DNA from: Minwuia sp.
GTDB lineage: Bacteria > Pseudomonadota > Alphaproteobacteria > Minwuiales > Minwuiaceae
NCBI GenBank assembly: GCA_029213165.1
Contig: JARGNO010000011.1
Span: 38,045 to 86,777, forward strand
Reading direction: 5' to 3'
Length of the DNA: 48,733 bases
Below, one piece after another: positions 1 through 48,733 of the stretch. Made by a program: the position numbers and the translations under genes. The stretch's first letter is position 1. Every line of letters starts with the position of its first letter. The notes beneath the pieces are model-generated. The model was not told the DNA's origin. It did no database searches and saw nothing but the letters and a program-made list of their open reading frames with translations.

Positions 1-991
1 CGGTCGTTGAGAGGTCCGGCGTCACGCCAAGCTCGGCCTGGATTGCGGTGGAGAGAATTTCGGTCAGCGGTCCGGGCGCGGTCAGGAAGGGATCGCCGGA
101 GTTGCGCACGGTCAGGGTGTAGGCTCCGCCCACGGCATCACAGGCGTCCCGTACCATCCGCTCCAGCCCCGCCGCGTCCTGCAGGGTGTTGTAGCGGACG
201 TTGAACCGCGCCTCTCCCTTCGCCGGGATCACGTTGGATGCGGTATTGGCCACATCCACAGTGGTGATCTCAAGGTTTGACGGCTGGAAATGTTCGTTGC
301 CATCGTCGAGTTTCAGCCCCGCGATGCGGTCCAGCATGGCCACCAGCCGGGGCAGGGGATTGTCGGCCAGATGCGGGTAGGCGACATGGCCCTGCGTGCC
401 GCTGACCACCAGATGACCGGAGAACGACCCGCGCCGCCCGATCTTCGCCATTTCGCCCAGCGTATTGGGGTTGGTCGGTTCCCCCACCAGACAGGCGTCG
501 ATGGTCTCGCCCTGCTGTTTCATCCAGTCGAGTACCTTCACGGTGCCGTTGATTGCCGGGCCTTCCTCATCACCGGTGATCAGGAAGGCGATGGAGCCGT
601 CCAGCCCGTCACCGATCACCCGCGCGGATGCCTCCACCATGCAGGCGATGGCACTCTTCATGTCGGTGGCGCCACGCCCGAAGAGTTGCCCGTCGACGAT
701 CTCCGCCCCGAACGGATCGCGGGTCCAGGCCGCATTGTCGCCCACCGGCACCACGTCCACATGCCCGGCAAAGCAGAAGGTCGGCTTGCCCGTGCCGATG
801 CGGGCGTAGAGATTCTCCACATCCGGCGTGTCCACATCCGTGAAGGTCATCCGGTGGCAGGTGAAACCCAGCGCGGTCAGCGACCGCTCCAGCACCGCCA
901 GCACTCCCGCATCCTCCGGCGTGACGGAGGAACAGCGGATCAGGTCGCGCGCGAGTTCGAGAGCGGTCGGGTTGGAAGTGACCAGGGTCAT
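1..991 (-). CDS. dapE: Succinyl-diaminopimelate desuccinylase, 3' end cut by window
   Basis: DapE hydrolyses N-succinyl-LL-2,6-diaminopimelate to LL-diaminopimelate and succinate in the lysine and peptidoglycan precursor pathway. The visible 330 residues carry the M20 metallopeptidase pattern: FAGHVDVVP with metal ligand His77 and Asp79, GRGATDMK with bridging Asp110, and the GDEE catalytic and metal-binding acidic pair near 141-143, followed by the dimerisation domain. The family is about 375-380 residues, so roughly 45-50 C-terminal residues lie beyond base 1. ATG at 991 starts the conserved N-terminus directly. It diverges from tadA across about 110 bp. dapF of the same pathway lies at 28499. 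ArgE is the main alternative, but the GDEEGPA and RGATDMK context fits DapE better. Confidence 0.9.
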   Translation of the reverse strand, partial: MTLVTSNPTALELARDLIRCSSVTPEDAGVLAVLERSLTALGFTCHRMTFTDVDTPDVENLYARIGTGKPTFCFAGHVDVVPVGDNAAWTRDPFGAEIVDGQLFGRGATDMKSAIACMVEASARVIGDGLDGSIAFLITGDEEGPAINGTVKVLDWMKQQGETIDACLVGEPTNPNTLGEMAKIGRRGSFSGHLVVSGTQGHVAYPHLADNPLPRLVAMLDRIAGLKLDDGNEHFQPSNLEITTVDVANTASNVIPAKGEARFNVRYNTLQDAAGLERMVRDACDAVGGAYTLTVRNSGDPFLTAPGPLTEILSTAIQAELGVTPDLSTT

Positions 992-1102
992 GGCGGGGCC
1001 TCGGCAGGGAAATCCGGAACAGGTGGTTGCCGTCAGTCTTGGCACTCCCTGCGGTTGGGGGCAAGCTGTAGCAATTGGTCAGGAGTTTGCGGGAATACTC
1101 AG

Positions 1103-1567
1103 ATGATGGATTTCGAGAAGCCGAGCCCCATGTCCCAGGCCCTCGACGCGGCGGGCGGGGCGCTGAACCGCAGCGAAGTGCCGGTCGGCTGCGTCATCGT
1201 GCATGTCCCGACGCAGCGCATCATCGCGCGCAGTGGAAACATGACCAACTCCCGCCACGACCCCTGCGGCCATGCGGAGGTTCTGGCGTTGCGCCAGGCC
1301 GGGATGGCCATGGGCACGCCGCGCCTGACCAACTGCGATCTCTATGTGACGCTGGAGCCCTGCACCATGTGCGCCGCCGCCATCAGTTTCGCCCGCATCC
1401 GCCGCCTCTACTATGGTGCCAGCGACCCGAAGGGGGGGGCGGTGGAGAGCGGTGTGCGCTTCTTCCAGCAGCCCACCTGCCACCACGCCCCCGAGATCTA
1501 CCCCGGCATCGACGCCGACCGTTCCGCCGAACTGCTCCGCCGCTTCTTCCAGCAGAAGCGGGTGTAG
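1103..1567 (+). CDS. tadA: tRNA-specific adenosine deaminase TadA
   Basis: TadA deaminates A34 to inosine in the tRNA-Arg(ACG) anticodon. The 154-residue product has the cytidine-deaminase zinc motifs: HAEV with ligand His57 and proton-shuttle Glu59, and PCTMC with ligands Cys87 and Cys90. The stretch from HAEV through the RIRRLYYGASDPKGGA region, ending in a short basic tail, resembles E. coli TadA throughout. I chose ATG 1103 (1106 is equally possible) because it leaves the usual short N-terminal helix before the EVPVGCVIV strand; the open frame continues far upstream but is antisense to dapE. AGGAG lies at 1081-1085, rather far upstream. A general guanine or cytosine deaminase is a less likely alternative. 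Confidence 0.88.
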   Translation: MMDFEKPSPMSQALDAAGGALNRSEVPVGCVIVHVPTQRIIARSGNMTNSRHDPCGHAEVLALRQAGMAMGTPRLTNCDLYVTLEPCTMCAAAISFARIRRLYYGASDPKGGAVESGVRFFQQPTCHHAPEIYPGIDADRSAELLRRFFQQKRV

Positions 1568-1588
1568 CGGCGGACGTTCAGCGTGCCC

Positions 1589-2701
1589 TCACTTCCAGGG
1601 CGTGACGAGATACTTCTCGCCCGTCTTCATGGTGCGATAGTCGGTCACCGCTTCCTTGGTCAGCATTTCCTCCAGACTGACCCGTTTCTTGTAGCTGCTG
1701 GCGAAGGTCGTCGTCAGGGTATCGAGCACGCGCTGGCGCATCCGGCCCATGGTCTCCATTCCGGCCATCTGCAGGAAGGGGAACAGCAGCCAGCCCGACA
1801 GGGTCCAGCCGAAACCGTAGCTCGGCGACAGGGTTGTCTGGCCGACGTTCAGCCGACCGTAGATGAACATGCGCTTCTGCTGGTTGGAGCCGTAGCGCGA
1901 ATATTCCTTCATCTTGCCGACGGCGACCTGCTCCATGGCCTTGAAGACCGTGTCGACCATCTTCCCGCCGCCGATCGGGTCAAAGCCGTAGAAGGCATCG
2001 GTTTCGTCAATCGCCGCACGCAGCCGGGATGTGAAATCGTCGTCCGATGAATTGACCACATGCGTGGACCCGAGACCCTTCAGCAGGTCGACCTGGTCGT
2101 CCTTGCGCACGATATTGACCAGCCCCAGGCCGTCTTCCTGGCAGATGCGGGTCAGCATCAGGCCCAGGTTGGAGGCCCCGACCGTGTGCAGCATGGCGTT
2201 CTGCTTGTCCATCTTCGCATTCTCGACGAAGCCCAGCGCGGTCATCGGATTGACGAAGGCGCTGGCGCCGTCCTCGGCGGTGTGATCGCCCAGCGGCAGG
2301 CACATGGCGGCATCGGCGATGCAGTACTGGCTGTAGGCATTGCCCGGCACACAGGCGACCCGTTGCCCCATCAGCGCCTTCGCCGCGTCGCTGTCACCCA
2401 CGGCAACAACCGTCCCGGCGCCCTCATTGCCGGCAGGAAGCTTCAGCCCGTGGCGGGCCTTGGAGCCGGTATTGAACGGCTCCGGCATGGTGGCGACATA
2501 CTTGCCCGGCGAATACTCGGCATTCTCCAGGTCTGCTGCGCTGGTCAGGATGGCCAGGTCGGAGGGATTGATCGGTGCCGCCTCCATCTTCACCAGGACC
2601 TTGTTTCCGGTGGGATCGGGAAAGCTCACATCCTCGATCGCCACGGTCAGCGTGCCATTGCTCTCCAGCGTGGTGAAAAGCTGCTTGCCGGTGGTGCTCA
2701 T
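1589..2701 (-). CDS. Zinc-independent MDR-type NAD(P)-dependent reductase
   Basis: This 370-residue medium-chain dehydrogenase/reductase has an N-terminal GroES-like domain (about 20-140, with PINPSDLAIL and LPAGNEGAGTVVAVG) and a Rossmann domain. Its nucleotide loop, HTVGASNLG, departs from the usual AAGGVG. The alcohol-dehydrogenase zinc ligands are not apparent, so it probably reduces quinones or enoyl/enone substrates. The C-terminal part (about 300-370) has an unusual aromatic stretch before a basic tail. ATG 2701 is favoured over an upstream frame extension because a purine-rich GAGAGGAAGAG lies just before it. It is convergent with tadA (21 bp apart) and upstream lies another MDR gene, qor. 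Substrate unknown. Confidence 0.8.
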   Translation of the reverse strand: MSTTGKQLFTTLESNGTLTVAIEDVSFPDPTGNKVLVKMEAAPINPSDLAILTSAADLENAEYSPGKYVATMPEPFNTGSKARHGLKLPAGNEGAGTVVAVGDSDAAKALMGQRVACVPGNAYSQYCIADAAMCLPLGDHTAEDGASAFVNPMTALGFVENAKMDKQNAMLHTVGASNLGLMLTRICQEDGLGLVNIVRKDDQVDLLKGLGSTHVVNSSDDDFTSRLRAAIDETDAFYGFDPIGGGKMVDTVFKAMEQVAVGKMKEYSRYGSNQQKRMFIYGRLNVGQTTLSPSYGFGWTLSGWLLFPFLQMAGMETMGRMRQRVLDTLTTTFASSYKKRVSLEEMLTKEAVTDYRTMKTGEKYLVTPWK

Positions 2702-2783
2702 GTCGGTCTCTTCCTCTCTCGGGTTCAGGAACATTGTTGCCCACTTAGCGCCCGGACCCCGACACGGGAAGCCCGAATGCGCC

Positions 2784-3755
2784 TCAGGGCAGCAACACAG
2801 TTGCCCCGACGGTCTTTCGCCCCTCGAGCGCCTGATGCGCTGCTGCGGCATTTGCCAGCGCAAAGACCTGACCCGGTTCGCTGGTGATCTTGCCCGTCAG
2901 CACCAGATCGAACAGCTCGGTGGCCATCTCCAGCATCTTCGCCCTGGGCGTCGCGTAGTGGACCATCGCAGGGCGGGTGACCCAGATTGATCCCTTCGCC
3001 GCAAGCAGAGCCGTATCAATGACCACCGGCCCTGACGTTGTGCCGTTGCTGATCAGGGACCCGCGTGGCCGGAGACTGTCGAGGGATGCCATCAGTGTGT
3101 CCTTTCCGACGGAATCGTAGACCACCGGCACGCCCTTGCCGTCGGTTATCTCCTTCACCCTCTCCGGGATACTTTCCCGCGAGGTGACGATGACATGGGC
3201 GCAGCCATTGGCCTTCGCGACTTCGGCCTTCTCGTCGGTGCTGACGGTTCCGATCATGGTGACGCCCAGGGCTCGGGCCCACTGGCAGGCGATCAGCCCG
3301 ACGCCGCCCGCCGCTGCGTGATAGAGGATCGTCTCGCCGCCATGGAGCGGATAGACCTGACGGAACAGGTACTGCGCCGTCATCCCCTTCATCATCAGGG
3401 TTGCCGCAGTGCTGTCGGACACGCCATCAGGCAGCGGGATCAGCACATCCGCAGGCATTATCCGGACATCGGAATAGGCACCCTGTGGACCGAGCAGGTA
3501 GCCGACCCGGTCGCCGGGGCGGACCACTGTCACACCTTCGCCGACTGCCTCGACAACGCCGACCGCATCCGACCCGAGGCCGTTGGGCAGTTTCAGCGGA
3601 TACCGTCCCGTCCGGAAGTAGATGTCGATGAAGTTCACTGCCACATGGCTATGGCGCACCCGCGCCTTGCCGGGGCCGGGCTCACCCACTTCAACGTCTT
3701 CAAGCCGGAGTACTTCCGGACCGCCGGTTGCTGCGAAACGGATCGCCTTTGCCAT
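2784..3755 (-). CDS. qor: NADPH:quinone oxidoreductase, QorA type
   Basis: The 323-residue protein matches E. coli QorA along its length: GGPEVL near the N-terminus, VNFIDIYFRTGRYP, GLGSDAVGVVEAVG, the NADPH-binding AAAGGVGLIACQWA, and VVYDSVGKDT in the Rossmann domain. The family reduces quinones with NADPH, in one- or two-electron steps, in the cytoplasm. No zinc-binding residues are seen, as expected for this branch. ATG 3755 gives MAKAIRF and has GAAGGAAC about 8 nt upstream; a longer reading frame overlaps the SDR gene and is not needed. It lies 32 bp downstream of the SDR gene on the same strand, so the two are likely co-transcribed. Confidence 0.87.
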   Translation of the reverse strand: MAKAIRFAATGGPEVLRLEDVEVGEPGPGKARVRHSHVAVNFIDIYFRTGRYPLKLPNGLGSDAVGVVEAVGEGVTVVRPGDRVGYLLGPQGAYSDVRIMPADVLIPLPDGVSDSTAATLMMKGMTAQYLFRQVYPLHGGETILYHAAAGGVGLIACQWARALGVTMIGTVSTDEKAEVAKANGCAHVIVTSRESIPERVKEITDGKGVPVVYDSVGKDTLMASLDSLRPRGSLISNGTTSGPVVIDTALLAAKGSIWVTRPAMVHYATPRAKMLEMATELFDLVLTGKITSEPGQVFALANAAAAHQALEGRKTVGATVLLP

Positions 3756-3787
3756 ATCGGTTGTTCCTTCATTCCGAGTGCGCGGCT

Positions 3788-4564
3788 TCAGAAGCCCCAT
3801 GAAACGCCGCCATCAACCGTGAGCGCGGAGCCGACGACATAGTCGCCAGCGCGGCTTGCGAGATAGACAGCGGCGGCGGCCATATCCAGCGGCCGGCCAA
3901 CCCTCTGTGCGGGGATGTGTTCGATCCAGCCATCCGGATCGTCCCGTGCAGCCTTGTTCATGTCTGTCGGGAAGGCACCGGGATTGATGGTGGAAACGAC
4001 GATGTGGTCACGGATCAGGCGCATCGCCATGCGTTTGGCCAGATGGGAAACCCCGGCCTTGCTCGCATGATAGGAATAGCTCTCGTTCAGCGGGTTGACG
4101 AAGAACCCGTCCACCGAGGACACCATGATCACCTTGGAGAGGTTGTCGGGCCGCGCGTTGGCTTTCAGCGCCTCGTACAGGGCCTGGGTCAGGAAGAATG
4201 GCGTCTTGACGTTCAGGTCCATCACCTTGTCCCAGCCGCTTTCGGGGAATTCTGCGAAGGGTGCGCCCCAGGCTGCGCCGGCGTTGTGCACCAGGATATC
4301 CAGGCTGTTCGCCTTCGACAGATAGGCGTCGGCCAGTTCCCGCGCGCCATCCGCGCCAGAGGCGTTCACTGCCAGACCATGGCACTCGCCGAGGGCCGAG
4401 AGTTCCTGTGCCACCGCCTCGGTCTGGTCAGGCTTGCGACCCGAAATGAAGCCCTTCGCGCCCTGTTCCAGAAAGCCCTGCGCGATCATGCGTCCGATGC
4501 CGCGCGTGGCGCCGGTGACAAGTGCCGTCCGTCCGGCCAGTGAGAATGCATCCTTCATGATCAT
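3788..4564 (-). CDS. SDR-family oxidoreductase, RhlG-like
   Basis: A classical short-chain dehydrogenase/reductase of 258 residues. It shows the TGATRGIG cofactor loop (about 18-25), the NAG motif, a catalytic Ser in VSSVDG, the Tyr-x3-Lys pair in YHASK, and the C-terminal VDGG. Overall layout (FSLAGRTALVTG, RMIAQGFLEQGA, SGWDKVMDLNV) resembles RhlG-type ketoacyl reductases, which suggests 3-oxoacyl or related carbonyl reduction, but substrate cannot be read from sequence. Either ATG 4564 or ATG 4558 could start it; GGGGAAC just upstream favours 4564. It is upstream of qor on the same strand. No signal peptide; cytoplasmic. Confidence 0.84.
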   Translation of the reverse strand: MIMKDAFSLAGRTALVTGATRGIGRMIAQGFLEQGAKGFISGRKPDQTEAVAQELSALGECHGLAVNASGADGARELADAYLSKANSLDILVHNAGAAWGAPFAEFPESGWDKVMDLNVKTPFFLTQALYEALKANARPDNLSKVIMVSSVDGFFVNPLNESYSYHASKAGVSHLAKRMAMRLIRDHIVVSTINPGAFPTDMNKAARDDPDGWIEHIPAQRVGRPLDMAAAAVYLASRAGDYVVGSALTVDGGVSWGF

Positions 4565-4706
4565 TGTTCGGTTCCCCGTTGCCTGTTCTTCGGATTTGAG
4601 TAATGCGCGCTGCCGCCGCAGGGTGCGACCGTGGCAACCGGCCTGTCCCGTTCATGATCGTTCCATTTCGGGTGCTTCGGTGGAACAGCGGATGGCAGGG
4701 CACGGT

Positions 4707-5537
4707 TCAGAATGGCCGGTCGCCGCAGACTGTGACCCGCTGACCGTAGCGCCGCTCACCCTGATAATCGAACAGGGCCCGGTGCTGGGTCGCACGGTTG
4801 TCCCAGAACGCAATTGATCCGGGGCGCCAGCGGAAGCGGCACTGGAACTCCGGAGTCTCGATGTGGCGGTAGAGCATCTCGAGCACCGCATCGCTGTCGG
4901 GCGCGGGCAACTGTCGGATGCGTGTCGTGAAACCCCGGTTCACGTAGAGTGCCTTGCGGCCTGTAACCGGATGGGTGCGTACGATCGGGTGCTCGCTGCT
5001 CGGCAGGGCCATGTCGGCCCGGTCGTTCTGCTTCATCCGGTACCCGTGCGCCTTGGCGCTGTCATGGAAGGCGGTCATGCCTTCGATCATCTGGCGCACC
5101 GGCTCGGCAAGCCGTTCATAGGCCTCGTACATGCTGGCGAACATGGTATCGCCACCGCCGTCCGGTGGAACAATCGACATGTGCAGGATCGAGCCCATGG
5201 GCGGTTCCGCGTCGCTGGAGACATCCGTGTGCCAGACTTCGCCTGCCACATGCCTGGAGTTCTCGTCCGCTGCGACCACCAGGATCTCTGGATGATCTGG
5301 CAGGTCCTGGGGCGCGTTCGGATGCACATGCAATTCGCCGAAGCGCCGTCCGAAGGCCTTGTGTTGCTCGATCGTGGGTTCCTGGTCGCGAAAGAAGATC
5401 ACCAGGTGTTCCAGCAACGCGTTGTGAATTTCCTCGATCTGCCTGTCGCAGATCTTCCCGGACAGGTCGACGCCGGAGATTTCCGCGCCGATCACCGGTG
5501 TCAGCTTCGTCACTTCGATGGTCTGGTAGGTGCTCAT
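4707..5537 (-). CDS. TauD/TfdA-family 2-oxoglutarate dioxygenase (copy 1)
   Basis: This family uses Fe(II) and 2-oxoglutarate to hydroxylate substrates such as taurine, alkyl sulfates or phenoxyacids. The 276-residue protein has the facial triad His103-x-Asp105 (in VWHTD) and His252 (in TQHRA), plus Arg267 for the 2-oxoglutarate carboxylate (RYGQRV). The N-terminal TPVIGAEISGVDLS is typical of TauD and AtsK. ATG 5537 has GCGAGG about 9 nt upstream and lies 41 bp after the second dioxygenase, so the two are probably one transcript from the promoter at about 6515-6595. Taurine specificity is not established: neighbours include an alkylsulfatase-like gene but no taurine ABC transporter. Confidence 0.88.
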   Translation of the reverse strand: MSTYQTIEVTKLTPVIGAEISGVDLSGKICDRQIEEIHNALLEHLVIFFRDQEPTIEQHKAFGRRFGELHVHPNAPQDLPDHPEILVVAADENSRHVAGEVWHTDVSSDAEPPMGSILHMSIVPPDGGGDTMFASMYEAYERLAEPVRQMIEGMTAFHDSAKAHGYRMKQNDRADMALPSSEHPIVRTHPVTGRKALYVNRGFTTRIRQLPAPDSDAVLEMLYRHIETPEFQCRFRWRPGSIAFWDNRATQHRALFDYQGERRYGQRVTVCGDRPF

Positions 5538-5578
5538 GATGGCCTCGCTTGGCTGAGGTCGGGGGGAAGGTGCAGCAC

Positions 5579-6514
5579 TCATGACAGCGGCTCGCCCTTC
5601 AGGGTTGCGCGCAGCATCTTTCGCGGTGCATTGCCGTAGTCGCTGACGGCGTAGTGCTGGGTCAGCAGATTGTCCCAGAGTGCCACCGTCCCGGGCCGCC
5701 ATTTCAACCGCACCTGAAGCTCGGGGTGCTGTGGCTGGGACTTCAGGTAGTCCAGCAGGGCGCCGGAACCGGCAAAGTCCTGTCCAAAGCGGACGCTGTC
5801 GAAATCGAAATAGTTGGCAAAGTGTGTCGTGAAGGGCTGGTTGACGAACAGCACCTTCTCCGCCGTTTCCGGATGGGTCACGACGACGGGGTGTTCGGCG
5901 GCGGGCAGACGCCTGGCGTAAGCGTGCCGCTTGCTGCGGGGCATCTGCGCGCCGAAATACTGCTCGACACTGTGCTTGGCGTAGAGGCCGTCGATCCGTT
6001 CCTTCACCACGTCAGGCAGGCGCTGCCATGCCATCGCCATGTTTGCCCAGAGGGTGTCGCCGCCAGTCGGCGGACACAGTTCGCAGGCCAGCACCGCGCC
6101 GCGGGCGGGGGCGGCTGCATAGGTGGTGTCGTTATGCCAGATGTTCTCCCGGCTCACCTGCTCCACGGCGTTGGGCTTGCTGTTGGTTCCGCGATAGATC
6201 GGGAACAGCAACGGCGCATCCTGATGCATGGGCGCGGTAGGATGCGGCTCCAGCGTGCCGAACTGCTGCGCAAAGGCCTGAAGTTCCGGTGCAGAAATGC
6301 TCTCCTGGCGAAAGAACAGCACCTTTCGCTCCAGCCACAGGGCCCGGATCTCTGCTGCAAGATCAGGATTTCTGGCAACTTCCGCTAGATCGAGTCCGGT
6401 GATTTCTGCACCAATCACAGGCGTGCAGGTCTCGACCCTGTAGCTGGGAGTTGGAGGTCGGCGGGGCAGTCGGGATGCGTCGGCTGCCGGTGACTGATGT
6501 GGATCGCTTTTCAT
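5579..6514 (-). CDS. TauD/TfdA-family 2-oxoglutarate dioxygenase (copy 2)
   Basis: A 311-residue paralog of the downstream dioxygenase with a longer N-terminus. The iron ligands are His127 and Asp129 in WHND (Asn replaces the Thr common in TauD) and His287 in TQHYA; Arg302 probably binds 2-oxoglutarate. The middle region (about 175-205, with YFGAQMPRSKRHAYA) differs from copy 1, so the pair likely has different substrates. ATG 6514 is preferred to the GTG nine bases upstream because AGGGTG then sits at normal spacing. It is the first gene of the pair and diverges from an IclR regulator that probably controls it. Confidence 0.88.
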   Translation of the reverse strand: MKSDPHQSPAADASRLPRRPPTPSYRVETCTPVIGAEITGLDLAEVARNPDLAAEIRALWLERKVLFFRQESISAPELQAFAQQFGTLEPHPTAPMHQDAPLLFPIYRGTNSKPNAVEQVSRENIWHNDTTYAAAPARGAVLACELCPPTGGDTLWANMAMAWQRLPDVVKERIDGLYAKHSVEQYFGAQMPRSKRHAYARRLPAAEHPVVVTHPETAEKVLFVNQPFTTHFANYFDFDSVRFGQDFAGSGALLDYLKSQPQHPELQVRLKWRPGTVALWDNLLTQHYAVSDYGNAPRKMLRATLKGEPLS

Positions 6515-6564
6515 GAGGTGCACCCTGACTCAAGCAATCGGATGCGTAACTGAAAATCGTCGCG

Positions 6565-6583
6565 AATTTCATTCAGTGGAATT
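6565..6583. promoter_or_regulatory. Candidate IclR operator in divergent promoter
   Basis: A 19-bp imperfect palindrome, AATTTCA-N5-TGGAATT, has 6 of 7 pairs matching between its arms. It lies 12 bp before the IclR start codon and about 50 bp before the dioxygenase start, in an AT-richer stretch of an 81-bp divergent intergenic region. IclR-family proteins commonly bind short palindromes in such positions. That it is the binding site is inference. Confidence 0.45.
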
Positions 6584-6595
6584 AAGCTGCCGGAC

Positions 6596-7408
6596 ATGGC
6601 CAACCGGAAGGGAAATATTGTCGGAGACGGACGTACAGAGGGGCCGCCGCGTGAGGTGCTGCTGCGTGGTCTTTCGATTCTGGAGAACCTGAACCACCGC
6701 GCGGTCAGTTCGGTGGAGCAATTGGCGGGTTCCACCGGTCTGCCGAAGGCCACTGTGGTCCGGATGCTGAACATGCTGGTCTCGGCAGGATATGTGCAGC
6801 GTCTTCCATATCGCCGCGGCTATGTGCTGGACGAGAGCGTTCTGACCCTCTCCTCGGGTTATCGCAGCCATGACCTGATCGTGCAGATCGCGAAGCCGCT
6901 GTTGTCGGCCTTTACGGCGCGTACCCGCTGGCCCCTGAGCCTGGCGACGCTGGACCGGACGATGATGCGGGTCAGGGTCGGCACGTTGCAGGAAAGTCCC
7001 TTTGCGACCGAGACCGACATGAGCCGCCTTGCGCGGCGGTTGCCCATGCTGTCCTCGGCGCTCGGTCTTGCCTATCTCGGCTTCTGCCCGGACGACGAAC
7101 GGGAAACACTGGTCACGCAGCTTTCCGCGTTGAAGCGCCGGACAGACGCGCATATGGCGGCCATTCGGTCGCTGCCTGGCCTGGTGGCGCGTATCCGCGC
7201 TGCAGGTTATGCGGTCAGCCCGCCTGAAGCGGACAACGCTGCTGTCGGGCTCGCAGTGCCGGTCTTGCAGGGCAACAGGGTGCTCGCCTGCATCTCTCTC
7301 CGATATCTCGCGCGAGCCATGACAGTGTCAGAAGCTGCCAGCCGACATCTTGAGGCCCTGCACACAATGGCTGGTGCCATCGCGGAAGCGTCATTCCGCA
7401 ACAGATGA
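6596..7408 (+). CDS. IclR-family transcriptional regulator
   Basis: The 270-residue protein has an N-terminal winged helix-turn-helix (about 21-85, with LRGLSILENL and the recognition region GLPKATVVRMLNML) and a C-terminal IclR effector domain (about 95-265, with SPFATETDMSRLARRLPMLSSALG and AVPVLQGNRVLACISLRY). Such proteins regulate adjacent catabolic genes in response to small-molecule effectors. It diverges from the two TauD-like dioxygenases, which are its most likely targets, along with itself. Its 3' end faces the alkylsulfatase-like gene, 64 bp away. The protein starts at ATG 6596, leaving an 18-residue flexible tail before the DNA-binding domain. Confidence 0.88.
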   Translation: MANRKGNIVGDGRTEGPPREVLLRGLSILENLNHRAVSSVEQLAGSTGLPKATVVRMLNMLVSAGYVQRLPYRRGYVLDESVLTLSSGYRSHDLIVQIAKPLLSAFTARTRWPLSLATLDRTMMRVRVGTLQESPFATETDMSRLARRLPMLSSALGLAYLGFCPDDERETLVTQLSALKRRTDAHMAAIRSLPGLVARIRAAGYAVSPPEADNAAVGLAVPVLQGNRVLACISLRYLARAMTVSEAASRHLEALHTMAGAIAEASFRNR

Positions 7409-7472
7409 CTGTCAGGGAGCGCCATGTCTCCCGGGCCGGTTGTCTGAGCAAGCACCTCCGTATCTCGCCCGG

Positions 7473-8696
7473 TCACCCCCGCAATCTCTTCGCCGCCGAG
7501 CGGTAGATGTTGCGGCTGACCACTGACGGGTGCTCCTGTCCGAAGCTCTCCAGCAGGTCGGCCTTCATTTCCCGTGCTGCCCTCACATCGGCGTCTTCCG
7601 CCGGACCCATGGCCAGCAGGTCGAGGACGTGGAGGGCGAGTTGGGGGTTGCCGCTGTCGCGCAGGCTGCGGGCGGTCTTCAGGACGGTTTCGCGGTCGGA
7701 GATGGCGGCGAGCAGGGCGGCGGCGACTTCGTCGGGTTTGCCGGGATGCAGGTCTGTCGGATTGCGGCTGGTCCACCAGCCGTTCTCTGCCCGGTAGATG
7801 TCGCGCACGATGTACTCCGGGCAGCCGTAGATCGGTTTCATCGCCGGGTGCTGGAAGATCTCCGGCGGGTATTCCATGTCGTGAATGATCTCGTGATCGG
7901 TCATGCCGGCATTCATCCGCTCCACCACCGCCTTGCGAAGGTAACGCAGGGACCGGGCGCCGACACCCAGCACGTCGGCGATCTGGTCCTTGCCCTGCAG
8001 CGGCTGGCCCCATTCCGGGATCAGCAGTTCCGGTTCGCGGGCGATCATGGCCTCCAGCGTTTCGGCCCAGCGGATGGCGTCCCGGATGGTGCGCAGCGGG
8101 GTGCCGACATTGGGGCAGGACTGGATGACGGCGGAGCCGCCATAGAGCACCCGCTCCTCCGGGATCCAGAAGCCGATGGCGTCATCGGTCTCGGAGGGGG
8201 CGTGAAAAACCTCGATCCGGCGGTCGCCGCCGTCGATGATCAGGCTGTCGGTGAAGGTCTCGGTGGGATAGCAGAACTGGTCGGCGGAGATGTTGTTGCC
8301 CAGGCCGCCGTCAGGAAACTGCATCCGGTTGAGATGCTCCTGCAGGCCCGCGGTTTCTATATAGCGGTCGTAGCGGCGCACCAGGTTGGCATGCGCGATC
8401 AGGCGCGGGGCGGGGTCGCCGCGCTCTGCCGCATGGGCCTGATAGGCAGGAATGCCGAAATTGTAGCCCAGGTGGCCGTGGCTGTAGAGGATGGCATGGA
8501 CCGGCAGGTCGGTGACGCTGCGCAGCTTGGCGATCATGCGGCCCGGCATCCGGCGGCCGCCGCCGGTATCCACCTGCACCACGCCGTTCGCGGTCTCCAC
8601 GGCGACGCTGTTGCCCATGGCGCCGATAAGGTGAATGCCGGGCGCGATGGTGGAGAAGAATTCGGAGGGTTTGACGACCTCCGTCTCGATGCTCAT
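7473..8696 (-). CDS. Alkylsulfatase-like MBL-fold protein with altered metal site
   Basis: The 407-residue protein has a metallo-beta-lactamase core (about 10-235) followed by a region like the alkylsulfatase dimerisation domain (about 240-375, with RSLRYLRKAVVERMNAGMTDHEI and the YGCPEYIVRDIYRAENGWW block). SdsA1-type enzymes hydrolyse primary alkyl sulfates with two zinc ions held by HxHxDH and later Glu and His ligands. Here His73 and His75 remain, but the next positions are Gly77 and Tyr78, and I cannot place the later ligands. It may use another metal arrangement or have lost sulfatase activity. ATG 8696 has GGAG upstream; the open frame continues to 8750. There is no evident signal peptide. 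The TAXI gene upstream is on the same strand, 147 bp away. Confidence 0.75.
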   Translation of the reverse strand: MSIETEVVKPSEFFSTIAPGIHLIGAMGNSVAVETANGVVQVDTGGGRRMPGRMIAKLRSVTDLPVHAILYSHGHLGYNFGIPAYQAHAAERGDPAPRLIAHANLVRRYDRYIETAGLQEHLNRMQFPDGGLGNNISADQFCYPTETFTDSLIIDGGDRRIEVFHAPSETDDAIGFWIPEERVLYGGSAVIQSCPNVGTPLRTIRDAIRWAETLEAMIAREPELLIPEWGQPLQGKDQIADVLGVGARSLRYLRKAVVERMNAGMTDHEIIHDMEYPPEIFQHPAMKPIYGCPEYIVRDIYRAENGWWTSRNPTDLHPGKPDEVAAALLAAISDRETVLKTARSLRDSGNPQLALHVLDLLAMGPAEDADVRAAREMKADLLESFGQEHPSVVSRNIYRSAAKRLRG

Positions 8697-8843
8697 GGAT
8701 CTGTGCTCCGCCGGAAGGATCGGTGCGGCAGACAAGCCGGTTGCCCGCACGGGACCTGGGGCAGGCCCGCCGCACCTGAGTTTCGGGAGGGGTGGGGCCT
8801 GTGCACGTGGCGACAGGCCCCGGTCGTCAGAAGGCTGTGGTGA

Positions 8844-9908
8844 TCACATCGCCTCGGGCGGGACCAGGGCCGCCGGAATCTCGACGCCCTGTTCCTTGTA
8901 GTAGCGGTAGGCGCCGATGTGCAGCGGTACGTTCATCTCGTTCAGCGCCGTCTGCAGGTTGATCGCCTTCATCCATGGGGCAGTGGCGTGAATGTCGTCC
9001 AGATGATCGAAGAAGGCCTTGACCATGTCGTAGACGGTCTTCTCGTCCAGCCACTTCTGGGTCTGGATGCCGACCCATGAACCGATGGTGTCGACGGCTT
9101 CCGTATTGACCTGGTTCTCGTAGGAACCTGGCGGAATCTGCCAGACGGTGCGGCCCGGATACTTCAGCGCCGCCTTGATCAGATCATGATCGAAGCTTTC
9201 CTTCGGGATGCCGAGAATGCGGATGTCGCGTACGAAGGCAAACTGCTGGATCTGCGCGCTGGGGATGCTGGTGGGGACCATGTAGACGTCCATCTGCCCA
9301 TCCAGAAAGGCGACCTCGGCTGAGGACCAGTCGTAGCGCATTGCTTCGAAACCCTCGTCCGGTTTCAGCCCCGTCACGGCCTCCACCACGTCGGTCATGA
9401 CCTTGGTCGCGGCACCGGCCGGCGGGCCGAGGAAGACCTTGCGGCCCTTGATGTCCGCCAGTGTCTCGATCCCGGAATCGGCGAAGGTGATGATCTGGTA
9501 CGGACCCAGCGGATAGTTGATCATGCCGCGCAGGTTGGCGTTCAGCTCCGGCGCGTTGTCGACCTTGGCGAACATTGCCGCCTTGTTCTGCATGTACCAG
9601 TTGATGGTCGGTGCGCCGGTATACAGATCGACCTTCTGCAGGGCCGCATCGATGGCCGACTTGGTGGCCGGCTTTCCAGTGGAGACCTGAATCTCGATCG
9701 GCAGGTGCTTCTGCACCACCTGCGAGAAGGCGATCATGAACTGGCCGACGGTCGTGCCCGGCGGATTGCTGGCCATGGTCAGGAATTTCTTGTCCTGCGC
9801 CTGGGCGGAGCCCGGCAACAGGGTGGCCTGAGCCGAGCCCAGTACCAGGCCGAGGGCCGTAGCCGCCAGCACACCTCTTGCCGACAGCATGTTGTTGAAC
9901 GCTCCCAT
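8844..9908 (-). CDS. TAXI-family TRAP transporter substrate-binding protein
   Basis: A 354-residue periplasmic binding protein with a Sec signal peptide (hydrophobic stretch about 12-30, likely cleavage after AQA at 37). The mature start KKFLTMASNPPGTT and the middle segment IKGRKVFLGPPAGAATKVMTD follow the TAXI (TRAP-associated extracytoplasmic immunogenic) family pattern. Such proteins normally work with a fused TRAP membrane subunit, and none is adjacent, so the partner must be elsewhere or shared. ATG 9908 has a strong GGGGAGGATCAG upstream. The substrate is unknown; nearby dioxygenase and alkylsulfatase-like genes suggest an organic anion. Confidence 0.82.
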   Translation of the reverse strand: MGAFNNMLSARGVLAATALGLVLGSAQATLLPGSAQAQDKKFLTMASNPPGTTVGQFMIAFSQVVQKHLPIEIQVSTGKPATKSAIDAALQKVDLYTGAPTINWYMQNKAAMFAKVDNAPELNANLRGMINYPLGPYQIITFADSGIETLADIKGRKVFLGPPAGAATKVMTDVVEAVTGLKPDEGFEAMRYDWSSAEVAFLDGQMDVYMVPTSIPSAQIQQFAFVRDIRILGIPKESFDHDLIKAALKYPGRTVWQIPPGSYENQVNTEAVDTIGSWVGIQTQKWLDEKTVYDMVKAFFDHLDDIHATAPWMKAINLQTALNEMNVPLHIGAYRYYKEQGVEIPAALVPPEAM

Positions 9909-10230
9909 CTGATCCTCCCCGATGGTGTTTCGATTGTCTTCCCGGTGCCTGCGAGACACGCGCAAGGCACGCGCATTCGTGATTAACGCAGTCAGGTTAT
10001 TCCGGTCGGAAAAATTCGCAAGAGGAAATCCATGCAAGTCAGCCCTGCACTTTGAAGTTCAGTTCGTGGGAGCTTCCAAATGATTGCAGGTGCCCGGATT
10101 TCGGCAGATCGTGTCCAGACTTGTCCGCACAGGGAAGCGGATCGTGATAATTCAATATCATTAGGCATGATCAATCAAGTGACGGAACCGCCACAGACCC
10201 GCATCGGATTCGCGTCACCCGGAACGGGCT
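9909..10230. other. Intergenic region upstream of TAXI gene
   Basis: These 322 bases contain no convincing gene. The part around 10140-10190 is markedly AT-richer than its surroundings and holds a perfect 5-bp inverted repeat, TGATA-N6-TATCA (10145-10160), which could be an operator for the TAXI gene or chance. I see no clear terminator for the TetR gene upstream. Confidence 0.4.
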
Positions 10231-10947
10231 TCAGAGGTCGCCGGAGTCCTGAAGGGCGGCAACGACGGCGGGGGAGGGCTGTGAATCGAGGATGGCGATG
10301 ATGGCATCGTCCAGGCTGAGGAATTCCAGTTCGGCCCGGTTCTGGTCCCAGCTTTCACCGGCTTCCGACGCCGCCCGTTCGATCCGGGCCAGCGCATTGG
10401 CTGTCATCTGCAGCGCCAGGCCGTAGCGATGGCGCGTCAGCCGCTCCGGCAGGAAGGGCTTGGCCTCCAGCAGGGCGTCGAGAACCAGTTTCAGCCCTTC
10501 GGTCCGCTCATCCTTCTCGAACTGCTTCCAGATCGGCCGGTCCAGCCAGAGCATGCTCTGGAACCGCAGGTACCAGGTGTCATTCAGGTTCTGGCGCAGG
10601 TGGTCGGTCAGCGGTCGCGTCATCGCCTCCGCGATGTCGCGGGATTCCAGGGGCAGGGCACCGCGTCGCGCCTTTGCCTCCCGCACCAGTCGCACACGCG
10701 CGTCATTGATCGGCGTCGTGCGCAGCTCCAGGATCGCCGCCACGAGACCTTCGCGCGATCCGAAGTAATAATGGATCGCGCTCTCATTGCGCTGACCCGC
10801 AGCCTGATTGATGCGGCGCAGCGACGTGTTGGAGATGCCCTCTTCCGAGAAGATCCGCTCCGCCGCCAGAATCAGCGCAAGCCGGGTGTCCGTGCCCCCG
10901 TCACGTTCCTTCGGCTCCGCCCGCCTGTTGCCACTGTCGGCCGCCAT
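10231..10947 (-). CDS. TetR-family transcriptional regulator
   Basis: A 238-residue regulator with an N-terminal TetR helix-turn-helix at about 20-70 (RLALILAAERIFSEEG, then TSLRRINQAAG and the recognition segment ending in HYYFGSREGL). The C-terminal ligand domain (about 85-230) has no recognisable effector signature. It differs from the two TetR proteins at 16127 and 16872 and is not an obvious paralog of them. It lies 90 bp downstream of the first carboxyltransferase gene on the same strand, so it may be the last gene of that transcript or act on the TAXI gene. Cytoplasmic DNA-binding protein; target unknown. Confidence 0.84.
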   Translation of the reverse strand: MAADSGNRRAEPKERDGGTDTRLALILAAERIFSEEGISNTSLRRINQAAGQRNESAIHYYFGSREGLVAAILELRTTPINDARVRLVREAKARRGALPLESRDIAEAMTRPLTDHLRQNLNDTWYLRFQSMLWLDRPIWKQFEKDERTEGLKLVLDALLEAKPFLPERLTRHRYGLALQMTANALARIERAASEAGESWDQNRAELEFLSLDDAIIAILDSQPSPAVVAALQDSGDL

Positions 10948-11037
10948 TTCCGTGCCAGTCCCCTATTCCGCGTCAGCCAGGTTGAACCTTTCATAGCGCA
11001 TGATGACACCGGATACATCACACGACCGACCTGAGAT

Positions 11038-12573
11038 TCAGATCGGGGCGATGGTCAGCTTCTTGGTGGAGCGGACGGGCGGCGTGGGAAATGTGTCCAT
11101 GGTGGCGGACAGGATCTGCCGCGTGTCGACCGGGTCAATGACGTCATCGAAGCCGAAGCGTTCCCCGACCCGCAGGCTGGTGTTGTAGGCCTTCAGTTCT
11201 TCCGTGTAGGCGCGATGCGCCTCGGCGCGTTCCGCCGGGTCGGCGATGGCTTCCAACTCGGCCTTGTAGATGATGCTTGCGGCACCCTCCAGGCCCATGC
11301 CGCCGAACTCGGCGGTTGGCCAGGCCAGCAGGATGGCCGGATGCAGCGGGCGTGATCCCATGATGTAGTAGCCCAGACCATAGGCCTTGCGCAGCACCAC
11401 GGTCATCAGCGGCACGGTCGCATTGGCCAGGGCGGAGAGCAGGCGCGCGCTGTGGCGGACCAGCGCCGTCTTCTCGATCTCCGGCCCGACCATCAGCCCC
11501 GGCGTGTCGCACAGCAGCAGGATGGGAATGTCATAGGCATCGCACAACTCGACGAAACGGGCCGACTTGGCGCAGGCGGGACTGTCCATGGCACCGCCCA
11601 GGAACATCGGCTGGTTGGCGACGATGCCCACCGTGCGGCCATCGATACGGGCCAGCGAGGTGACCATGGCCCGGCCCCATGCCGGTTTCAGCTCCAGCAC
11701 GCTGTCGGCATCGGCCAGTCCCTCTATCACCTTGCGCACGTCATAGGCGCGGCGTGGGCTTTCGGGCACCAGGTCGCGCAGTTTCTGCTGGTCGGGCGCT
11801 GGGACCGGAGCGACCGGACCACTGAAATAGGACAGATACCTGCGCGCCAGACGACAGGCATCGGCGTCGTCTTCCGCCATCAGGTCTATCGAACCGGCCT
11901 TCATGTGGACCTCGGCCGGACCGATTTCCTCCGGCGTCAGCTTCATGCCCAGCGCGGCCTCCACCAGCGGTGGTCCGGCCATGCCCATGGAGGCGTTCTT
12001 CGTGGCGATGGCGCAGTCGCTGAGGCCGGCCAGGTTGGCGTGTCCCGCGAAGGCGCGGCCCGGCACGATGCCCACGGTCGGGGCGAGACCGGAGAGGCGG
12101 GAGAAGGTGACGAAGGTCGTCGACATGCTCATGGACTGGATGAACATGTCATGCGGCCGTGCACCGCCGCCATCCAGCCAGCACAGTACCGGCAACCGCT
12201 GGCGCTCCGCATACTGGAACATGCGGCTGATCTTGCCATGGTTCACCGCGCTCTGCGTCCCGGCATAGACGGTATAGTCATAGGCGACGATGACGACCGG
12301 CTTGCCGTCCACCTTGCCGGTGCCCATGACCAGACCGTCGGCAGCACCCTCCATTCCCTTCGTCGCCGGTTTGGCGAGGCCGCCGTATTCGACGAAGCTG
12401 CCTTCGTCCAGCAGTTGCGCAACGCCTTCACGGGCGGTGCAGCGACCGCGCGCGTGCTGCTTGTCCACCGCGACCTTGCGCGCCGCGTCCGTTGTTGCGG
12501 CATGGGCGTCGAGGACTGCCTGCAGCCCTTCGCGTACCTGGGAGTCCGGTGATTTCTGTAGCGGGTTGTCCAT
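11038..12573 (-). CDS. Acyl-CoA carboxylase carboxyltransferase subunit (copy 1)
   Basis: A 511-residue beta-type carboxyltransferase of the crotonase superfamily that moves CO2 between carboxybiotin and an acyl-CoA. The N-terminal half contains ARGRCTAREGVAQLLDEGSF and the glycine loop DGGGARP (134-140); the C-terminal half has CDTPGLMVG (355-363) and RKAYGLGYYIMG, both typical of the propionyl-, methylcrotonyl- or geranyl-CoA carboxylase beta family. The acyl-CoA specificity cannot be assigned. It ends in TIAPI, similar to copy 2 at 14332 (SISPI). It lies 28 bp downstream of an acyl-CoA ligase, suggesting that the ligase product is its substrate. No biotin carboxylase gene is present nearby. 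Confidence 0.84.
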   Translation of the reverse strand: MDNPLQKSPDSQVREGLQAVLDAHAATTDAARKVAVDKQHARGRCTAREGVAQLLDEGSFVEYGGLAKPATKGMEGAADGLVMGTGKVDGKPVVIVAYDYTVYAGTQSAVNHGKISRMFQYAERQRLPVLCWLDGGGARPHDMFIQSMSMSTTFVTFSRLSGLAPTVGIVPGRAFAGHANLAGLSDCAIATKNASMGMAGPPLVEAALGMKLTPEEIGPAEVHMKAGSIDLMAEDDADACRLARRYLSYFSGPVAPVPAPDQQKLRDLVPESPRRAYDVRKVIEGLADADSVLELKPAWGRAMVTSLARIDGRTVGIVANQPMFLGGAMDSPACAKSARFVELCDAYDIPILLLCDTPGLMVGPEIEKTALVRHSARLLSALANATVPLMTVVLRKAYGLGYYIMGSRPLHPAILLAWPTAEFGGMGLEGAASIIYKAELEAIADPAERAEAHRAYTEELKAYNTSLRVGERFGFDDVIDPVDTRQILSATMDTFPTPPVRSTKKLTIAPI

Positions 12574-12601
12574 GGTCAATTCCGTTCTGTATCTGAGGCT
12601 G

Positions 12602-14239
12602 TCAGGTGAGGGCGCCAAGCTTGTCGCGCCCGATCTTCACCCCGGCCCGGTCACGGTCCCAGGTATCCGGGGTCACGCCTTCGTCACGCAGCAGGTGCTT
12701 CTGTACCTTCTGGGTGGGGGTCTTGGGCAGGTCATCCATGACGCGGATGAAGCGCGGGATCATGAAATGCGCCATGCGCGGGCGCAGGAATTCGATCAGT
12801 TCCTGCGGGTTCACGCGGCGGCCCGGGACGGGGGAGATGACCACCAGCAGTTCGTCTTCCCCAAGCTCGCTGGCAACGCCGACTGCTGCGCATTCGCGTA
12901 CATCCGCGTGGGCATTGACCTCGTTCTCGACCTCGAAGGAGGAGATGTTCTCGCCCCGGCGACGGATGGCATCCTTGGCGCGATCCACGAAGTAGAAGGT
13001 GCCGTCGGCATCGCGGCGGAACAGGTCCCCGGTGTGGAACCAGCCATTGCGCCAGGCCTTTGCCGTTGCCTCCGGGTTCTGGTTGTAGCCGTGGTTCAGG
13101 CCCCAGGGGCGTTCGTCGCGCACGATCATCTCGCCGATCTCGCCCGCGCCAACCTCGCAGTCATTCGCATCAACCAGGCGCACCGAAGCACCGGCGCGCA
13201 CCTTGCCGCATGAACCGGCCCTGGTCGGATTGCGCTCCGACATGAGCTGGCAACTGATCTCCGTCATGTTGAAGGTGGTGTAGATGTCGACCCCGAAGCG
13301 CTCACTGAACGCGGCCGCATCCTCCGTCAGCGGGACCATGAAGGCGTGGCGCAGCGGATGATCGCGATCCTGCGGACTGGGCGGAGCCTTCATCAGGAAG
13401 GGGGTCATCGCGCCCAGCAGGGTGAGACAGGTCGATCCGGAACGGCGGATCGTGTCCCAGAAGGTGTCGGTCTTGAAGGAATCCACCAGCGCGATGGACG
13501 CCCCCTTCGCCAGCATGCCGTAAGTGCCGCTGGTGCCGCCCGCGTGAAACAGGGGCAGGTTGACCATGCGACGGTCGTTCGCATCCAGCCAGTCCCTGGC
13601 GCTGACCGACATGGTGTAGAGGTGCAGGTACGAGGACAGCACACCCTTCGACGGGCCGGTGGTTCCGGAAGTGTAGATGATGGATTGCAGTTCCCACGGA
13701 TCGATGGGGCGTTCCAGCGGCGATGGCTCATCACCCATGGTCCCCAGCGCATCGATCCCTTCGACGGCCAGACGCGGGAATTCCGGCTCGCCGCCGACCA
13801 CGACAAGTCGCTCCAGACGGGACAGGTCGATGTCGCTCAGACGGTCCAGCAGATCCGCATGCACGATCATCAGGCGGGCATCGGCGTTGCGGATCACGTG
13901 CTCCAGCAGGCTGCCGCGATAGGCGGTATTCACCGGCACATATGTGGCCCCGATGTAATTGATGCCGAACCAGCAGCGCAGCATCAGCGGGCTGTTGGGC
14001 AGCCAGACGAGCACCCGCTCACCCCGTTCCACGCCCAGGTCCTGCAACCCGCTGCCGGTGCGAGCAGCCTCGGCCCGTGTCCGGGCGAAGGACCAGGTCT
14101 CGCCCTCGTCGAACCAGGCGAAGGGGCTGTCCGGTGTCTCGGCGGCCAGCCGGTCCAGCAGATGACGCAACACGCATTGGTCACGCGGTGGAATGCGCGG
14201 GTCCGCGAACGCCGCGCTGACGCTGTCTTCGCCTGTCAT
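12602..14239 (-). CDS. AMP-forming acyl-CoA ligase (copy 1)
   Basis: An ANL-superfamily ligase of 545 residues that activates a carboxylic acid through an acyl-adenylate and transfers it to CoA. It has the P-loop YTSGTTGPSKGV (189-200), TTFNMTE (adenine binding), WFHTGDLF with the conserved Asp, the hinge region KDAIRRRGENISSFEVE and the C-terminal PKTPTQKVQK with the adenylation Lys. The sequence resembles CaiC/acyl-CoA synthetase-type enzymes, but the acid is unknown. It sits between two carboxyltransferase genes and has a paralog at 17558. ATG 14239 begins a normal N-terminus. It is cytoplasmic. Confidence 0.88.
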   Translation of the reverse strand: MTGEDSVSAAFADPRIPPRDQCVLRHLLDRLAAETPDSPFAWFDEGETWSFARTRAEAARTGSGLQDLGVERGERVLVWLPNSPLMLRCWFGINYIGATYVPVNTAYRGSLLEHVIRNADARLMIVHADLLDRLSDIDLSRLERLVVVGGEPEFPRLAVEGIDALGTMGDEPSPLERPIDPWELQSIIYTSGTTGPSKGVLSSYLHLYTMSVSARDWLDANDRRMVNLPLFHAGGTSGTYGMLAKGASIALVDSFKTDTFWDTIRRSGSTCLTLLGAMTPFLMKAPPSPQDRDHPLRHAFMVPLTEDAAAFSERFGVDIYTTFNMTEISCQLMSERNPTRAGSCGKVRAGASVRLVDANDCEVGAGEIGEMIVRDERPWGLNHGYNQNPEATAKAWRNGWFHTGDLFRRDADGTFYFVDRAKDAIRRRGENISSFEVENEVNAHADVRECAAVGVASELGEDELLVVISPVPGRRVNPQELIEFLRPRMAHFMIPRFIRVMDDLPKTPTQKVQKHLLRDEGVTPDTWDRDRAGVKIGRDKLGALT

Positions 14240-14331
14240 CTGTCAGTCCTCCCCCATTGGTGTCCCCGCTGCTCGCGGGTATCCATCTCGCTGATCATCT
14301 GCCCAATGCCCGTCGGCATCCTCCCCGGGCG

Positions 14332-15879
14332 TCAGATCGGCGAGATGGATCTGTATTTCGGCGGCATGGCGTTCTCCCGACGCGCGGGTGCCCGTGCCAG
14401 GATCTCGATCAGTCGGCTTCTGGTTGTCTCCGGTTCGATGATGTCATCGACCCCCAGACCCTCGGCGCCGCGCAAGGCACTGACCCGCGCACGCATCCCG
14501 GCCACGATTTCCCTGCGGCGCTCGTCCGGATCCGGCGCACTGTCGATATCCTTGCGGTAGGCGACATTGGCCGCGCCCTCCAGCGACATGGCGCAGATCT
14601 CGGAGGTCGGCCAGGCCAGGCTGGCGTCGGCATCGAAGCTGCGTCCGCCGCACATGGCGATATAGCCAAGGCCATAGCCCTTGCGCAGGACGATGGAGAC
14701 CCTGGGCACTGTCGCCTGGCCCAGTTCGTAGACCATGCGGGCGCTGCGTCGGCCCAGCAGACTCTTCTCTGCCGAGGAGCCGATGGAGAAGCCGGGCACG
14801 TCGATCAGATAGACAAGCGGCACACCGAATGCGTCGCAGACTGCCACGAAGTGCGCGATCTTCTCGCAGGCGGGGGAGGTCAGCATGCCGCCAAGCTGCA
14901 TCGGCTGATTGGCGATAATGCCGACGGGCCTGCCATCCAGCCGGGCCAGGGCCGTGACGGCATTCTTCGCAAAAGTCGGCTTGATCTCCAACTGGCTGTG
15001 AGGATCGACCAGCCGGGCAATGACCTTGCGTACATCATAGGCCTTCCGCGTGTCCGCGGGGACCAGTTTCGCCATCTGCGCCTGCCGGTCGTCGTCGGGC
15101 GGGGGCGTGATGCAGGGCAGGGGGGCACGGGCATTGGAGGGCAGCAGGTCGAGATACTTGCGCACCGCACCCAGCGCCTCTGCCTCGCTGTCCACGCCCA
15201 GATGGGCGAGGCCGTGGGTATCCACCTGTGCCCCGGCACCGCCCAGCGACTGGATGTCGATTTCCTCCCCTGTGCCGGCCTTCACCAGTGCCGGTCCGGC
15301 AAGACCCATGCAGGATTGGCCCCGGACCATGATCACGAAATCCGACATGCCGGCATAGTTGGTTGGACCGGCGAAACCGGCACCCATCATCACCGAGACG
15401 ACAGGAACCCAGCCCGAGAGCCGTGCGAAATCGTGGAACGTCGGTGAGCCATTGGCGAAGTGCCGCGAGTCCTGACCGTCCTGGATACGGTGGCCGCCAC
15501 CATCCAGCAGCATGACCAGCGGTGCGCCGTCCCGCATCGCCTGCTGGATCGCGCGCCTGATCTTGGCGCTGCCGAGCTTGCCGCTGGATCCGCCATGGAC
15601 GGTGAAATCCTGCGCCAGCACGACGGCTGGCCGGGCACCGATCAGGGCGCAGCCCATGACAACGCCGTCAGCCGGTCGCTCCTCCCGTGTGCCGTCATCG
15701 TCACGGACCAGCCCGCCAATCTCCCGGAAGCTGCCGGCGTCGCAAAGCGTCGCGATCCGCTGCCGGGCCGTCATCTCGGCACGTTTCATCTGGCGTTCGA
15801 CCGCCCGGGGGCGCGAGCTATCTTCCAGCGCGGCGCGGGCGCTGGCAATGTCATGGTCGGCAGGGGATTGCTGGTTCAT
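14332..15879 (-). CDS. Acyl-CoA carboxylase carboxyltransferase subunit (copy 2)
   Basis: A 515-residue carboxyltransferase paralogous to the one at 11038. It has MTARQRIATLCDAGSFREIGG near the N-terminus, a variant glycine loop DGGGHRIQD (126-134, His where copy 1 has Ala), and the C-terminal RKGYGLGYIAMCGG and WPTSEICAMSLEGAANVAY segments. It could carboxylate or, in reverse, decarboxylate an acyl-CoA. It lies 6 bp downstream of a small biotin carrier, so that pair is almost certainly co-expressed. Two distinct carboxyltransferases may form a mixed complex or act on different acyl-CoAs; sequence alone does not decide. Confidence 0.84.
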   Translation of the reverse strand: MNQQSPADHDIASARAALEDSSRPRAVERQMKRAEMTARQRIATLCDAGSFREIGGLVRDDDGTREERPADGVVMGCALIGARPAVVLAQDFTVHGGSSGKLGSAKIRRAIQQAMRDGAPLVMLLDGGGHRIQDGQDSRHFANGSPTFHDFARLSGWVPVVSVMMGAGFAGPTNYAGMSDFVIMVRGQSCMGLAGPALVKAGTGEEIDIQSLGGAGAQVDTHGLAHLGVDSEAEALGAVRKYLDLLPSNARAPLPCITPPPDDDRQAQMAKLVPADTRKAYDVRKVIARLVDPHSQLEIKPTFAKNAVTALARLDGRPVGIIANQPMQLGGMLTSPACEKIAHFVAVCDAFGVPLVYLIDVPGFSIGSSAEKSLLGRRSARMVYELGQATVPRVSIVLRKGYGLGYIAMCGGRSFDADASLAWPTSEICAMSLEGAANVAYRKDIDSAPDPDERRREIVAGMRARVSALRGAEGLGVDDIIEPETTRSRLIEILARAPARRENAMPPKYRSISPI

Positions 15880-15885
15880 GGCCGG

Positions 15886-16098
15886 TCAGGCCTCGATACG
15901 GGCGACGACCTGGCCCTCCTGAACGCTCTCCGCCTCTTCCACCAGGATCTCGGTAATGCGACCGCCGCCCGGCGCGCCGACCGGAATCTCCATCTTCATC
16001 GATTCCAGGATCATGATCTCGTCTTCTTCCTCGACCGTGTCGCCGACGGCGGTGACGATCTTCCAGACCTTCCCTGCGATCTCTGATTTGACGTCCAT
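15886..16098 (-). CDS. Small biotin carboxyl carrier protein
   Basis: A free-standing biotinyl domain of 70 residues. The motif ILESMKMEIPV places the biotin-accepting Lys at 35 in the expected hairpin turn, and the rest is the two halves of a barrel-sandwich fold (SEIAGKVWKI and GGRITEILVEEAESVQEGQVV). Such 70-residue carriers occur with acyl-CoA carboxylases in several bacteria (for example YngHB-type proteins). GGGAGAAG precedes ATG 16098. It lies 6 bp upstream of carboxyltransferase copy 2. It needs a biotin carboxylase to be charged, and none is in the window. A lipoyl domain is less likely because lipoyl sites usually read DKA. Confidence 0.88.
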   Translation of the reverse strand: MDVKSEIAGKVWKIVTAVGDTVEEEDEIMILESMKMEIPVGAPGGGRITEILVEEAESVQEGQVVARIEA

Positions 16099-16126
16099 CT
16101 TGCTTCTCCCCTTCGGTGTTGTGCTG

Positions 16127-16777
16127 TCATGCAGGCGGGGTGTTTTCCGCCGGTTCCCTTGGTACAAGGGCTTCCCTGAACAGGCTGTTCAGGTGCTTCC
16201 CCGCTGTTTCGAGGTTGGTTGCGCCATCATCGACAAGCGATTGAACAATAAGACCTCTGACCGCGCCAAGAATGGATGTCGCCATCTGATCCACATCAAT
16301 ATCGGGTCTGAGTTCGCCAAGTGCTGCAGCTTCCGCCAGATGGCGGCGAAAGCCCTGCCGATAGGCTTCGACATAGGCCTGCATGCGCGGCCGCAGATCA
16401 GTGACTGCACCGATTGATTCCACATAGAGCTGATAGACCGTGATCGTACCGGAGGCATCGTCGCGGGCGCCCTGAAGGTGCATGTTCATCCGGACGAACA
16501 GGGCTTCAAGTCCCTTCCTTTCGCCAATCTGCCGGGCCACCCGACGCTCGAACCCACGCTCCGATGCATCGACGACTTCTTCCAGCAGGGCCAGCTTGGT
16601 GCCGAAACGCGCGGCGGGCAGACCACGGCTGTAACCGGCCTCCAGGCCGATCTGCGCCATGCTGGTGGCGACCGATCCCTGGCGTCCGATCAATCGGATT
16701 GCTGCCACGAGCATTTCCCGATCAGAATCGTTTCGGCGCTGGGATTGGGTGCGTCGTTGGGGTGTGGAATCAGCCAT
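16127..16777 (-). CDS. TetR-family regulator (TetR-A), candidate TRAP regulator
   Basis: A 216-residue regulator with a TetR-type DNA-binding domain at about 17-65 (LVAAIRLIGRQGSVATSMAQIG, then AGYSRGLPAARFGTKLALLE). The SRGLP-x3-(Y/F)G-(S/T)K pattern in the recognition region is shared with the adjacent TetR protein at 16872, marking them as paralogs. The C-terminal domain is of unknown ligand specificity. A 22-bp dyad lies 9 bp before its start codon, and a near-copy precedes dctP at 22331, which suggests self-regulation and control of the TRAP operon. It lies 28 bp upstream of the biotin carrier, so it is probably in the same transcript. Confidence 0.85.
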   Translation of the reverse strand: MADSTPQRRTQSQRRNDSDREMLVAAIRLIGRQGSVATSMAQIGLEAGYSRGLPAARFGTKLALLEEVVDASERGFERRVARQIGERKGLEALFVRMNMHLQGARDDASGTITVYQLYVESIGAVTDLRPRMQAYVEAYRQGFRRHLAEAAALGELRPDIDVDQMATSILGAVRGLIVQSLVDDGATNLETAGKHLNSLFREALVPREPAENTPPA

Positions 16778-16786
16778 GCTTCGTAA

Positions 16787-16808
16787 ACTTGTTTGTTGAC
16801 CAGCAAAT
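16787..16808. promoter_or_regulatory. Candidate TetR operator, site 1
   Basis: A 22-bp imperfect dyad, ACTTG-N12-CAAAT, with 7 of 11 pairs complementary, lies between the two TetR genes and 9 bp before the start of the one at 16777. In an offset alignment 19 of 22 bases match the element at 22331-22352 when that one is read on the opposite strand. Its position next to a TATTAAT sequence, read on the minus strand, suggests it blocks transcription of TetR-A. Confidence 0.6.
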
Positions 16809-16871
16809 TAATAGTTCGGACCCGGTCCAGCGACAAGTGCAATGCGCGGGGTGGAGCCATGCCGTCGTGTT

Positions 16872-17531
16872 TCAGCCCGGAGGTGTGATGTCGTCGATCA
16901 ACTCCCTGATGATGCTTTCGGCCGCGATCAGGATGTCGTCGTCACCAAGACCGATCAGGGCCTGGACGGCGACACCATGCATGGCAGAGAGGATCAGCGT
17001 CGCGTGTCTTTCCAGGTCCAGATCCGCCGACAGTGCGCCCGACGTCCTGGCAATGGAAAGGTCACGCAGGATGCCTTGTCGCCAGCGTTCGTTCAGTCGC
17101 TGCACCCGGGGACGCAACTCCGGCAACGTCGCCGCCGAATCGATGATCAGCAGGAACAGTGCAACGGTCGGGACCTTGGACTCCCTGACCGTTTCCAGAT
17201 GCGCGCGAATGCGTTCACGCAGGGAATCCAGGCCTTCACGTCCTTCCAGGCGGGCTGCCAGACGTCGCTGAAACCAGGCATCGGACGCATCGATGACCGC
17301 CTCCAGAAGATTGGACTTGGAGCCGTAGCGCTCCGTCGGCAGACCGCGACTGTAACCGGCGGCCACGCCAATCTTGGCAAGACTGACCCCGGCGGAACCA
17401 TGTTTCGCGATCAACTGCGTCGCCGCCCGCAACATGCGGCTGTCGGACTCGGCCCGTCGCTCCGCCTGGGTGCGGCGGCTGTCGCCATTGCCTTCTTCAA
17501 CGATCGCGATCTGATCCAGATCCTGTTCCAC
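16872..17531 (-). CDS. TetR-family regulator (TetR-B)
   Basis: A 219-residue TetR regulator with the DNA-binding domain at about 30-80 (RMLRAATQLIAKHGSAGVSL, AKIGVAAGYSRGLPTERYGSK). It is paralogous to TetR-A immediately downstream. The start is GTG 17531: no ATG occurs before the helix-turn-helix, and GGGGAG lies about 12 nt upstream. It begins 26 bp after the second acyl-CoA ligase and is probably transcribed with it. The ligand domain (about 90-215) carries LLIIDSAATLPELRPRVQRL, which matches the position of the related segment in TetR-A. Target genes are probably in this acyl-CoA cluster. Confidence 0.82.
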   Translation of the reverse strand: MEQDLDQIAIVEEGNGDSRRTQAERRAESDSRMLRAATQLIAKHGSAGVSLAKIGVAAGYSRGLPTERYGSKSNLLEAVIDASDAWFQRRLAARLEGREGLDSLRERIRAHLETVRESKVPTVALFLLIIDSAATLPELRPRVQRLNERWRQGILRDLSIARTSGALSADLDLERHATLILSAMHGVAVQALIGLGDDDILIAAESIIRELIDDITPPG

Positions 17532-17557
17532 CCGCTTCCAGAACTCCCCTGCAGACG

Positions 17558-19198
17558 TCAGCCGCTCAACTTCTCCCGGCGAACGCGAATGCCTGCCTTG
17601 TCGCGATCCCAGGTATCCGGCGTGACGCCTTCTTCGCGCAGATTGACCTTCTGAACCTTCTCCGTCGGGGTCCGGGGCAGTCGATCAACAATGCGAACAT
17701 AGCGGGGCACCATGAAATGGGCCATCCGCGGGATCAGGAACTCGATCAGTTCGGTCGGATCGACAGTCCTGTTTGCCGACGCCGCAACCACGATCATCAC
17801 CTCGTCCTCACTGACATCGCTCTTCACGGCGATTGCCGCGCATTCCTGGACTGCCGGATGCGCCAGAACCTCGGTTTCCACTTCGAAGGATGAGATGTTC
17901 TCCCCCCGACGCCGGATCGCATCCTTCATGCGGTCGACAAAGTAGAAGTTGCCGTCCGCATCCTTGCGGAAACCGTCCCCGGTGTGGAACCAGCCATTGC
18001 GCCAGGCTTTCGCCGTGGCTTCCTCGTTCTTGTAGTAGCCATGGTTCATGGTCCAGGGGCAGTCGGCGCGGATGATCAGTTCGCCCACCGTGCCGACGGC
18101 CACCTCGCAGTCATTCTCATCGACCACCCGGCATTCAACGCCGTCACGCGGCGTTCCGGCGCTGTGCAGCAGGGTCGGGTTGATGGGAGAGATCAGCGGA
18201 CAGGAAATCTCCGTCATGTTGAACAGTGTCAGTGTCTGGACGCCGAAACGCGACCGGAACTCCGTCGGGTCGAAATCGAACGGGACCAGCATGACTGTCC
18301 GCAACGGATTGTCTTGCTCCTCCGGAACCGGTTCCTGCTTGGCGAGGAACTGGGCCATCACGCCCAGCAGGATGGCGAAGGTGACCCGGGTTTCCTTGAT
18401 CGTCTTCCAGAATGTCGCGGTATTGAAGGCATCCACGATGGAGATGGAGCCGCCCATGGCCAGCATGATGTGGGCGGGCAGGGTGCCGCCGACATGAAAC
18501 ATCGGCAGGCTGAGCAGATAGCGGTCATCGGCGGAGATCAGGCCGTTGCCGTCTTCTCCCGGCAGGTTCGAATAGGCTGCGCCGGTCATGTAGGCATGCA
18601 GGTAGGACGAAAGGACACCTTTCGATGGTCCGGTCGTGCCGGAGGGGTAGATGATCGACTGCGTGTCCCAGGGCATGATCTCCCGCGGCGGCGGTGACGG
18701 CTCTGCTTCCGCGGGCGAGAGAACCTCCGCACCATGCACCTGCAGGTCAGCACAGGCGTCCGGTGTGCCGCCGATGATGACGACCGTTTTCAGCCTTGCC
18801 CTGTCGATATCCGCCAGCCTTGGTGCCAGACCGGCATGGGCTATGATCAGGCTGGCATCGGAGTTCGCCACCACATGCGCCAGGATTCCGCCCTTGTACG
18901 ACGTGTTGATCGGAACGTAGACAGCACCGAGGTAGTTGATCGCGAACCAGACACGCAGCGCATCCTGCCCGTTGGGCAGCCAGCTCACCACGTGGTCGCC
19001 CTGCTTCACACCCAGCGTCTCAAGCCCCGCAGCAGTGCGACGCACCTGTTCGCGCAATTCCCGATAGGTCCATTCGGTGCCGTCCGGAAAGACGGCATAG
19101 ACCTTGTCGGGTGTCTCAGCCGCGTTGCGCTCGATCAAGGGGCGGGTGACACACATTTCCGGTGGCGCCATGCGGGGGTCGATATGAGCTTCAGTCAT
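17558..19198 (-). CDS. AMP-forming acyl-CoA ligase (copy 2)
   Basis: A 546-residue paralog of the ligase at 12602, with the same motif order: P-loop (184-195), TLFNMTE, WFHTGDGFRKDADGNFYF, KDAIRRRGENISSFEVE and PRTPTEKVQK with the C-terminal Lys. The P-loop reads YPSGTTGPSKGV, with Pro185 where copy 1 and most family members have Thr; the Gly/Thr/Lys residues contacting phosphate are intact, so it may well be active. The two copies share the VLSSYLHxY segment and likely arose by duplication, while differences in the middle suggest separate substrates. It lies 58 bp downstream of dctM, so the TRAP genes may be transcribed into it. Confidence 0.87.
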   Translation of the reverse strand: MTEAHIDPRMAPPEMCVTRPLIERNAAETPDKVYAVFPDGTEWTYRELREQVRRTAAGLETLGVKQGDHVVSWLPNGQDALRVWFAINYLGAVYVPINTSYKGGILAHVVANSDASLIIAHAGLAPRLADIDRARLKTVVIIGGTPDACADLQVHGAEVLSPAEAEPSPPPREIMPWDTQSIIYPSGTTGPSKGVLSSYLHAYMTGAAYSNLPGEDGNGLISADDRYLLSLPMFHVGGTLPAHIMLAMGGSISIVDAFNTATFWKTIKETRVTFAILLGVMAQFLAKQEPVPEEQDNPLRTVMLVPFDFDPTEFRSRFGVQTLTLFNMTEISCPLISPINPTLLHSAGTPRDGVECRVVDENDCEVAVGTVGELIIRADCPWTMNHGYYKNEEATAKAWRNGWFHTGDGFRKDADGNFYFVDRMKDAIRRRGENISSFEVETEVLAHPAVQECAAIAVKSDVSEDEVMIVVAASANRTVDPTELIEFLIPRMAHFMVPRYVRIVDRLPRTPTEKVQKVNLREEGVTPDTWDRDKAGIRVRREKLSG

Positions 19199-19256
19199 TG
19201 AAATGCTCCTCTGAATCCAGGTGCCAGGGGGACAGCCGAACGGGCAGGCCGTGCCC

Positions 19257-20564
19257 CTAGCCCATGAGCGTGGGCAGGTAGGTGATGATGCCGGGGAAGA
19301 TTATCAGCAGGGCCACGACTATCGCGTCAGCCACCAGGAACCACATGATTCCGCGGAAGATCGTCGACAGGCTCGCCAGATTGCCCACGACCCCCTTGAT
19401 GACAAAGACGTTGAGTCCGATGGGTGGAGTGATCATGCCGATCTCCAGGAACTTCACCAGATAGACGCCGAACCAGATCAGGTCGAAGTTGCTCTTCTCC
19501 AGTACCGGCAGCAGCACCGGCAGGGTCAGCAGCATCGCACCCAACGGGTCGAGGAACATTCCCAGCACCAGGTAAAGCAGGGAGATGCCCAGGATCAGCA
19601 TCAGCGGGTCGGCCTGCAGCCCCAGAATGGCGGAGGCGATCAGTTCGCCGCTGCCTGAGAGCGCCAGGAACCGCGTCAGCAGGTTGGCGCCGACCGCGAT
19701 CAGGAACAGGGCACCTGTGGTGGTGAGGGTCTCGATCACCGCATTCCAGAAAGCCTCCCGCGTCAGGGAACCCTTCAGGGCGGAGATCACGATGGAGGCA
19801 AAGGCACCGATGGCGCCCGCTTCCGTTGCGGTGAACAGACCGGCAAAGATGCCGCCGATGACAACCACCAGGATCACGATCAGCGGCCATGTCTTGCTGA
19901 GATGCTCCAGGCGCTCCGACAGGGGCGGAGTTTCATCCAGGGCGGGCGCAAGCGCCGGGTTCAGCCTGGCCCGGATGTAGATCATCATCACGTAGGCAAA
20001 GGCGGTCAGCAGACCGGCACCGACGCCGCCGATGAACAGCTTGCCGATAGGCACTTCGGCAAAGACACCGAACAGGATCAGCAGGATGGAGGGCGGAATC
20101 AGTGCGCCCAGTGTGCCGGCGGCGGCAATCGTGCCTGTTGCCAGGGCGGCGTCATAGCGCTTGGCAATCATCTCGGGCACCGCGATACGCCCCATCGCGG
20201 CGGCGCAGGCAACGGATGAACCGGTCACGGCGGCGAACCCGGCCGATCCGACGACAGAGGCAATGGCCAGGCCACCGGGGACCTTTGCCATCCAGCTTCG
20301 ACAGGCGTCGAACAGGCTCTTGGTCAGTCCCGCATGGTAGCAGACGAAACCCATCATCAGGAACATGGGCACTGATGACAGGGTCCATTTCGCGGCAAAA
20401 TCGTAAGGGATGGTCGACAGGATTCCCCAGGCGGGGCGACTGCCGATCATGATGTAGATGCCGCCGAAGCTGACCAGGATCAGCGCGATTCCGATGGGGA
20501 ACCGCAACAGCAGCATCAAGACAAGGACGCCGAGGCCGAGCAGGCCAATGATCTCGTTTTCCAT
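19257..20564 (-). CDS. dctM: TRAP transporter large permease, DctM type
   Basis: The 435-residue inner-membrane protein is the transport subunit of a tripartite ATP-independent periplasmic system, driven by an ion gradient. It is almost entirely hydrophobic (about 12 membrane segments) and contains family segments such as GSAGFAAVTGSSVACAAAMG, GALIPPSILLILFG and GMFLDPLGAMLLTLPVLLP. Its ATG follows the dctQ stop codon without a gap (TGAATG), so translation is probably coupled. The substrate is an organic acid set by the binding protein at 21167; context suggests a precursor for the acyl-CoA ligases. Confidence 0.92.
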   Translation of the reverse strand: MENEIIGLLGLGVLVLMLLLRFPIGIALILVSFGGIYIMIGSRPAWGILSTIPYDFAAKWTLSSVPMFLMMGFVCYHAGLTKSLFDACRSWMAKVPGGLAIASVVGSAGFAAVTGSSVACAAAMGRIAVPEMIAKRYDAALATGTIAAAGTLGALIPPSILLILFGVFAEVPIGKLFIGGVGAGLLTAFAYVMMIYIRARLNPALAPALDETPPLSERLEHLSKTWPLIVILVVVIGGIFAGLFTATEAGAIGAFASIVISALKGSLTREAFWNAVIETLTTTGALFLIAVGANLLTRFLALSGSGELIASAILGLQADPLMLILGISLLYLVLGMFLDPLGAMLLTLPVLLPVLEKSNFDLIWFGVYLVKFLEIGMITPPIGLNVFVIKGVVGNLASLSTIFRGIMWFLVADAIVVALLIIFPGIITYLPTLMG

Positions 20565-21134
20565 TCAGCCCTCGTTCCGTTGGGCATCGCGTGCGAGCGC
20601 CTGTTCATGGGCTTCAGCATCAAAGGGAGTTTCACCGAGGCCGCTGGCCAGTCCGGTGACGCTGTTGCAGAAGCGGTAGAGAAGGATCAGGGCGAACAGC
20701 CCGAACCCGAAGGGCAGCACGAAGTAGCTCGGCCAGATGATGATCTTCAGACCACTCTCGAGAATGTTCGCATCGACGCTGAATTTCTTCAGCGACTCGA
20801 ACCAGAGACGATGTGCGATACCGCCCGCGACCACCGCAGAGACCAGCCAGACGGCACCGATCACGAGTTTCTGCCAGCGTTCGGAGAACTGCCGGAAGAT
20901 CACCTCGACCGAGATATGACCATTCAGTTTCTCGGACAGCGCGACCGGCAGATAGGCGACGATCACCATGTAGTAATGCGAAACGATGAGTGAGGTTGCA
21001 GGGATTGGCCAGTTGAAGAGATTCTTCAGCAGAACATCCGCCACGATCTGCAGCATCATCAGCATGACCGCCGCCGCCCCGATCATCGTCGAGGCGGCGA
21101 CAAGCCATGACAGCACACGTCCCAGTGCTTTCAT
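20565..21134 (-). CDS. dctQ: TRAP transporter small permease, DctQ type
   Basis: A 189-residue membrane protein with four predicted transmembrane segments (about 5-30, 50-70, 90-112 and 132-160) and the DctQ signature around SLIVSHYYMVIVAYLPVAL and GHISVEVIFRQF. It pairs with DctM to form the membrane part of the transporter. The gene lies between dctP (32 bp upstream) and dctM (immediately downstream). The hydrophilic C-terminal tail (about 165-189) ends in a charged stretch. The overall operon is dctP-dctQ-dctM. Confidence 0.9.
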   Translation of the reverse strand: MKALGRVLSWLVAASTMIGAAAVMLMMLQIVADVLLKNLFNWPIPATSLIVSHYYMVIVAYLPVALSEKLNGHISVEVIFRQFSERWQKLVIGAVWLVSAVVAGGIAHRLWFESLKKFSVDANILESGLKIIIWPSYFVLPFGFGLFALILLYRFCNSVTGLASGLGETPFDAEAHEQALARDAQRNEG

Positions 21135-21166
21135 GGGGCGGTCTTCCTTCCGGGTATCGGAGCGGA

Positions 21167-22288
21167 TCAGAGCTTGGCGGGGTCGATCTTCGCGAAGATC
21201 TCCTGCACGAACAGGTCGGACACGGCCTTTGTGTCAGACACGTCGATGTCCGCCGTCAGCTTCGCCCACTTCTCCACCAGACCATTGATGATCTGAAGCT
21301 GCTCTTCCGCGTCCTGGATGCCGAACTTTTCCTTGTTCAGCTTCGCCACGGCCTTCAGGTCGTTGGCACGGAACTTCGCCGTCGCTTCAGCAACTGCTGC
21401 CGAGGGCTCGACGATCTCGACACCAACGGTGCTCGGATTCCGGAACAGCTCCTGATTCTCGGCGAGATAGGTCACCGTGGTCCAGGCCACCGAAGAACCA
21501 CCGGCCAGGATGAAGGACTTCTTGTCCGCTGCCGACAGGTCGTTCCAGACATCGCGGTTCAGGTTGAACATGTTGTTGCCGATATAGACGCCGATCGGAG
21601 CATCGAGCAGATAGTCGGTGACCTCACCGATGGAGAGGCTGCGCAGCACATCCAGTGTGTGCGTATTGCCGTCCAACTGACCCTGGCTGATCGATTCATA
21701 GATGTCATTGGCACCCAGAACGACAGCCGTGGCACCCATGGCCTCGACCCAGCGACCGAAGGGTCCGAAACCGCGGATCTTCTTGCCCTTGAAGTCGTCC
21801 GGCGTGGAAATCTTGTCGACGGACATCATGTAATAGGGGCCGATCACGGACGTGCCGAGGAACACCTGATTCTGTGCCTTGTATTCGTTCAGGCACTTGT
21901 CGCAGGTGGCCAGGTACTCGTTTGCCGCGCCGGCAATCGCGACCGGATTGACACCAGCCGTTGCCATGTCGACCAGCAGGTTGCCATAGGGGAACTCACC
22001 GCGGTGATAGGCAGGCACGACATAGGCGACATCGGCGATGCCATCGCGCACACCGGTCATCGATTCGGCGAAATTCAGCAGTGAAAGCTCGAACACCTTG
22101 CCGGTATAACGACCTTCCGTACGCTTCTCGATCTGTTCGGCAAACTCGTACATGCCGCGGACCAGGCCGCCGCTGCCGGTATTGCCGATGGCGATGCGCA
22201 GTTCGTCGGCTTGTGCAGGTGCCGACGCCATTGCGGCTGCCAGCCCCATGCAACCCGCAACAAGTGCGGACGTGATCTTGAGGGTCAT
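21167..22288 (-). CDS. dctP: TRAP transporter substrate-binding protein, DctP type
   Basis: A 373-residue periplasmic binding protein with a signal peptide (cleavage likely after AQA at 27). It has the DctP pattern of GKKIRGFGPFGRWVEAMGA, then VVLGANDIYESISQGQLDG, with the Arg that usually binds the substrate carboxylate in the first segment. A pair of cysteines (CDKC, about residue 130) is unusual for the family and may form a disulfide. A strong GGGGAGGAAAC precedes ATG 22288. A 22-bp dyad 42 bp upstream matches the one before a TetR gene, so transport is probably repressed until an inducer appears. It heads the dctPQM operon. Confidence 0.9.
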   Translation of the reverse strand: MTLKITSALVAGCMGLAAAMASAPAQADELRIAIGNTGSGGLVRGMYEFAEQIEKRTEGRYTGKVFELSLLNFAESMTGVRDGIADVAYVVPAYHRGEFPYGNLLVDMATAGVNPVAIAGAANEYLATCDKCLNEYKAQNQVFLGTSVIGPYYMMSVDKISTPDDFKGKKIRGFGPFGRWVEAMGATAVVLGANDIYESISQGQLDGNTHTLDVLRSLSIGEVTDYLLDAPIGVYIGNNMFNLNRDVWNDLSAADKKSFILAGGSSVAWTTVTYLAENQELFRNPSTVGVEIVEPSAAVAEATAKFRANDLKAVAKLNKEKFGIQDAEEQLQIINGLVEKWAKLTADIDVSDTKAVSDLFVQEIFAKIDPAKL

Positions 22289-22330
22289 CTGTTTCCTCCC
22301 CTGAACCTCTTTACCTGACGACAGTAACTT

Positions 22331-22352
22331 ACTTGCTGGGCAACCATCAAGT
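22331..22352. promoter_or_regulatory. Candidate TetR operator, site 2
   Basis: A 22-bp dyad reading ACTTG-N12-CAAGT, with 8 of 11 pairs complementary, lies 42 bp before the dctP start codon. It overlaps an 11-bp palindrome, AGTAACTTACT (22323-22333). Read on the other strand and aligned, 19 of 22 bases match the element at 16785-16806 in front of a TetR gene. The divergent quinone oxidoreductase (22524) could also be affected. Confidence 0.62.
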
Positions 22353-22523
22353 TTGTTCGGGCGGGGGTGCTGTGCTTTATTTGCAGGTTCACAGACCGGC
22401 GGGCGCATGTGCCGTCTGCGGGCGCCAGTCTGGCCGGTTGTCCGCAGGGCAACTGCATGGCTGACATGGCTTCATTTGGTCGGCATCGTGTTCCTGGATG
22501 TGTTCCGGCGTGGGGGAGTGGCA

Positions 22524-23513
22524 ATGAAGGTCGTCAGAGGCTCCGATCTGGAGTCGGTCAATAGTTATCGGCTCACTGATGTTGACCCTCCGCGCGCAGG
22601 CCCGGGGGAAGTGACGGTCGCGGTTGCAGCCTGCGGTATCGGCTATGTCGATGTGCTGGTGGCGCTTGGCGGCTATCAGGTGAAGCCTCCTTTGCCTCAC
22701 GTTCCGGGTGCGGAAGTGGCGGGGACCGTTACCGAGTTGGGACCTGGCGCCGAAGGCCTGGAGGTGGGGCAACGGGTGCTTGCGGCTGTCAGGGGCGGCT
22801 TCGCGGAGCAGGTGACCGCGCCTGTGGATGCCGTCTATCCGATCCCCGGATCAATGGATCTTGCGGCTGCGGCGGCGCTGCCGGTGAACTACCTGACAGC
22901 ACTGCATGGCTTGCGCGACAGGGGGAACCTTCAGCCCGGTGAGCGGCTGCTGGTGACCGGTGCGGCAGGTGGCGTCGGTATCGCGGCGGTACAGGTGGGC
23001 AAGGCCATGGGGGCGGAAGTTGTTGCTGTCGCCTCGACGGAGGAGAAGCGGGCATTCGCCAGCGATTGCGGTGCCGATCATGTGCTGGACAGCGACGTGG
23101 AGGGATGGCGGGAGCGTCTGCGCGCGTTGCTGGGTGGCAAGGGGCCGAACGTGATCTTCGATCCGCTTTGCGGCCCCCTGTTCGAACCTGCCTTCCGGTC
23201 CCTTGCCTGGGGCGGGCGGCATCTGGTCGTCGGCTTTGTCGGTGGCCCGATTCCGGCACTGCGCAGCAACCTGCCGCTGATGAAAGGGGCCGGTCTGCTG
23301 GGTGTTGATGTCAGGCAGTTCAAGCTGTTCGAGGCCGGGAAGGCCGCCGCACACATGCGAGAACTGATTGCCTGGACTGCCGAAGGCCGGCTGAGCCCGG
23401 CACTGGGCAAAAGGTTTCCGTTCGCCGACTTCGCGGCAGCGATGGAACACGCCCACAAGGGCAGGGGCTGTGGCAAGACGATCCTGGATGTCGTGCCTGC
23501 CGGAACCGCCTGA
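22524..23513 (+). CDS. NADPH:quinone oxidoreductase family protein
   Basis: A 329-residue MDR protein without evident zinc ligands. It has the GroES-like N-terminus (CGIGYVDVLVALGGYQ, HVPGAEVAGTVTELG), the nucleotide loop VTGAAGGVGIAAVQVG and a C-terminal GKTILDV strand. Members reduce quinones or enoyl substrates with NADPH. ATG 22524 has GGGGGAG 6 nt upstream, while the open frame continues to 22353 without a good start. It diverges from dctP, sharing the region with the TetR-type dyad, and converges on the PhyH gene, the stops being only 4 bp apart. It is distinct from qor at 2784. Confidence 0.85.
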   Translation: MKVVRGSDLESVNSYRLTDVDPPRAGPGEVTVAVAACGIGYVDVLVALGGYQVKPPLPHVPGAEVAGTVTELGPGAEGLEVGQRVLAAVRGGFAEQVTAPVDAVYPIPGSMDLAAAAALPVNYLTALHGLRDRGNLQPGERLLVTGAAGGVGIAAVQVGKAMGAEVVAVASTEEKRAFASDCGADHVLDSDVEGWRERLRALLGGKGPNVIFDPLCGPLFEPAFRSLAWGGRHLVVGFVGGPIPALRSNLPLMKGAGLLGVDVRQFKLFEAGKAAAHMRELIAWTAEGRLSPALGKRFPFADFAAAMEHAHKGRGCGKTILDVVPAGTA

Positions 23514-23517
23514 AACC

Positions 23518-24678
23518 TCAGATGCTGAGGTCTTCCAGATTGTAGTCGTGAACGTCGGCGCGCGCCGCGTCGTCCCATGTCCATGTTTCACCGCTTTCGA
23601 CGTGCGGCTTATAGGCAAAGGGTTTCTCGTCAGGGAAACGCTGGCGGCGGGCATCAATGCCGTACCCGATCATGCGGGCCCGGCGGCGGATGCGCTCGGC
23701 GTCGTAGATTGTCGGTGCGTTGTGGATGCCGCCCCCCGCGACCCCGAGGACGGAGCGTCGGCGGTGGAAGCCGAAGTTGACGGTCACGCGCCAGTCCGGA
23801 CTGGTATTGGCGAACGATCCGTGGACGACCTGACGGTTGCTGATCACGACATCGCCGGGCGCGCAGACCATCGGGACGGCATCGGGCAGGCGATCCGACC
23901 CTGCCGCCGCGCACATGCCCGCGATATCGACCTGGTTCAGCTTGTGTGTGCCCGGCAGGACCCAGACACCATTAGCTGGTGTGCAGCCGTAGAGCTGGGC
24001 CATGAAGTTGAAGCCATGGCTGCCCTGATCCCAGGCAGGGTCGTCCCAGTGGGTCACCCCATCGCGATGCCACGCGACAGACGCACCAAGCCCTGGTTCC
24101 TTCAGGAACAGAGCCTCGTTGAACGGCACGAAGTCGTCGCCATTGATCGCGGCGGCGACGCCCAGCACTTCCGGATGGCCGTAGACCCTCAGGCAGGCCT
24201 CCGAGAACTGAAGCGACCCGAGCGTCAGATAGACGATCTCCTCCGGTGCATCTGCCGCTGCCTTCGGCTCCGACATCTTTACCGGATGACGCCCGGCGGC
24301 GGCGTTGGTGCCACCGAACGGGTCGCCAAGCGGTTTCGACCAGAAAAGGGTAGGGGCCTGGTTGTTCACGCCCATGGCCGGGCGGCCCTGAGCGTCCAGT
24401 TCGGCACCCCTGTGTGTCGGGAACCGGGTACGGAGGGCATTCACGTCTGCTTCGATATCAGCGAGTTCGTCGGGCTTCAGCACGCCGTCGAACACGTAGA
24501 ATCCGCAGCGCCAGTAAGCCTCGACAATATCCGGATGCAGCGCGCCCTCGCCGATGAACCGAATGGGGCCGCGATTGCCCAGGTTCATCGCCCGTTCCAG
24601 ACCCTCGGCCTGGTAACGCTGCATCTCCGCCTCGTCAGCGCCGAAATCGACGCCAGTGGGGTGTCTGGGTGCATTCAT
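23518..24678 (-). CDS. Phytanoyl-CoA dioxygenase family protein (PhyH)
   Basis: A 386-residue Fe(II)/2-oxoglutarate dioxygenase. The metal triad is visible as His204 and Asp206 (AWHRDGVTHWD) and His286 (QVVHGSF), with Arg297 (WRVTVNFGFH) as the probable 2-oxoglutarate ligand. PhyH proteins hydroxylate acyl-CoAs, ectoine and other small molecules; the specific substrate is unknown. The C-terminal part (about 305-386) is longer than many members. ATG 24678 follows a purine-rich stretch. It lies downstream of an SCP2 gene on the same strand (99 bp apart), a lipid-like context. It is the third 2-oxoglutarate dioxygenase in the window. Confidence 0.85.
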   Translation of the reverse strand: MNAPRHPTGVDFGADEAEMQRYQAEGLERAMNLGNRGPIRFIGEGALHPDIVEAYWRCGFYVFDGVLKPDELADIEADVNALRTRFPTHRGAELDAQGRPAMGVNNQAPTLFWSKPLGDPFGGTNAAAGRHPVKMSEPKAAADAPEEIVYLTLGSLQFSEACLRVYGHPEVLGVAAAINGDDFVPFNEALFLKEPGLGASVAWHRDGVTHWDDPAWDQGSHGFNFMAQLYGCTPANGVWVLPGTHKLNQVDIAGMCAAAGSDRLPDAVPMVCAPGDVVISNRQVVHGSFANTSPDWRVTVNFGFHRRRSVLGVAGGGIHNAPTIYDAERIRRRARMIGYGIDARRQRFPDEKPFAYKPHVESGETWTWDDAARADVHDYNLEDLSI

Positions 24679-24777
24679 GGTCCGGCCCTCCCGCAGCCGC
24701 AGTTCTTTTGCAGGAAAGCGTAGCGGCCCGATGCCGCTACGTTAACCGCAATCTCTGCAGGGGCCGGTTGCGCGGGC

Positions 24778-25083
24778 TCAGCCCTTCAGGACGCTCTGCA
24801 GTTTCATGGCCACACCCATGTTCCCCTCGATCTTCAGCTTGCCCATCATGAAGGCGGTGGTGCCGTCGAGGTCGCCGTTCACCATTGCCAGAAAATTCTC
24901 CTTGGAGATCTTCATGGTGCAATCGGCGTCCTTGTCCTCGTTCGTGACCGTGTTCGGGCTGGAAGCCCCATCAAGAAAGATCACGCCGTCGTCGCCAAAA
25001 TCAAACTTCAGCGTGGCATCAAGGCCCGAATCGTCGCCGACGCGATCACGCATGCCTTCGGTGATTTCCTCGAGAGTCGCCAT
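24778..25083 (-). CDS. SCP2 sterol-binding domain protein
   Basis: A single-domain protein of 101 residues matching the SCP2 (sterol carrier) fold: ATLKFDFGDDGVIFLDG, then DADCTMKISKENFLAMVNGDLDGTTAFMMGKLKIEGNMGVAMKLQSVL. The ending (AFMMGKLKIEGNMGVAMKL) is the most conserved part of the family. SCP2 domains bind fatty acyl-CoA or lipids in a hydrophobic tunnel. ATG 25083 gives MATLEEI, the usual beginning. The PhyH-type gene follows at 23518 on the same strand, so the pair may process a lipid substrate. It is cytoplasmic with no signal peptide. Confidence 0.9.
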   Translation of the reverse strand: MATLEEITEGMRDRVGDDSGLDATLKFDFGDDGVIFLDGASSPNTVTNEDKDADCTMKISKENFLAMVNGDLDGTTAFMMGKLKIEGNMGVAMKLQSVLKG

Positions 25084-25170
25084 TGTCAGTCTCCGTATTG
25101 ATCTGCTGTTTACGTTGACGGAAACACGACCACACCTGTCCGGAACGCGCAACCCTGACCCTACGTCAGT

Positions 25171-25674
25171 TCAATGCGCCTGAATCCGGATCATGTCGCC
25201 GGGTGCGAGAATGGCGAGCAGATGCAGCAGATCCCCAGCCGCAAAGGCGACACATCCTTCCGTCGGGGTCATGGCCGGATGCGCGACATGGATGAAGACG
25301 GCACTGCCCGCCGCCGGTCGGACGGGGCGGTCGTTGTGGCCAATTGTCAGGACCAGATCATAAAGGCCATCAGCGCGCCACAACCGCTCATGACCGAACC
25401 GGCTGGGCAGCGTGACGGGGCGGTTGTAGTTGGGGCTGACAGGGTCATCACACCAGCCCTGATGCGGTTGCACAGGCATCGTCGGGATCAGGGTCCGCGG
25501 ACAGCCCATGCGGTCATGGCGATAGTACAGCCGACGCAGGGCAAACTGACCGACAGGTGTGCCACCATCACCTTCGGTCTTGGTCCCGACAATTCCCGCG
25601 CGTCCCAGCGCGCACGCAAATGACCAACGGCCAAATGTTGCGAAACCTTCCGGATGAACGCGGAGCAGGGCCAT
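25171..25674 (-). CDS. L,D-transpeptidase (YkuD) domain protein
   Basis: A 167-residue protein with a YkuD-type catalytic core: GDGGTPVGQFALRRLYYR near the N-terminus and the active-site pattern IHVAHPAMTPTEGCVAF, with His129 and nucleophile Cys141. The usual Ser-His before Gly-Cys is replaced by Thr-Glu, as in many short alphaproteobacterial members. These enzymes form 3-3 peptide crosslinks in peptidoglycan or attach proteins to it. No signal peptide is apparent from ATG 25674; the reading frame extends to 25761 but would overlap the ABC exporter gene. It lies 16 bp downstream of that gene and is likely co-transcribed. Confidence 0.8.
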   Translation of the reverse strand: MALLRVHPEGFATFGRWSFACALGRAGIVGTKTEGDGGTPVGQFALRRLYYRHDRMGCPRTLIPTMPVQPHQGWCDDPVSPNYNRPVTLPSRFGHERLWRADGLYDLVLTIGHNDRPVRPAAGSAVFIHVAHPAMTPTEGCVAFAAGDLLHLLAILAPGDMIRIQAH

Positions 25675-25690
25675 TGCGGTCCTCGCGGCC

Positions 25691-27532
25691 TCAGTCGGCC
25701 GCTTCGATGCCCGACAGCGCGGCCCGGTCCTGGTCGAACTGCAGCTTGGCGAGGCGGGCATACAGCCCGTCCTGCTTCATCAGTTCCGCATGGGTGCCGC
25801 TGGCGACGACGCAGCCACGGTCGATGACAACAATGCGATCAGCCTTCAGCACTGTTGCCAACCGGTGAGCGATCACCAGGGTCGTGCGTCCGCGCATCAG
25901 CTTGTCCAGTGCCTGCTGCACCATGCGCTCCGATTCGGCGTCCAGAGCCGAGGTCGCCTCATCAAGCAGCAGGATCGCCGGATCACGCAGGATCGCACGG
26001 GCAATGGCAATGCGCTGGCGCTGGCCACCGGAAAGACGCTGGCCGCGCTCTCCCAGTTCCGTGGCATAGCCTTCCGGCAGGCGATCCAGGAATTCTGCGG
26101 CACCGGCTGCCTGCGCCGCGGCATGTACTTCCGCATCCGTGGCTTCAGGGCGACCGTAGCGGATGTTCTCCATTGCAGAGGTGCCGAACATCACGGCGTC
26201 CTGTGGCACCATCCCGAAGCGCTTTCGAACTTCGGAAGGATCGGCGGTGGTGATATCCACACCATCCAGCGTGATGGTGCCGGTATTGGGATTGTAGAAC
26301 CGCAGCAGCAACTGGAACACGGTCGACTTGCCCGCGCCGCTTGGCCCGACCAGCGCCACGGTCTCGCCGTTCTTCACGTCCAGTCCGAAGCCGTCCAGGG
26401 CAGCGACCTCGGGTCGTGAGGGATAGTTGAAATGGATATCGGTGAGGGTGAGCCGTCCCTCCGGCTTGTCAGGCAGGGCGGCGGGGTTGGCGGGAAGGCC
26501 GATTTCGGGCACCACCTGGGACAGCTCGATCAGCCGCTCCGTCGCACCGGCCGCGCGTTGCAGGTCGCCCCACATCTCTGAAAGGGTGCCGACCGACCCG
26601 GCGACGACGATGGCGTAAAACACGAAGGCCGTCAGTTCACCGCTCGACATGGTTCCATCGGCCACATCGGTGGCACCAAGCCAGAGCACGGCGTCGATGG
26701 CCCCGAAGATCAGCAGGATGATGACGGCGGTCAGCCAGGCGCGCACGGCAATCCGCTTCCGCGCCACGGCAAAGGTTTCACTGACCGCGTCGCTGAAACG
26801 CTTCCTCTCGAATTCCTCCTGCGTGAAGGCCTGCACGGTCTGGACCGCGTTCAGACTTTCCTCCGCCCGCGCATTGACCGCTGCCACCTTGTCCTGGCTC
26901 AACCGCGACAGCTTGCGCAGGCGGCGCCCGAAGAAGATGATCGGCACCACGACGATGGGCACCATGGCCAGCACCAGTCCGGCCAGCTTCGGACTGGTGA
27001 TGATCAGCATCGCCAGTCCGCCGATGAACATCAACAGGTTGCGCAGCGCCATGGAGGCGCTGGAGCCGACAACCGTCTGGATCAGTTCCGTATCCACGGT
27101 CAGGCGGCTCATCACCTCGCCGGTCTTGGTCTGCTCGTAGAAGTGGCGGTCCAGGCCGATGACATGGCGGTACACGGCCTTGCGGATATCGGCGACAATC
27201 CGTTCCCCCAGCCAGGTGACCGTGTAGTAGCGCGCAAAGGTAAAGGCGGCGAGCAGGCTGAAGACGCCGAACAGGGCGATGAAATATTCGTCCAGCAACT
27301 GTCCTTCCGACGTCCCGAATCCGTTGTCGACCATCCTTCGGACCGCCTGGCCGATGGCCAGTGTCGCTGCGGCAGCCCCGGTCAGGGCGATGACCGCGAA
27401 CATGATCTGCAGGCGATAGGGCCGCGCGAACGGCATCAGCCCGCGCAGGGCGCTGATCTTCTTTGGCTTCGGGCGCCCGGATTTCTCGTCATTGGTCTGA
27501 CCCTGGTCAGTCGAAACGGTTTCTTCCGTCAT
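25691..27532 (-). CDS. ABC transporter, fused permease and ATPase (MsbA/ABCB type)
   Basis: A 613-residue half-transporter with six membrane helices in the N-terminal half (about 40-325) and an ATPase domain (about 360-600). The ATPase has Walker A GPSGAGKST, the Q-loop MVPQD, signature LSGGQRQR, Walker B ILLLDEATSALD and the switch His in IAHRL. Such homodimeric exporters carry lipids, peptides or drugs out of the cytoplasm; the cargo is unknown. ATG 27532 has GGGGCG upstream; a longer open frame to 27616 lacks support. The N-terminal 30 residues are charged and probably cytoplasmic. A small zinc-ribbon gene diverges from it about 295 bp away. Confidence 0.9.
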   Translation of the reverse strand: MTEETVSTDQGQTNDEKSGRPKPKKISALRGLMPFARPYRLQIMFAVIALTGAAAATLAIGQAVRRMVDNGFGTSEGQLLDEYFIALFGVFSLLAAFTFARYYTVTWLGERIVADIRKAVYRHVIGLDRHFYEQTKTGEVMSRLTVDTELIQTVVGSSASMALRNLLMFIGGLAMLIITSPKLAGLVLAMVPIVVVPIIFFGRRLRKLSRLSQDKVAAVNARAEESLNAVQTVQAFTQEEFERKRFSDAVSETFAVARKRIAVRAWLTAVIILLIFGAIDAVLWLGATDVADGTMSSGELTAFVFYAIVVAGSVGTLSEMWGDLQRAAGATERLIELSQVVPEIGLPANPAALPDKPEGRLTLTDIHFNYPSRPEVAALDGFGLDVKNGETVALVGPSGAGKSTVFQLLLRFYNPNTGTITLDGVDITTADPSEVRKRFGMVPQDAVMFGTSAMENIRYGRPEATDAEVHAAAQAAGAAEFLDRLPEGYATELGERGQRLSGGQRQRIAIARAILRDPAILLLDEATSALDAESERMVQQALDKLMRGRTTLVIAHRLATVLKADRIVVIDRGCVVASGTHAELMKQDGLYARLAKLQFDQDRAALSGIEAAD

Positions 27533-27827
27533 GTCGCCCCGCGATGAATCCCATGCTGCTCGCGTCCTTCCCGGTCGCGATGGCCGGACACTACTGCCGA
27601 CACGCCGGGACGCCAAGGGGGGCGCGTGGTCGCGGCAGTGGTCAGCGTCACGCTTTCCATGATCTTCGACCAGGCCTTCAACTGATCAGGAAGTCGCGTG
27701 AGTGGCGTATTGATTCGGAACTGATACCCGAAAATGTTACATTCGGATGAAGAGGCGACATACAGGATGATGTGCGACGTTGTGGAGGGGTCCAGACATC
27801 GCAAGGAAATCGTCCAGGGGGGCAAGT

Positions 27828-28031
27828 ATGGCATTCAGACGCTGTGAATCGTGTGAGGGACTGGTCGCAAGCAGGGCCGTCATGTGCCCGCACTGTGATA
27901 TTGCCCTGCCAGACACCACACTTCTGATGCAGAAGCCCAGCCAGGCATCTGGATTTGGCGGCTGGATCACGCTGCTGTTCACCCTGGTTGCTGTCGTGAT
28001 GCTTGCCGATATCACGGGTTTGCTGAACTGA
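27828..28031 (+). CDS. Small zinc-ribbon membrane protein, function unknown
   Basis: A 67-residue protein with an N-terminal zinc-ribbon half pair, CESC (6-9) and CPHC (20-23), and a single hydrophobic C-terminal segment (about 44-63, GGWITLLFTLVAVVMLADI). The layout predicts a membrane-anchored cytoplasmic zinc knuckle. GGGGGGC before ATG 27828 is a good ribosome-binding site, and the four cysteines make a chance frame unlikely. It diverges from the ABC exporter and faces acyP. I do not recognise a named family. It may be a regulator or adaptor, but nothing in the context decides this. Confidence 0.62.
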   Translation: MAFRRCESCEGLVASRAVMCPHCDIALPDTTLLMQKPSQASGFGGWITLLFTLVAVVMLADITGLLN

Positions 28032-28053
28032 GCGAACTTGCGCAGGAATTCGG

Positions 28054-28079
28054 CTGAAACACGCAGGCGACCGTTTCAG
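28054..28079. terminator. Weak hairpin between convergent genes
   Basis: A perfect 7-bp inverted repeat, CTGAAAC-N12-GTTTCAG, overlaps the end of acyP and follows the zinc-ribbon gene stop. There is no U-tract after it on either strand, so it is a poor intrinsic terminator; it may still help separate the two convergent transcripts. Confidence 0.3.
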
Positions 28080-28375
28080 ATCGTGTCGCGCTGGCGGAAT
28101 CCGGTCGGCAGGGGATCGGGCAGGGGGCCGGGCTGGCCGATTGCCTGTTCCACCTTCGCTGCCGGTGGGCCCTTGCGGCAGCGGCGCAGCAGTTCGTTGA
28201 TCTGGCGCCCTTCGCCGACCATCTGGGCTTCGACCGTGCCATCCAGCCGGTTGCGGACCCAGCCGTTGACACCCAGTTCCGCCGCATTGCGGCAGGTGAA
28301 GCCGCGAAACCACACGCCCTGCACACGCCCGTGAAACACGACATGCAGGGCGCTGAGGCGGGACGGTTCGCTCAT
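28076..28375 (-). CDS. acyP: Acylphosphatase
   Basis: A 99-residue acylphosphatase that hydrolyses carboxyl-phosphate bonds in small acyl phosphates. The signature GRVQGVWFRGFT contains the catalytic Arg24, and the second active-site residue is Asn42 in GWVRNRLDGTVEA. Family members are about 90-100 residues. ATG 28375 has GGAG 9 nt upstream; a start at 28390 is possible. The C-terminus (FRQRDTI) is standard. It diverges from dapF across 123 bp and faces the zinc-ribbon gene. Confidence 0.92.
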   Translation of the reverse strand: MSEPSRLSALHVVFHGRVQGVWFRGFTCRNAAELGVNGWVRNRLDGTVEAQMVGEGRQINELLRRCRKGPPAAKVEQAIGQPGPLPDPLPTGFRQRDTI

Positions 28376-28498
28376 GTTTGCGGGCTCCATGACAGCGGCC
28401 TTGCTCTGCAACATGGACAGAACGGGGTTCGGGGCCATATAGAACCCCTCAAACCCCGCGTGACAACCGCCTGGAAGGCGCGATTGCGACTTTGAATC

Positions 28499-29338
28499 AT
28501 GGAACCCTTGCCCTTCATCAAGATGCACGGTCTCGGCAACGATTTTGTCGTGCTGGATGCCCGTCGGCAACCGGTCGAACTGACGCCCGGGATCATTCGG
28601 GCCATTGGCGACCGGCGGCATGGTGTGGGCTTCGACCAGTTGCTGACCCTGATGCCGAGCGACAGCGCAGCCTGCTACATGCGTATCGACAATTCGGATG
28701 GTTCATCGGCCGGCGCCTGTGGCAACGGCACCCGCTGTGTGGGGCGCCTGCTGCTGGAGGAAACCGGCGGCAGCGTCGTCGATATCGACAGCCCCGGCGG
28801 ACGCTTGCAGGTTTCCGGCGCGGGAGAGGGGCTGTTCACCGCCCGGATGGGGAAGCCCCGCTTCGACTGGCGGGAAGTTCCCCTGGCACGCGAGATGGAC
28901 ACGCTGCATCTCGACCTGACGGTCGGCGATCTTTCTGATCCGGTGGCCGTATCCATGGGCAATCCGCATGTCGTGTTCTTCGTTGCGGATGCAGAGGCCG
29001 TGCCGCTGGCCGACATCGGTCCGACAATCGAGAACCATGAACTCTTCCCCGACCGGGTGAACCTCTCCGTGGTCAGTCAGCGCGCCGATGGCAGCTTCCG
29101 CCTGCGTGTGTTCGAACGCGGTGCAGGCATTACTTCGGCCTGTGGATCAGGCACCTGCGCGACCTATGCCGCGGCACGGGCGCGGGGTCTGGTCGATGGG
29201 CCTGTGCGGATTGATCTGGATGGCGGACCGCTCTGGATGGACATGGATGCGGATGGTGCCGTGCTGATGACGGGCGCGGCCAGCCTGAGTTTCCACGGCA
29301 TCATTGATCCCGGTGTGCTGGAAGGCGCAGCGGCATGA
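28499..29338 (+). CDS. dapF: Diaminopimelate epimerase
   Basis: DapF converts LL- to meso-diaminopimelate for lysine and peptidoglycan synthesis. The 279-residue protein has both catalytic cysteines in duplicated loops, Cys74 (ACGNGTRC) and Cys215 (ACGSGTC), and the opening FIKMHGLGNDFVVLD. The length is normal. It opens a plus-strand run: its stop overlaps mtaB by 4 bp (ATGA), followed by ftsY, an order common in alphaproteobacteria. dapE of the same pathway is at the other end of the window. Confidence 0.96.
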   Translation: MEPLPFIKMHGLGNDFVVLDARRQPVELTPGIIRAIGDRRHGVGFDQLLTLMPSDSAACYMRIDNSDGSSAGACGNGTRCVGRLLLEETGGSVVDIDSPGGRLQVSGAGEGLFTARMGKPRFDWREVPLAREMDTLHLDLTVGDLSDPVAVSMGNPHVVFFVADAEAVPLADIGPTIENHELFPDRVNLSVVSQRADGSFRLRVFERGAGITSACGSGTCATYAAARARGLVDGPVRIDLDGGPLWMDMDADGAVLMTGAASLSFHGIIDPGVLEGAAA

Positions 29339-30579
29339 GCGGGCCGGAAATTGTCACCTTCGGCTGTCGCCTGAACGCCTGGGAGGCGGAGGTGATGCGT
29401 GGTCACGCCAGCATTGCCGGCCGCGATGACGTCATCGTCGTCAATACCTGCGCCGTGACCGCCGAGGCGGAACGCCAGGCCCGACAGGCGATCCGGCGCC
29501 TGCGCCGGGAGCGTCCGGAGGCGGAGATCGTGGTCACCGGCTGCGCGGCACAGATCGCACCGCAGACCTGGGGCGGGATGCCGGAGGTCGACAGGGTTGT
29601 CGGCAACCGTGAGAAACTGGACCCTGGGGCCTTTGCCCGGGGCACGAACGACCCCGTGCTGGTTCAGGACATCATGCAGGTCAGCGAGACCGCCGGGCAT
29701 CTGATCGAGGGCTTTGACGGGCGCGCGCGCGCATTCCTGCAGGTCCAGAACGGCTGCGACCATCGCTGTACCTTCTGCATCATCCCCTTCGGGCGCGGCA
29801 ACTCGCGTTCCGTGCCCATCGGGGTCGTGGTTGATGAGGCGCGCAAGCTGGCGGCGCAGGGGGTGCGGGAGATCGTGCTGACCGGCGTCGATATCACGTC
29901 CTACGGTCCTGACCTGCCGGGGCAGCCGACCCTGGGGCAATTGTGTCGGCGCCTGCTGGCCATGGTGCCGGAGATCGCGCGGCTGCGCCTGACGTCCATC
30001 GACCCGGTCGAGGTCGATGCTGACCTCTGGCGACTGATAGCAGAGGAGCCGCGCCTGATGCCCCACCTGCACCTGTCGCTTCAGGCCGGTGATGATCTGG
30101 TGCTGAAGCGCATGAAGCGCCGCCACAGCCGCGACGATGCGATCCGGTTCTGCGCCGAAGCCCGGCGTCTGCGGCCCGGCATTGTCTTCGGCGCTGATCT
30201 GATCGCCGGGTTCCCGACCGAAACCGATGAGATGCACCTGAATTCCTGTCGCCTGGTGGAAGAATGCGATCTGACGTGGTTGCACGTGTTTCCCTATTCG
30301 GAGAGGCCCGGAACGCCTGCGGCGCGTATGCCTGCGGTGCCGAAGCCGGTGCGGAAACAGCGTGCGGCGGCCTTGCGGGCGCTGGGGGGAATGGCCGCGT
30401 CGCGGCACCTGGCATCACAGGTCGGCCAACCGGTGGAGGTTCTGGTGGAGACCGCGAACAAGGGGCACTCGGCCCACTTCGCCAGTGTTCAACTGCTGGA
30501 TGAGGCGATTCCCGGACAGATTGTCCGGGCCGAAGGTGTCGATGTTGCGGGCGAGACCCTGCAGGCGAGGGCAGCCTGA
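29335..30579 (+). CDS. mtaB: tRNA t6A37 methylthiotransferase MtaB
   Basis: MtaB is a radical SAM enzyme that adds a methylthio group to t6A37 of tRNAs reading ANN codons. The 414-residue protein has the N-terminal UPF0004 domain with cluster cysteines Cys11, Cys39 and Cys70, the radical SAM triad Cys141, Cys145 and Cys148 (CDHRCTFC), and a short C-terminal TRAM-like region. FGCRLNAWEAE and NTCAVTAEAERQARQ fit MtaB rather than MiaB. It overlaps dapF by 4 bp and shares one base with ftsY (TGATG), so the three are translationally coupled. Confidence 0.93.
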   Translation: MSGPEIVTFGCRLNAWEAEVMRGHASIAGRDDVIVVNTCAVTAEAERQARQAIRRLRRERPEAEIVVTGCAAQIAPQTWGGMPEVDRVVGNREKLDPGAFARGTNDPVLVQDIMQVSETAGHLIEGFDGRARAFLQVQNGCDHRCTFCIIPFGRGNSRSVPIGVVVDEARKLAAQGVREIVLTGVDITSYGPDLPGQPTLGQLCRRLLAMVPEIARLRLTSIDPVEVDADLWRLIAEEPRLMPHLHLSLQAGDDLVLKRMKRRHSRDDAIRFCAEARRLRPGIVFGADLIAGFPTETDEMHLNSCRLVEECDLTWLHVFPYSERPGTPAARMPAVPKPVRKQRAAALRALGGMAASRHLASQVGQPVEVLVETANKGHSAHFASVQLLDEAIPGQIVRAEGVDVAGETLQARAA

Positions 30580-31514
30580 TGGCGGATCAGGAGCGCAAGG
30601 GCTGGTTCGGTCGCCTGAAGGATGGGCTGAAACGCTCGACGGGGCAGTTGACCGGCAGCATCAGTGCCGTCTTCACACGGCGAAAGCTGGACGATGAGGC
30701 GCTGGAGGATCTGGAGGAGATCCTGATCCGTGCCGATCTGGGGGTCCAGGCGGCGGCGCGCATCACGACCGAGATCGCGAAGGGGCGCTACGACCGGGAC
30801 GTCACGGACGAGGAAGTGCGTGGCGCGCTGGCGGATTCGGTGGCTGCAACCCTGAGACCCGTGGCGCTGCCCCTGGAACTGGATGACGGCCGCCAGCCGA
30901 ACGTCGTGCTGGTGGTTGGCGTCAACGGCGTCGGCAAGACGACGACCATCGGCAAGATAGCGCATCACCAGCGGGAGATCGGGCGCAAGGTCGTGCTTTG
31001 TGCCGGTGACACCTTTCGCGCGGCGGCCATTGACCAGTTGAAGATCTGGGGCGAGAGGACCGGCGCGGAAGTCGTGGCACGTGACAGTGGTGCCGATTCT
31101 GCCGGTCTCGCCTTCGATGCCCTGAAGCGCGCGCGGGAAGTCTCGGCTGATCTGCTGCTGATCGATACGGCGGGGCGTCTGCAAAACAAGGCCAACCTGA
31201 TGGCAGAGCTGGAGAAGATCGTACGGGTGCTGAAGAAGCAGGATGAGACCGCTCCACATGCCGTGCTGCTGGTACTGGATGCCACCACGGGACAGAACGC
31301 GGTCAATCAGGTCGAGGTCTTTCGCGATGTCTGTCAGGTAACGGGTCTGGTGATGACCAAGCTGGATGGCTCCGCGCGCGGCGGTGTGCTGGTCGCGGTG
31401 GCAGAGAAATTTGGCTTGCCCGTCCACTATGTCGGCGTCGGAGAGCAGGCGGAGGATCTGAGGCCATTCGATGCTGACGATTTTGCCCGTGCGCTCTGCG
31501 GCGTTGCCGACTGA
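30579..31514 (+). CDS. ftsY: Signal recognition particle receptor FtsY
   Basis: FtsY is the membrane-associated GTPase that receives SRP-ribosome complexes. The 311-residue protein has the N domain (about 1-95) and the G domain with GVNGVGKTTTIG (G1), DTFRAAA, DTAGR (G3) and TKLDG (G4). The acidic A domain of E. coli FtsY is missing, leaving only a short basic, amphipathic start (KGWFGRLKDGLKRS) as a probable membrane anchor; this short form is common in alphaproteobacteria. It shares a base with the mtaB stop. Confidence 0.95.
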   Translation: MADQERKGWFGRLKDGLKRSTGQLTGSISAVFTRRKLDDEALEDLEEILIRADLGVQAAARITTEIAKGRYDRDVTDEEVRGALADSVAATLRPVALPLELDDGRQPNVVLVVGVNGVGKTTTIGKIAHHQREIGRKVVLCAGDTFRAAAIDQLKIWGERTGAEVVARDSGADSAGLAFDALKRAREVSADLLLIDTAGRLQNKANLMAELEKIVRVLKKQDETAPHAVLLVLDATTGQNAVNQVEVFRDVCQVTGLVMTKLDGSARGGVLVAVAEKFGLPVHYVGVGEQAEDLRPFDADDFARALCGVAD

Positions 31515-31519
31515 AGGTG

Positions 31520-31969
31520 ATGCCGGAAACCGTGCACGGGACGGCGGTGGCACTGGCAGGGGCCGGTGTGTTGCTTCGTGGGGCGTCCGGGGCCGGAAAG
31601 TCCGACCTGGCGCTGCGACTTCTCGGCGAAGGCTGGCAGATGATCGCCGATGACCGGGTTCTGCTTTCGCGCCAGGGCGCTGATCTGATCGCAACCGCCC
31701 CAGCCGTGCTGACCGGAATGCTGGAGGTACGTGGTGTTGGCGTGATCAGACTGGACCACGTCCAGCACCTTGATGCTGCACCACTTCGACTGGTCGTCGA
31801 TCTTGTTCCCGCCCGGCAGGAGATCGAGCGTATGCCGGAGCCGGAATTTTTCAACGATGCGGGTATCGAGTTGCCCCTCATCCGGCTATACCCCTTCGAG
31901 GCTTCCGCGGCCGCGAAATTGACGATGGCACTGGCCGTGGCGCTGAACCGGGACAAGCGAGTGGAATGA
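31520..31969 (+). CDS. hprK: Short-form HPr kinase/phosphorylase
   Basis: HprK phosphorylates or dephosphorylates a regulatory Ser of HPr. The 149-residue protein contains only the catalytic C-terminal domain, typical of alphaproteobacteria, with P-loop GASGAGKS (21-28) and the MIADDRVLL motif where the catalytic Asp sits. The N-terminal domain of the Firmicutes enzyme is absent. ATG 31520 has GAAGG nearby; GTG 31517 is a possible in-frame alternative. It follows ftsY by 5 bp and overlaps rapZ by 4 bp. Its substrate HPr is encoded at 33304. Confidence 0.9.
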   Translation: MPETVHGTAVALAGAGVLLRGASGAGKSDLALRLLGEGWQMIADDRVLLSRQGADLIATAPAVLTGMLEVRGVGVIRLDHVQHLDAAPLRLVVDLVPARQEIERMPEPEFFNDAGIELPLIRLYPFEASAAAKLTMALAVALNRDKRVE

Positions 31970-32859
31970 CCCAGAACATGACCGAACATGTTGAGAAGGA
32001 TGAACTTCTTCTCGTGACCGGGCTCTCCGGAGCGGGCAAGAGTTCGGCTTTGAAGATGCTGGAAGACATGGGCTGGGAGGTTGTGGACAACCTGCCGCTG
32101 TTCCTGCTGCCAGCCCTGCTCGGGCGGGACGGTGGAACGCAGGATGATGGCAAACGCCGCTGCCTTGCCGTCGGCATCGACAGCCGTACGCGTGACTTCG
32201 ATCCCGATCAGCTCGACCTCCAGCTCACGGCGCTGCGCCAGACGGGCGAGATCAATGTCCGCTTCTGCTTCTTCACCTGCGATGCGGATGTCTTGCAGAA
32301 CCGGTTCACGGAGACCCGGCGGCGCCATCCCATGGCGTCGGACCGGACAGTGGCCGACGGAATCCGTGTCGAGCAGGAAATGTTCGGCGGATTGCGGGAC
32401 CGGGTTGACCGCGTGGTGGACACGACCGCGCTGTCGCTGCCGGACCTGCGGGAACACCTGCGCCGTCTGTTCGACCTCGGCGACGAACAGCGGACACAGA
32501 TCCATGTCATGTCCTTCTCCTTCCGGCGCGGGCTGCCGAGGGCGGCAGACCTGGTGTTCGATGTCCGGTTTCTCGACAATCCCTACTATGTCCCGGAACT
32601 TCGCGAAGGCACCGGTCTCGACACCCGGGTGCAGGATCACATCGCTGCCGATCCGGGCTGGAAGCCGTTCATCGGGAAGCTTGATGACATGCTCGCCTTC
32701 CTGCTGCCGCGTTACGCCAGCGAGGGAAAGTCGTATCTGACAATTGCAATTGGTTGCACAGGGGGGCGTCACCGCTCCGTCTTCACGGCGGAGCAGATCG
32801 CTGCACGCTTGCGTGGAGATGACACTCGTGTGACCGTTCGCCATCGTGACCTGCCTTGA
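31966..32859 (+). CDS. rapZ: RNase adapter protein RapZ
   Basis: The 297-residue protein has the N-terminal Walker A (TGLSGAGKSSALKMLED), the FCFFTCD-x-DVLQNRFTETRRRHP region and the C-terminal RNA-binding domain with SFSFRRGLP, FDVRFLDNPYYVPELR and IAIGCTGGRHRSVFTAE. In E. coli RapZ controls glmZ decay and amino-sugar synthesis; in alphaproteobacteria the gene sits in the PTS block, as here. The overlap with hprK (ATGA) indicates coupling. EIIA follows 40 bp later. Confidence 0.94.
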   Translation: MTQNMTEHVEKDELLLVTGLSGAGKSSALKMLEDMGWEVVDNLPLFLLPALLGRDGGTQDDGKRRCLAVGIDSRTRDFDPDQLDLQLTALRQTGEINVRFCFFTCDADVLQNRFTETRRRHPMASDRTVADGIRVEQEMFGGLRDRVDRVVDTTALSLPDLREHLRRLFDLGDEQRTQIHVMSFSFRRGLPRAADLVFDVRFLDNPYYVPELREGTGLDTRVQDHIAADPGWKPFIGKLDDMLAFLLPRYASEGKSYLTIAIGCTGGRHRSVFTAEQIAARLRGDDTRVTVRHRDLP

Positions 32860-32899
32860 ACGGCAGGATCGCCAACAGGGCAAACGGAGACAGGAACCG

Positions 32900-33307
32900 A
32901 TGATTGGCATGGTTCTGGTGACGCATGGTCGATTGGCGGAGGAATTCATTGCCGCGACCGAGCACGTGGTGGGGGCGCAGGAGAATGTTCGCGCCATATC
33001 CATCGGGCCGGACGACGACATGGAACAGCGCCGCAAGGACATCATGGAAGCGGTGGCGGCAGTCAATGACGGCAAGGGTGTGGTCCTGCTGACCGACATG
33101 TTCGGTGGCACCCCGTCCAATCTGGCCATATCGATGATGGACCAGGGTGAGGTCGAGGTGATCGCGGGCATGAACCTGCCGATGCTGATCAAGCTTGCCA
33201 CGGTGCGGGAGAAGTCCACCCTGCGGGAAGCTGCGGCCATCGCGCAGGAGGCCGGGCGAAAATACATCAACGTCGCATCGCAGGTACTCAACGGGGGCGA
33301 TCAGTGA
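32900..33307 (+). CDS. PTS EIIA component, mannose family
   Basis: A 135-residue EIIA of the mannose type. The phosphoacceptor His9 lies in VLVTHGRLAEEF, and LTDMFGGTPSN and EVIAGMNLPML follow the family pattern. In alphaproteobacteria this protein is a phosphorylated regulator and not part of a sugar carrier: no EIIB, EIIC or EIID gene is present here. GGAGACAGG lies before ATG 32900. It overlaps the HPr gene by 4 bp (GTGA). EI-HPr phosphate likely ends on this His. Confidence 0.92.
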   Translation: MIGMVLVTHGRLAEEFIAATEHVVGAQENVRAISIGPDDDMEQRRKDIMEAVAAVNDGKGVVLLTDMFGGTPSNLAISMMDQGEVEVIAGMNLPMLIKLATVREKSTLREAAAIAQEAGRKYINVASQVLNGGDQ

Positions 33308-33582
33308 CGACGCGGGTCGTGAGGCGGCTCACCATCTGCAATGAGAAGGGGCTGCACGCGCGCGCGGCGGCCAAGTTCGTGACCTGCGTTGCCGCCTGGG
33401 ACGCCCATGTCACGGTCGAGAAGGACGGAACGTCGGTAACCGGCGATTCGATCATGGGGTTGATGATGCTTGCCGCATCGAAGGGGACGGAGATCTGTGT
33501 CACTGCCGAGGGGCAGGATGCGGAGGAGGCCGTCGGGGCGCTCGGCGACCTTGTGTCGGGACGTTTCGACGAAGGCCGTTGA
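33304..33582 (+). CDS. ptsH: Phosphocarrier protein HPr
   Basis: A 92-residue HPr that passes phosphate from EI to EIIA. The active His18 lies in GLHARAAAKF and the regulatory Ser49 in GDSIMGLMMLAAS, the target of HprK. The start is GTG 33304 overlapping the stop of the EIIA gene. The C-terminal helix EEAVGALGDLVSGRF is normal. It overlaps EI by 4 bp. It could also be called NPr because of the regulatory context, but the Ser49 site fits HPr controlled by HprK. Confidence 0.93.
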   Translation: MTTRVVRRLTICNEKGLHARAAAKFVTCVAAWDAHVTVEKDGTSVTGDSIMGLMMLAASKGTEICVTAEGQDAEEAVGALGDLVSGRFDEGR

Positions 33583-35327
33583 CGGACCGCGCGGGCCAGG
33601 TATTCGGCGGACTGGGTGTCGCCGACGGTATTGCCATCGGCCCGGCGCATGTCGTTGAGGGGGGTGCCGACCGGGTAGTCGAGTACCGGGTGCCTGCCAG
33701 CGACATCGCCTTGGAGATCCGCCGGTTTCGTGATGCCACTGACGCCGCCTCGGCGCAGTTGCTGCAGCTTCGCAAGCAATCCGAACATATCGGCGGTGCT
33801 GCCGGAGAGGAGATGGGTTATCTGCTCGCGGCGCATGCGAGCATGCTGGAGGGATCCCGTCTGGTCCGGGGCGTGGAAGCTGATATCCGCGACCGTCGCG
33901 TGAATGCCGAAGCTGCCGTCGAGGCCGAGATTTCGCGCATTGCCCGCCAGTTCAGCGCCATTTCCGATCCCTATCTCGCCGCGCGTGGTGATGATGTGCG
34001 CGATCTGGGCCGCCGTCTGATAAGGACACTGGGCGGGGCGCGGACCGAACCCTTCGCGGATGTCGCGCCCGGATCGGTGGTGATTGCGCATGAGGTGACA
34101 CCTGCCGACACCGCGGCTCTCGCACCGGGACGGGTTGCCGGGATCGCGGCCGAGATCGGCGGGGCGGATGGCCATACCGCCATTCTCGCCCGTGGCCTCG
34201 GGCTGCCCGCGGTTCTGGGCGTGTCGGACCTGCTGGAGGCGGTGAAACATGGCGACATGGTCATCGTCGATGGCACGGCTGGCGCGGTGCACGTCCGCCC
34301 CGACAAGGCAACTGTCGATCACTATCGTCGCCAGAGAGCCGCCCTGCAGCGGAAGCGTCGGGCGCTGGCCAGACTGACCGATCTGCCTTCGGAGACCCGC
34401 GACGGTGTGGCGATCCATCTGCAGGCCAATATCGAATTGCCGATCGAGGCGGAACAGGCCATCGGGCTTGGGGCGGAAGGGGTCGGGCTGCTGCGCAGTG
34501 AGTTCCTTTTCATGGCTGCCGAAACGGAGCCGGATGAGGAAACCCAGTACCGCCAGCTTGCATCCCTGGTGGAGGGGATGAAGGGACGCACGGTGACCAT
34601 CCGCACGCTGGATGTCGGCTTCGACAAGCTGCCGCAATCGATGGCAGGAGATCTGCCGCCCGGCGACAACCCGGCGCTTGGGCTGCGCGGCATCCGTCTC
34701 TCACTGATGCGCGCGGCATCCCTGGAGAACCAGCTCGCCGCGATCCTGCGGGCAGGGGCGCATGGTCCGGTTCGCATCCTGTTGCCCATGATCACGTCGG
34801 TCAGTGAGATCGACGCGGTACGCAGTCTGCTGGCCAAGGTGGCGCGGCGGCTGAAACGGCGGAAGCTGGCGATTGCCGACCCGTTGCCGCCGCTCGGCGT
34901 GATGATCGAGGTGCCGGCTGCTGCCCTGTCCGCCGATGCCCTGGCGCGCGCGTGTGATTTCTTCTCCATCGGCACCAATGATCTGACGATGTACACACTG
35001 GCGCTCGACCGCACCAACGAACAGGTCGCGGAACTGTATGACCCGCTGCACCCCGGTGTGCTGCGCCTGATGCAATTCGCGGTCGCTGCGGCACTGCGTG
35101 CGGGCATTCCCGTCAACGTTTGCGGCGAGATTGCCGGTGATCCGCGTTTTTCGCCTCTTCTCGTTGGTCTTGGCATTCGTGACCTTTCCATGGCTGTCGG
35201 CAGCATTCCGCAGGTCAAGCAGCGCATCCGGCGTCTGGATACGGTCAGCGCCTCGGAACATGCCGACATGGTCATGGCCCAGACCAACCCGGCGCGCTCG
35301 GCGGAGGTGCTGGATGACTTCCGCTGA
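33579..35327 (+). CDS. ptsI: PTS enzyme I
   Basis: EI takes phosphate from phosphoenolpyruvate and gives it to HPr. The 582-residue protein has the EI N-terminal domain (GLGVADGIAIGPAHV), the active His199 in GGADGHTAILAR (Gly where Ser is usual before His), the PEP-binding domain with LRSEFLF, FSIGTNDLTMYTLALDR and the catalytic Cys in VNVCGEIAGD. The only start leaving the whole N-terminus is TTG 33579, overlapping the HPr stop (TTGA). There is no N-terminal GAF domain, so it is PtsI-like and not PtsP. The meaB-like gene overlaps its 3' end by 14 bp. Confidence 0.93.
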   Translation: MTDRAGQVFGGLGVADGIAIGPAHVVEGGADRVVEYRVPASDIALEIRRFRDATDAASAQLLQLRKQSEHIGGAAGEEMGYLLAAHASMLEGSRLVRGVEADIRDRRVNAEAAVEAEISRIARQFSAISDPYLAARGDDVRDLGRRLIRTLGGARTEPFADVAPGSVVIAHEVTPADTAALAPGRVAGIAAEIGGADGHTAILARGLGLPAVLGVSDLLEAVKHGDMVIVDGTAGAVHVRPDKATVDHYRRQRAALQRKRRALARLTDLPSETRDGVAIHLQANIELPIEAEQAIGLGAEGVGLLRSEFLFMAAETEPDEETQYRQLASLVEGMKGRTVTIRTLDVGFDKLPQSMAGDLPPGDNPALGLRGIRLSLMRAASLENQLAAILRAGAHGPVRILLPMITSVSEIDAVRSLLAKVARRLKRRKLAIADPLPPLGVMIEVPAAALSADALARACDFFSIGTNDLTMYTLALDRTNEQVAELYDPLHPGVLRLMQFAVAAALRAGIPVNVCGEIAGDPRFSPLLVGLGIRDLSMAVGSIPQVKQRIRRLDTVSASEHADMVMAQTNPARSAEVLDDFR

Positions 35328-36258
35328 CGATGTGGGGAATGCCTGGCTGCAGGACCTGCTGACCGGCGACCGGCGCGCGCTGGCGCGGGCCATCACACTG
35401 GTGGAGAACGAAGGCGCTTCGGCGAAGGCGGTTCTCACCGCTATCCGGGGCCATCTGGGTCGCGCGATCACGGTCGGGTTCACCGGGCCGCCGGGTGCGG
35501 GCAAGTCCACCCTGGTCAACGCCTTCGTCAAGGTGCAGCGCGCCAGGGGTCGGACGGTGGGCGTGGTCGCGGTCGATCCGTCCAGCCCGGTGACGGGGGG
35601 CGCTATCCTGGGCGACCGGATCCGGATGACTGGCCATTCGGGCGACAGGGGGGTCTTCGTGCGCTCCCTAGCCAGTCGGGGCCATCTCGGCGGGCTGTCG
35701 CGGTCAGCGGTTCGGGTGATCGACTGCATGGACGCTGCCGGTCTCGACGTCGTCGTGATCGAGACCGTTGGCGCCGGCCAGTCGGAGGTCGAGATTGCCG
35801 AGGTCGCGGATATCAAGGTGGTGGTTGCGGCACCGGGGCTGGGGGACGATGTACAGGCGATCAAGGCGGGGATCCTGGAGATCGCCGATGTCCTGGTCGT
35901 CAACAAGGGCGACCATCCGCTGAGCGCCCAGACCGCACGCTACCTGAAGACCATGGTCGGGATGCAGGCCCGGGAACCGGCAACCGAGGTGCTGCGCACG
36001 GTCGCCACCACGGGCAAGGGGGTCGAGGCGCTGGCCGATGTCATTGATCGACTGGGCCAGCACCGCCGCGCCCAGGCGCCGATGACGCGTACGCGACGTC
36101 TACTGGTCCGCGCCGCACAGGACTTGTTGCGCCAGCGTCTCGCCAAAGCATCGGCGGAAGAGATCGACGGGCTTGCCCGAGCCCTGCTGGCGGGCGAAAA
36201 GACCGTTGAGAGTGCCGCGCTGGAACTGGTCCGGCAGATGCTGAAGGAACCGTCATGA
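35314..36258 (+). CDS. meaB: MeaB/ArgK-family GTPase
   Basis: A 314-residue G3E-family GTPase. The Walker A GPPGAGKS is at 58-65; VDPSSPVTGGAILGDRIRM and ETVGAGQSEVE are the typical chaperone signatures, and NKGD is the G4 motif. MeaB loads and protects adenosylcobalamin-dependent methylmalonyl-CoA mutase and relatives. No mutase gene is in the window, so the partner is elsewhere. ATG 35314 lies inside the end of ptsI (14-bp overlap). It overlaps the aminotransferase by 4 bp (ATGA). Confidence 0.88.
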   Translation: MTSADDVGNAWLQDLLTGDRRALARAITLVENEGASAKAVLTAIRGHLGRAITVGFTGPPGAGKSTLVNAFVKVQRARGRTVGVVAVDPSSPVTGGAILGDRIRMTGHSGDRGVFVRSLASRGHLGGLSRSAVRVIDCMDAAGLDVVVIETVGAGQSEVEIAEVADIKVVVAAPGLGDDVQAIKAGILEIADVLVVNKGDHPLSAQTARYLKTMVGMQAREPATEVLRTVATTGKGVEALADVIDRLGQHRRAQAPMTRTRRLLVRAAQDLLRQRLAKASAEEIDGLARALLAGEKTVESAALELVRQMLKEPS

Positions 36259-37421
36259 GCCTGCTGCAACCGCTGGTCCGAGACCTGATCCATACCCTGC
36301 CGGATTCGAAGATCAGGGAGGTTTCGCTGTTCGGGGAGGGGCGACCTGGCCTCATTCCGCTGTGGTTTGGTGAATCCGACGAACAGACGCCGGACTTCAT
36401 CAAGGACGCTGCTCGCCGCGCGATGGACGACGGGGCAACCTTCTATGCGCCAAATGCCGGTGTCGCGCCGCTGCGGGCGGAGGTTCAGGCCTATATGACG
36501 CGGCTGTATGACCGGCCCTTTGACCTGGATCGCTTCGTGGTAACGGCGTCGGGCATGAATGCCATCATCCTGACCTTTCAGGCGCTGGTCGATCCGGGCG
36601 ACAATGTGCTGGTGGTGACACCTGTGTGGCCCAATTGTCGGGAAACCATCGCCATCATGGGCGGGGAAGCGCGTGACGTTGCCTTGCAGGAAACGGAGGG
36701 GCGCTGGCACCTGGACCTCGACCGGCTGTTCGATGCCGCCGATGCGCGGACGCGCGCGATCTTCGTCAACAGTCCCGGCAACCCGACCGGCTGGATGATG
36801 CCGGAGGACCAGCGCGATGCGATCCTGGCCTGGGCGCGGGAGCGCGGCATCTGGATCGTGGCCGACGATGTCTATGCGCGACTGGTCTATGACCGCCCGC
36901 ATGCGCCTGCCTTCATCGAGGTGGCGGAGCCCGACGACCGGGTGATCGCCATCAACAGCTTTTCCAAGAGCTGGTCCATGACAGGCTGGCGACTGGGCTG
37001 GATCACCGCCCCGGCGTCTCTGCTGACCGATCTGTCGAAGCTGAACGAATACAACATCGCCGGGCCGACGACATTCGTGCAGCACGCCGGCGCTGTGGCG
37101 CTGCGTGATGGTGATGGTTACGTGAATGATCTGGTGGAGCGGCTGCGCCGCCGCCGTGATCTTGTCACCCAGGGGCTGAGCCAGTTCTCCCGCGTGCGTG
37201 TCGCATCGCCGGAAGCAGCTTTCTATGCCTTCTTTTCGGTTGATGGTGTCTCCGACAGTCTGGCGTTCGCGCGCAGGCTGGTCGAGGAAGCGGGTGTCGG
37301 ACTGGCCCCGGGCATCGCCTTTGGTCAGCAGGGGGAAGGTTATCTGAGGCTCTGCTTCGCCTCATCGGAGGCGGCACTTTCCACGTCTCTCGACCGGATG
37401 CGTCCGCTTCTCGACGGGTAG
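36255..37421 (+). CDS. PLP-dependent aminotransferase, class I/II
   Basis: A fold-type I aminotransferase of 388 residues. The visible motifs are NSPGNPTGW, the pyridine-binding Asp in IVADDVYARLVYD, the PLP Lys in SFSKSWSMTGWRLGW and the C-terminal carboxylate-binding Arg in YLRLCFA. It catalyses transfer of an amino group between an amino acid and a 2-oxoacid; the amino acid is unclear. It overlaps the meaB-like gene by 4 bp, so it is the last gene of the plus-strand run from dapF. About 115 bp then separate it from the first sensor kinase. Confidence 0.87.
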   Translation: MSLLQPLVRDLIHTLPDSKIREVSLFGEGRPGLIPLWFGESDEQTPDFIKDAARRAMDDGATFYAPNAGVAPLRAEVQAYMTRLYDRPFDLDRFVVTASGMNAIILTFQALVDPGDNVLVVTPVWPNCRETIAIMGGEARDVALQETEGRWHLDLDRLFDAADARTRAIFVNSPGNPTGWMMPEDQRDAILAWARERGIWIVADDVYARLVYDRPHAPAFIEVAEPDDRVIAINSFSKSWSMTGWRLGWITAPASLLTDLSKLNEYNIAGPTTFVQHAGAVALRDGDGYVNDLVERLRRRRDLVTQGLSQFSRVRVASPEAAFYAFFSVDGVSDSLAFARRLVEEAGVGLAPGIAFGQQGEGYLRLCFASSEAALSTSLDRMRPLLDG

Positions 37422-37536
37422 ACTGTCGGTACACTGCCTTCTGAACACAGGTATTTTGGGCAATCGTCTTTCAGGTACGGTTATTGCAAGCACTCGTTAA
37501 GTCTCATCTGTTACGCAGATGTATGGAGGCGTTTCG

Positions 37537-38979
37537 ATGGGTGTCGGCAAGGACAGGGCAGGAAAGGGGGGCAAGGGACCAGTGATGGATCCACTTACCC
37601 TTCGCTTTGCCGATTCCGGACTGGAGCAGCGGTTCCGGTCAAGCTGGCATAGCGCGACCCGGTCCCTGGGCTTCTGGTGGCGCTTCGGATCGACGATTTA
37701 CTACACCGTGTTCTCTGTCCTTCTGGCGCTCTACGATCCCCTGTTCAGTACCCTCCTGAACGGTATTCACCTGTTTGTCTGCCTGCCGTTCGCGATGTTC
37801 ACGATCTTCGGACCCATGGTCTATCCGAGACTGGAGCGGTGCAGCAATCCGATGTTCCTGGGCTTGCTGACAACGATCTTTCTTCTGGAATGTCTTCAGG
37901 TGCGGGCGGCAGATACGCCGGTTGCCTATCTCTACATGTTCAATGCCACCGTGATCATGGTGTTCACGCAGTTGTTCCCCAGCAACCGGCTTACCTCCAC
38001 GATCCTGTTGTCGGCGCTCTTCGGACTGATCGCGGGCCTGTCCATTTACACATTTGGAGGTTGCGCGTTCAGTGGGGAGATCCCGTTGCTGCCGTTCGGT
38101 GGAATCCTTGTCGCCTTCACGGCGATCGGAATGTTTTCCGCCTACAACAGGGAACTGTTCGTGCGTCGGAACTATCATGCGATCCAGTCGCTGAAGTTCG
38201 AGAATGAGCGATCCGAGAACCTCGCCCGGGATGCCGTCTCGGCCCTGGAGACGAAATCCCGGTTCCTCGCTGTCGTCGGGCATGAATTGCGGACACCCCT
38301 GAACGCGATCATCGGCTTTTCCGAATTGCTGATTTCCGGTGTGGTGGGGGAAGTCAAACCGGCCAAGGCAGCAAGCTATATCGGCAATATTCATCAGAGC
38401 GGCAGACACCTGATGGGGCTTGTCGAGAGTGTGCTGGACTATACGCGGACGGGATCAGGCATGATCCGGCTGATGGAGGAATCCGTCGCGCCACAAAAGC
38501 TGATCAATGATGTGACTGCAGAAGTGGAGAGCAGGCTGACAGCGCGGCACCAGACGCTTGATGTCGTGGTTCCTGACGTGGTTCCGGACCTGCACGTCGA
38601 TGCCCGACAGATCGGGCATTGCCTTGCCAACCTGCTTTCCAATGCGTCCAAGTTCTCTCCCGTGGGCAGCATGATCAGTTGCAAGGTGCAGTTGCTGGAG
38701 AACCAGAGTCTGCATATCGTCGTCATTGATTCAGGCCGTGGCTTTGATGATGGCATTACCGAATTGCTGTTTGATCCATTCGCACAGGCGGACGATGGCC
38801 TGAACCGACGCGCCGATGGCCTCGGGATCGGCCTGCCACTCACACGCGCATTGATGCGGGCGCACGACGGCGATGTCCGGATCACCAGTCGGCCTGGCGT
38901 GGGCACTGTGGCGACGCTTGTCTTTCCCGCTGAGCGCAGCGTGCAGCCCAATGACAAACGGCACTCGACTGCGGCCTGA
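37537..38979 (+). CDS. Membrane sensor histidine kinase (copy 1)
   Basis: A 480-residue protein with an integral-membrane sensor region of about five to six helices (about 50-205), a short linker helix (about 210-240), and a kinase core: His249 in VGHELRTPLNAIIGF, the N-box LANLLSNASKFSPVG, and the G-boxes DSGRGFDD and GLGIGLPLTRALM. I prefer ATG 37537 to ATG 37519 because GGAGG (37525-37529) precedes it at good spacing. No periplasmic loop domain is evident, so it probably senses membrane or intracellular signals. A paralog follows directly. No response regulator is nearby. Confidence 0.88.
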   Translation: MGVGKDRAGKGGKGPVMDPLTLRFADSGLEQRFRSSWHSATRSLGFWWRFGSTIYYTVFSVLLALYDPLFSTLLNGIHLFVCLPFAMFTIFGPMVYPRLERCSNPMFLGLLTTIFLLECLQVRAADTPVAYLYMFNATVIMVFTQLFPSNRLTSTILLSALFGLIAGLSIYTFGGCAFSGEIPLLPFGGILVAFTAIGMFSAYNRELFVRRNYHAIQSLKFENERSENLARDAVSALETKSRFLAVVGHELRTPLNAIIGFSELLISGVVGEVKPAKAASYIGNIHQSGRHLMGLVESVLDYTRTGSGMIRLMEESVAPQKLINDVTAEVESRLTARHQTLDVVVPDVVPDLHVDARQIGHCLANLLSNASKFSPVGSMISCKVQLLENQSLHIVVIDSGRGFDDGITELLFDPFAQADDGLNRRADGLGIGLPLTRALMRAHDGDVRITSRPGVGTVATLVFPAERSVQPNDKRHSTAA

Positions 38980-39042
38980 CGCGCAGCAATCCTGCGGTCA
39001 GCATTCGTCGACAGATTGTTAACTCCGTTCAGATAGCCTCGC

Positions 39043-40503
39043 ATGCTCGGGAATGGCTTCAGGGGCAAGCTGACTGGCATGGCTGCGGCAGGAACATCGC
39101 GCATTCGATTGGATGTTCTGCGACTGGTGTTTCGCGATCCGGAGATGGAGCGTTGTTTCCGGTCAAGCTGGCTGGACGCCACGCGGCTGCACAACCTGTT
39201 CTGGAAGCTGGGTGCGATCGCCTATTACCTTTCGATCACACTTGTGTTTCAGGCGCATCTTCCGCCGCAGGAACAGGCGCTGAACGACTTGAGGTTCCTG
39301 GTCGGATTGCCGGCCATCGTGCTTTCGACAGTCCCCCTGATCTTTCACGACAGGCTCAAGTCCCTCAGTTCCTTGACTTACTCTCTGGCGGTGATCATGG
39401 CTTTCTCGATCACCTGTCTGCAGTTGAGGAATGCGGAGACGCCGAACGACTACCTGTTCCTGTTTGATCTCACCGTGATCTTCATCTTCTCCCAGCACTA
39501 CAACCGTGCCTTCTTCCTGCACAACGTGTTGATGATGATGTTTCTCGGCTCGTTCGTGATTGTGTCGGTTTACGGATTTGGTGCCAGCACGCTGGCGCGC
39601 GAGATCCCTGTCGCACCTTTCCTGATAACCCTGGCGGCGCTGTCGCTCATCGGTGTGTTCGCGAGTTACACCCGGGAATACTTCGTTCGGCGCAACTTTG
39701 CGTCGGTCCGGGAACTCAGGCAGGCCAAACTCACGGCAGATGAGCTTGCGGAACAGGCCACCGCTGCTCTTGAAGTGAAATCCCGTTTCATGGCCATCGT
39801 CGGGCATGAACTCAGGACCCCTCTGAACGCGATCATCGGGTTTTCCGAAATGATGCTCTCAGGTGTCATCGGTCAGGTGCGGCCAGCCAGGGCCGCCGAC
39901 TACATCCAGGATATCTTTCAAAGCGGTCGGCACCTGATGCAACTTGTCGAGAGCGTGCTCGACTATACCCACACCGGATCTGGCATGATCCGGCTGATGG
40001 AGGAAGTGGTTCCACCGGAAAAACTGATCGCTGACGTATTGACGGAATCGGAAGGCACACTCTCGACCCGACGCCAGTCACTTAACGTGATCATCGCGGA
40101 AGGCGTGCCGGACCTGCGCATCGATGCGCGTCAGATCAGGCAATGCCTGGCCAACCTGATCTCCAATGCATCGAAGTTTTCCCCCGTGGGTGGCGAGATT
40201 ACCTGCAAGGCGTTGAGCACCAACGACGGCAGCGTGCATGTTGTTGTCATCGATTGCGGTTCCGGCTTTGACGAGAAGAACACGGAACTCCTGTTCGATC
40301 CCTTCGCGCAGGCGGACGATGAACTGAACAGGCGCACGGGCGGTCTTGGCATCGGTCTGCCGCTGACGCGGGCACTGATGCAGGCACATGACGGCGAAGT
40401 CCGGATCAGCAACCGTTCCGGTATCGGCGCCGAAGCCGCACTGGTCTTTCCGCGGTCGCGTAGCCAGCCTGCAAGCCAGGGAAGCCAGACCAGGGCTGCC
40501 TGA
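39043..40503 (+). CDS. Membrane sensor histidine kinase (copy 2)
   Basis: A 486-residue paralog of the preceding kinase: the membrane region (about 50-215), phosphoacceptor His255 in VGHELRTPLNAIIGFSEM, N-box LANLISNASKFSPVG and ATP-lid regions match copy 1 closely, while the sensor half differs more. ATG 39043 is used; ATG 39079 is possible, with AGGGGC upstream. It starts 63 bp after copy 1, consistent with tandem duplication and a shared transcript. Diverged sensor regions with similar kinase cores suggest different inputs into one output. No response regulator or HPt gene lies near. Confidence 0.87.
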   Translation: MLGNGFRGKLTGMAAAGTSRIRLDVLRLVFRDPEMERCFRSSWLDATRLHNLFWKLGAIAYYLSITLVFQAHLPPQEQALNDLRFLVGLPAIVLSTVPLIFHDRLKSLSSLTYSLAVIMAFSITCLQLRNAETPNDYLFLFDLTVIFIFSQHYNRAFFLHNVLMMMFLGSFVIVSVYGFGASTLAREIPVAPFLITLAALSLIGVFASYTREYFVRRNFASVRELRQAKLTADELAEQATAALEVKSRFMAIVGHELRTPLNAIIGFSEMMLSGVIGQVRPARAADYIQDIFQSGRHLMQLVESVLDYTHTGSGMIRLMEEVVPPEKLIADVLTESEGTLSTRRQSLNVIIAEGVPDLRIDARQIRQCLANLISNASKFSPVGGEITCKALSTNDGSVHVVVIDCGSGFDEKNTELLFDPFAQADDELNRRTGGLGIGLPLTRALMQAHDGEVRISNRSGIGAEAALVFPRSRSQPASQGSQTRAA

Positions 40504-40580
40504 TGCGGAATGCCCCCTTGCCAGTGTGACATTGGCAGGCAGAATGGCGCCCATTCAGATCATACCCGGGGAGGGGTTTC

Positions 40581-41582
40581 ATGAACCGTCAGGTCATCAT
40601 CCAGGAATTGCCGAGCGGCGAACTGACCACCGGGCATTTTGCCGTTCAGGATGGTGCCATGGCGGACCCTGCCGATGGGCAGGTGCTGGTCCGCACCATC
40701 CTGATTTCCATCGACGCGGCCAACCGCGCCTGGATGCAGGGTGCCACCTATCGGGAGGCCGTGAAGGCCGGGGATGTCATGCATGGCTATATCATCGGGC
40801 AGGTGATCCGTTCCGCCGATCCCGCCTTCGCGGAGGGCGACCTGGTGGGCGGGGAGGGACGCTGGGCGGAGCAGGTGCTTTGCAAGGGCAAGCTGCTGGA
40901 GAAACTGCCCGATCATCGTCCCCTGTCGCACCTCATTTCCCTGCTCGGCATCGCGGGCAAGACTGCCTACCACGGTCTGATCGGTGTCGGTCAACCGAAG
41001 CCGGGGGAAACGGTCGTGGTCTCTGCCGCCGCCGGTTCGGTGGGGATCTTCGTCGGCCAGATCGCCAAGGCGCTCGGCTGTCGCGCGGTCGGTATCGCTG
41101 GCGGGGCGGAGAAATGCGCCTGGCTGACCGAGGAACTCGGCTTCGATGCCGCCATCGACTATCGCGGTGGCAACCTGTTTCGGGAGTTGCGCGCGGCCTG
41201 CCCCGACGGTGTTGATGTCTACTTCGACAATGTCGGTGGCGAGATCCTGGAGACCGTGCTGTTCCAGATGAACATGAAGGGCCGCATCGTCTGTTGTGGT
41301 GCGGTCAGCCAGTACAACGCCACCGCGCCAACGGGACCCCGCAACCTGCCGGGTCTGGTGGTGGTCAAGCGCCTGCGGATGGAGGGCTTCATCGTCATGG
41401 ACTTCGCCGATCAGGACGCCAAGGCGGTTGCCGACCTGAGCGGCTGGGCTGCCAATGGCCAGATCAGGGTGGTCGAGGACATCGTGGAAGGGCTGGAGAA
41501 CGCACCTGCTGCCCTGGTTGGCTTGCTGGCGGGCGAGAACAGGGGCAAGCGCATGGTGCGCGTGGCTGCCGACCCGGCGTGA
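40581..41582 (+). CDS. NADP-dependent oxidoreductase, CurA/LTB4DH type
   Basis: A 333-residue MDR protein of the CurA/leukotriene B4 12-hydroxydehydrogenase branch. The family features ISIDAANRAWMQ, LGIAGKTAYHGLIGVG, SAAAGSVGIFVGQIAKALGC and VDVYFDNVGGEILE are all visible. These enzymes reduce alpha,beta-unsaturated ketones or aldehydes with NADPH and lack zinc. GGGGAGGGG precedes ATG 40581. The NUDIX gene begins 5 bp after its stop, so the two are likely co-transcribed. The natural substrate is not identifiable. Confidence 0.88.
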   Translation: MNRQVIIQELPSGELTTGHFAVQDGAMADPADGQVLVRTILISIDAANRAWMQGATYREAVKAGDVMHGYIIGQVIRSADPAFAEGDLVGGEGRWAEQVLCKGKLLEKLPDHRPLSHLISLLGIAGKTAYHGLIGVGQPKPGETVVVSAAAGSVGIFVGQIAKALGCRAVGIAGGAEKCAWLTEELGFDAAIDYRGGNLFRELRAACPDGVDVYFDNVGGEILETVLFQMNMKGRIVCCGAVSQYNATAPTGPRNLPGLVVVKRLRMEGFIVMDFADQDAKAVADLSGWAANGQIRVVEDIVEGLENAPAALVGLLAGENRGKRMVRVAADPA

Positions 41583-41587
41583 CGCAG

Positions 41588-42229
41588 ATGAACCGTAACC
41601 TGTGGCAGGCCGCCCATGCGGCGGGCGATCTGCGCACGCATGTGCGCGACCATGTGGGTGCGTTCGAGCGTCATCCGCCTGAACGGACGCGGCTGAAGGA
41701 AGCTGCGGTCACCGTCATCGTCACGGAGAATGATGAAGGCGTCCCGGTTTTCGTCCTGACCCAACGGGCGTCGAAGATGCGCAACCATGCAGGCCAATGG
41801 GCCTTGCCGGGGGGGCGCATCGATGCGGGGGAAGATGCCGCCACCGCCGCCCGGCGGGAGATCGAGGAGGAGATCGGCATCACCGTGGCGGAAGATGACC
41901 TGTTCGGACCTCTCGACGCCTATGTCACCCGCTCCGGCTATGCGATCACGCCCTTCGTGGCCTGGGCCGCGCCGGGGGCAAGCTTCACCCTCAGCCCGGC
42001 GGAGGTGCAGGCCCTGCATCTGGTGCCGCTGACCGATCTTGACCGGCCGGACTCGCCGCAGTTCGTCGACATACCGGAGAGTGACCGGCCAGTGATCCGG
42101 TTGCCGATCATGGATCGCCACATCCACGCACCGACTGCCGCTGTCCTTTACCAGTTCCGCGAAGTCGCCCTGCATGGCCGCGACACCCGCGTGGCCCATC
42201 TGGAACAGCCGGTCTTCGCCTGGAAGTAG
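41588..42229 (+). CDS. NUDIX hydrolase, CoA pyrophosphatase-like
   Basis: A 213-residue protein with a complete Nudix box, from Gly76 through Glu82 and the catalytic REIEEEIGI (90-98). The segment [20 protein letters not shown] just before it matches the UPF0035 signature of CoA pyrophosphatases (NudL type), which split CoA into 3',5'-ADP and phosphopantetheine. The start ATG 41588 lies 5 bp downstream of the CurA-like gene stop. A large hairpin follows 20 bp after its stop codon. Confidence 0.86.
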
Positions 42230-42249
42230 ATGGGTCTTGTGTCGTTTGT

Positions 42250-42335
42250 GGACCGTGCCGCCCCTCTCCGCCTCCCGACCACCCATCAGGATACTCGCGT
42301 GGGTGGTCGGAAGGGGGAGGGGGACGGCACGGTCC
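42250..42335. repeat. Long hairpin, two 36-bp arms
   Basis: Two 36-base arms (42250-42285 and 42300-42335) match as inverted copies at 32 positions and flank a 14-base loop. The ends (GGACCGTGCCG) and inner segments (CGACCACCCA) pair perfectly, and the mismatches are clustered in the pyrimidine-rich middle. It lies 20 bp after the NUDIX stop and about 96 bp before tRNA-Pro. It may be a transcription terminator lacking a U-tract, or a copy of a dispersed palindromic repeat family. I see no second copy in the window. Confidence 0.75.
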
Positions 42336-42431
42336 GTCGGCGATTCTGCTGCGGCCAATGTGGTGGTGCGCGCCAAGATGCTTGCAGGGGCAGGGGCACT
42401 CGGTTATCTCGTTCCGTGTAAGGTGCCGGAT

Positions 42432-42508
42432 CGGGGCGTAGCGCAGTCTGGTAGCGCACCGGTTTTGGGAACCGGTGGTCGTTGGTTCGAATCCAATCGC
42501 CCCGACCA
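42432..42508 (+). tRNA. tRNA-Pro(UGG)
   Basis: A 77-base tRNA with acceptor stem CGGGGCG/CGCCCCG, D arm GCGCAG-x-CTGGTAGCGC, anticodon stem CCGGT/ACCGG around loop TTTGGGA (anticodon UGG), T arm with GGTTCGAATCC, discriminator A and an encoded CCA end. All stems pair. It reads proline codons CCN. Confidence 0.95.
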
Positions 42509-42578
42509 TCCGGCCACAATGACTGATCCGTCGAGGCTGACATGCCGAGACCAACACTTTCGACCGAAGGGTGATGAC

Positions 42579-42872
42579 ATGTCCGCGCGCATCTATCGTC
42601 CCGCCAGGAATGCCATGCAGTCCGGCCAGGCCAACACGCGCCGCTGGCGTCTGGAGTTCCGTGCCGACGCCGCCAGACATGCCGATCCGCTGATGGGCTG
42701 GACCAGCATCGCCGACACCCAGTCCCAGGTCCGGCTGGAGTTCGAGACGAAGGAACAGGCCCTCGATTATGCCGCGAAACACGGCATCGACGCCCGCGTC
42801 CACGAACCCCGCGAGCGCAAGCTGAAGCTGCGCGCCTATGCCGACAATTTCGCCTACAACCGGGTGATCTGA
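42579..42872 (+). CDS. Complex I accessory subunit, NDUFS4 family
   Basis: A 97-residue protein of the ETC complex I subunit conserved region family, homologous to the mitochondrial NDUFS4 (18-kDa) subunit. It has the usual opening [39 protein letters not shown] and the basic C-terminus [20 protein letters not shown]. It binds the peripheral arm of NADH:quinone oxidoreductase and is limited to alphaproteobacteria and mitochondria. AAGGGTG precedes ATG 42579. It sits between two tRNA genes, away from the nuo operon, as in other alphaproteobacteria. Confidence 0.9.
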
Positions 42873-42919
42873 CAGCGGACTGCGCTTCCCGCCCTGTTTC
42901 CGCTATCCTCACCCCCGAC

Positions 42920-42996
42920 GCGCCCTTAGCTCAGCTGGATAGAGCACGAGCCTTCTAAGCTTGGGGTCGCAGGTTCGAGTCCTGCAGGGCGCGCCA
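42920..42996 (+). tRNA. tRNA-Arg(UCU)
   Basis: A 77-base tRNA with acceptor stem GCGCCCT/AGGGCGC, D arm GCTC-AGCTGGATA-GAGC, anticodon loop CTTCTAA (anticodon UCU) on the stem CGAGC/GCTTG with one G-U pair, T arm GGTTCGAGTCC, discriminator G and CCA encoded. It reads AGA and AGG codons. A degraded copy of its 3' end lies about 120 bp downstream. Confidence 0.95.
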
Positions 42997-43077
42997 TCAT
43001 TTCGATCTCACGGCAGTTCGCGGCGCGAACGCCTCCGATGGGGCGGCCACGAGGCCGGTCGCGCAGTCGCGCTCCTG

Positions 43078-43130
43078 TCGCGCCCCGGTTCGGGTCTTGC
43101 CTTCGCGGTGCGCCAGTCTTTCGATCTCAC
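43078..43130 (+). repeat. Decayed copy of tRNA-Arg 3' end and flank
   Basis: This stretch resembles the end of tRNA-Arg and the bases following it. GGTTCGGGTCTTGC matches the T-arm sequence with two substitutions, GGTGCGCCA matches the acceptor/CCA end, and TTTCGATCTCAC (43119-43130) is identical to the sequence just after the tRNA (43000-43011). About 20 of the last 24 bases match. It may be an old tandem duplication or a relic attachment site; it is not a working tRNA. Confidence 0.5.
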
Positions 43131-43237
43131 CCCGGTGCGTCTTGTCTTTGCAGGTCTGGCCCGCGTCCGTGCCATGGCCTCCATCCGGGTGCTTGCTATA
43201 GTCGCCTGACAATTGAGCCTCCGGGGAGGGGAGCCAT

Positions 43238-44122
43238 ATGACCGGGCCGAAGATGCCGATTTCCAGTGCGCGCGTGGGTGAGGTGCTGGGGGAATGCGAG
43301 ACCGAGATGACGCCGCGGCGGATGCTGGCCTATGCTGCGGGCCTGTTGCTGGGCGATGATGTCTATCTGGATGATGCGCGGCCAGGCGGTGTCGAGATGA
43401 TGCCGGCGATGTGCGCGGCGGTGGAATGGCCGCTGTCGGATGGTGCCGCGACCTCCGAATGTCTCGGCATCACTTTGGCGCAGTACCGCAGCGTCGGGGT
43501 TCATGCTGAGCAGGACAGCATCTTCCACCGCCCGCCCCGCATGGGGGAGCGGCTGAGGACCAGCGGCGTGCTGGAGACCCTGAAGCAGACCCGTGCCGGG
43601 ATCCTGATGACATGCCGCTACGACACCGTGGACAGCGATGGGCAGCCGGTCTTCACCAGCTACAACAGCGGCATGTTCAGGGGCTGGCGGCTGGATTGCG
43701 ACCACGCCGGAATCTCGACACGCGCGGCGCTGCCCCAGGTGGCGCTGGACGGTGAATCCGCGAGCAGTGACGCAATCGCCGTCCCGCGCTACCTGCCGCA
43801 TGTCTATTCGGAGGGCGGGCCGATCTGGAACCCGATCCATACGGAGCGTGTCGTGGCGCTGGCCGCCGACCTGCCGGACATCATCCTGCATGGCACAGCC
43901 ACCTGGGCGCTGGCCATGGACAGTGTCATCCGCCGTTGCGCGGATGGTGACCCCCGACGGCTGAAGCGTTTCGCCTGCCGCTTCTCCGGCATGGTCATTC
44001 CGGGGGAGACCATCACGGTCCGCCACCGGGATCTGGGCGACGGCCGGATCGAAGTTGATACCGTGGACGCACGCGGCAAGCCGGTCCTGTCCAACGGCAT
44101 CGCCGAGATCCTTGCGGACTGA
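43238..44122 (+). CDS. Double-hotdog MaoC-like dehydratase
   Basis: A 294-residue protein resembling two MaoC-like hotdog domains (about 10-150 and 165-290). The second contains VYSEGGPIWNPIHTERVVA, like the hydratase motif D-x-N-P-x-H. His201 is kept but Ile196 replaces the catalytic Asp, so activity through the standard dyad is uncertain. The C-terminal FSGMVIPGETITVRHRDL is typical of the family. Members hydrate or dehydrate 2-enoyl-CoAs and related compounds. GGGGAGGGGAG before ATG 43238 is a strong ribosome-binding site. Substrate unknown. Confidence 0.78.
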   Translation: MTGPKMPISSARVGEVLGECETEMTPRRMLAYAAGLLLGDDVYLDDARPGGVEMMPAMCAAVEWPLSDGAATSECLGITLAQYRSVGVHAEQDSIFHRPPRMGERLRTSGVLETLKQTRAGILMTCRYDTVDSDGQPVFTSYNSGMFRGWRLDCDHAGISTRAALPQVALDGESASSDAIAVPRYLPHVYSEGGPIWNPIHTERVVALAADLPDIILHGTATWALAMDSVIRRCADGDPRRLKRFACRFSGMVIPGETITVRHRDLGDGRIEVDTVDARGKPVLSNGIAEILAD

Positions 44123-44209
44123 CACACCACAGGAACCTGACCGCCGCAGTATCTCATCCGTGGCATCATGGGCAATGAATCGGTTTGTGATCCGCTAGGG
44201 AGCCTGATG

Positions 44210-45991
44210 ATGAGTGCCGATCAGATGATCCTGTTCGCCCTGTTCGGCGGTGTCTTCGGGATGCTGCTGTGGGGGCGGTTCCGCTATGATCTGGTGGCCT
44301 TCTCGGCGCTGATGATCGCTGTCGTGCTGGGGGCGGTTCCGGCGGGGGAGGCGTTCGCGGGCTTCGGCCATCCGGCGACGCTGGTGGTGGCACTGGTGCT
44401 GATCGTTTCCGCCGGTCTGGTGAAGTCCGGCGCGGTATTCCTGATCACCCGTACCCTGGTGGACCCGGAACGGGGCCTGGGCGCGCATATCACCTTCATG
44501 GGGGGGATCGGCGGCGTGCTTTCCGCCTTCATGAACAATGTCGCCGCGCTGGCGCTGCTGATGCCGGTGGATATCCAGACGGCGCGCAAGGCGGCACGTC
44601 AGGTGCGGCTGTCGCTGATGCCGCTGTCGTTCTGCACCATTCTGGGCGGCATGGTCACCCTGATCGGAACACCGCCGAACATCGTCATTGCGACGATCCG
44701 TGAGGACCAGCTGGGCGAGAGCTTCACCATGTTCGATTTCGCCCCGGTGGGCGGGGTCACTGCCGTGGTCGGGCTGCTGTTCGTGGCGCTGGTCGGCTGG
44801 CGCTTCATCCCGAAGGCGAAGGGCGAGGGCGCGCTGGCTGACGCGCGTCAGGGGATGAAGGATTATATCGCCGAGCTTTCGGTGCCCGAGAAGTCCGAGA
44901 TTGTCGGAAAGCGGCTGTTCGACCTCTACGAGACCGCAGACAAGAATGATGTCGCCATTCTCGGGCTCATCCGCGACGGTCGCCGCCGTTATGGCACGCA
45001 GCGCGACACTGCCTTGCGCGAAGGGGACGCGATCATCGTCGAGGCCGCGCCCGAGGCGCTGGACGAGTTCCGTACCGCCCTGTCGCTGGACTTCACGGAT
45101 GGCGAGGAAAAGGACCACCTCAATGCAGCGGGCGACGGGCTGATCGTGATCGAGGTGGTTGTGCCGGAGGGCGCGCGCATTGCCGGCCAGACCGCGCGGG
45201 GGCTTGGCCTCGCCTGGCGCCACAATACGGTGCTGCTGGGTCTTTCGCGGGAAGGTCGTCGGGTGGAGAAGGAAATCCGGCAGACGGTCGTGCGACCCGG
45301 TGATATCCTGCTGCTGCTTGCGCCGGAGGGGGAACGTGACACGGTCACGGACTGGCTGGGCGTGATGCCACTGGCTGACAGGGGGTTGGCGGTTACGGAT
45401 TCCGACAAGGTCTGGCTCGCCATTTCGGTTTTTGGCGCTGCCGTGGCTGCGGCTTCCGTCGGTCTGGTCTATCTGCCGGTGGCGCTGGGCATTGTCGTCA
45501 TCATCTATCTGCTGACCGGCATCCTGTCCCTGTCCAACCTGTATGATCACGTGGAATGGCCGGTGGTGGTGCTGCTGGGCTCCATGATCCCGTTGGGGGC
45601 GGCGCTGGACAGTGCAGGGGGCACGGCACTGATCGCGAACGCACTGGTGGGGCTGACGTCAGGCTGGCCTGGCTGGGCAGTGCTGACCGTGCTGATGGTG
45701 GTGACGATGACGCTGTCGGATGTGCTGAACAATACCGCGACGGCAATCGTTGCGGCACCGGTCGGCATCCAGATGGCGCAGAGCCTGGGCGTCAGCCCGG
45801 ACCCGTTCCTGATGGCGGTCGCTGTCGCAGCCTCCTGCGCCTTCCTGACGCCGATCGGACACAAGAACAACACGCTGATCCTCGGCCCCGGCGGCTATGC
45901 CTTCGGCGACTACTGGCGCATGGGCCTGCCGCTGGAGATCATCGTCGTCGCCGTCTCGATTCCGATGATCCTGCTGGTCTGGCCGATGTAA
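44210..45991 (+). CDS. SLC13-family permease with RCK-type domains
   Basis: A 593-residue transporter with hydrophobic helices in two blocks (about 5-195 and 405-590) around a cytoplasmic insert (about 205-400) with two RCK_C/TrkA-C-like units (VPEKSEIVGKRLFDL and VPEGARIAGQTARGL). SLC13/DASS signatures are visible at FMNNVAALALLMPV and in the paired segment SDVLNNTATAIVAAPV. Such proteins carry sulfate, dicarboxylates or other anions with sodium. ATG 44210 or 44207 is preferred to ATG 44168 because AGGGAG (44197-44202) precedes it. The insert may sense nucleotides or ions. Confidence 0.87.
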   Translation: MSADQMILFALFGGVFGMLLWGRFRYDLVAFSALMIAVVLGAVPAGEAFAGFGHPATLVVALVLIVSAGLVKSGAVFLITRTLVDPERGLGAHITFMGGIGGVLSAFMNNVAALALLMPVDIQTARKAARQVRLSLMPLSFCTILGGMVTLIGTPPNIVIATIREDQLGESFTMFDFAPVGGVTAVVGLLFVALVGWRFIPKAKGEGALADARQGMKDYIAELSVPEKSEIVGKRLFDLYETADKNDVAILGLIRDGRRRYGTQRDTALREGDAIIVEAAPEALDEFRTALSLDFTDGEEKDHLNAAGDGLIVIEVVVPEGARIAGQTARGLGLAWRHNTVLLGLSREGRRVEKEIRQTVVRPGDILLLLAPEGERDTVTDWLGVMPLADRGLAVTDSDKVWLAISVFGAAVAAASVGLVYLPVALGIVVIIYLLTGILSLSNLYDHVEWPVVVLLGSMIPLGAALDSAGGTALIANALVGLTSGWPGWAVLTVLMVVTMTLSDVLNNTATAIVAAPVGIQMAQSLGVSPDPFLMAVAVAASCAFLTPIGHKNNTLILGPGGYAFGDYWRMGLPLEIIVVAVSIPMILLVWPM

Positions 45992-46523
45992 GGCCCCGTT
46001 TGGAAGTCGACCCGCGTGCCGATCGGTCCAGGCGGCTGGAATGTCGGGGGCAGGTCAGGACGATCAGATCGACCGCGTCATCGTTCATGCGCAGGAAACG
46101 CCTGCCTGCTTCAGGACCGTTCCTGTCCATGGTTTCCGGTTGCCCCAGCACTGCCAGGTTCCGCATCCGGATCATCCCTTGAACATCAGAAAAGCAGCAG
46201 GCGCTGCACCCGATTGGTCAAGACGGGCGAAACACGTCTGGATCTGACAACGATCTTGTTGCGCGATCCTGTGTGTCCCGCGCCTGTTGGCGGATCGACC
46301 GGTCAGGTGTCTGTTCGGCTTGCCTGCTGTTGAGGCAAGTGGACACACCGCACCGTTCCGCACCTATAATCCTTGTATTGAGCGGCAAGGCGACTACAAC
46401 GCGGCCTCATACAGGTGGTCGCGCTGCACGTTGCGCACAGGCTGAACAGTGCGGCGGAAATTTGTGCCCTATGGACTGCACAAGGTGGCAGGCCCATACA
46501 ACTCGAAATCTGAAAGAAAAAAG
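45992..46523 (+). promoter_or_regulatory. Promoter and leader region of DEAD-box gene
   Basis: These 532 bases hold no convincing gene. The clearest feature is TATAAT at 46365-46370, a consensus -10 box in a GC-rich genome, with TGGACA at 46340-46345 (spacing 19, one or two longer than ideal). Just upstream is the hairpin CTTGCCT-N7-AGGCAAG (46319-46339), and GTGTGTCC at 46271 can pair with GGACACAC at 46341. Transcription from this promoter would give a leader of roughly 145-150 bases. The first half (45992-46250) shows nothing I can interpret. Confidence 0.55.
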
Positions 46524-48659
46524 TTGTCAAGTTTTGACGGTGTCGTGCCGCCGCTTGCAGAAGCGCTGACACGCAAGAACTACGAAACACTGACCCCGGT
46601 TCAGCAGAACGTGCTGGACCCGGAGCTGGCGAACGCAGACCTGCTGGTCTCGGCCCAGACCGGGTCTGGCAAGACCGTGGCCTTCGGCATTGCGCTGGCG
46701 CCGACCCTGCTGGCGGGGGAAGACCGGTTCCCCCGGGCCGACAGGCCACTGGCACTGGTGGTCGCGCCCACGCGGGAACTGGCCTTGCAGGTGAAACGCG
46801 AGCTGCAGTGGCTCTATGAGGTGACCGGCGCGTCCTTCGCGTCCTGTGTCGGCGGCATGGACATGCGGACTGAGCGGCAGGCGCTGTCGCGCGGGGCGCA
46901 TATCGTGGTCGGTACGCCGGGTCGTCTGCGCGATCATATCGAGCGTGGATCGCTGGACATGACCGGCATGAAGGCGATTGTGCTGGACGAGGCGGACGAG
47001 ATGCTCGACCTGGGGTTCCGGGAGGATCTGGAATTCATCCTGGGGGCCGCGCCGGACGACCGCCGGACCCTGATGTTCTCGGCCACCGTGCCGAAGATGA
47101 TCGTCAGCCTGGCCAAGCGGTTCCAGCGCGATGCCGTGCGTCTGGCGACCACTGCCGAACAGCGCCAGCACGTCGATATCGAGTATCGGGCGATGAAGGT
47201 CGCGCCAAGTGACCGCGAGAACGCGATCATCAATGTGCTGCGATATTTCGAGGCCAAGAGTGCCATCGTCTTCTGCGCGACACGCGAAAGCGTCAACCGT
47301 ATGACCAGCCGCTTCACCAACCGGGGGTTTTCGGTCGTTGCCCTGTCCGGAGAACTGAGCCAGGGACAGCGTACGCACGCGCTGCAGGCCATGCGGGATG
47401 GGCGGGCACGGGTCTGCATTGCCACGGATGTTGCGGCGCGCGGCCTGGATCTGCCTGATCTGGAACTGGTGATTCACGCCGATCTGCCGCAGAACAGCCA
47501 GGCACTGCTGCATCGCAGCGGCCGCACGGGCAGGGCGGGTCGCAAGGGCGTCAGTGTCCTGATCGTGCCCTTCAACCAGCGCTTCAAGGCGGAACGCTTG
47601 CTGCAGGGCGGGCGTATCGAGGCCAATTGGGGCAATCCGCCATCCGTGGCCGAGATCACCGAACGCGATGACCAGCGTCTGCTGGAAGATGAGACGCTGA
47701 CGGAGCCCGTGGCGGAGGCCGAGCAGGCTTTCATCGACCAGATCCTGGCGCGGCATTCCGCTGAGCAGGTGGCCGCTGCCTTTGTGCGGCTCTACCGCTC
47801 CGGCCAGTCCGCGCCGGAGGAACTGCAGGAAGACACGCGGCCCGAACGGGGCGAGAAGCGCGATCGCAAGCCACGGGAGAAGGCTGACTTCACCGATGGG
47901 ACCTGGTTCTCCCTCTCTGTCGGGCACAAGCAGAATGCCGAGCCACGCTGGCTGTTGCCGATGCTCTATCGCACCGGAAACATTGCGCAGGGCGATGTGG
48001 GCGCAATCCGTATCCACGGTGGCGAGACCCATGTGCAGATCGCGCCCGGCAGTGTCGAAAGCTTCACCACTGCGATAGGTCCGAACCGGACCATCGACAA
48101 GAACATCAATGTGACCCGTCTGGAGGGCACGCCCGTTGCGCCGGACGAGCCGCAGGACCGTGCGCCGGAGCGAAAGCGTCCCTACGCCGGGAAAAGCGCG
48201 CCGCGCAAGGACTTCGGTGATCGCGGGGAGGAAAGCAGGGACCGGCCGACGTCCGAAGTGCGGGACGAACGGCACGACCGTGCGCCAGAGGGGAAGCGCC
48301 CCTATGCAGGCAAGAACAAGCCCCGCAAGTCCTTCGGGGACCGCGGGGAGGGGCGCCAGGAAGGGGCATCGCCGGACGCCGCAGACAGGCCCCGCCCGAA
48401 GAAATCCTACAAACCCCGGACTCCCAGGGCCGATGGCCCCTGTGACAAGCCGCGCAAGCCGTTTGCGGAACGCAGGGAGGGAGATCCGGACAGGCCAGCG
48501 CCCGATGGTGCAGCCCAGGCTCGCCTCTCGGGGAAGAAGCCGTTCAAGTCCCGTGCGCCCAGGCCTGATGGACCGGGTGACAAGCCCCGCAAGGTGAAGA
48601 AGCACCGGAAGGGCAGCCCCCCACCAGCCGGTGCGCGCAAGCGCAAGGGGGCGGAGTAG
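46524..48659 (+). CDS. DEAD-box ATP-dependent RNA helicase with basic tail
   Basis: A helicase of 711 residues. The core has AQTGSGKT (motif I), PTRELALQV (Ia), TPGRLRDH (Ib), DEAD (II), SATVP (III), FCATRE (IV), ATDVAARGLDLP (V) and HRSGRTGRAG (VI). A DbpA-like RNA-binding domain follows (GTWFSLSVGHKQ, LYRTGNIAQGDVGAIRI). The rest (about 535-711) is a low-complexity Arg/Lys/Pro/Gly tail with internal repeats. I chose TTG 46524, where the alignable LSSFDGVVPPLAEAL begins; GTG 46449 is in frame and gives 736 residues. Such helicases act in ribosome assembly and cold adaptation. A promoter lies about 155 bp upstream. Confidence 0.86.
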   Translation: MSSFDGVVPPLAEALTRKNYETLTPVQQNVLDPELANADLLVSAQTGSGKTVAFGIALAPTLLAGEDRFPRADRPLALVVAPTRELALQVKRELQWLYEVTGASFASCVGGMDMRTERQALSRGAHIVVGTPGRLRDHIERGSLDMTGMKAIVLDEADEMLDLGFREDLEFILGAAPDDRRTLMFSATVPKMIVSLAKRFQRDAVRLATTAEQRQHVDIEYRAMKVAPSDRENAIINVLRYFEAKSAIVFCATRESVNRMTSRFTNRGFSVVALSGELSQGQRTHALQAMRDGRARVCIATDVAARGLDLPDLELVIHADLPQNSQALLHRSGRTGRAGRKGVSVLIVPFNQRFKAERLLQGGRIEANWGNPPSVAEITERDDQRLLEDETLTEPVAEAEQAFIDQILARHSAEQVAAAFVRLYRSGQSAPEELQEDTRPERGEKRDRKPREKADFTDGTWFSLSVGHKQNAEPRWLLPMLYRTGNIAQGDVGAIRIHGGETHVQIAPGSVESFTTAIGPNRTIDKNINVTRLEGTPVAPDEPQDRAPERKRPYAGKSAPRKDFGDRGEESRDRPTSEVRDERHDRAPEGKRPYAGKNKPRKSFGDRGEGRQEGASPDAADRPRPKKSYKPRTPRADGPCDKPRKPFAERREGDPDRPAPDGAAQARLSGKKPFKSRAPRPDGPGDKPRKVKKHRKGSPPPAGARKRKGAE
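48156..48350 (+). repeat. Two 75-bp direct repeats in helicase tail
   Basis: Units at 48156-48230 and 48276-48350 (120-bp period) encode near-identical segments of the form RAPE-x-KRPYAGK and PRK-x-FGDRGE. A second, shorter pair further on encodes DGP-x-DKPRK twice. The repeats keep the reading frame, so they are coding duplications that lengthen the RNA-binding tail. Confidence 0.75.
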
Positions 48660-48733
48660 GGCAGGCGCCACTGCCGCTCCGCTCCCGGTTTGACAAAATT
48701 CGGCGTCGGCAACAGCATGACGCTTCGGCGTGG

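Follow-up and report, generated by a model that had tools for sequence, protein, structure and literature searches.

The window analysed here, a stretch of 48,733 nucleotides from the genome of Minwuia sp., contains two similar imperfect dyads, one before a gene for a TetR-family regulator (tetR-A) and one before dctP, encoding the solute-binding protein of a TRAP transporter, and raises the question of whether these are operators and which regulator would read them. The first predicted operator (16785..16808, dyad 16787-16808) lies in the gap between tetR-B and tetR-A, 9 bp upstream of the tetR-A start codon at 16777. The second (22331..22354, dyad 22331-22352) lies in the gap between dctP and a divergent oxidoreductase gene, 42 bp upstream of the dctP start codon at 22288; no strand is assigned to either. 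An earlier note on this DNA had described both as imperfect palindromes and had given these distances, all of which we recovered: 7 of 11 pairs are complementary in the first dyad and 8 of 11 in the second. The 19 of 22 equal bases that it had counted between them are also found, when 16785-16806 is compared with the reverse complement of 22333-22354, two bases off the dyads themselves, which match on opposite strands at 18 of 22 positions. The two operators differ at 3-4 of 22 positions, and their half-sites, ACTTGCT and AGCAAGT, have 8 bp between them.

At best, 19 of 22 bases agree when the two intergenic gaps are compared, a value reached in none of 3000 dinucleotide shuffles (18 was reached in 6 of 3000), and the best match of 16785-16806 elsewhere in the window is 15 of 22. 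The whole-genome motif search proposed in the earlier note was run over 4,122,005 bases, in which the joint pattern AACTTGNTKGTTGMCCAGCAA, with up to three mismatches, matches only the two dyads; its reversed control has no match in the same 4.12 Mb genome. Chance similarity of the dyads was rejected on this whole-genome rarity and on the shuffles. A scan for sigma-70-like promoters between 16100 and 22600 gave no match, with 1.4 expected from shuffles.

The order of features on the minus strand is dctP (21167..22288), dctQ for the TRAP small permease (20565..21134), dctM for the large permease (19257..20564), lig1 for an AMP-forming acyl-CoA ligase (17558..19198), tetR-B (16872..17531), operator 1, tetR-A (16127..16777), the gene of a biotin carrier protein of 70 aa (15886..16098), the carboxyltransferase gene CT1 (14332..15879), lig2 for another AMP-forming acyl-CoA ligase (12602..14239) and the carboxyltransferase gene CT2 (11038..12618). 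The tetR-B gene, encoding a paralogous TetR-family regulator with the helix region GYSRGLPTERYGSK, comes after the run of dctPQM and ligase genes and has their orientation, and tetR-A, whose product has the helix region GYSRGLPAARFGTK, is followed by the biotin-carrier gene; we infer the operon structure of these genes from their order and spacing. In this setting, the dyads look like sites for TetR repressors governing the uptake and CoA activation of an acid. On the other side of operator 2, 171 bp away and divergent from dctP, the gene for a zinc-type quinone/enoyl reductase (22524..23513, plus strand) is a possible second target, and had no match in the examined stretch of the relative G002.

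The region 11038-16098 brings together two carboxyltransferases and the stand-alone biotin carrier; its best NCBIfam model is methylmalonyl-CoA decarboxylase alpha, with a score below the cut-off of that model, and a Pfam scan covering 30 window proteins found no biotin carboxylase. After the carboxyltransferase run comes a third TetR gene (10231-10947, minus strand), whose product scores above the cut-off for TetR_N and below that for TetR_C_30; it was rejected as a reader of the same sites because its helix region INQAAGQRNESAIHYYFGSR differs from those of TetR-A and TetR-B. It is adjoined by a gene for an NMT1_3-type (TAXI-like) solute-binding protein (8844-10037, minus strand), possibly part of a second uptake system of the cluster.

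TetR-A and TetR-B both carry a TetR_N domain (31.9 and 30.9 bits, respectively; curated cut-off 24) and are 40% identical over their full length. What is common to their helix regions is the core GYSRGLP only; it is followed by AARFGTK in TetR-A and by TERYGSK in TetR-B, and their DNA specificities may differ for this reason. The predicted structure of TetR-A (mean pLDDT 93.0) has nine helices in the all-helical TetR fold, with a helix at residues 53-58 that runs from LP onward and the shared YSRG in the preceding turn. Neither protein scores above the cut-off of any of the NCBIfam TetR equivalogs (ScbR, BetI, AcrR, RutR, AcuR, PsrA, FadR and others): TetR-A reaches 44.7 bits with the ScbR model (cut-off 150) and 37.6 with BetI (cut-off 201.3), and the best score of TetR-B is 40.2 (ScbR). 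Their identity with a named NCBIfam equivalog was rejected on these scores.

The same element stands beside related regulators in other genera. A scan of named genomes yielded 75 loci, of which four from Minwuia (L103, L104, L105, L135) were set aside; the TetR proteins of all 71 remaining loci contain AGYSRGLP, a constancy that is partly due to selection, since GYSRGLP was one of the two collecting patterns. With a symmetric matrix built from seven Minwuia sites, 55 positions in 1,280,675 bases score at least 20, compared with none for each of 30 column-permuted symmetric matrices. Sites of at least 18 occur in 53 of the 71 loci, within 250 bp before tetR in 33 and elsewhere in the locus in 20; these counts are not independent, since many loci are near relatives (seven TctC-linked sites, for example, are from the Comamonadaceae Pseudacidovorax and Xenophilus). 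The matrix found no site of at least 18 in the other 18 loci, including four from Myxococcota with no site above 12, and three of the 18 (L164, L165, L173) have weaker sites (15-17) before tetR, four others of the 18 (L110, L112, L114, L116) having weak ones (12-13) before dctP. The logo pooled from 38 distinct sites of at least 20, leaving out the Minwuia loci, L159 and L174, reads AYTTGCTKGYYRRCMAGCAART, with a symmetry that is partly imposed by the matrix.

A gene for a solute-binding protein adjoins 35 of 59 collapsed sites (TctC at 24, the ABC type Peripla_BP_6 at 8 and DctP at 3, the classes being assigned by similarity to examples classed with Pfam), so that the operator commonly sits at an uptake-system promoter, irrespective of transporter class. 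A TetR gene adjoins 34 of the 59; others lie next to genes for acyl-CoA dehydrogenase, CaiB or thiolase, and for five no neighbour matched in the small reference set. Two loci, from Bradyrhizobium vignae (L159) and Acetobacter sacchari (L174), have four operator-like sites of at least 18 each within 20 kb, one of them preceding a thiolase gene, which hints that some lineages have a wider regulon. Upstream of dctP itself, in ten non-Minwuia regions, there are sites of at least 18 in L111, L115 and L124, weak sites (12-13) in L110, L112, L114 and L116, and no site of at least 9 in L106, L120 and L140. Two tandem weak copies of the operator, with starts 29 bp apart, are present in L110 (6819-6869) and shortly before dctP in L114, where the first copy was recognised by eye. 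In L120 and L140 a related dyad, TTGGTGGTTGACCA, was seen by eye some 165-180 bp upstream of where the dctP match begins, at a place where the matrix scored none. A conserved asymmetry of the dctP operators across genera was considered and dropped, because the weaker half is on different sides in Minwuia and Sneathiella.

Phylogeny bears on which of the two repressors belongs to which site. A tree was built from 50 proteins, 11 of Minwuia and the others from 39 of the 71 loci. TetR-A is placed there in a set confined to Minwuia (7 rows, 100/94), TetR-B in one that also has 11 proteins from other genera (15 rows, 99/93). This latter set includes the regulators of Sneathiella (L111), Albimonas donghaensis (L124) and Tistrella (L115), whose clusters have the operator before dctP, L111 and L124 being flagged as long branches of unsure place. 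It also includes two proteins from Bradyrhizobium, where the operator precedes the gene of an ABC-type binding protein, those of L110, L112 and L116, with weak or doubtful dctP sites, and those of L106, L120 and L140, where none was scored. This placement beside dctP-linked TetRs from other genera makes the TetR-B line the most likely owner of operator 2; at operator 1, self-regulation by TetR-A is plausible. From the sites and their conservation, the gene order, the phylogeny and the helix core we would therefore draw, with slightly better than even confidence, a wiring of two paralogous repressors with one operator code, in which dctP is mainly under TetR-B and the tetR-A promoter mainly under TetR-A itself; the conjectural parts of this scheme are the operons, the binding and repression, the way in which the two proteins share the work, and the effector. 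It is also conceivable, with perhaps half that likelihood, that the paralogs are redundant, binding both operators about equally and differing in their effectors, so that two metabolites gate one regulon. The same helix core and near-identical operators in one genome would fit such redundancy, in proteins that are 40% identical overall, but the differences between the operators and the divergent residues after GYSRGLP could allow the two repressors to discriminate.

The relatives of this Minwuia genome bear on the model of the earlier note, taken here to mean that TetR-A is autoregulated and is the sole repressor of the TRAP genes, acting on them in trans, and that TetR-B has a different site. 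The related-genome search that it had proposed found operator 1 before the tetR-A orthologs of G001, G002, G003 and G006; operator 2 is present before the dctP orthologs of G001 and G002 and weak in G003, where the site is degenerate. When G003 and G006 are added to the alignment of operator 1, its flanks prove poorly conserved and the operator contrasts with them; for operator 2, with G003, the contrast is less sharp. Across seven genomes, the two-site pattern with up to two mismatches has 10 matches at known operators (including that of G005) and 3 elsewhere, compared with 2 for the control. A looser symmetric pattern with up to three mismatches has 26 matches genus-wide, 21 at known operators (most of them counted on both strands) and 5 elsewhere, and is uninformative on number alone because the control gives 24. 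Protein searches of G004 gave no match to TetR-A or TetR-B; this genome has no site with the two-mismatch pattern and one three-mismatch match with the looser one. In G000 and G001, paralogous clusters have a variant operator before the gene of a 53-54% identical TetR, followed by a ligase gene and dctPQM.

Two of these genomes point in opposite directions. G003 has a TetR-A-clade protein, and no TetR-B was found in it; the contig with dctP stops about 430 bases beyond the ligase gene, however, and some of the expected location is missing from it. On this contig, which is not that of the gene for the TetR-A-clade protein, dctP still has its weak site, at which control would have to act in trans. 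This and the operator 9 bp before tetR-A favour a regulon under TetR-A alone. G005, on the other hand, keeps tetR-B and the intergenic operator 1, with the biotin-carrier gene starting 110 bp after the operator and no tetR-A between them; protein searches gave TetR-B, the only close family member found, and one weak match, and tetR-A could be unassembled, since the assembly is 89% complete in 660 contigs. Given G005, and given that TetR-B has the same helix core and groups with dctP-linked TetRs, control by TetR-A alone seems to us improbable. What stands of the original proposal is the presence, before both tetR-A and the TRAP genes, of predicted TetR operators that are conserved within the genus and have counterparts in others; the role of TetR-A as the one TRAP repressor finds no support in the form proposed.

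A second sample came from 385 genomes of the class, of which 13 had TetR relatives (E 1e-15); among 13 such non-Minwuia loci, taken with 1.5 kb flanks, a site of at least 18 is present in three of the six with AGYSRG and in one of the seven without it, and none was found in the flanks of the closest relative in this sample (G266/L181), which has AGYSRGLP. In the reverse search, the strict palindrome ACTTGCT-N8-AGCAAGT occurs in 4 of the 385 genomes, and its reversed control in 5. The palindrome of G252 lies between a CoA-ligase-like gene and one that we read from its ORF as a Rieske-type oxygenase, about 1.1 kb from the gene of an AGYSRGLP TetR, and is a suggestive single case linking the palindrome to such a regulator; no AGYSRG protein is encoded within 1.5 kb of the remaining three, which are in genomes not among the 13 with a TetR relative. 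That the dyads belong to some other, unlinked regulator, or are alike by chance, is very improbable: this weak reverse search and the unremarkable number of looser matches in the genus would speak for it, but the rarity of the dyads and their recurrence beside the TetR subfamily in many genera, with none for the 30 permuted matrices, speak against it. By every comparison except the reverse search, the pair is real and conserved as predicted TetR operators, and we are highly confident, on sequence grounds, that the dyads are operators of this GYSRGLP subfamily.

In the two-repressor wiring that we prefer, TetR-B would most likely repress the dctPQM-ligase run, its own gene included, from the operator before dctP, and TetR-A would most likely repress its own promoter and the biotin-carrier, carboxyltransferase and ligase genes behind it from operator 1. 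Each would probably also bind the operator of the other, because the helix cores and the operators nearly coincide, and such cross-binding would switch uptake and activation together with the later carboxyltransferase step. Both repressors would probably be released by an acyl-CoA or an acid made from the imported substrate; the neighbouring ligase genes make an acyl-CoA a reasonable guess for the effector, no more. In a broader reading, to which we give about even chances, the GYSRGLP core and the 22-bp operator form a portable repressor-operator module that is fixed across many alpha- and a few betaproteobacteria, with the transporter class exchanged (TRAP with DctP, TTT with TctC, ABC with Peripla_BP_6). 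Since the repressor is doubled in Minwuia, two effectors may there gate one uptake-activation-carboxyltransferase regulon through the shared operator code. The Minwuia pair would offer a compact example of two paralogous repressors that have apparently kept the same operator code. For a TetR subfamily left unnamed here by the NCBIfam equivalog models, the comparison gives an operator code that can be tested. It also places solute-binding proteins from three unrelated kinds of uptake system in comparable regulons, giving a handle on their substrates.

The mechanism is of a known kind, ordinary TetR control. Kazakov 2009 is reportedly the source for FadP and LiuQ. In searches of open-access papers we recognised no description of this operator, and we do not claim its absence from print. 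In a Foldseek search with the TetR-A model, TetR structures match, the top two (2nx4 and 3qbm) being uncharacterised; among the better matches with a described function are the acyl-CoA-binding, TetR-type FadRs of Bacillus and Sulfolobus, solved with acyl-CoA. These share only 18-21% identity with TetR-A, however, and the efflux repressors NalD, SmeT and QacR match about as well, so that the fold is a weak hint only of an acyl-CoA effector. PA3973 of Pseudomonas aeruginosa is, as predicted for the Minwuia proteins, a TetR repressor, and is linked to an operon for acyl-CoA dehydrogenase (PMC9736018); an operator of its type was rejected, as the 13-bp motif SAAGRNMTGAACG described there does not resemble the dyads. 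KstR2 of mycobacteria is described as a TetR autoregulator with a few local operators that controls catabolism, and its half-sites have the similar letters CAAG/CTTG (PMC3068626). Its 14-bp motif AnCAAGnnCTTGnT, as given in that account, has the opposite half-site order and a 2-bp centre, whereas the Minwuia half-sites are 8 bp apart, and a KstR2-like operator was rejected on order and spacing, compared by eye. A further parallel is FadP of the Burkholderiales, a TetR repressor predicted by comparative genomics to have sites before CoA-linked catabolic operons, its described targets being operons of fatty-acid beta-oxidation (PMC5343134, PMC12543098). The betaproteobacterial AGYSRGLP proteins of Pseudacidovorax and Xenophilus could be FadP.
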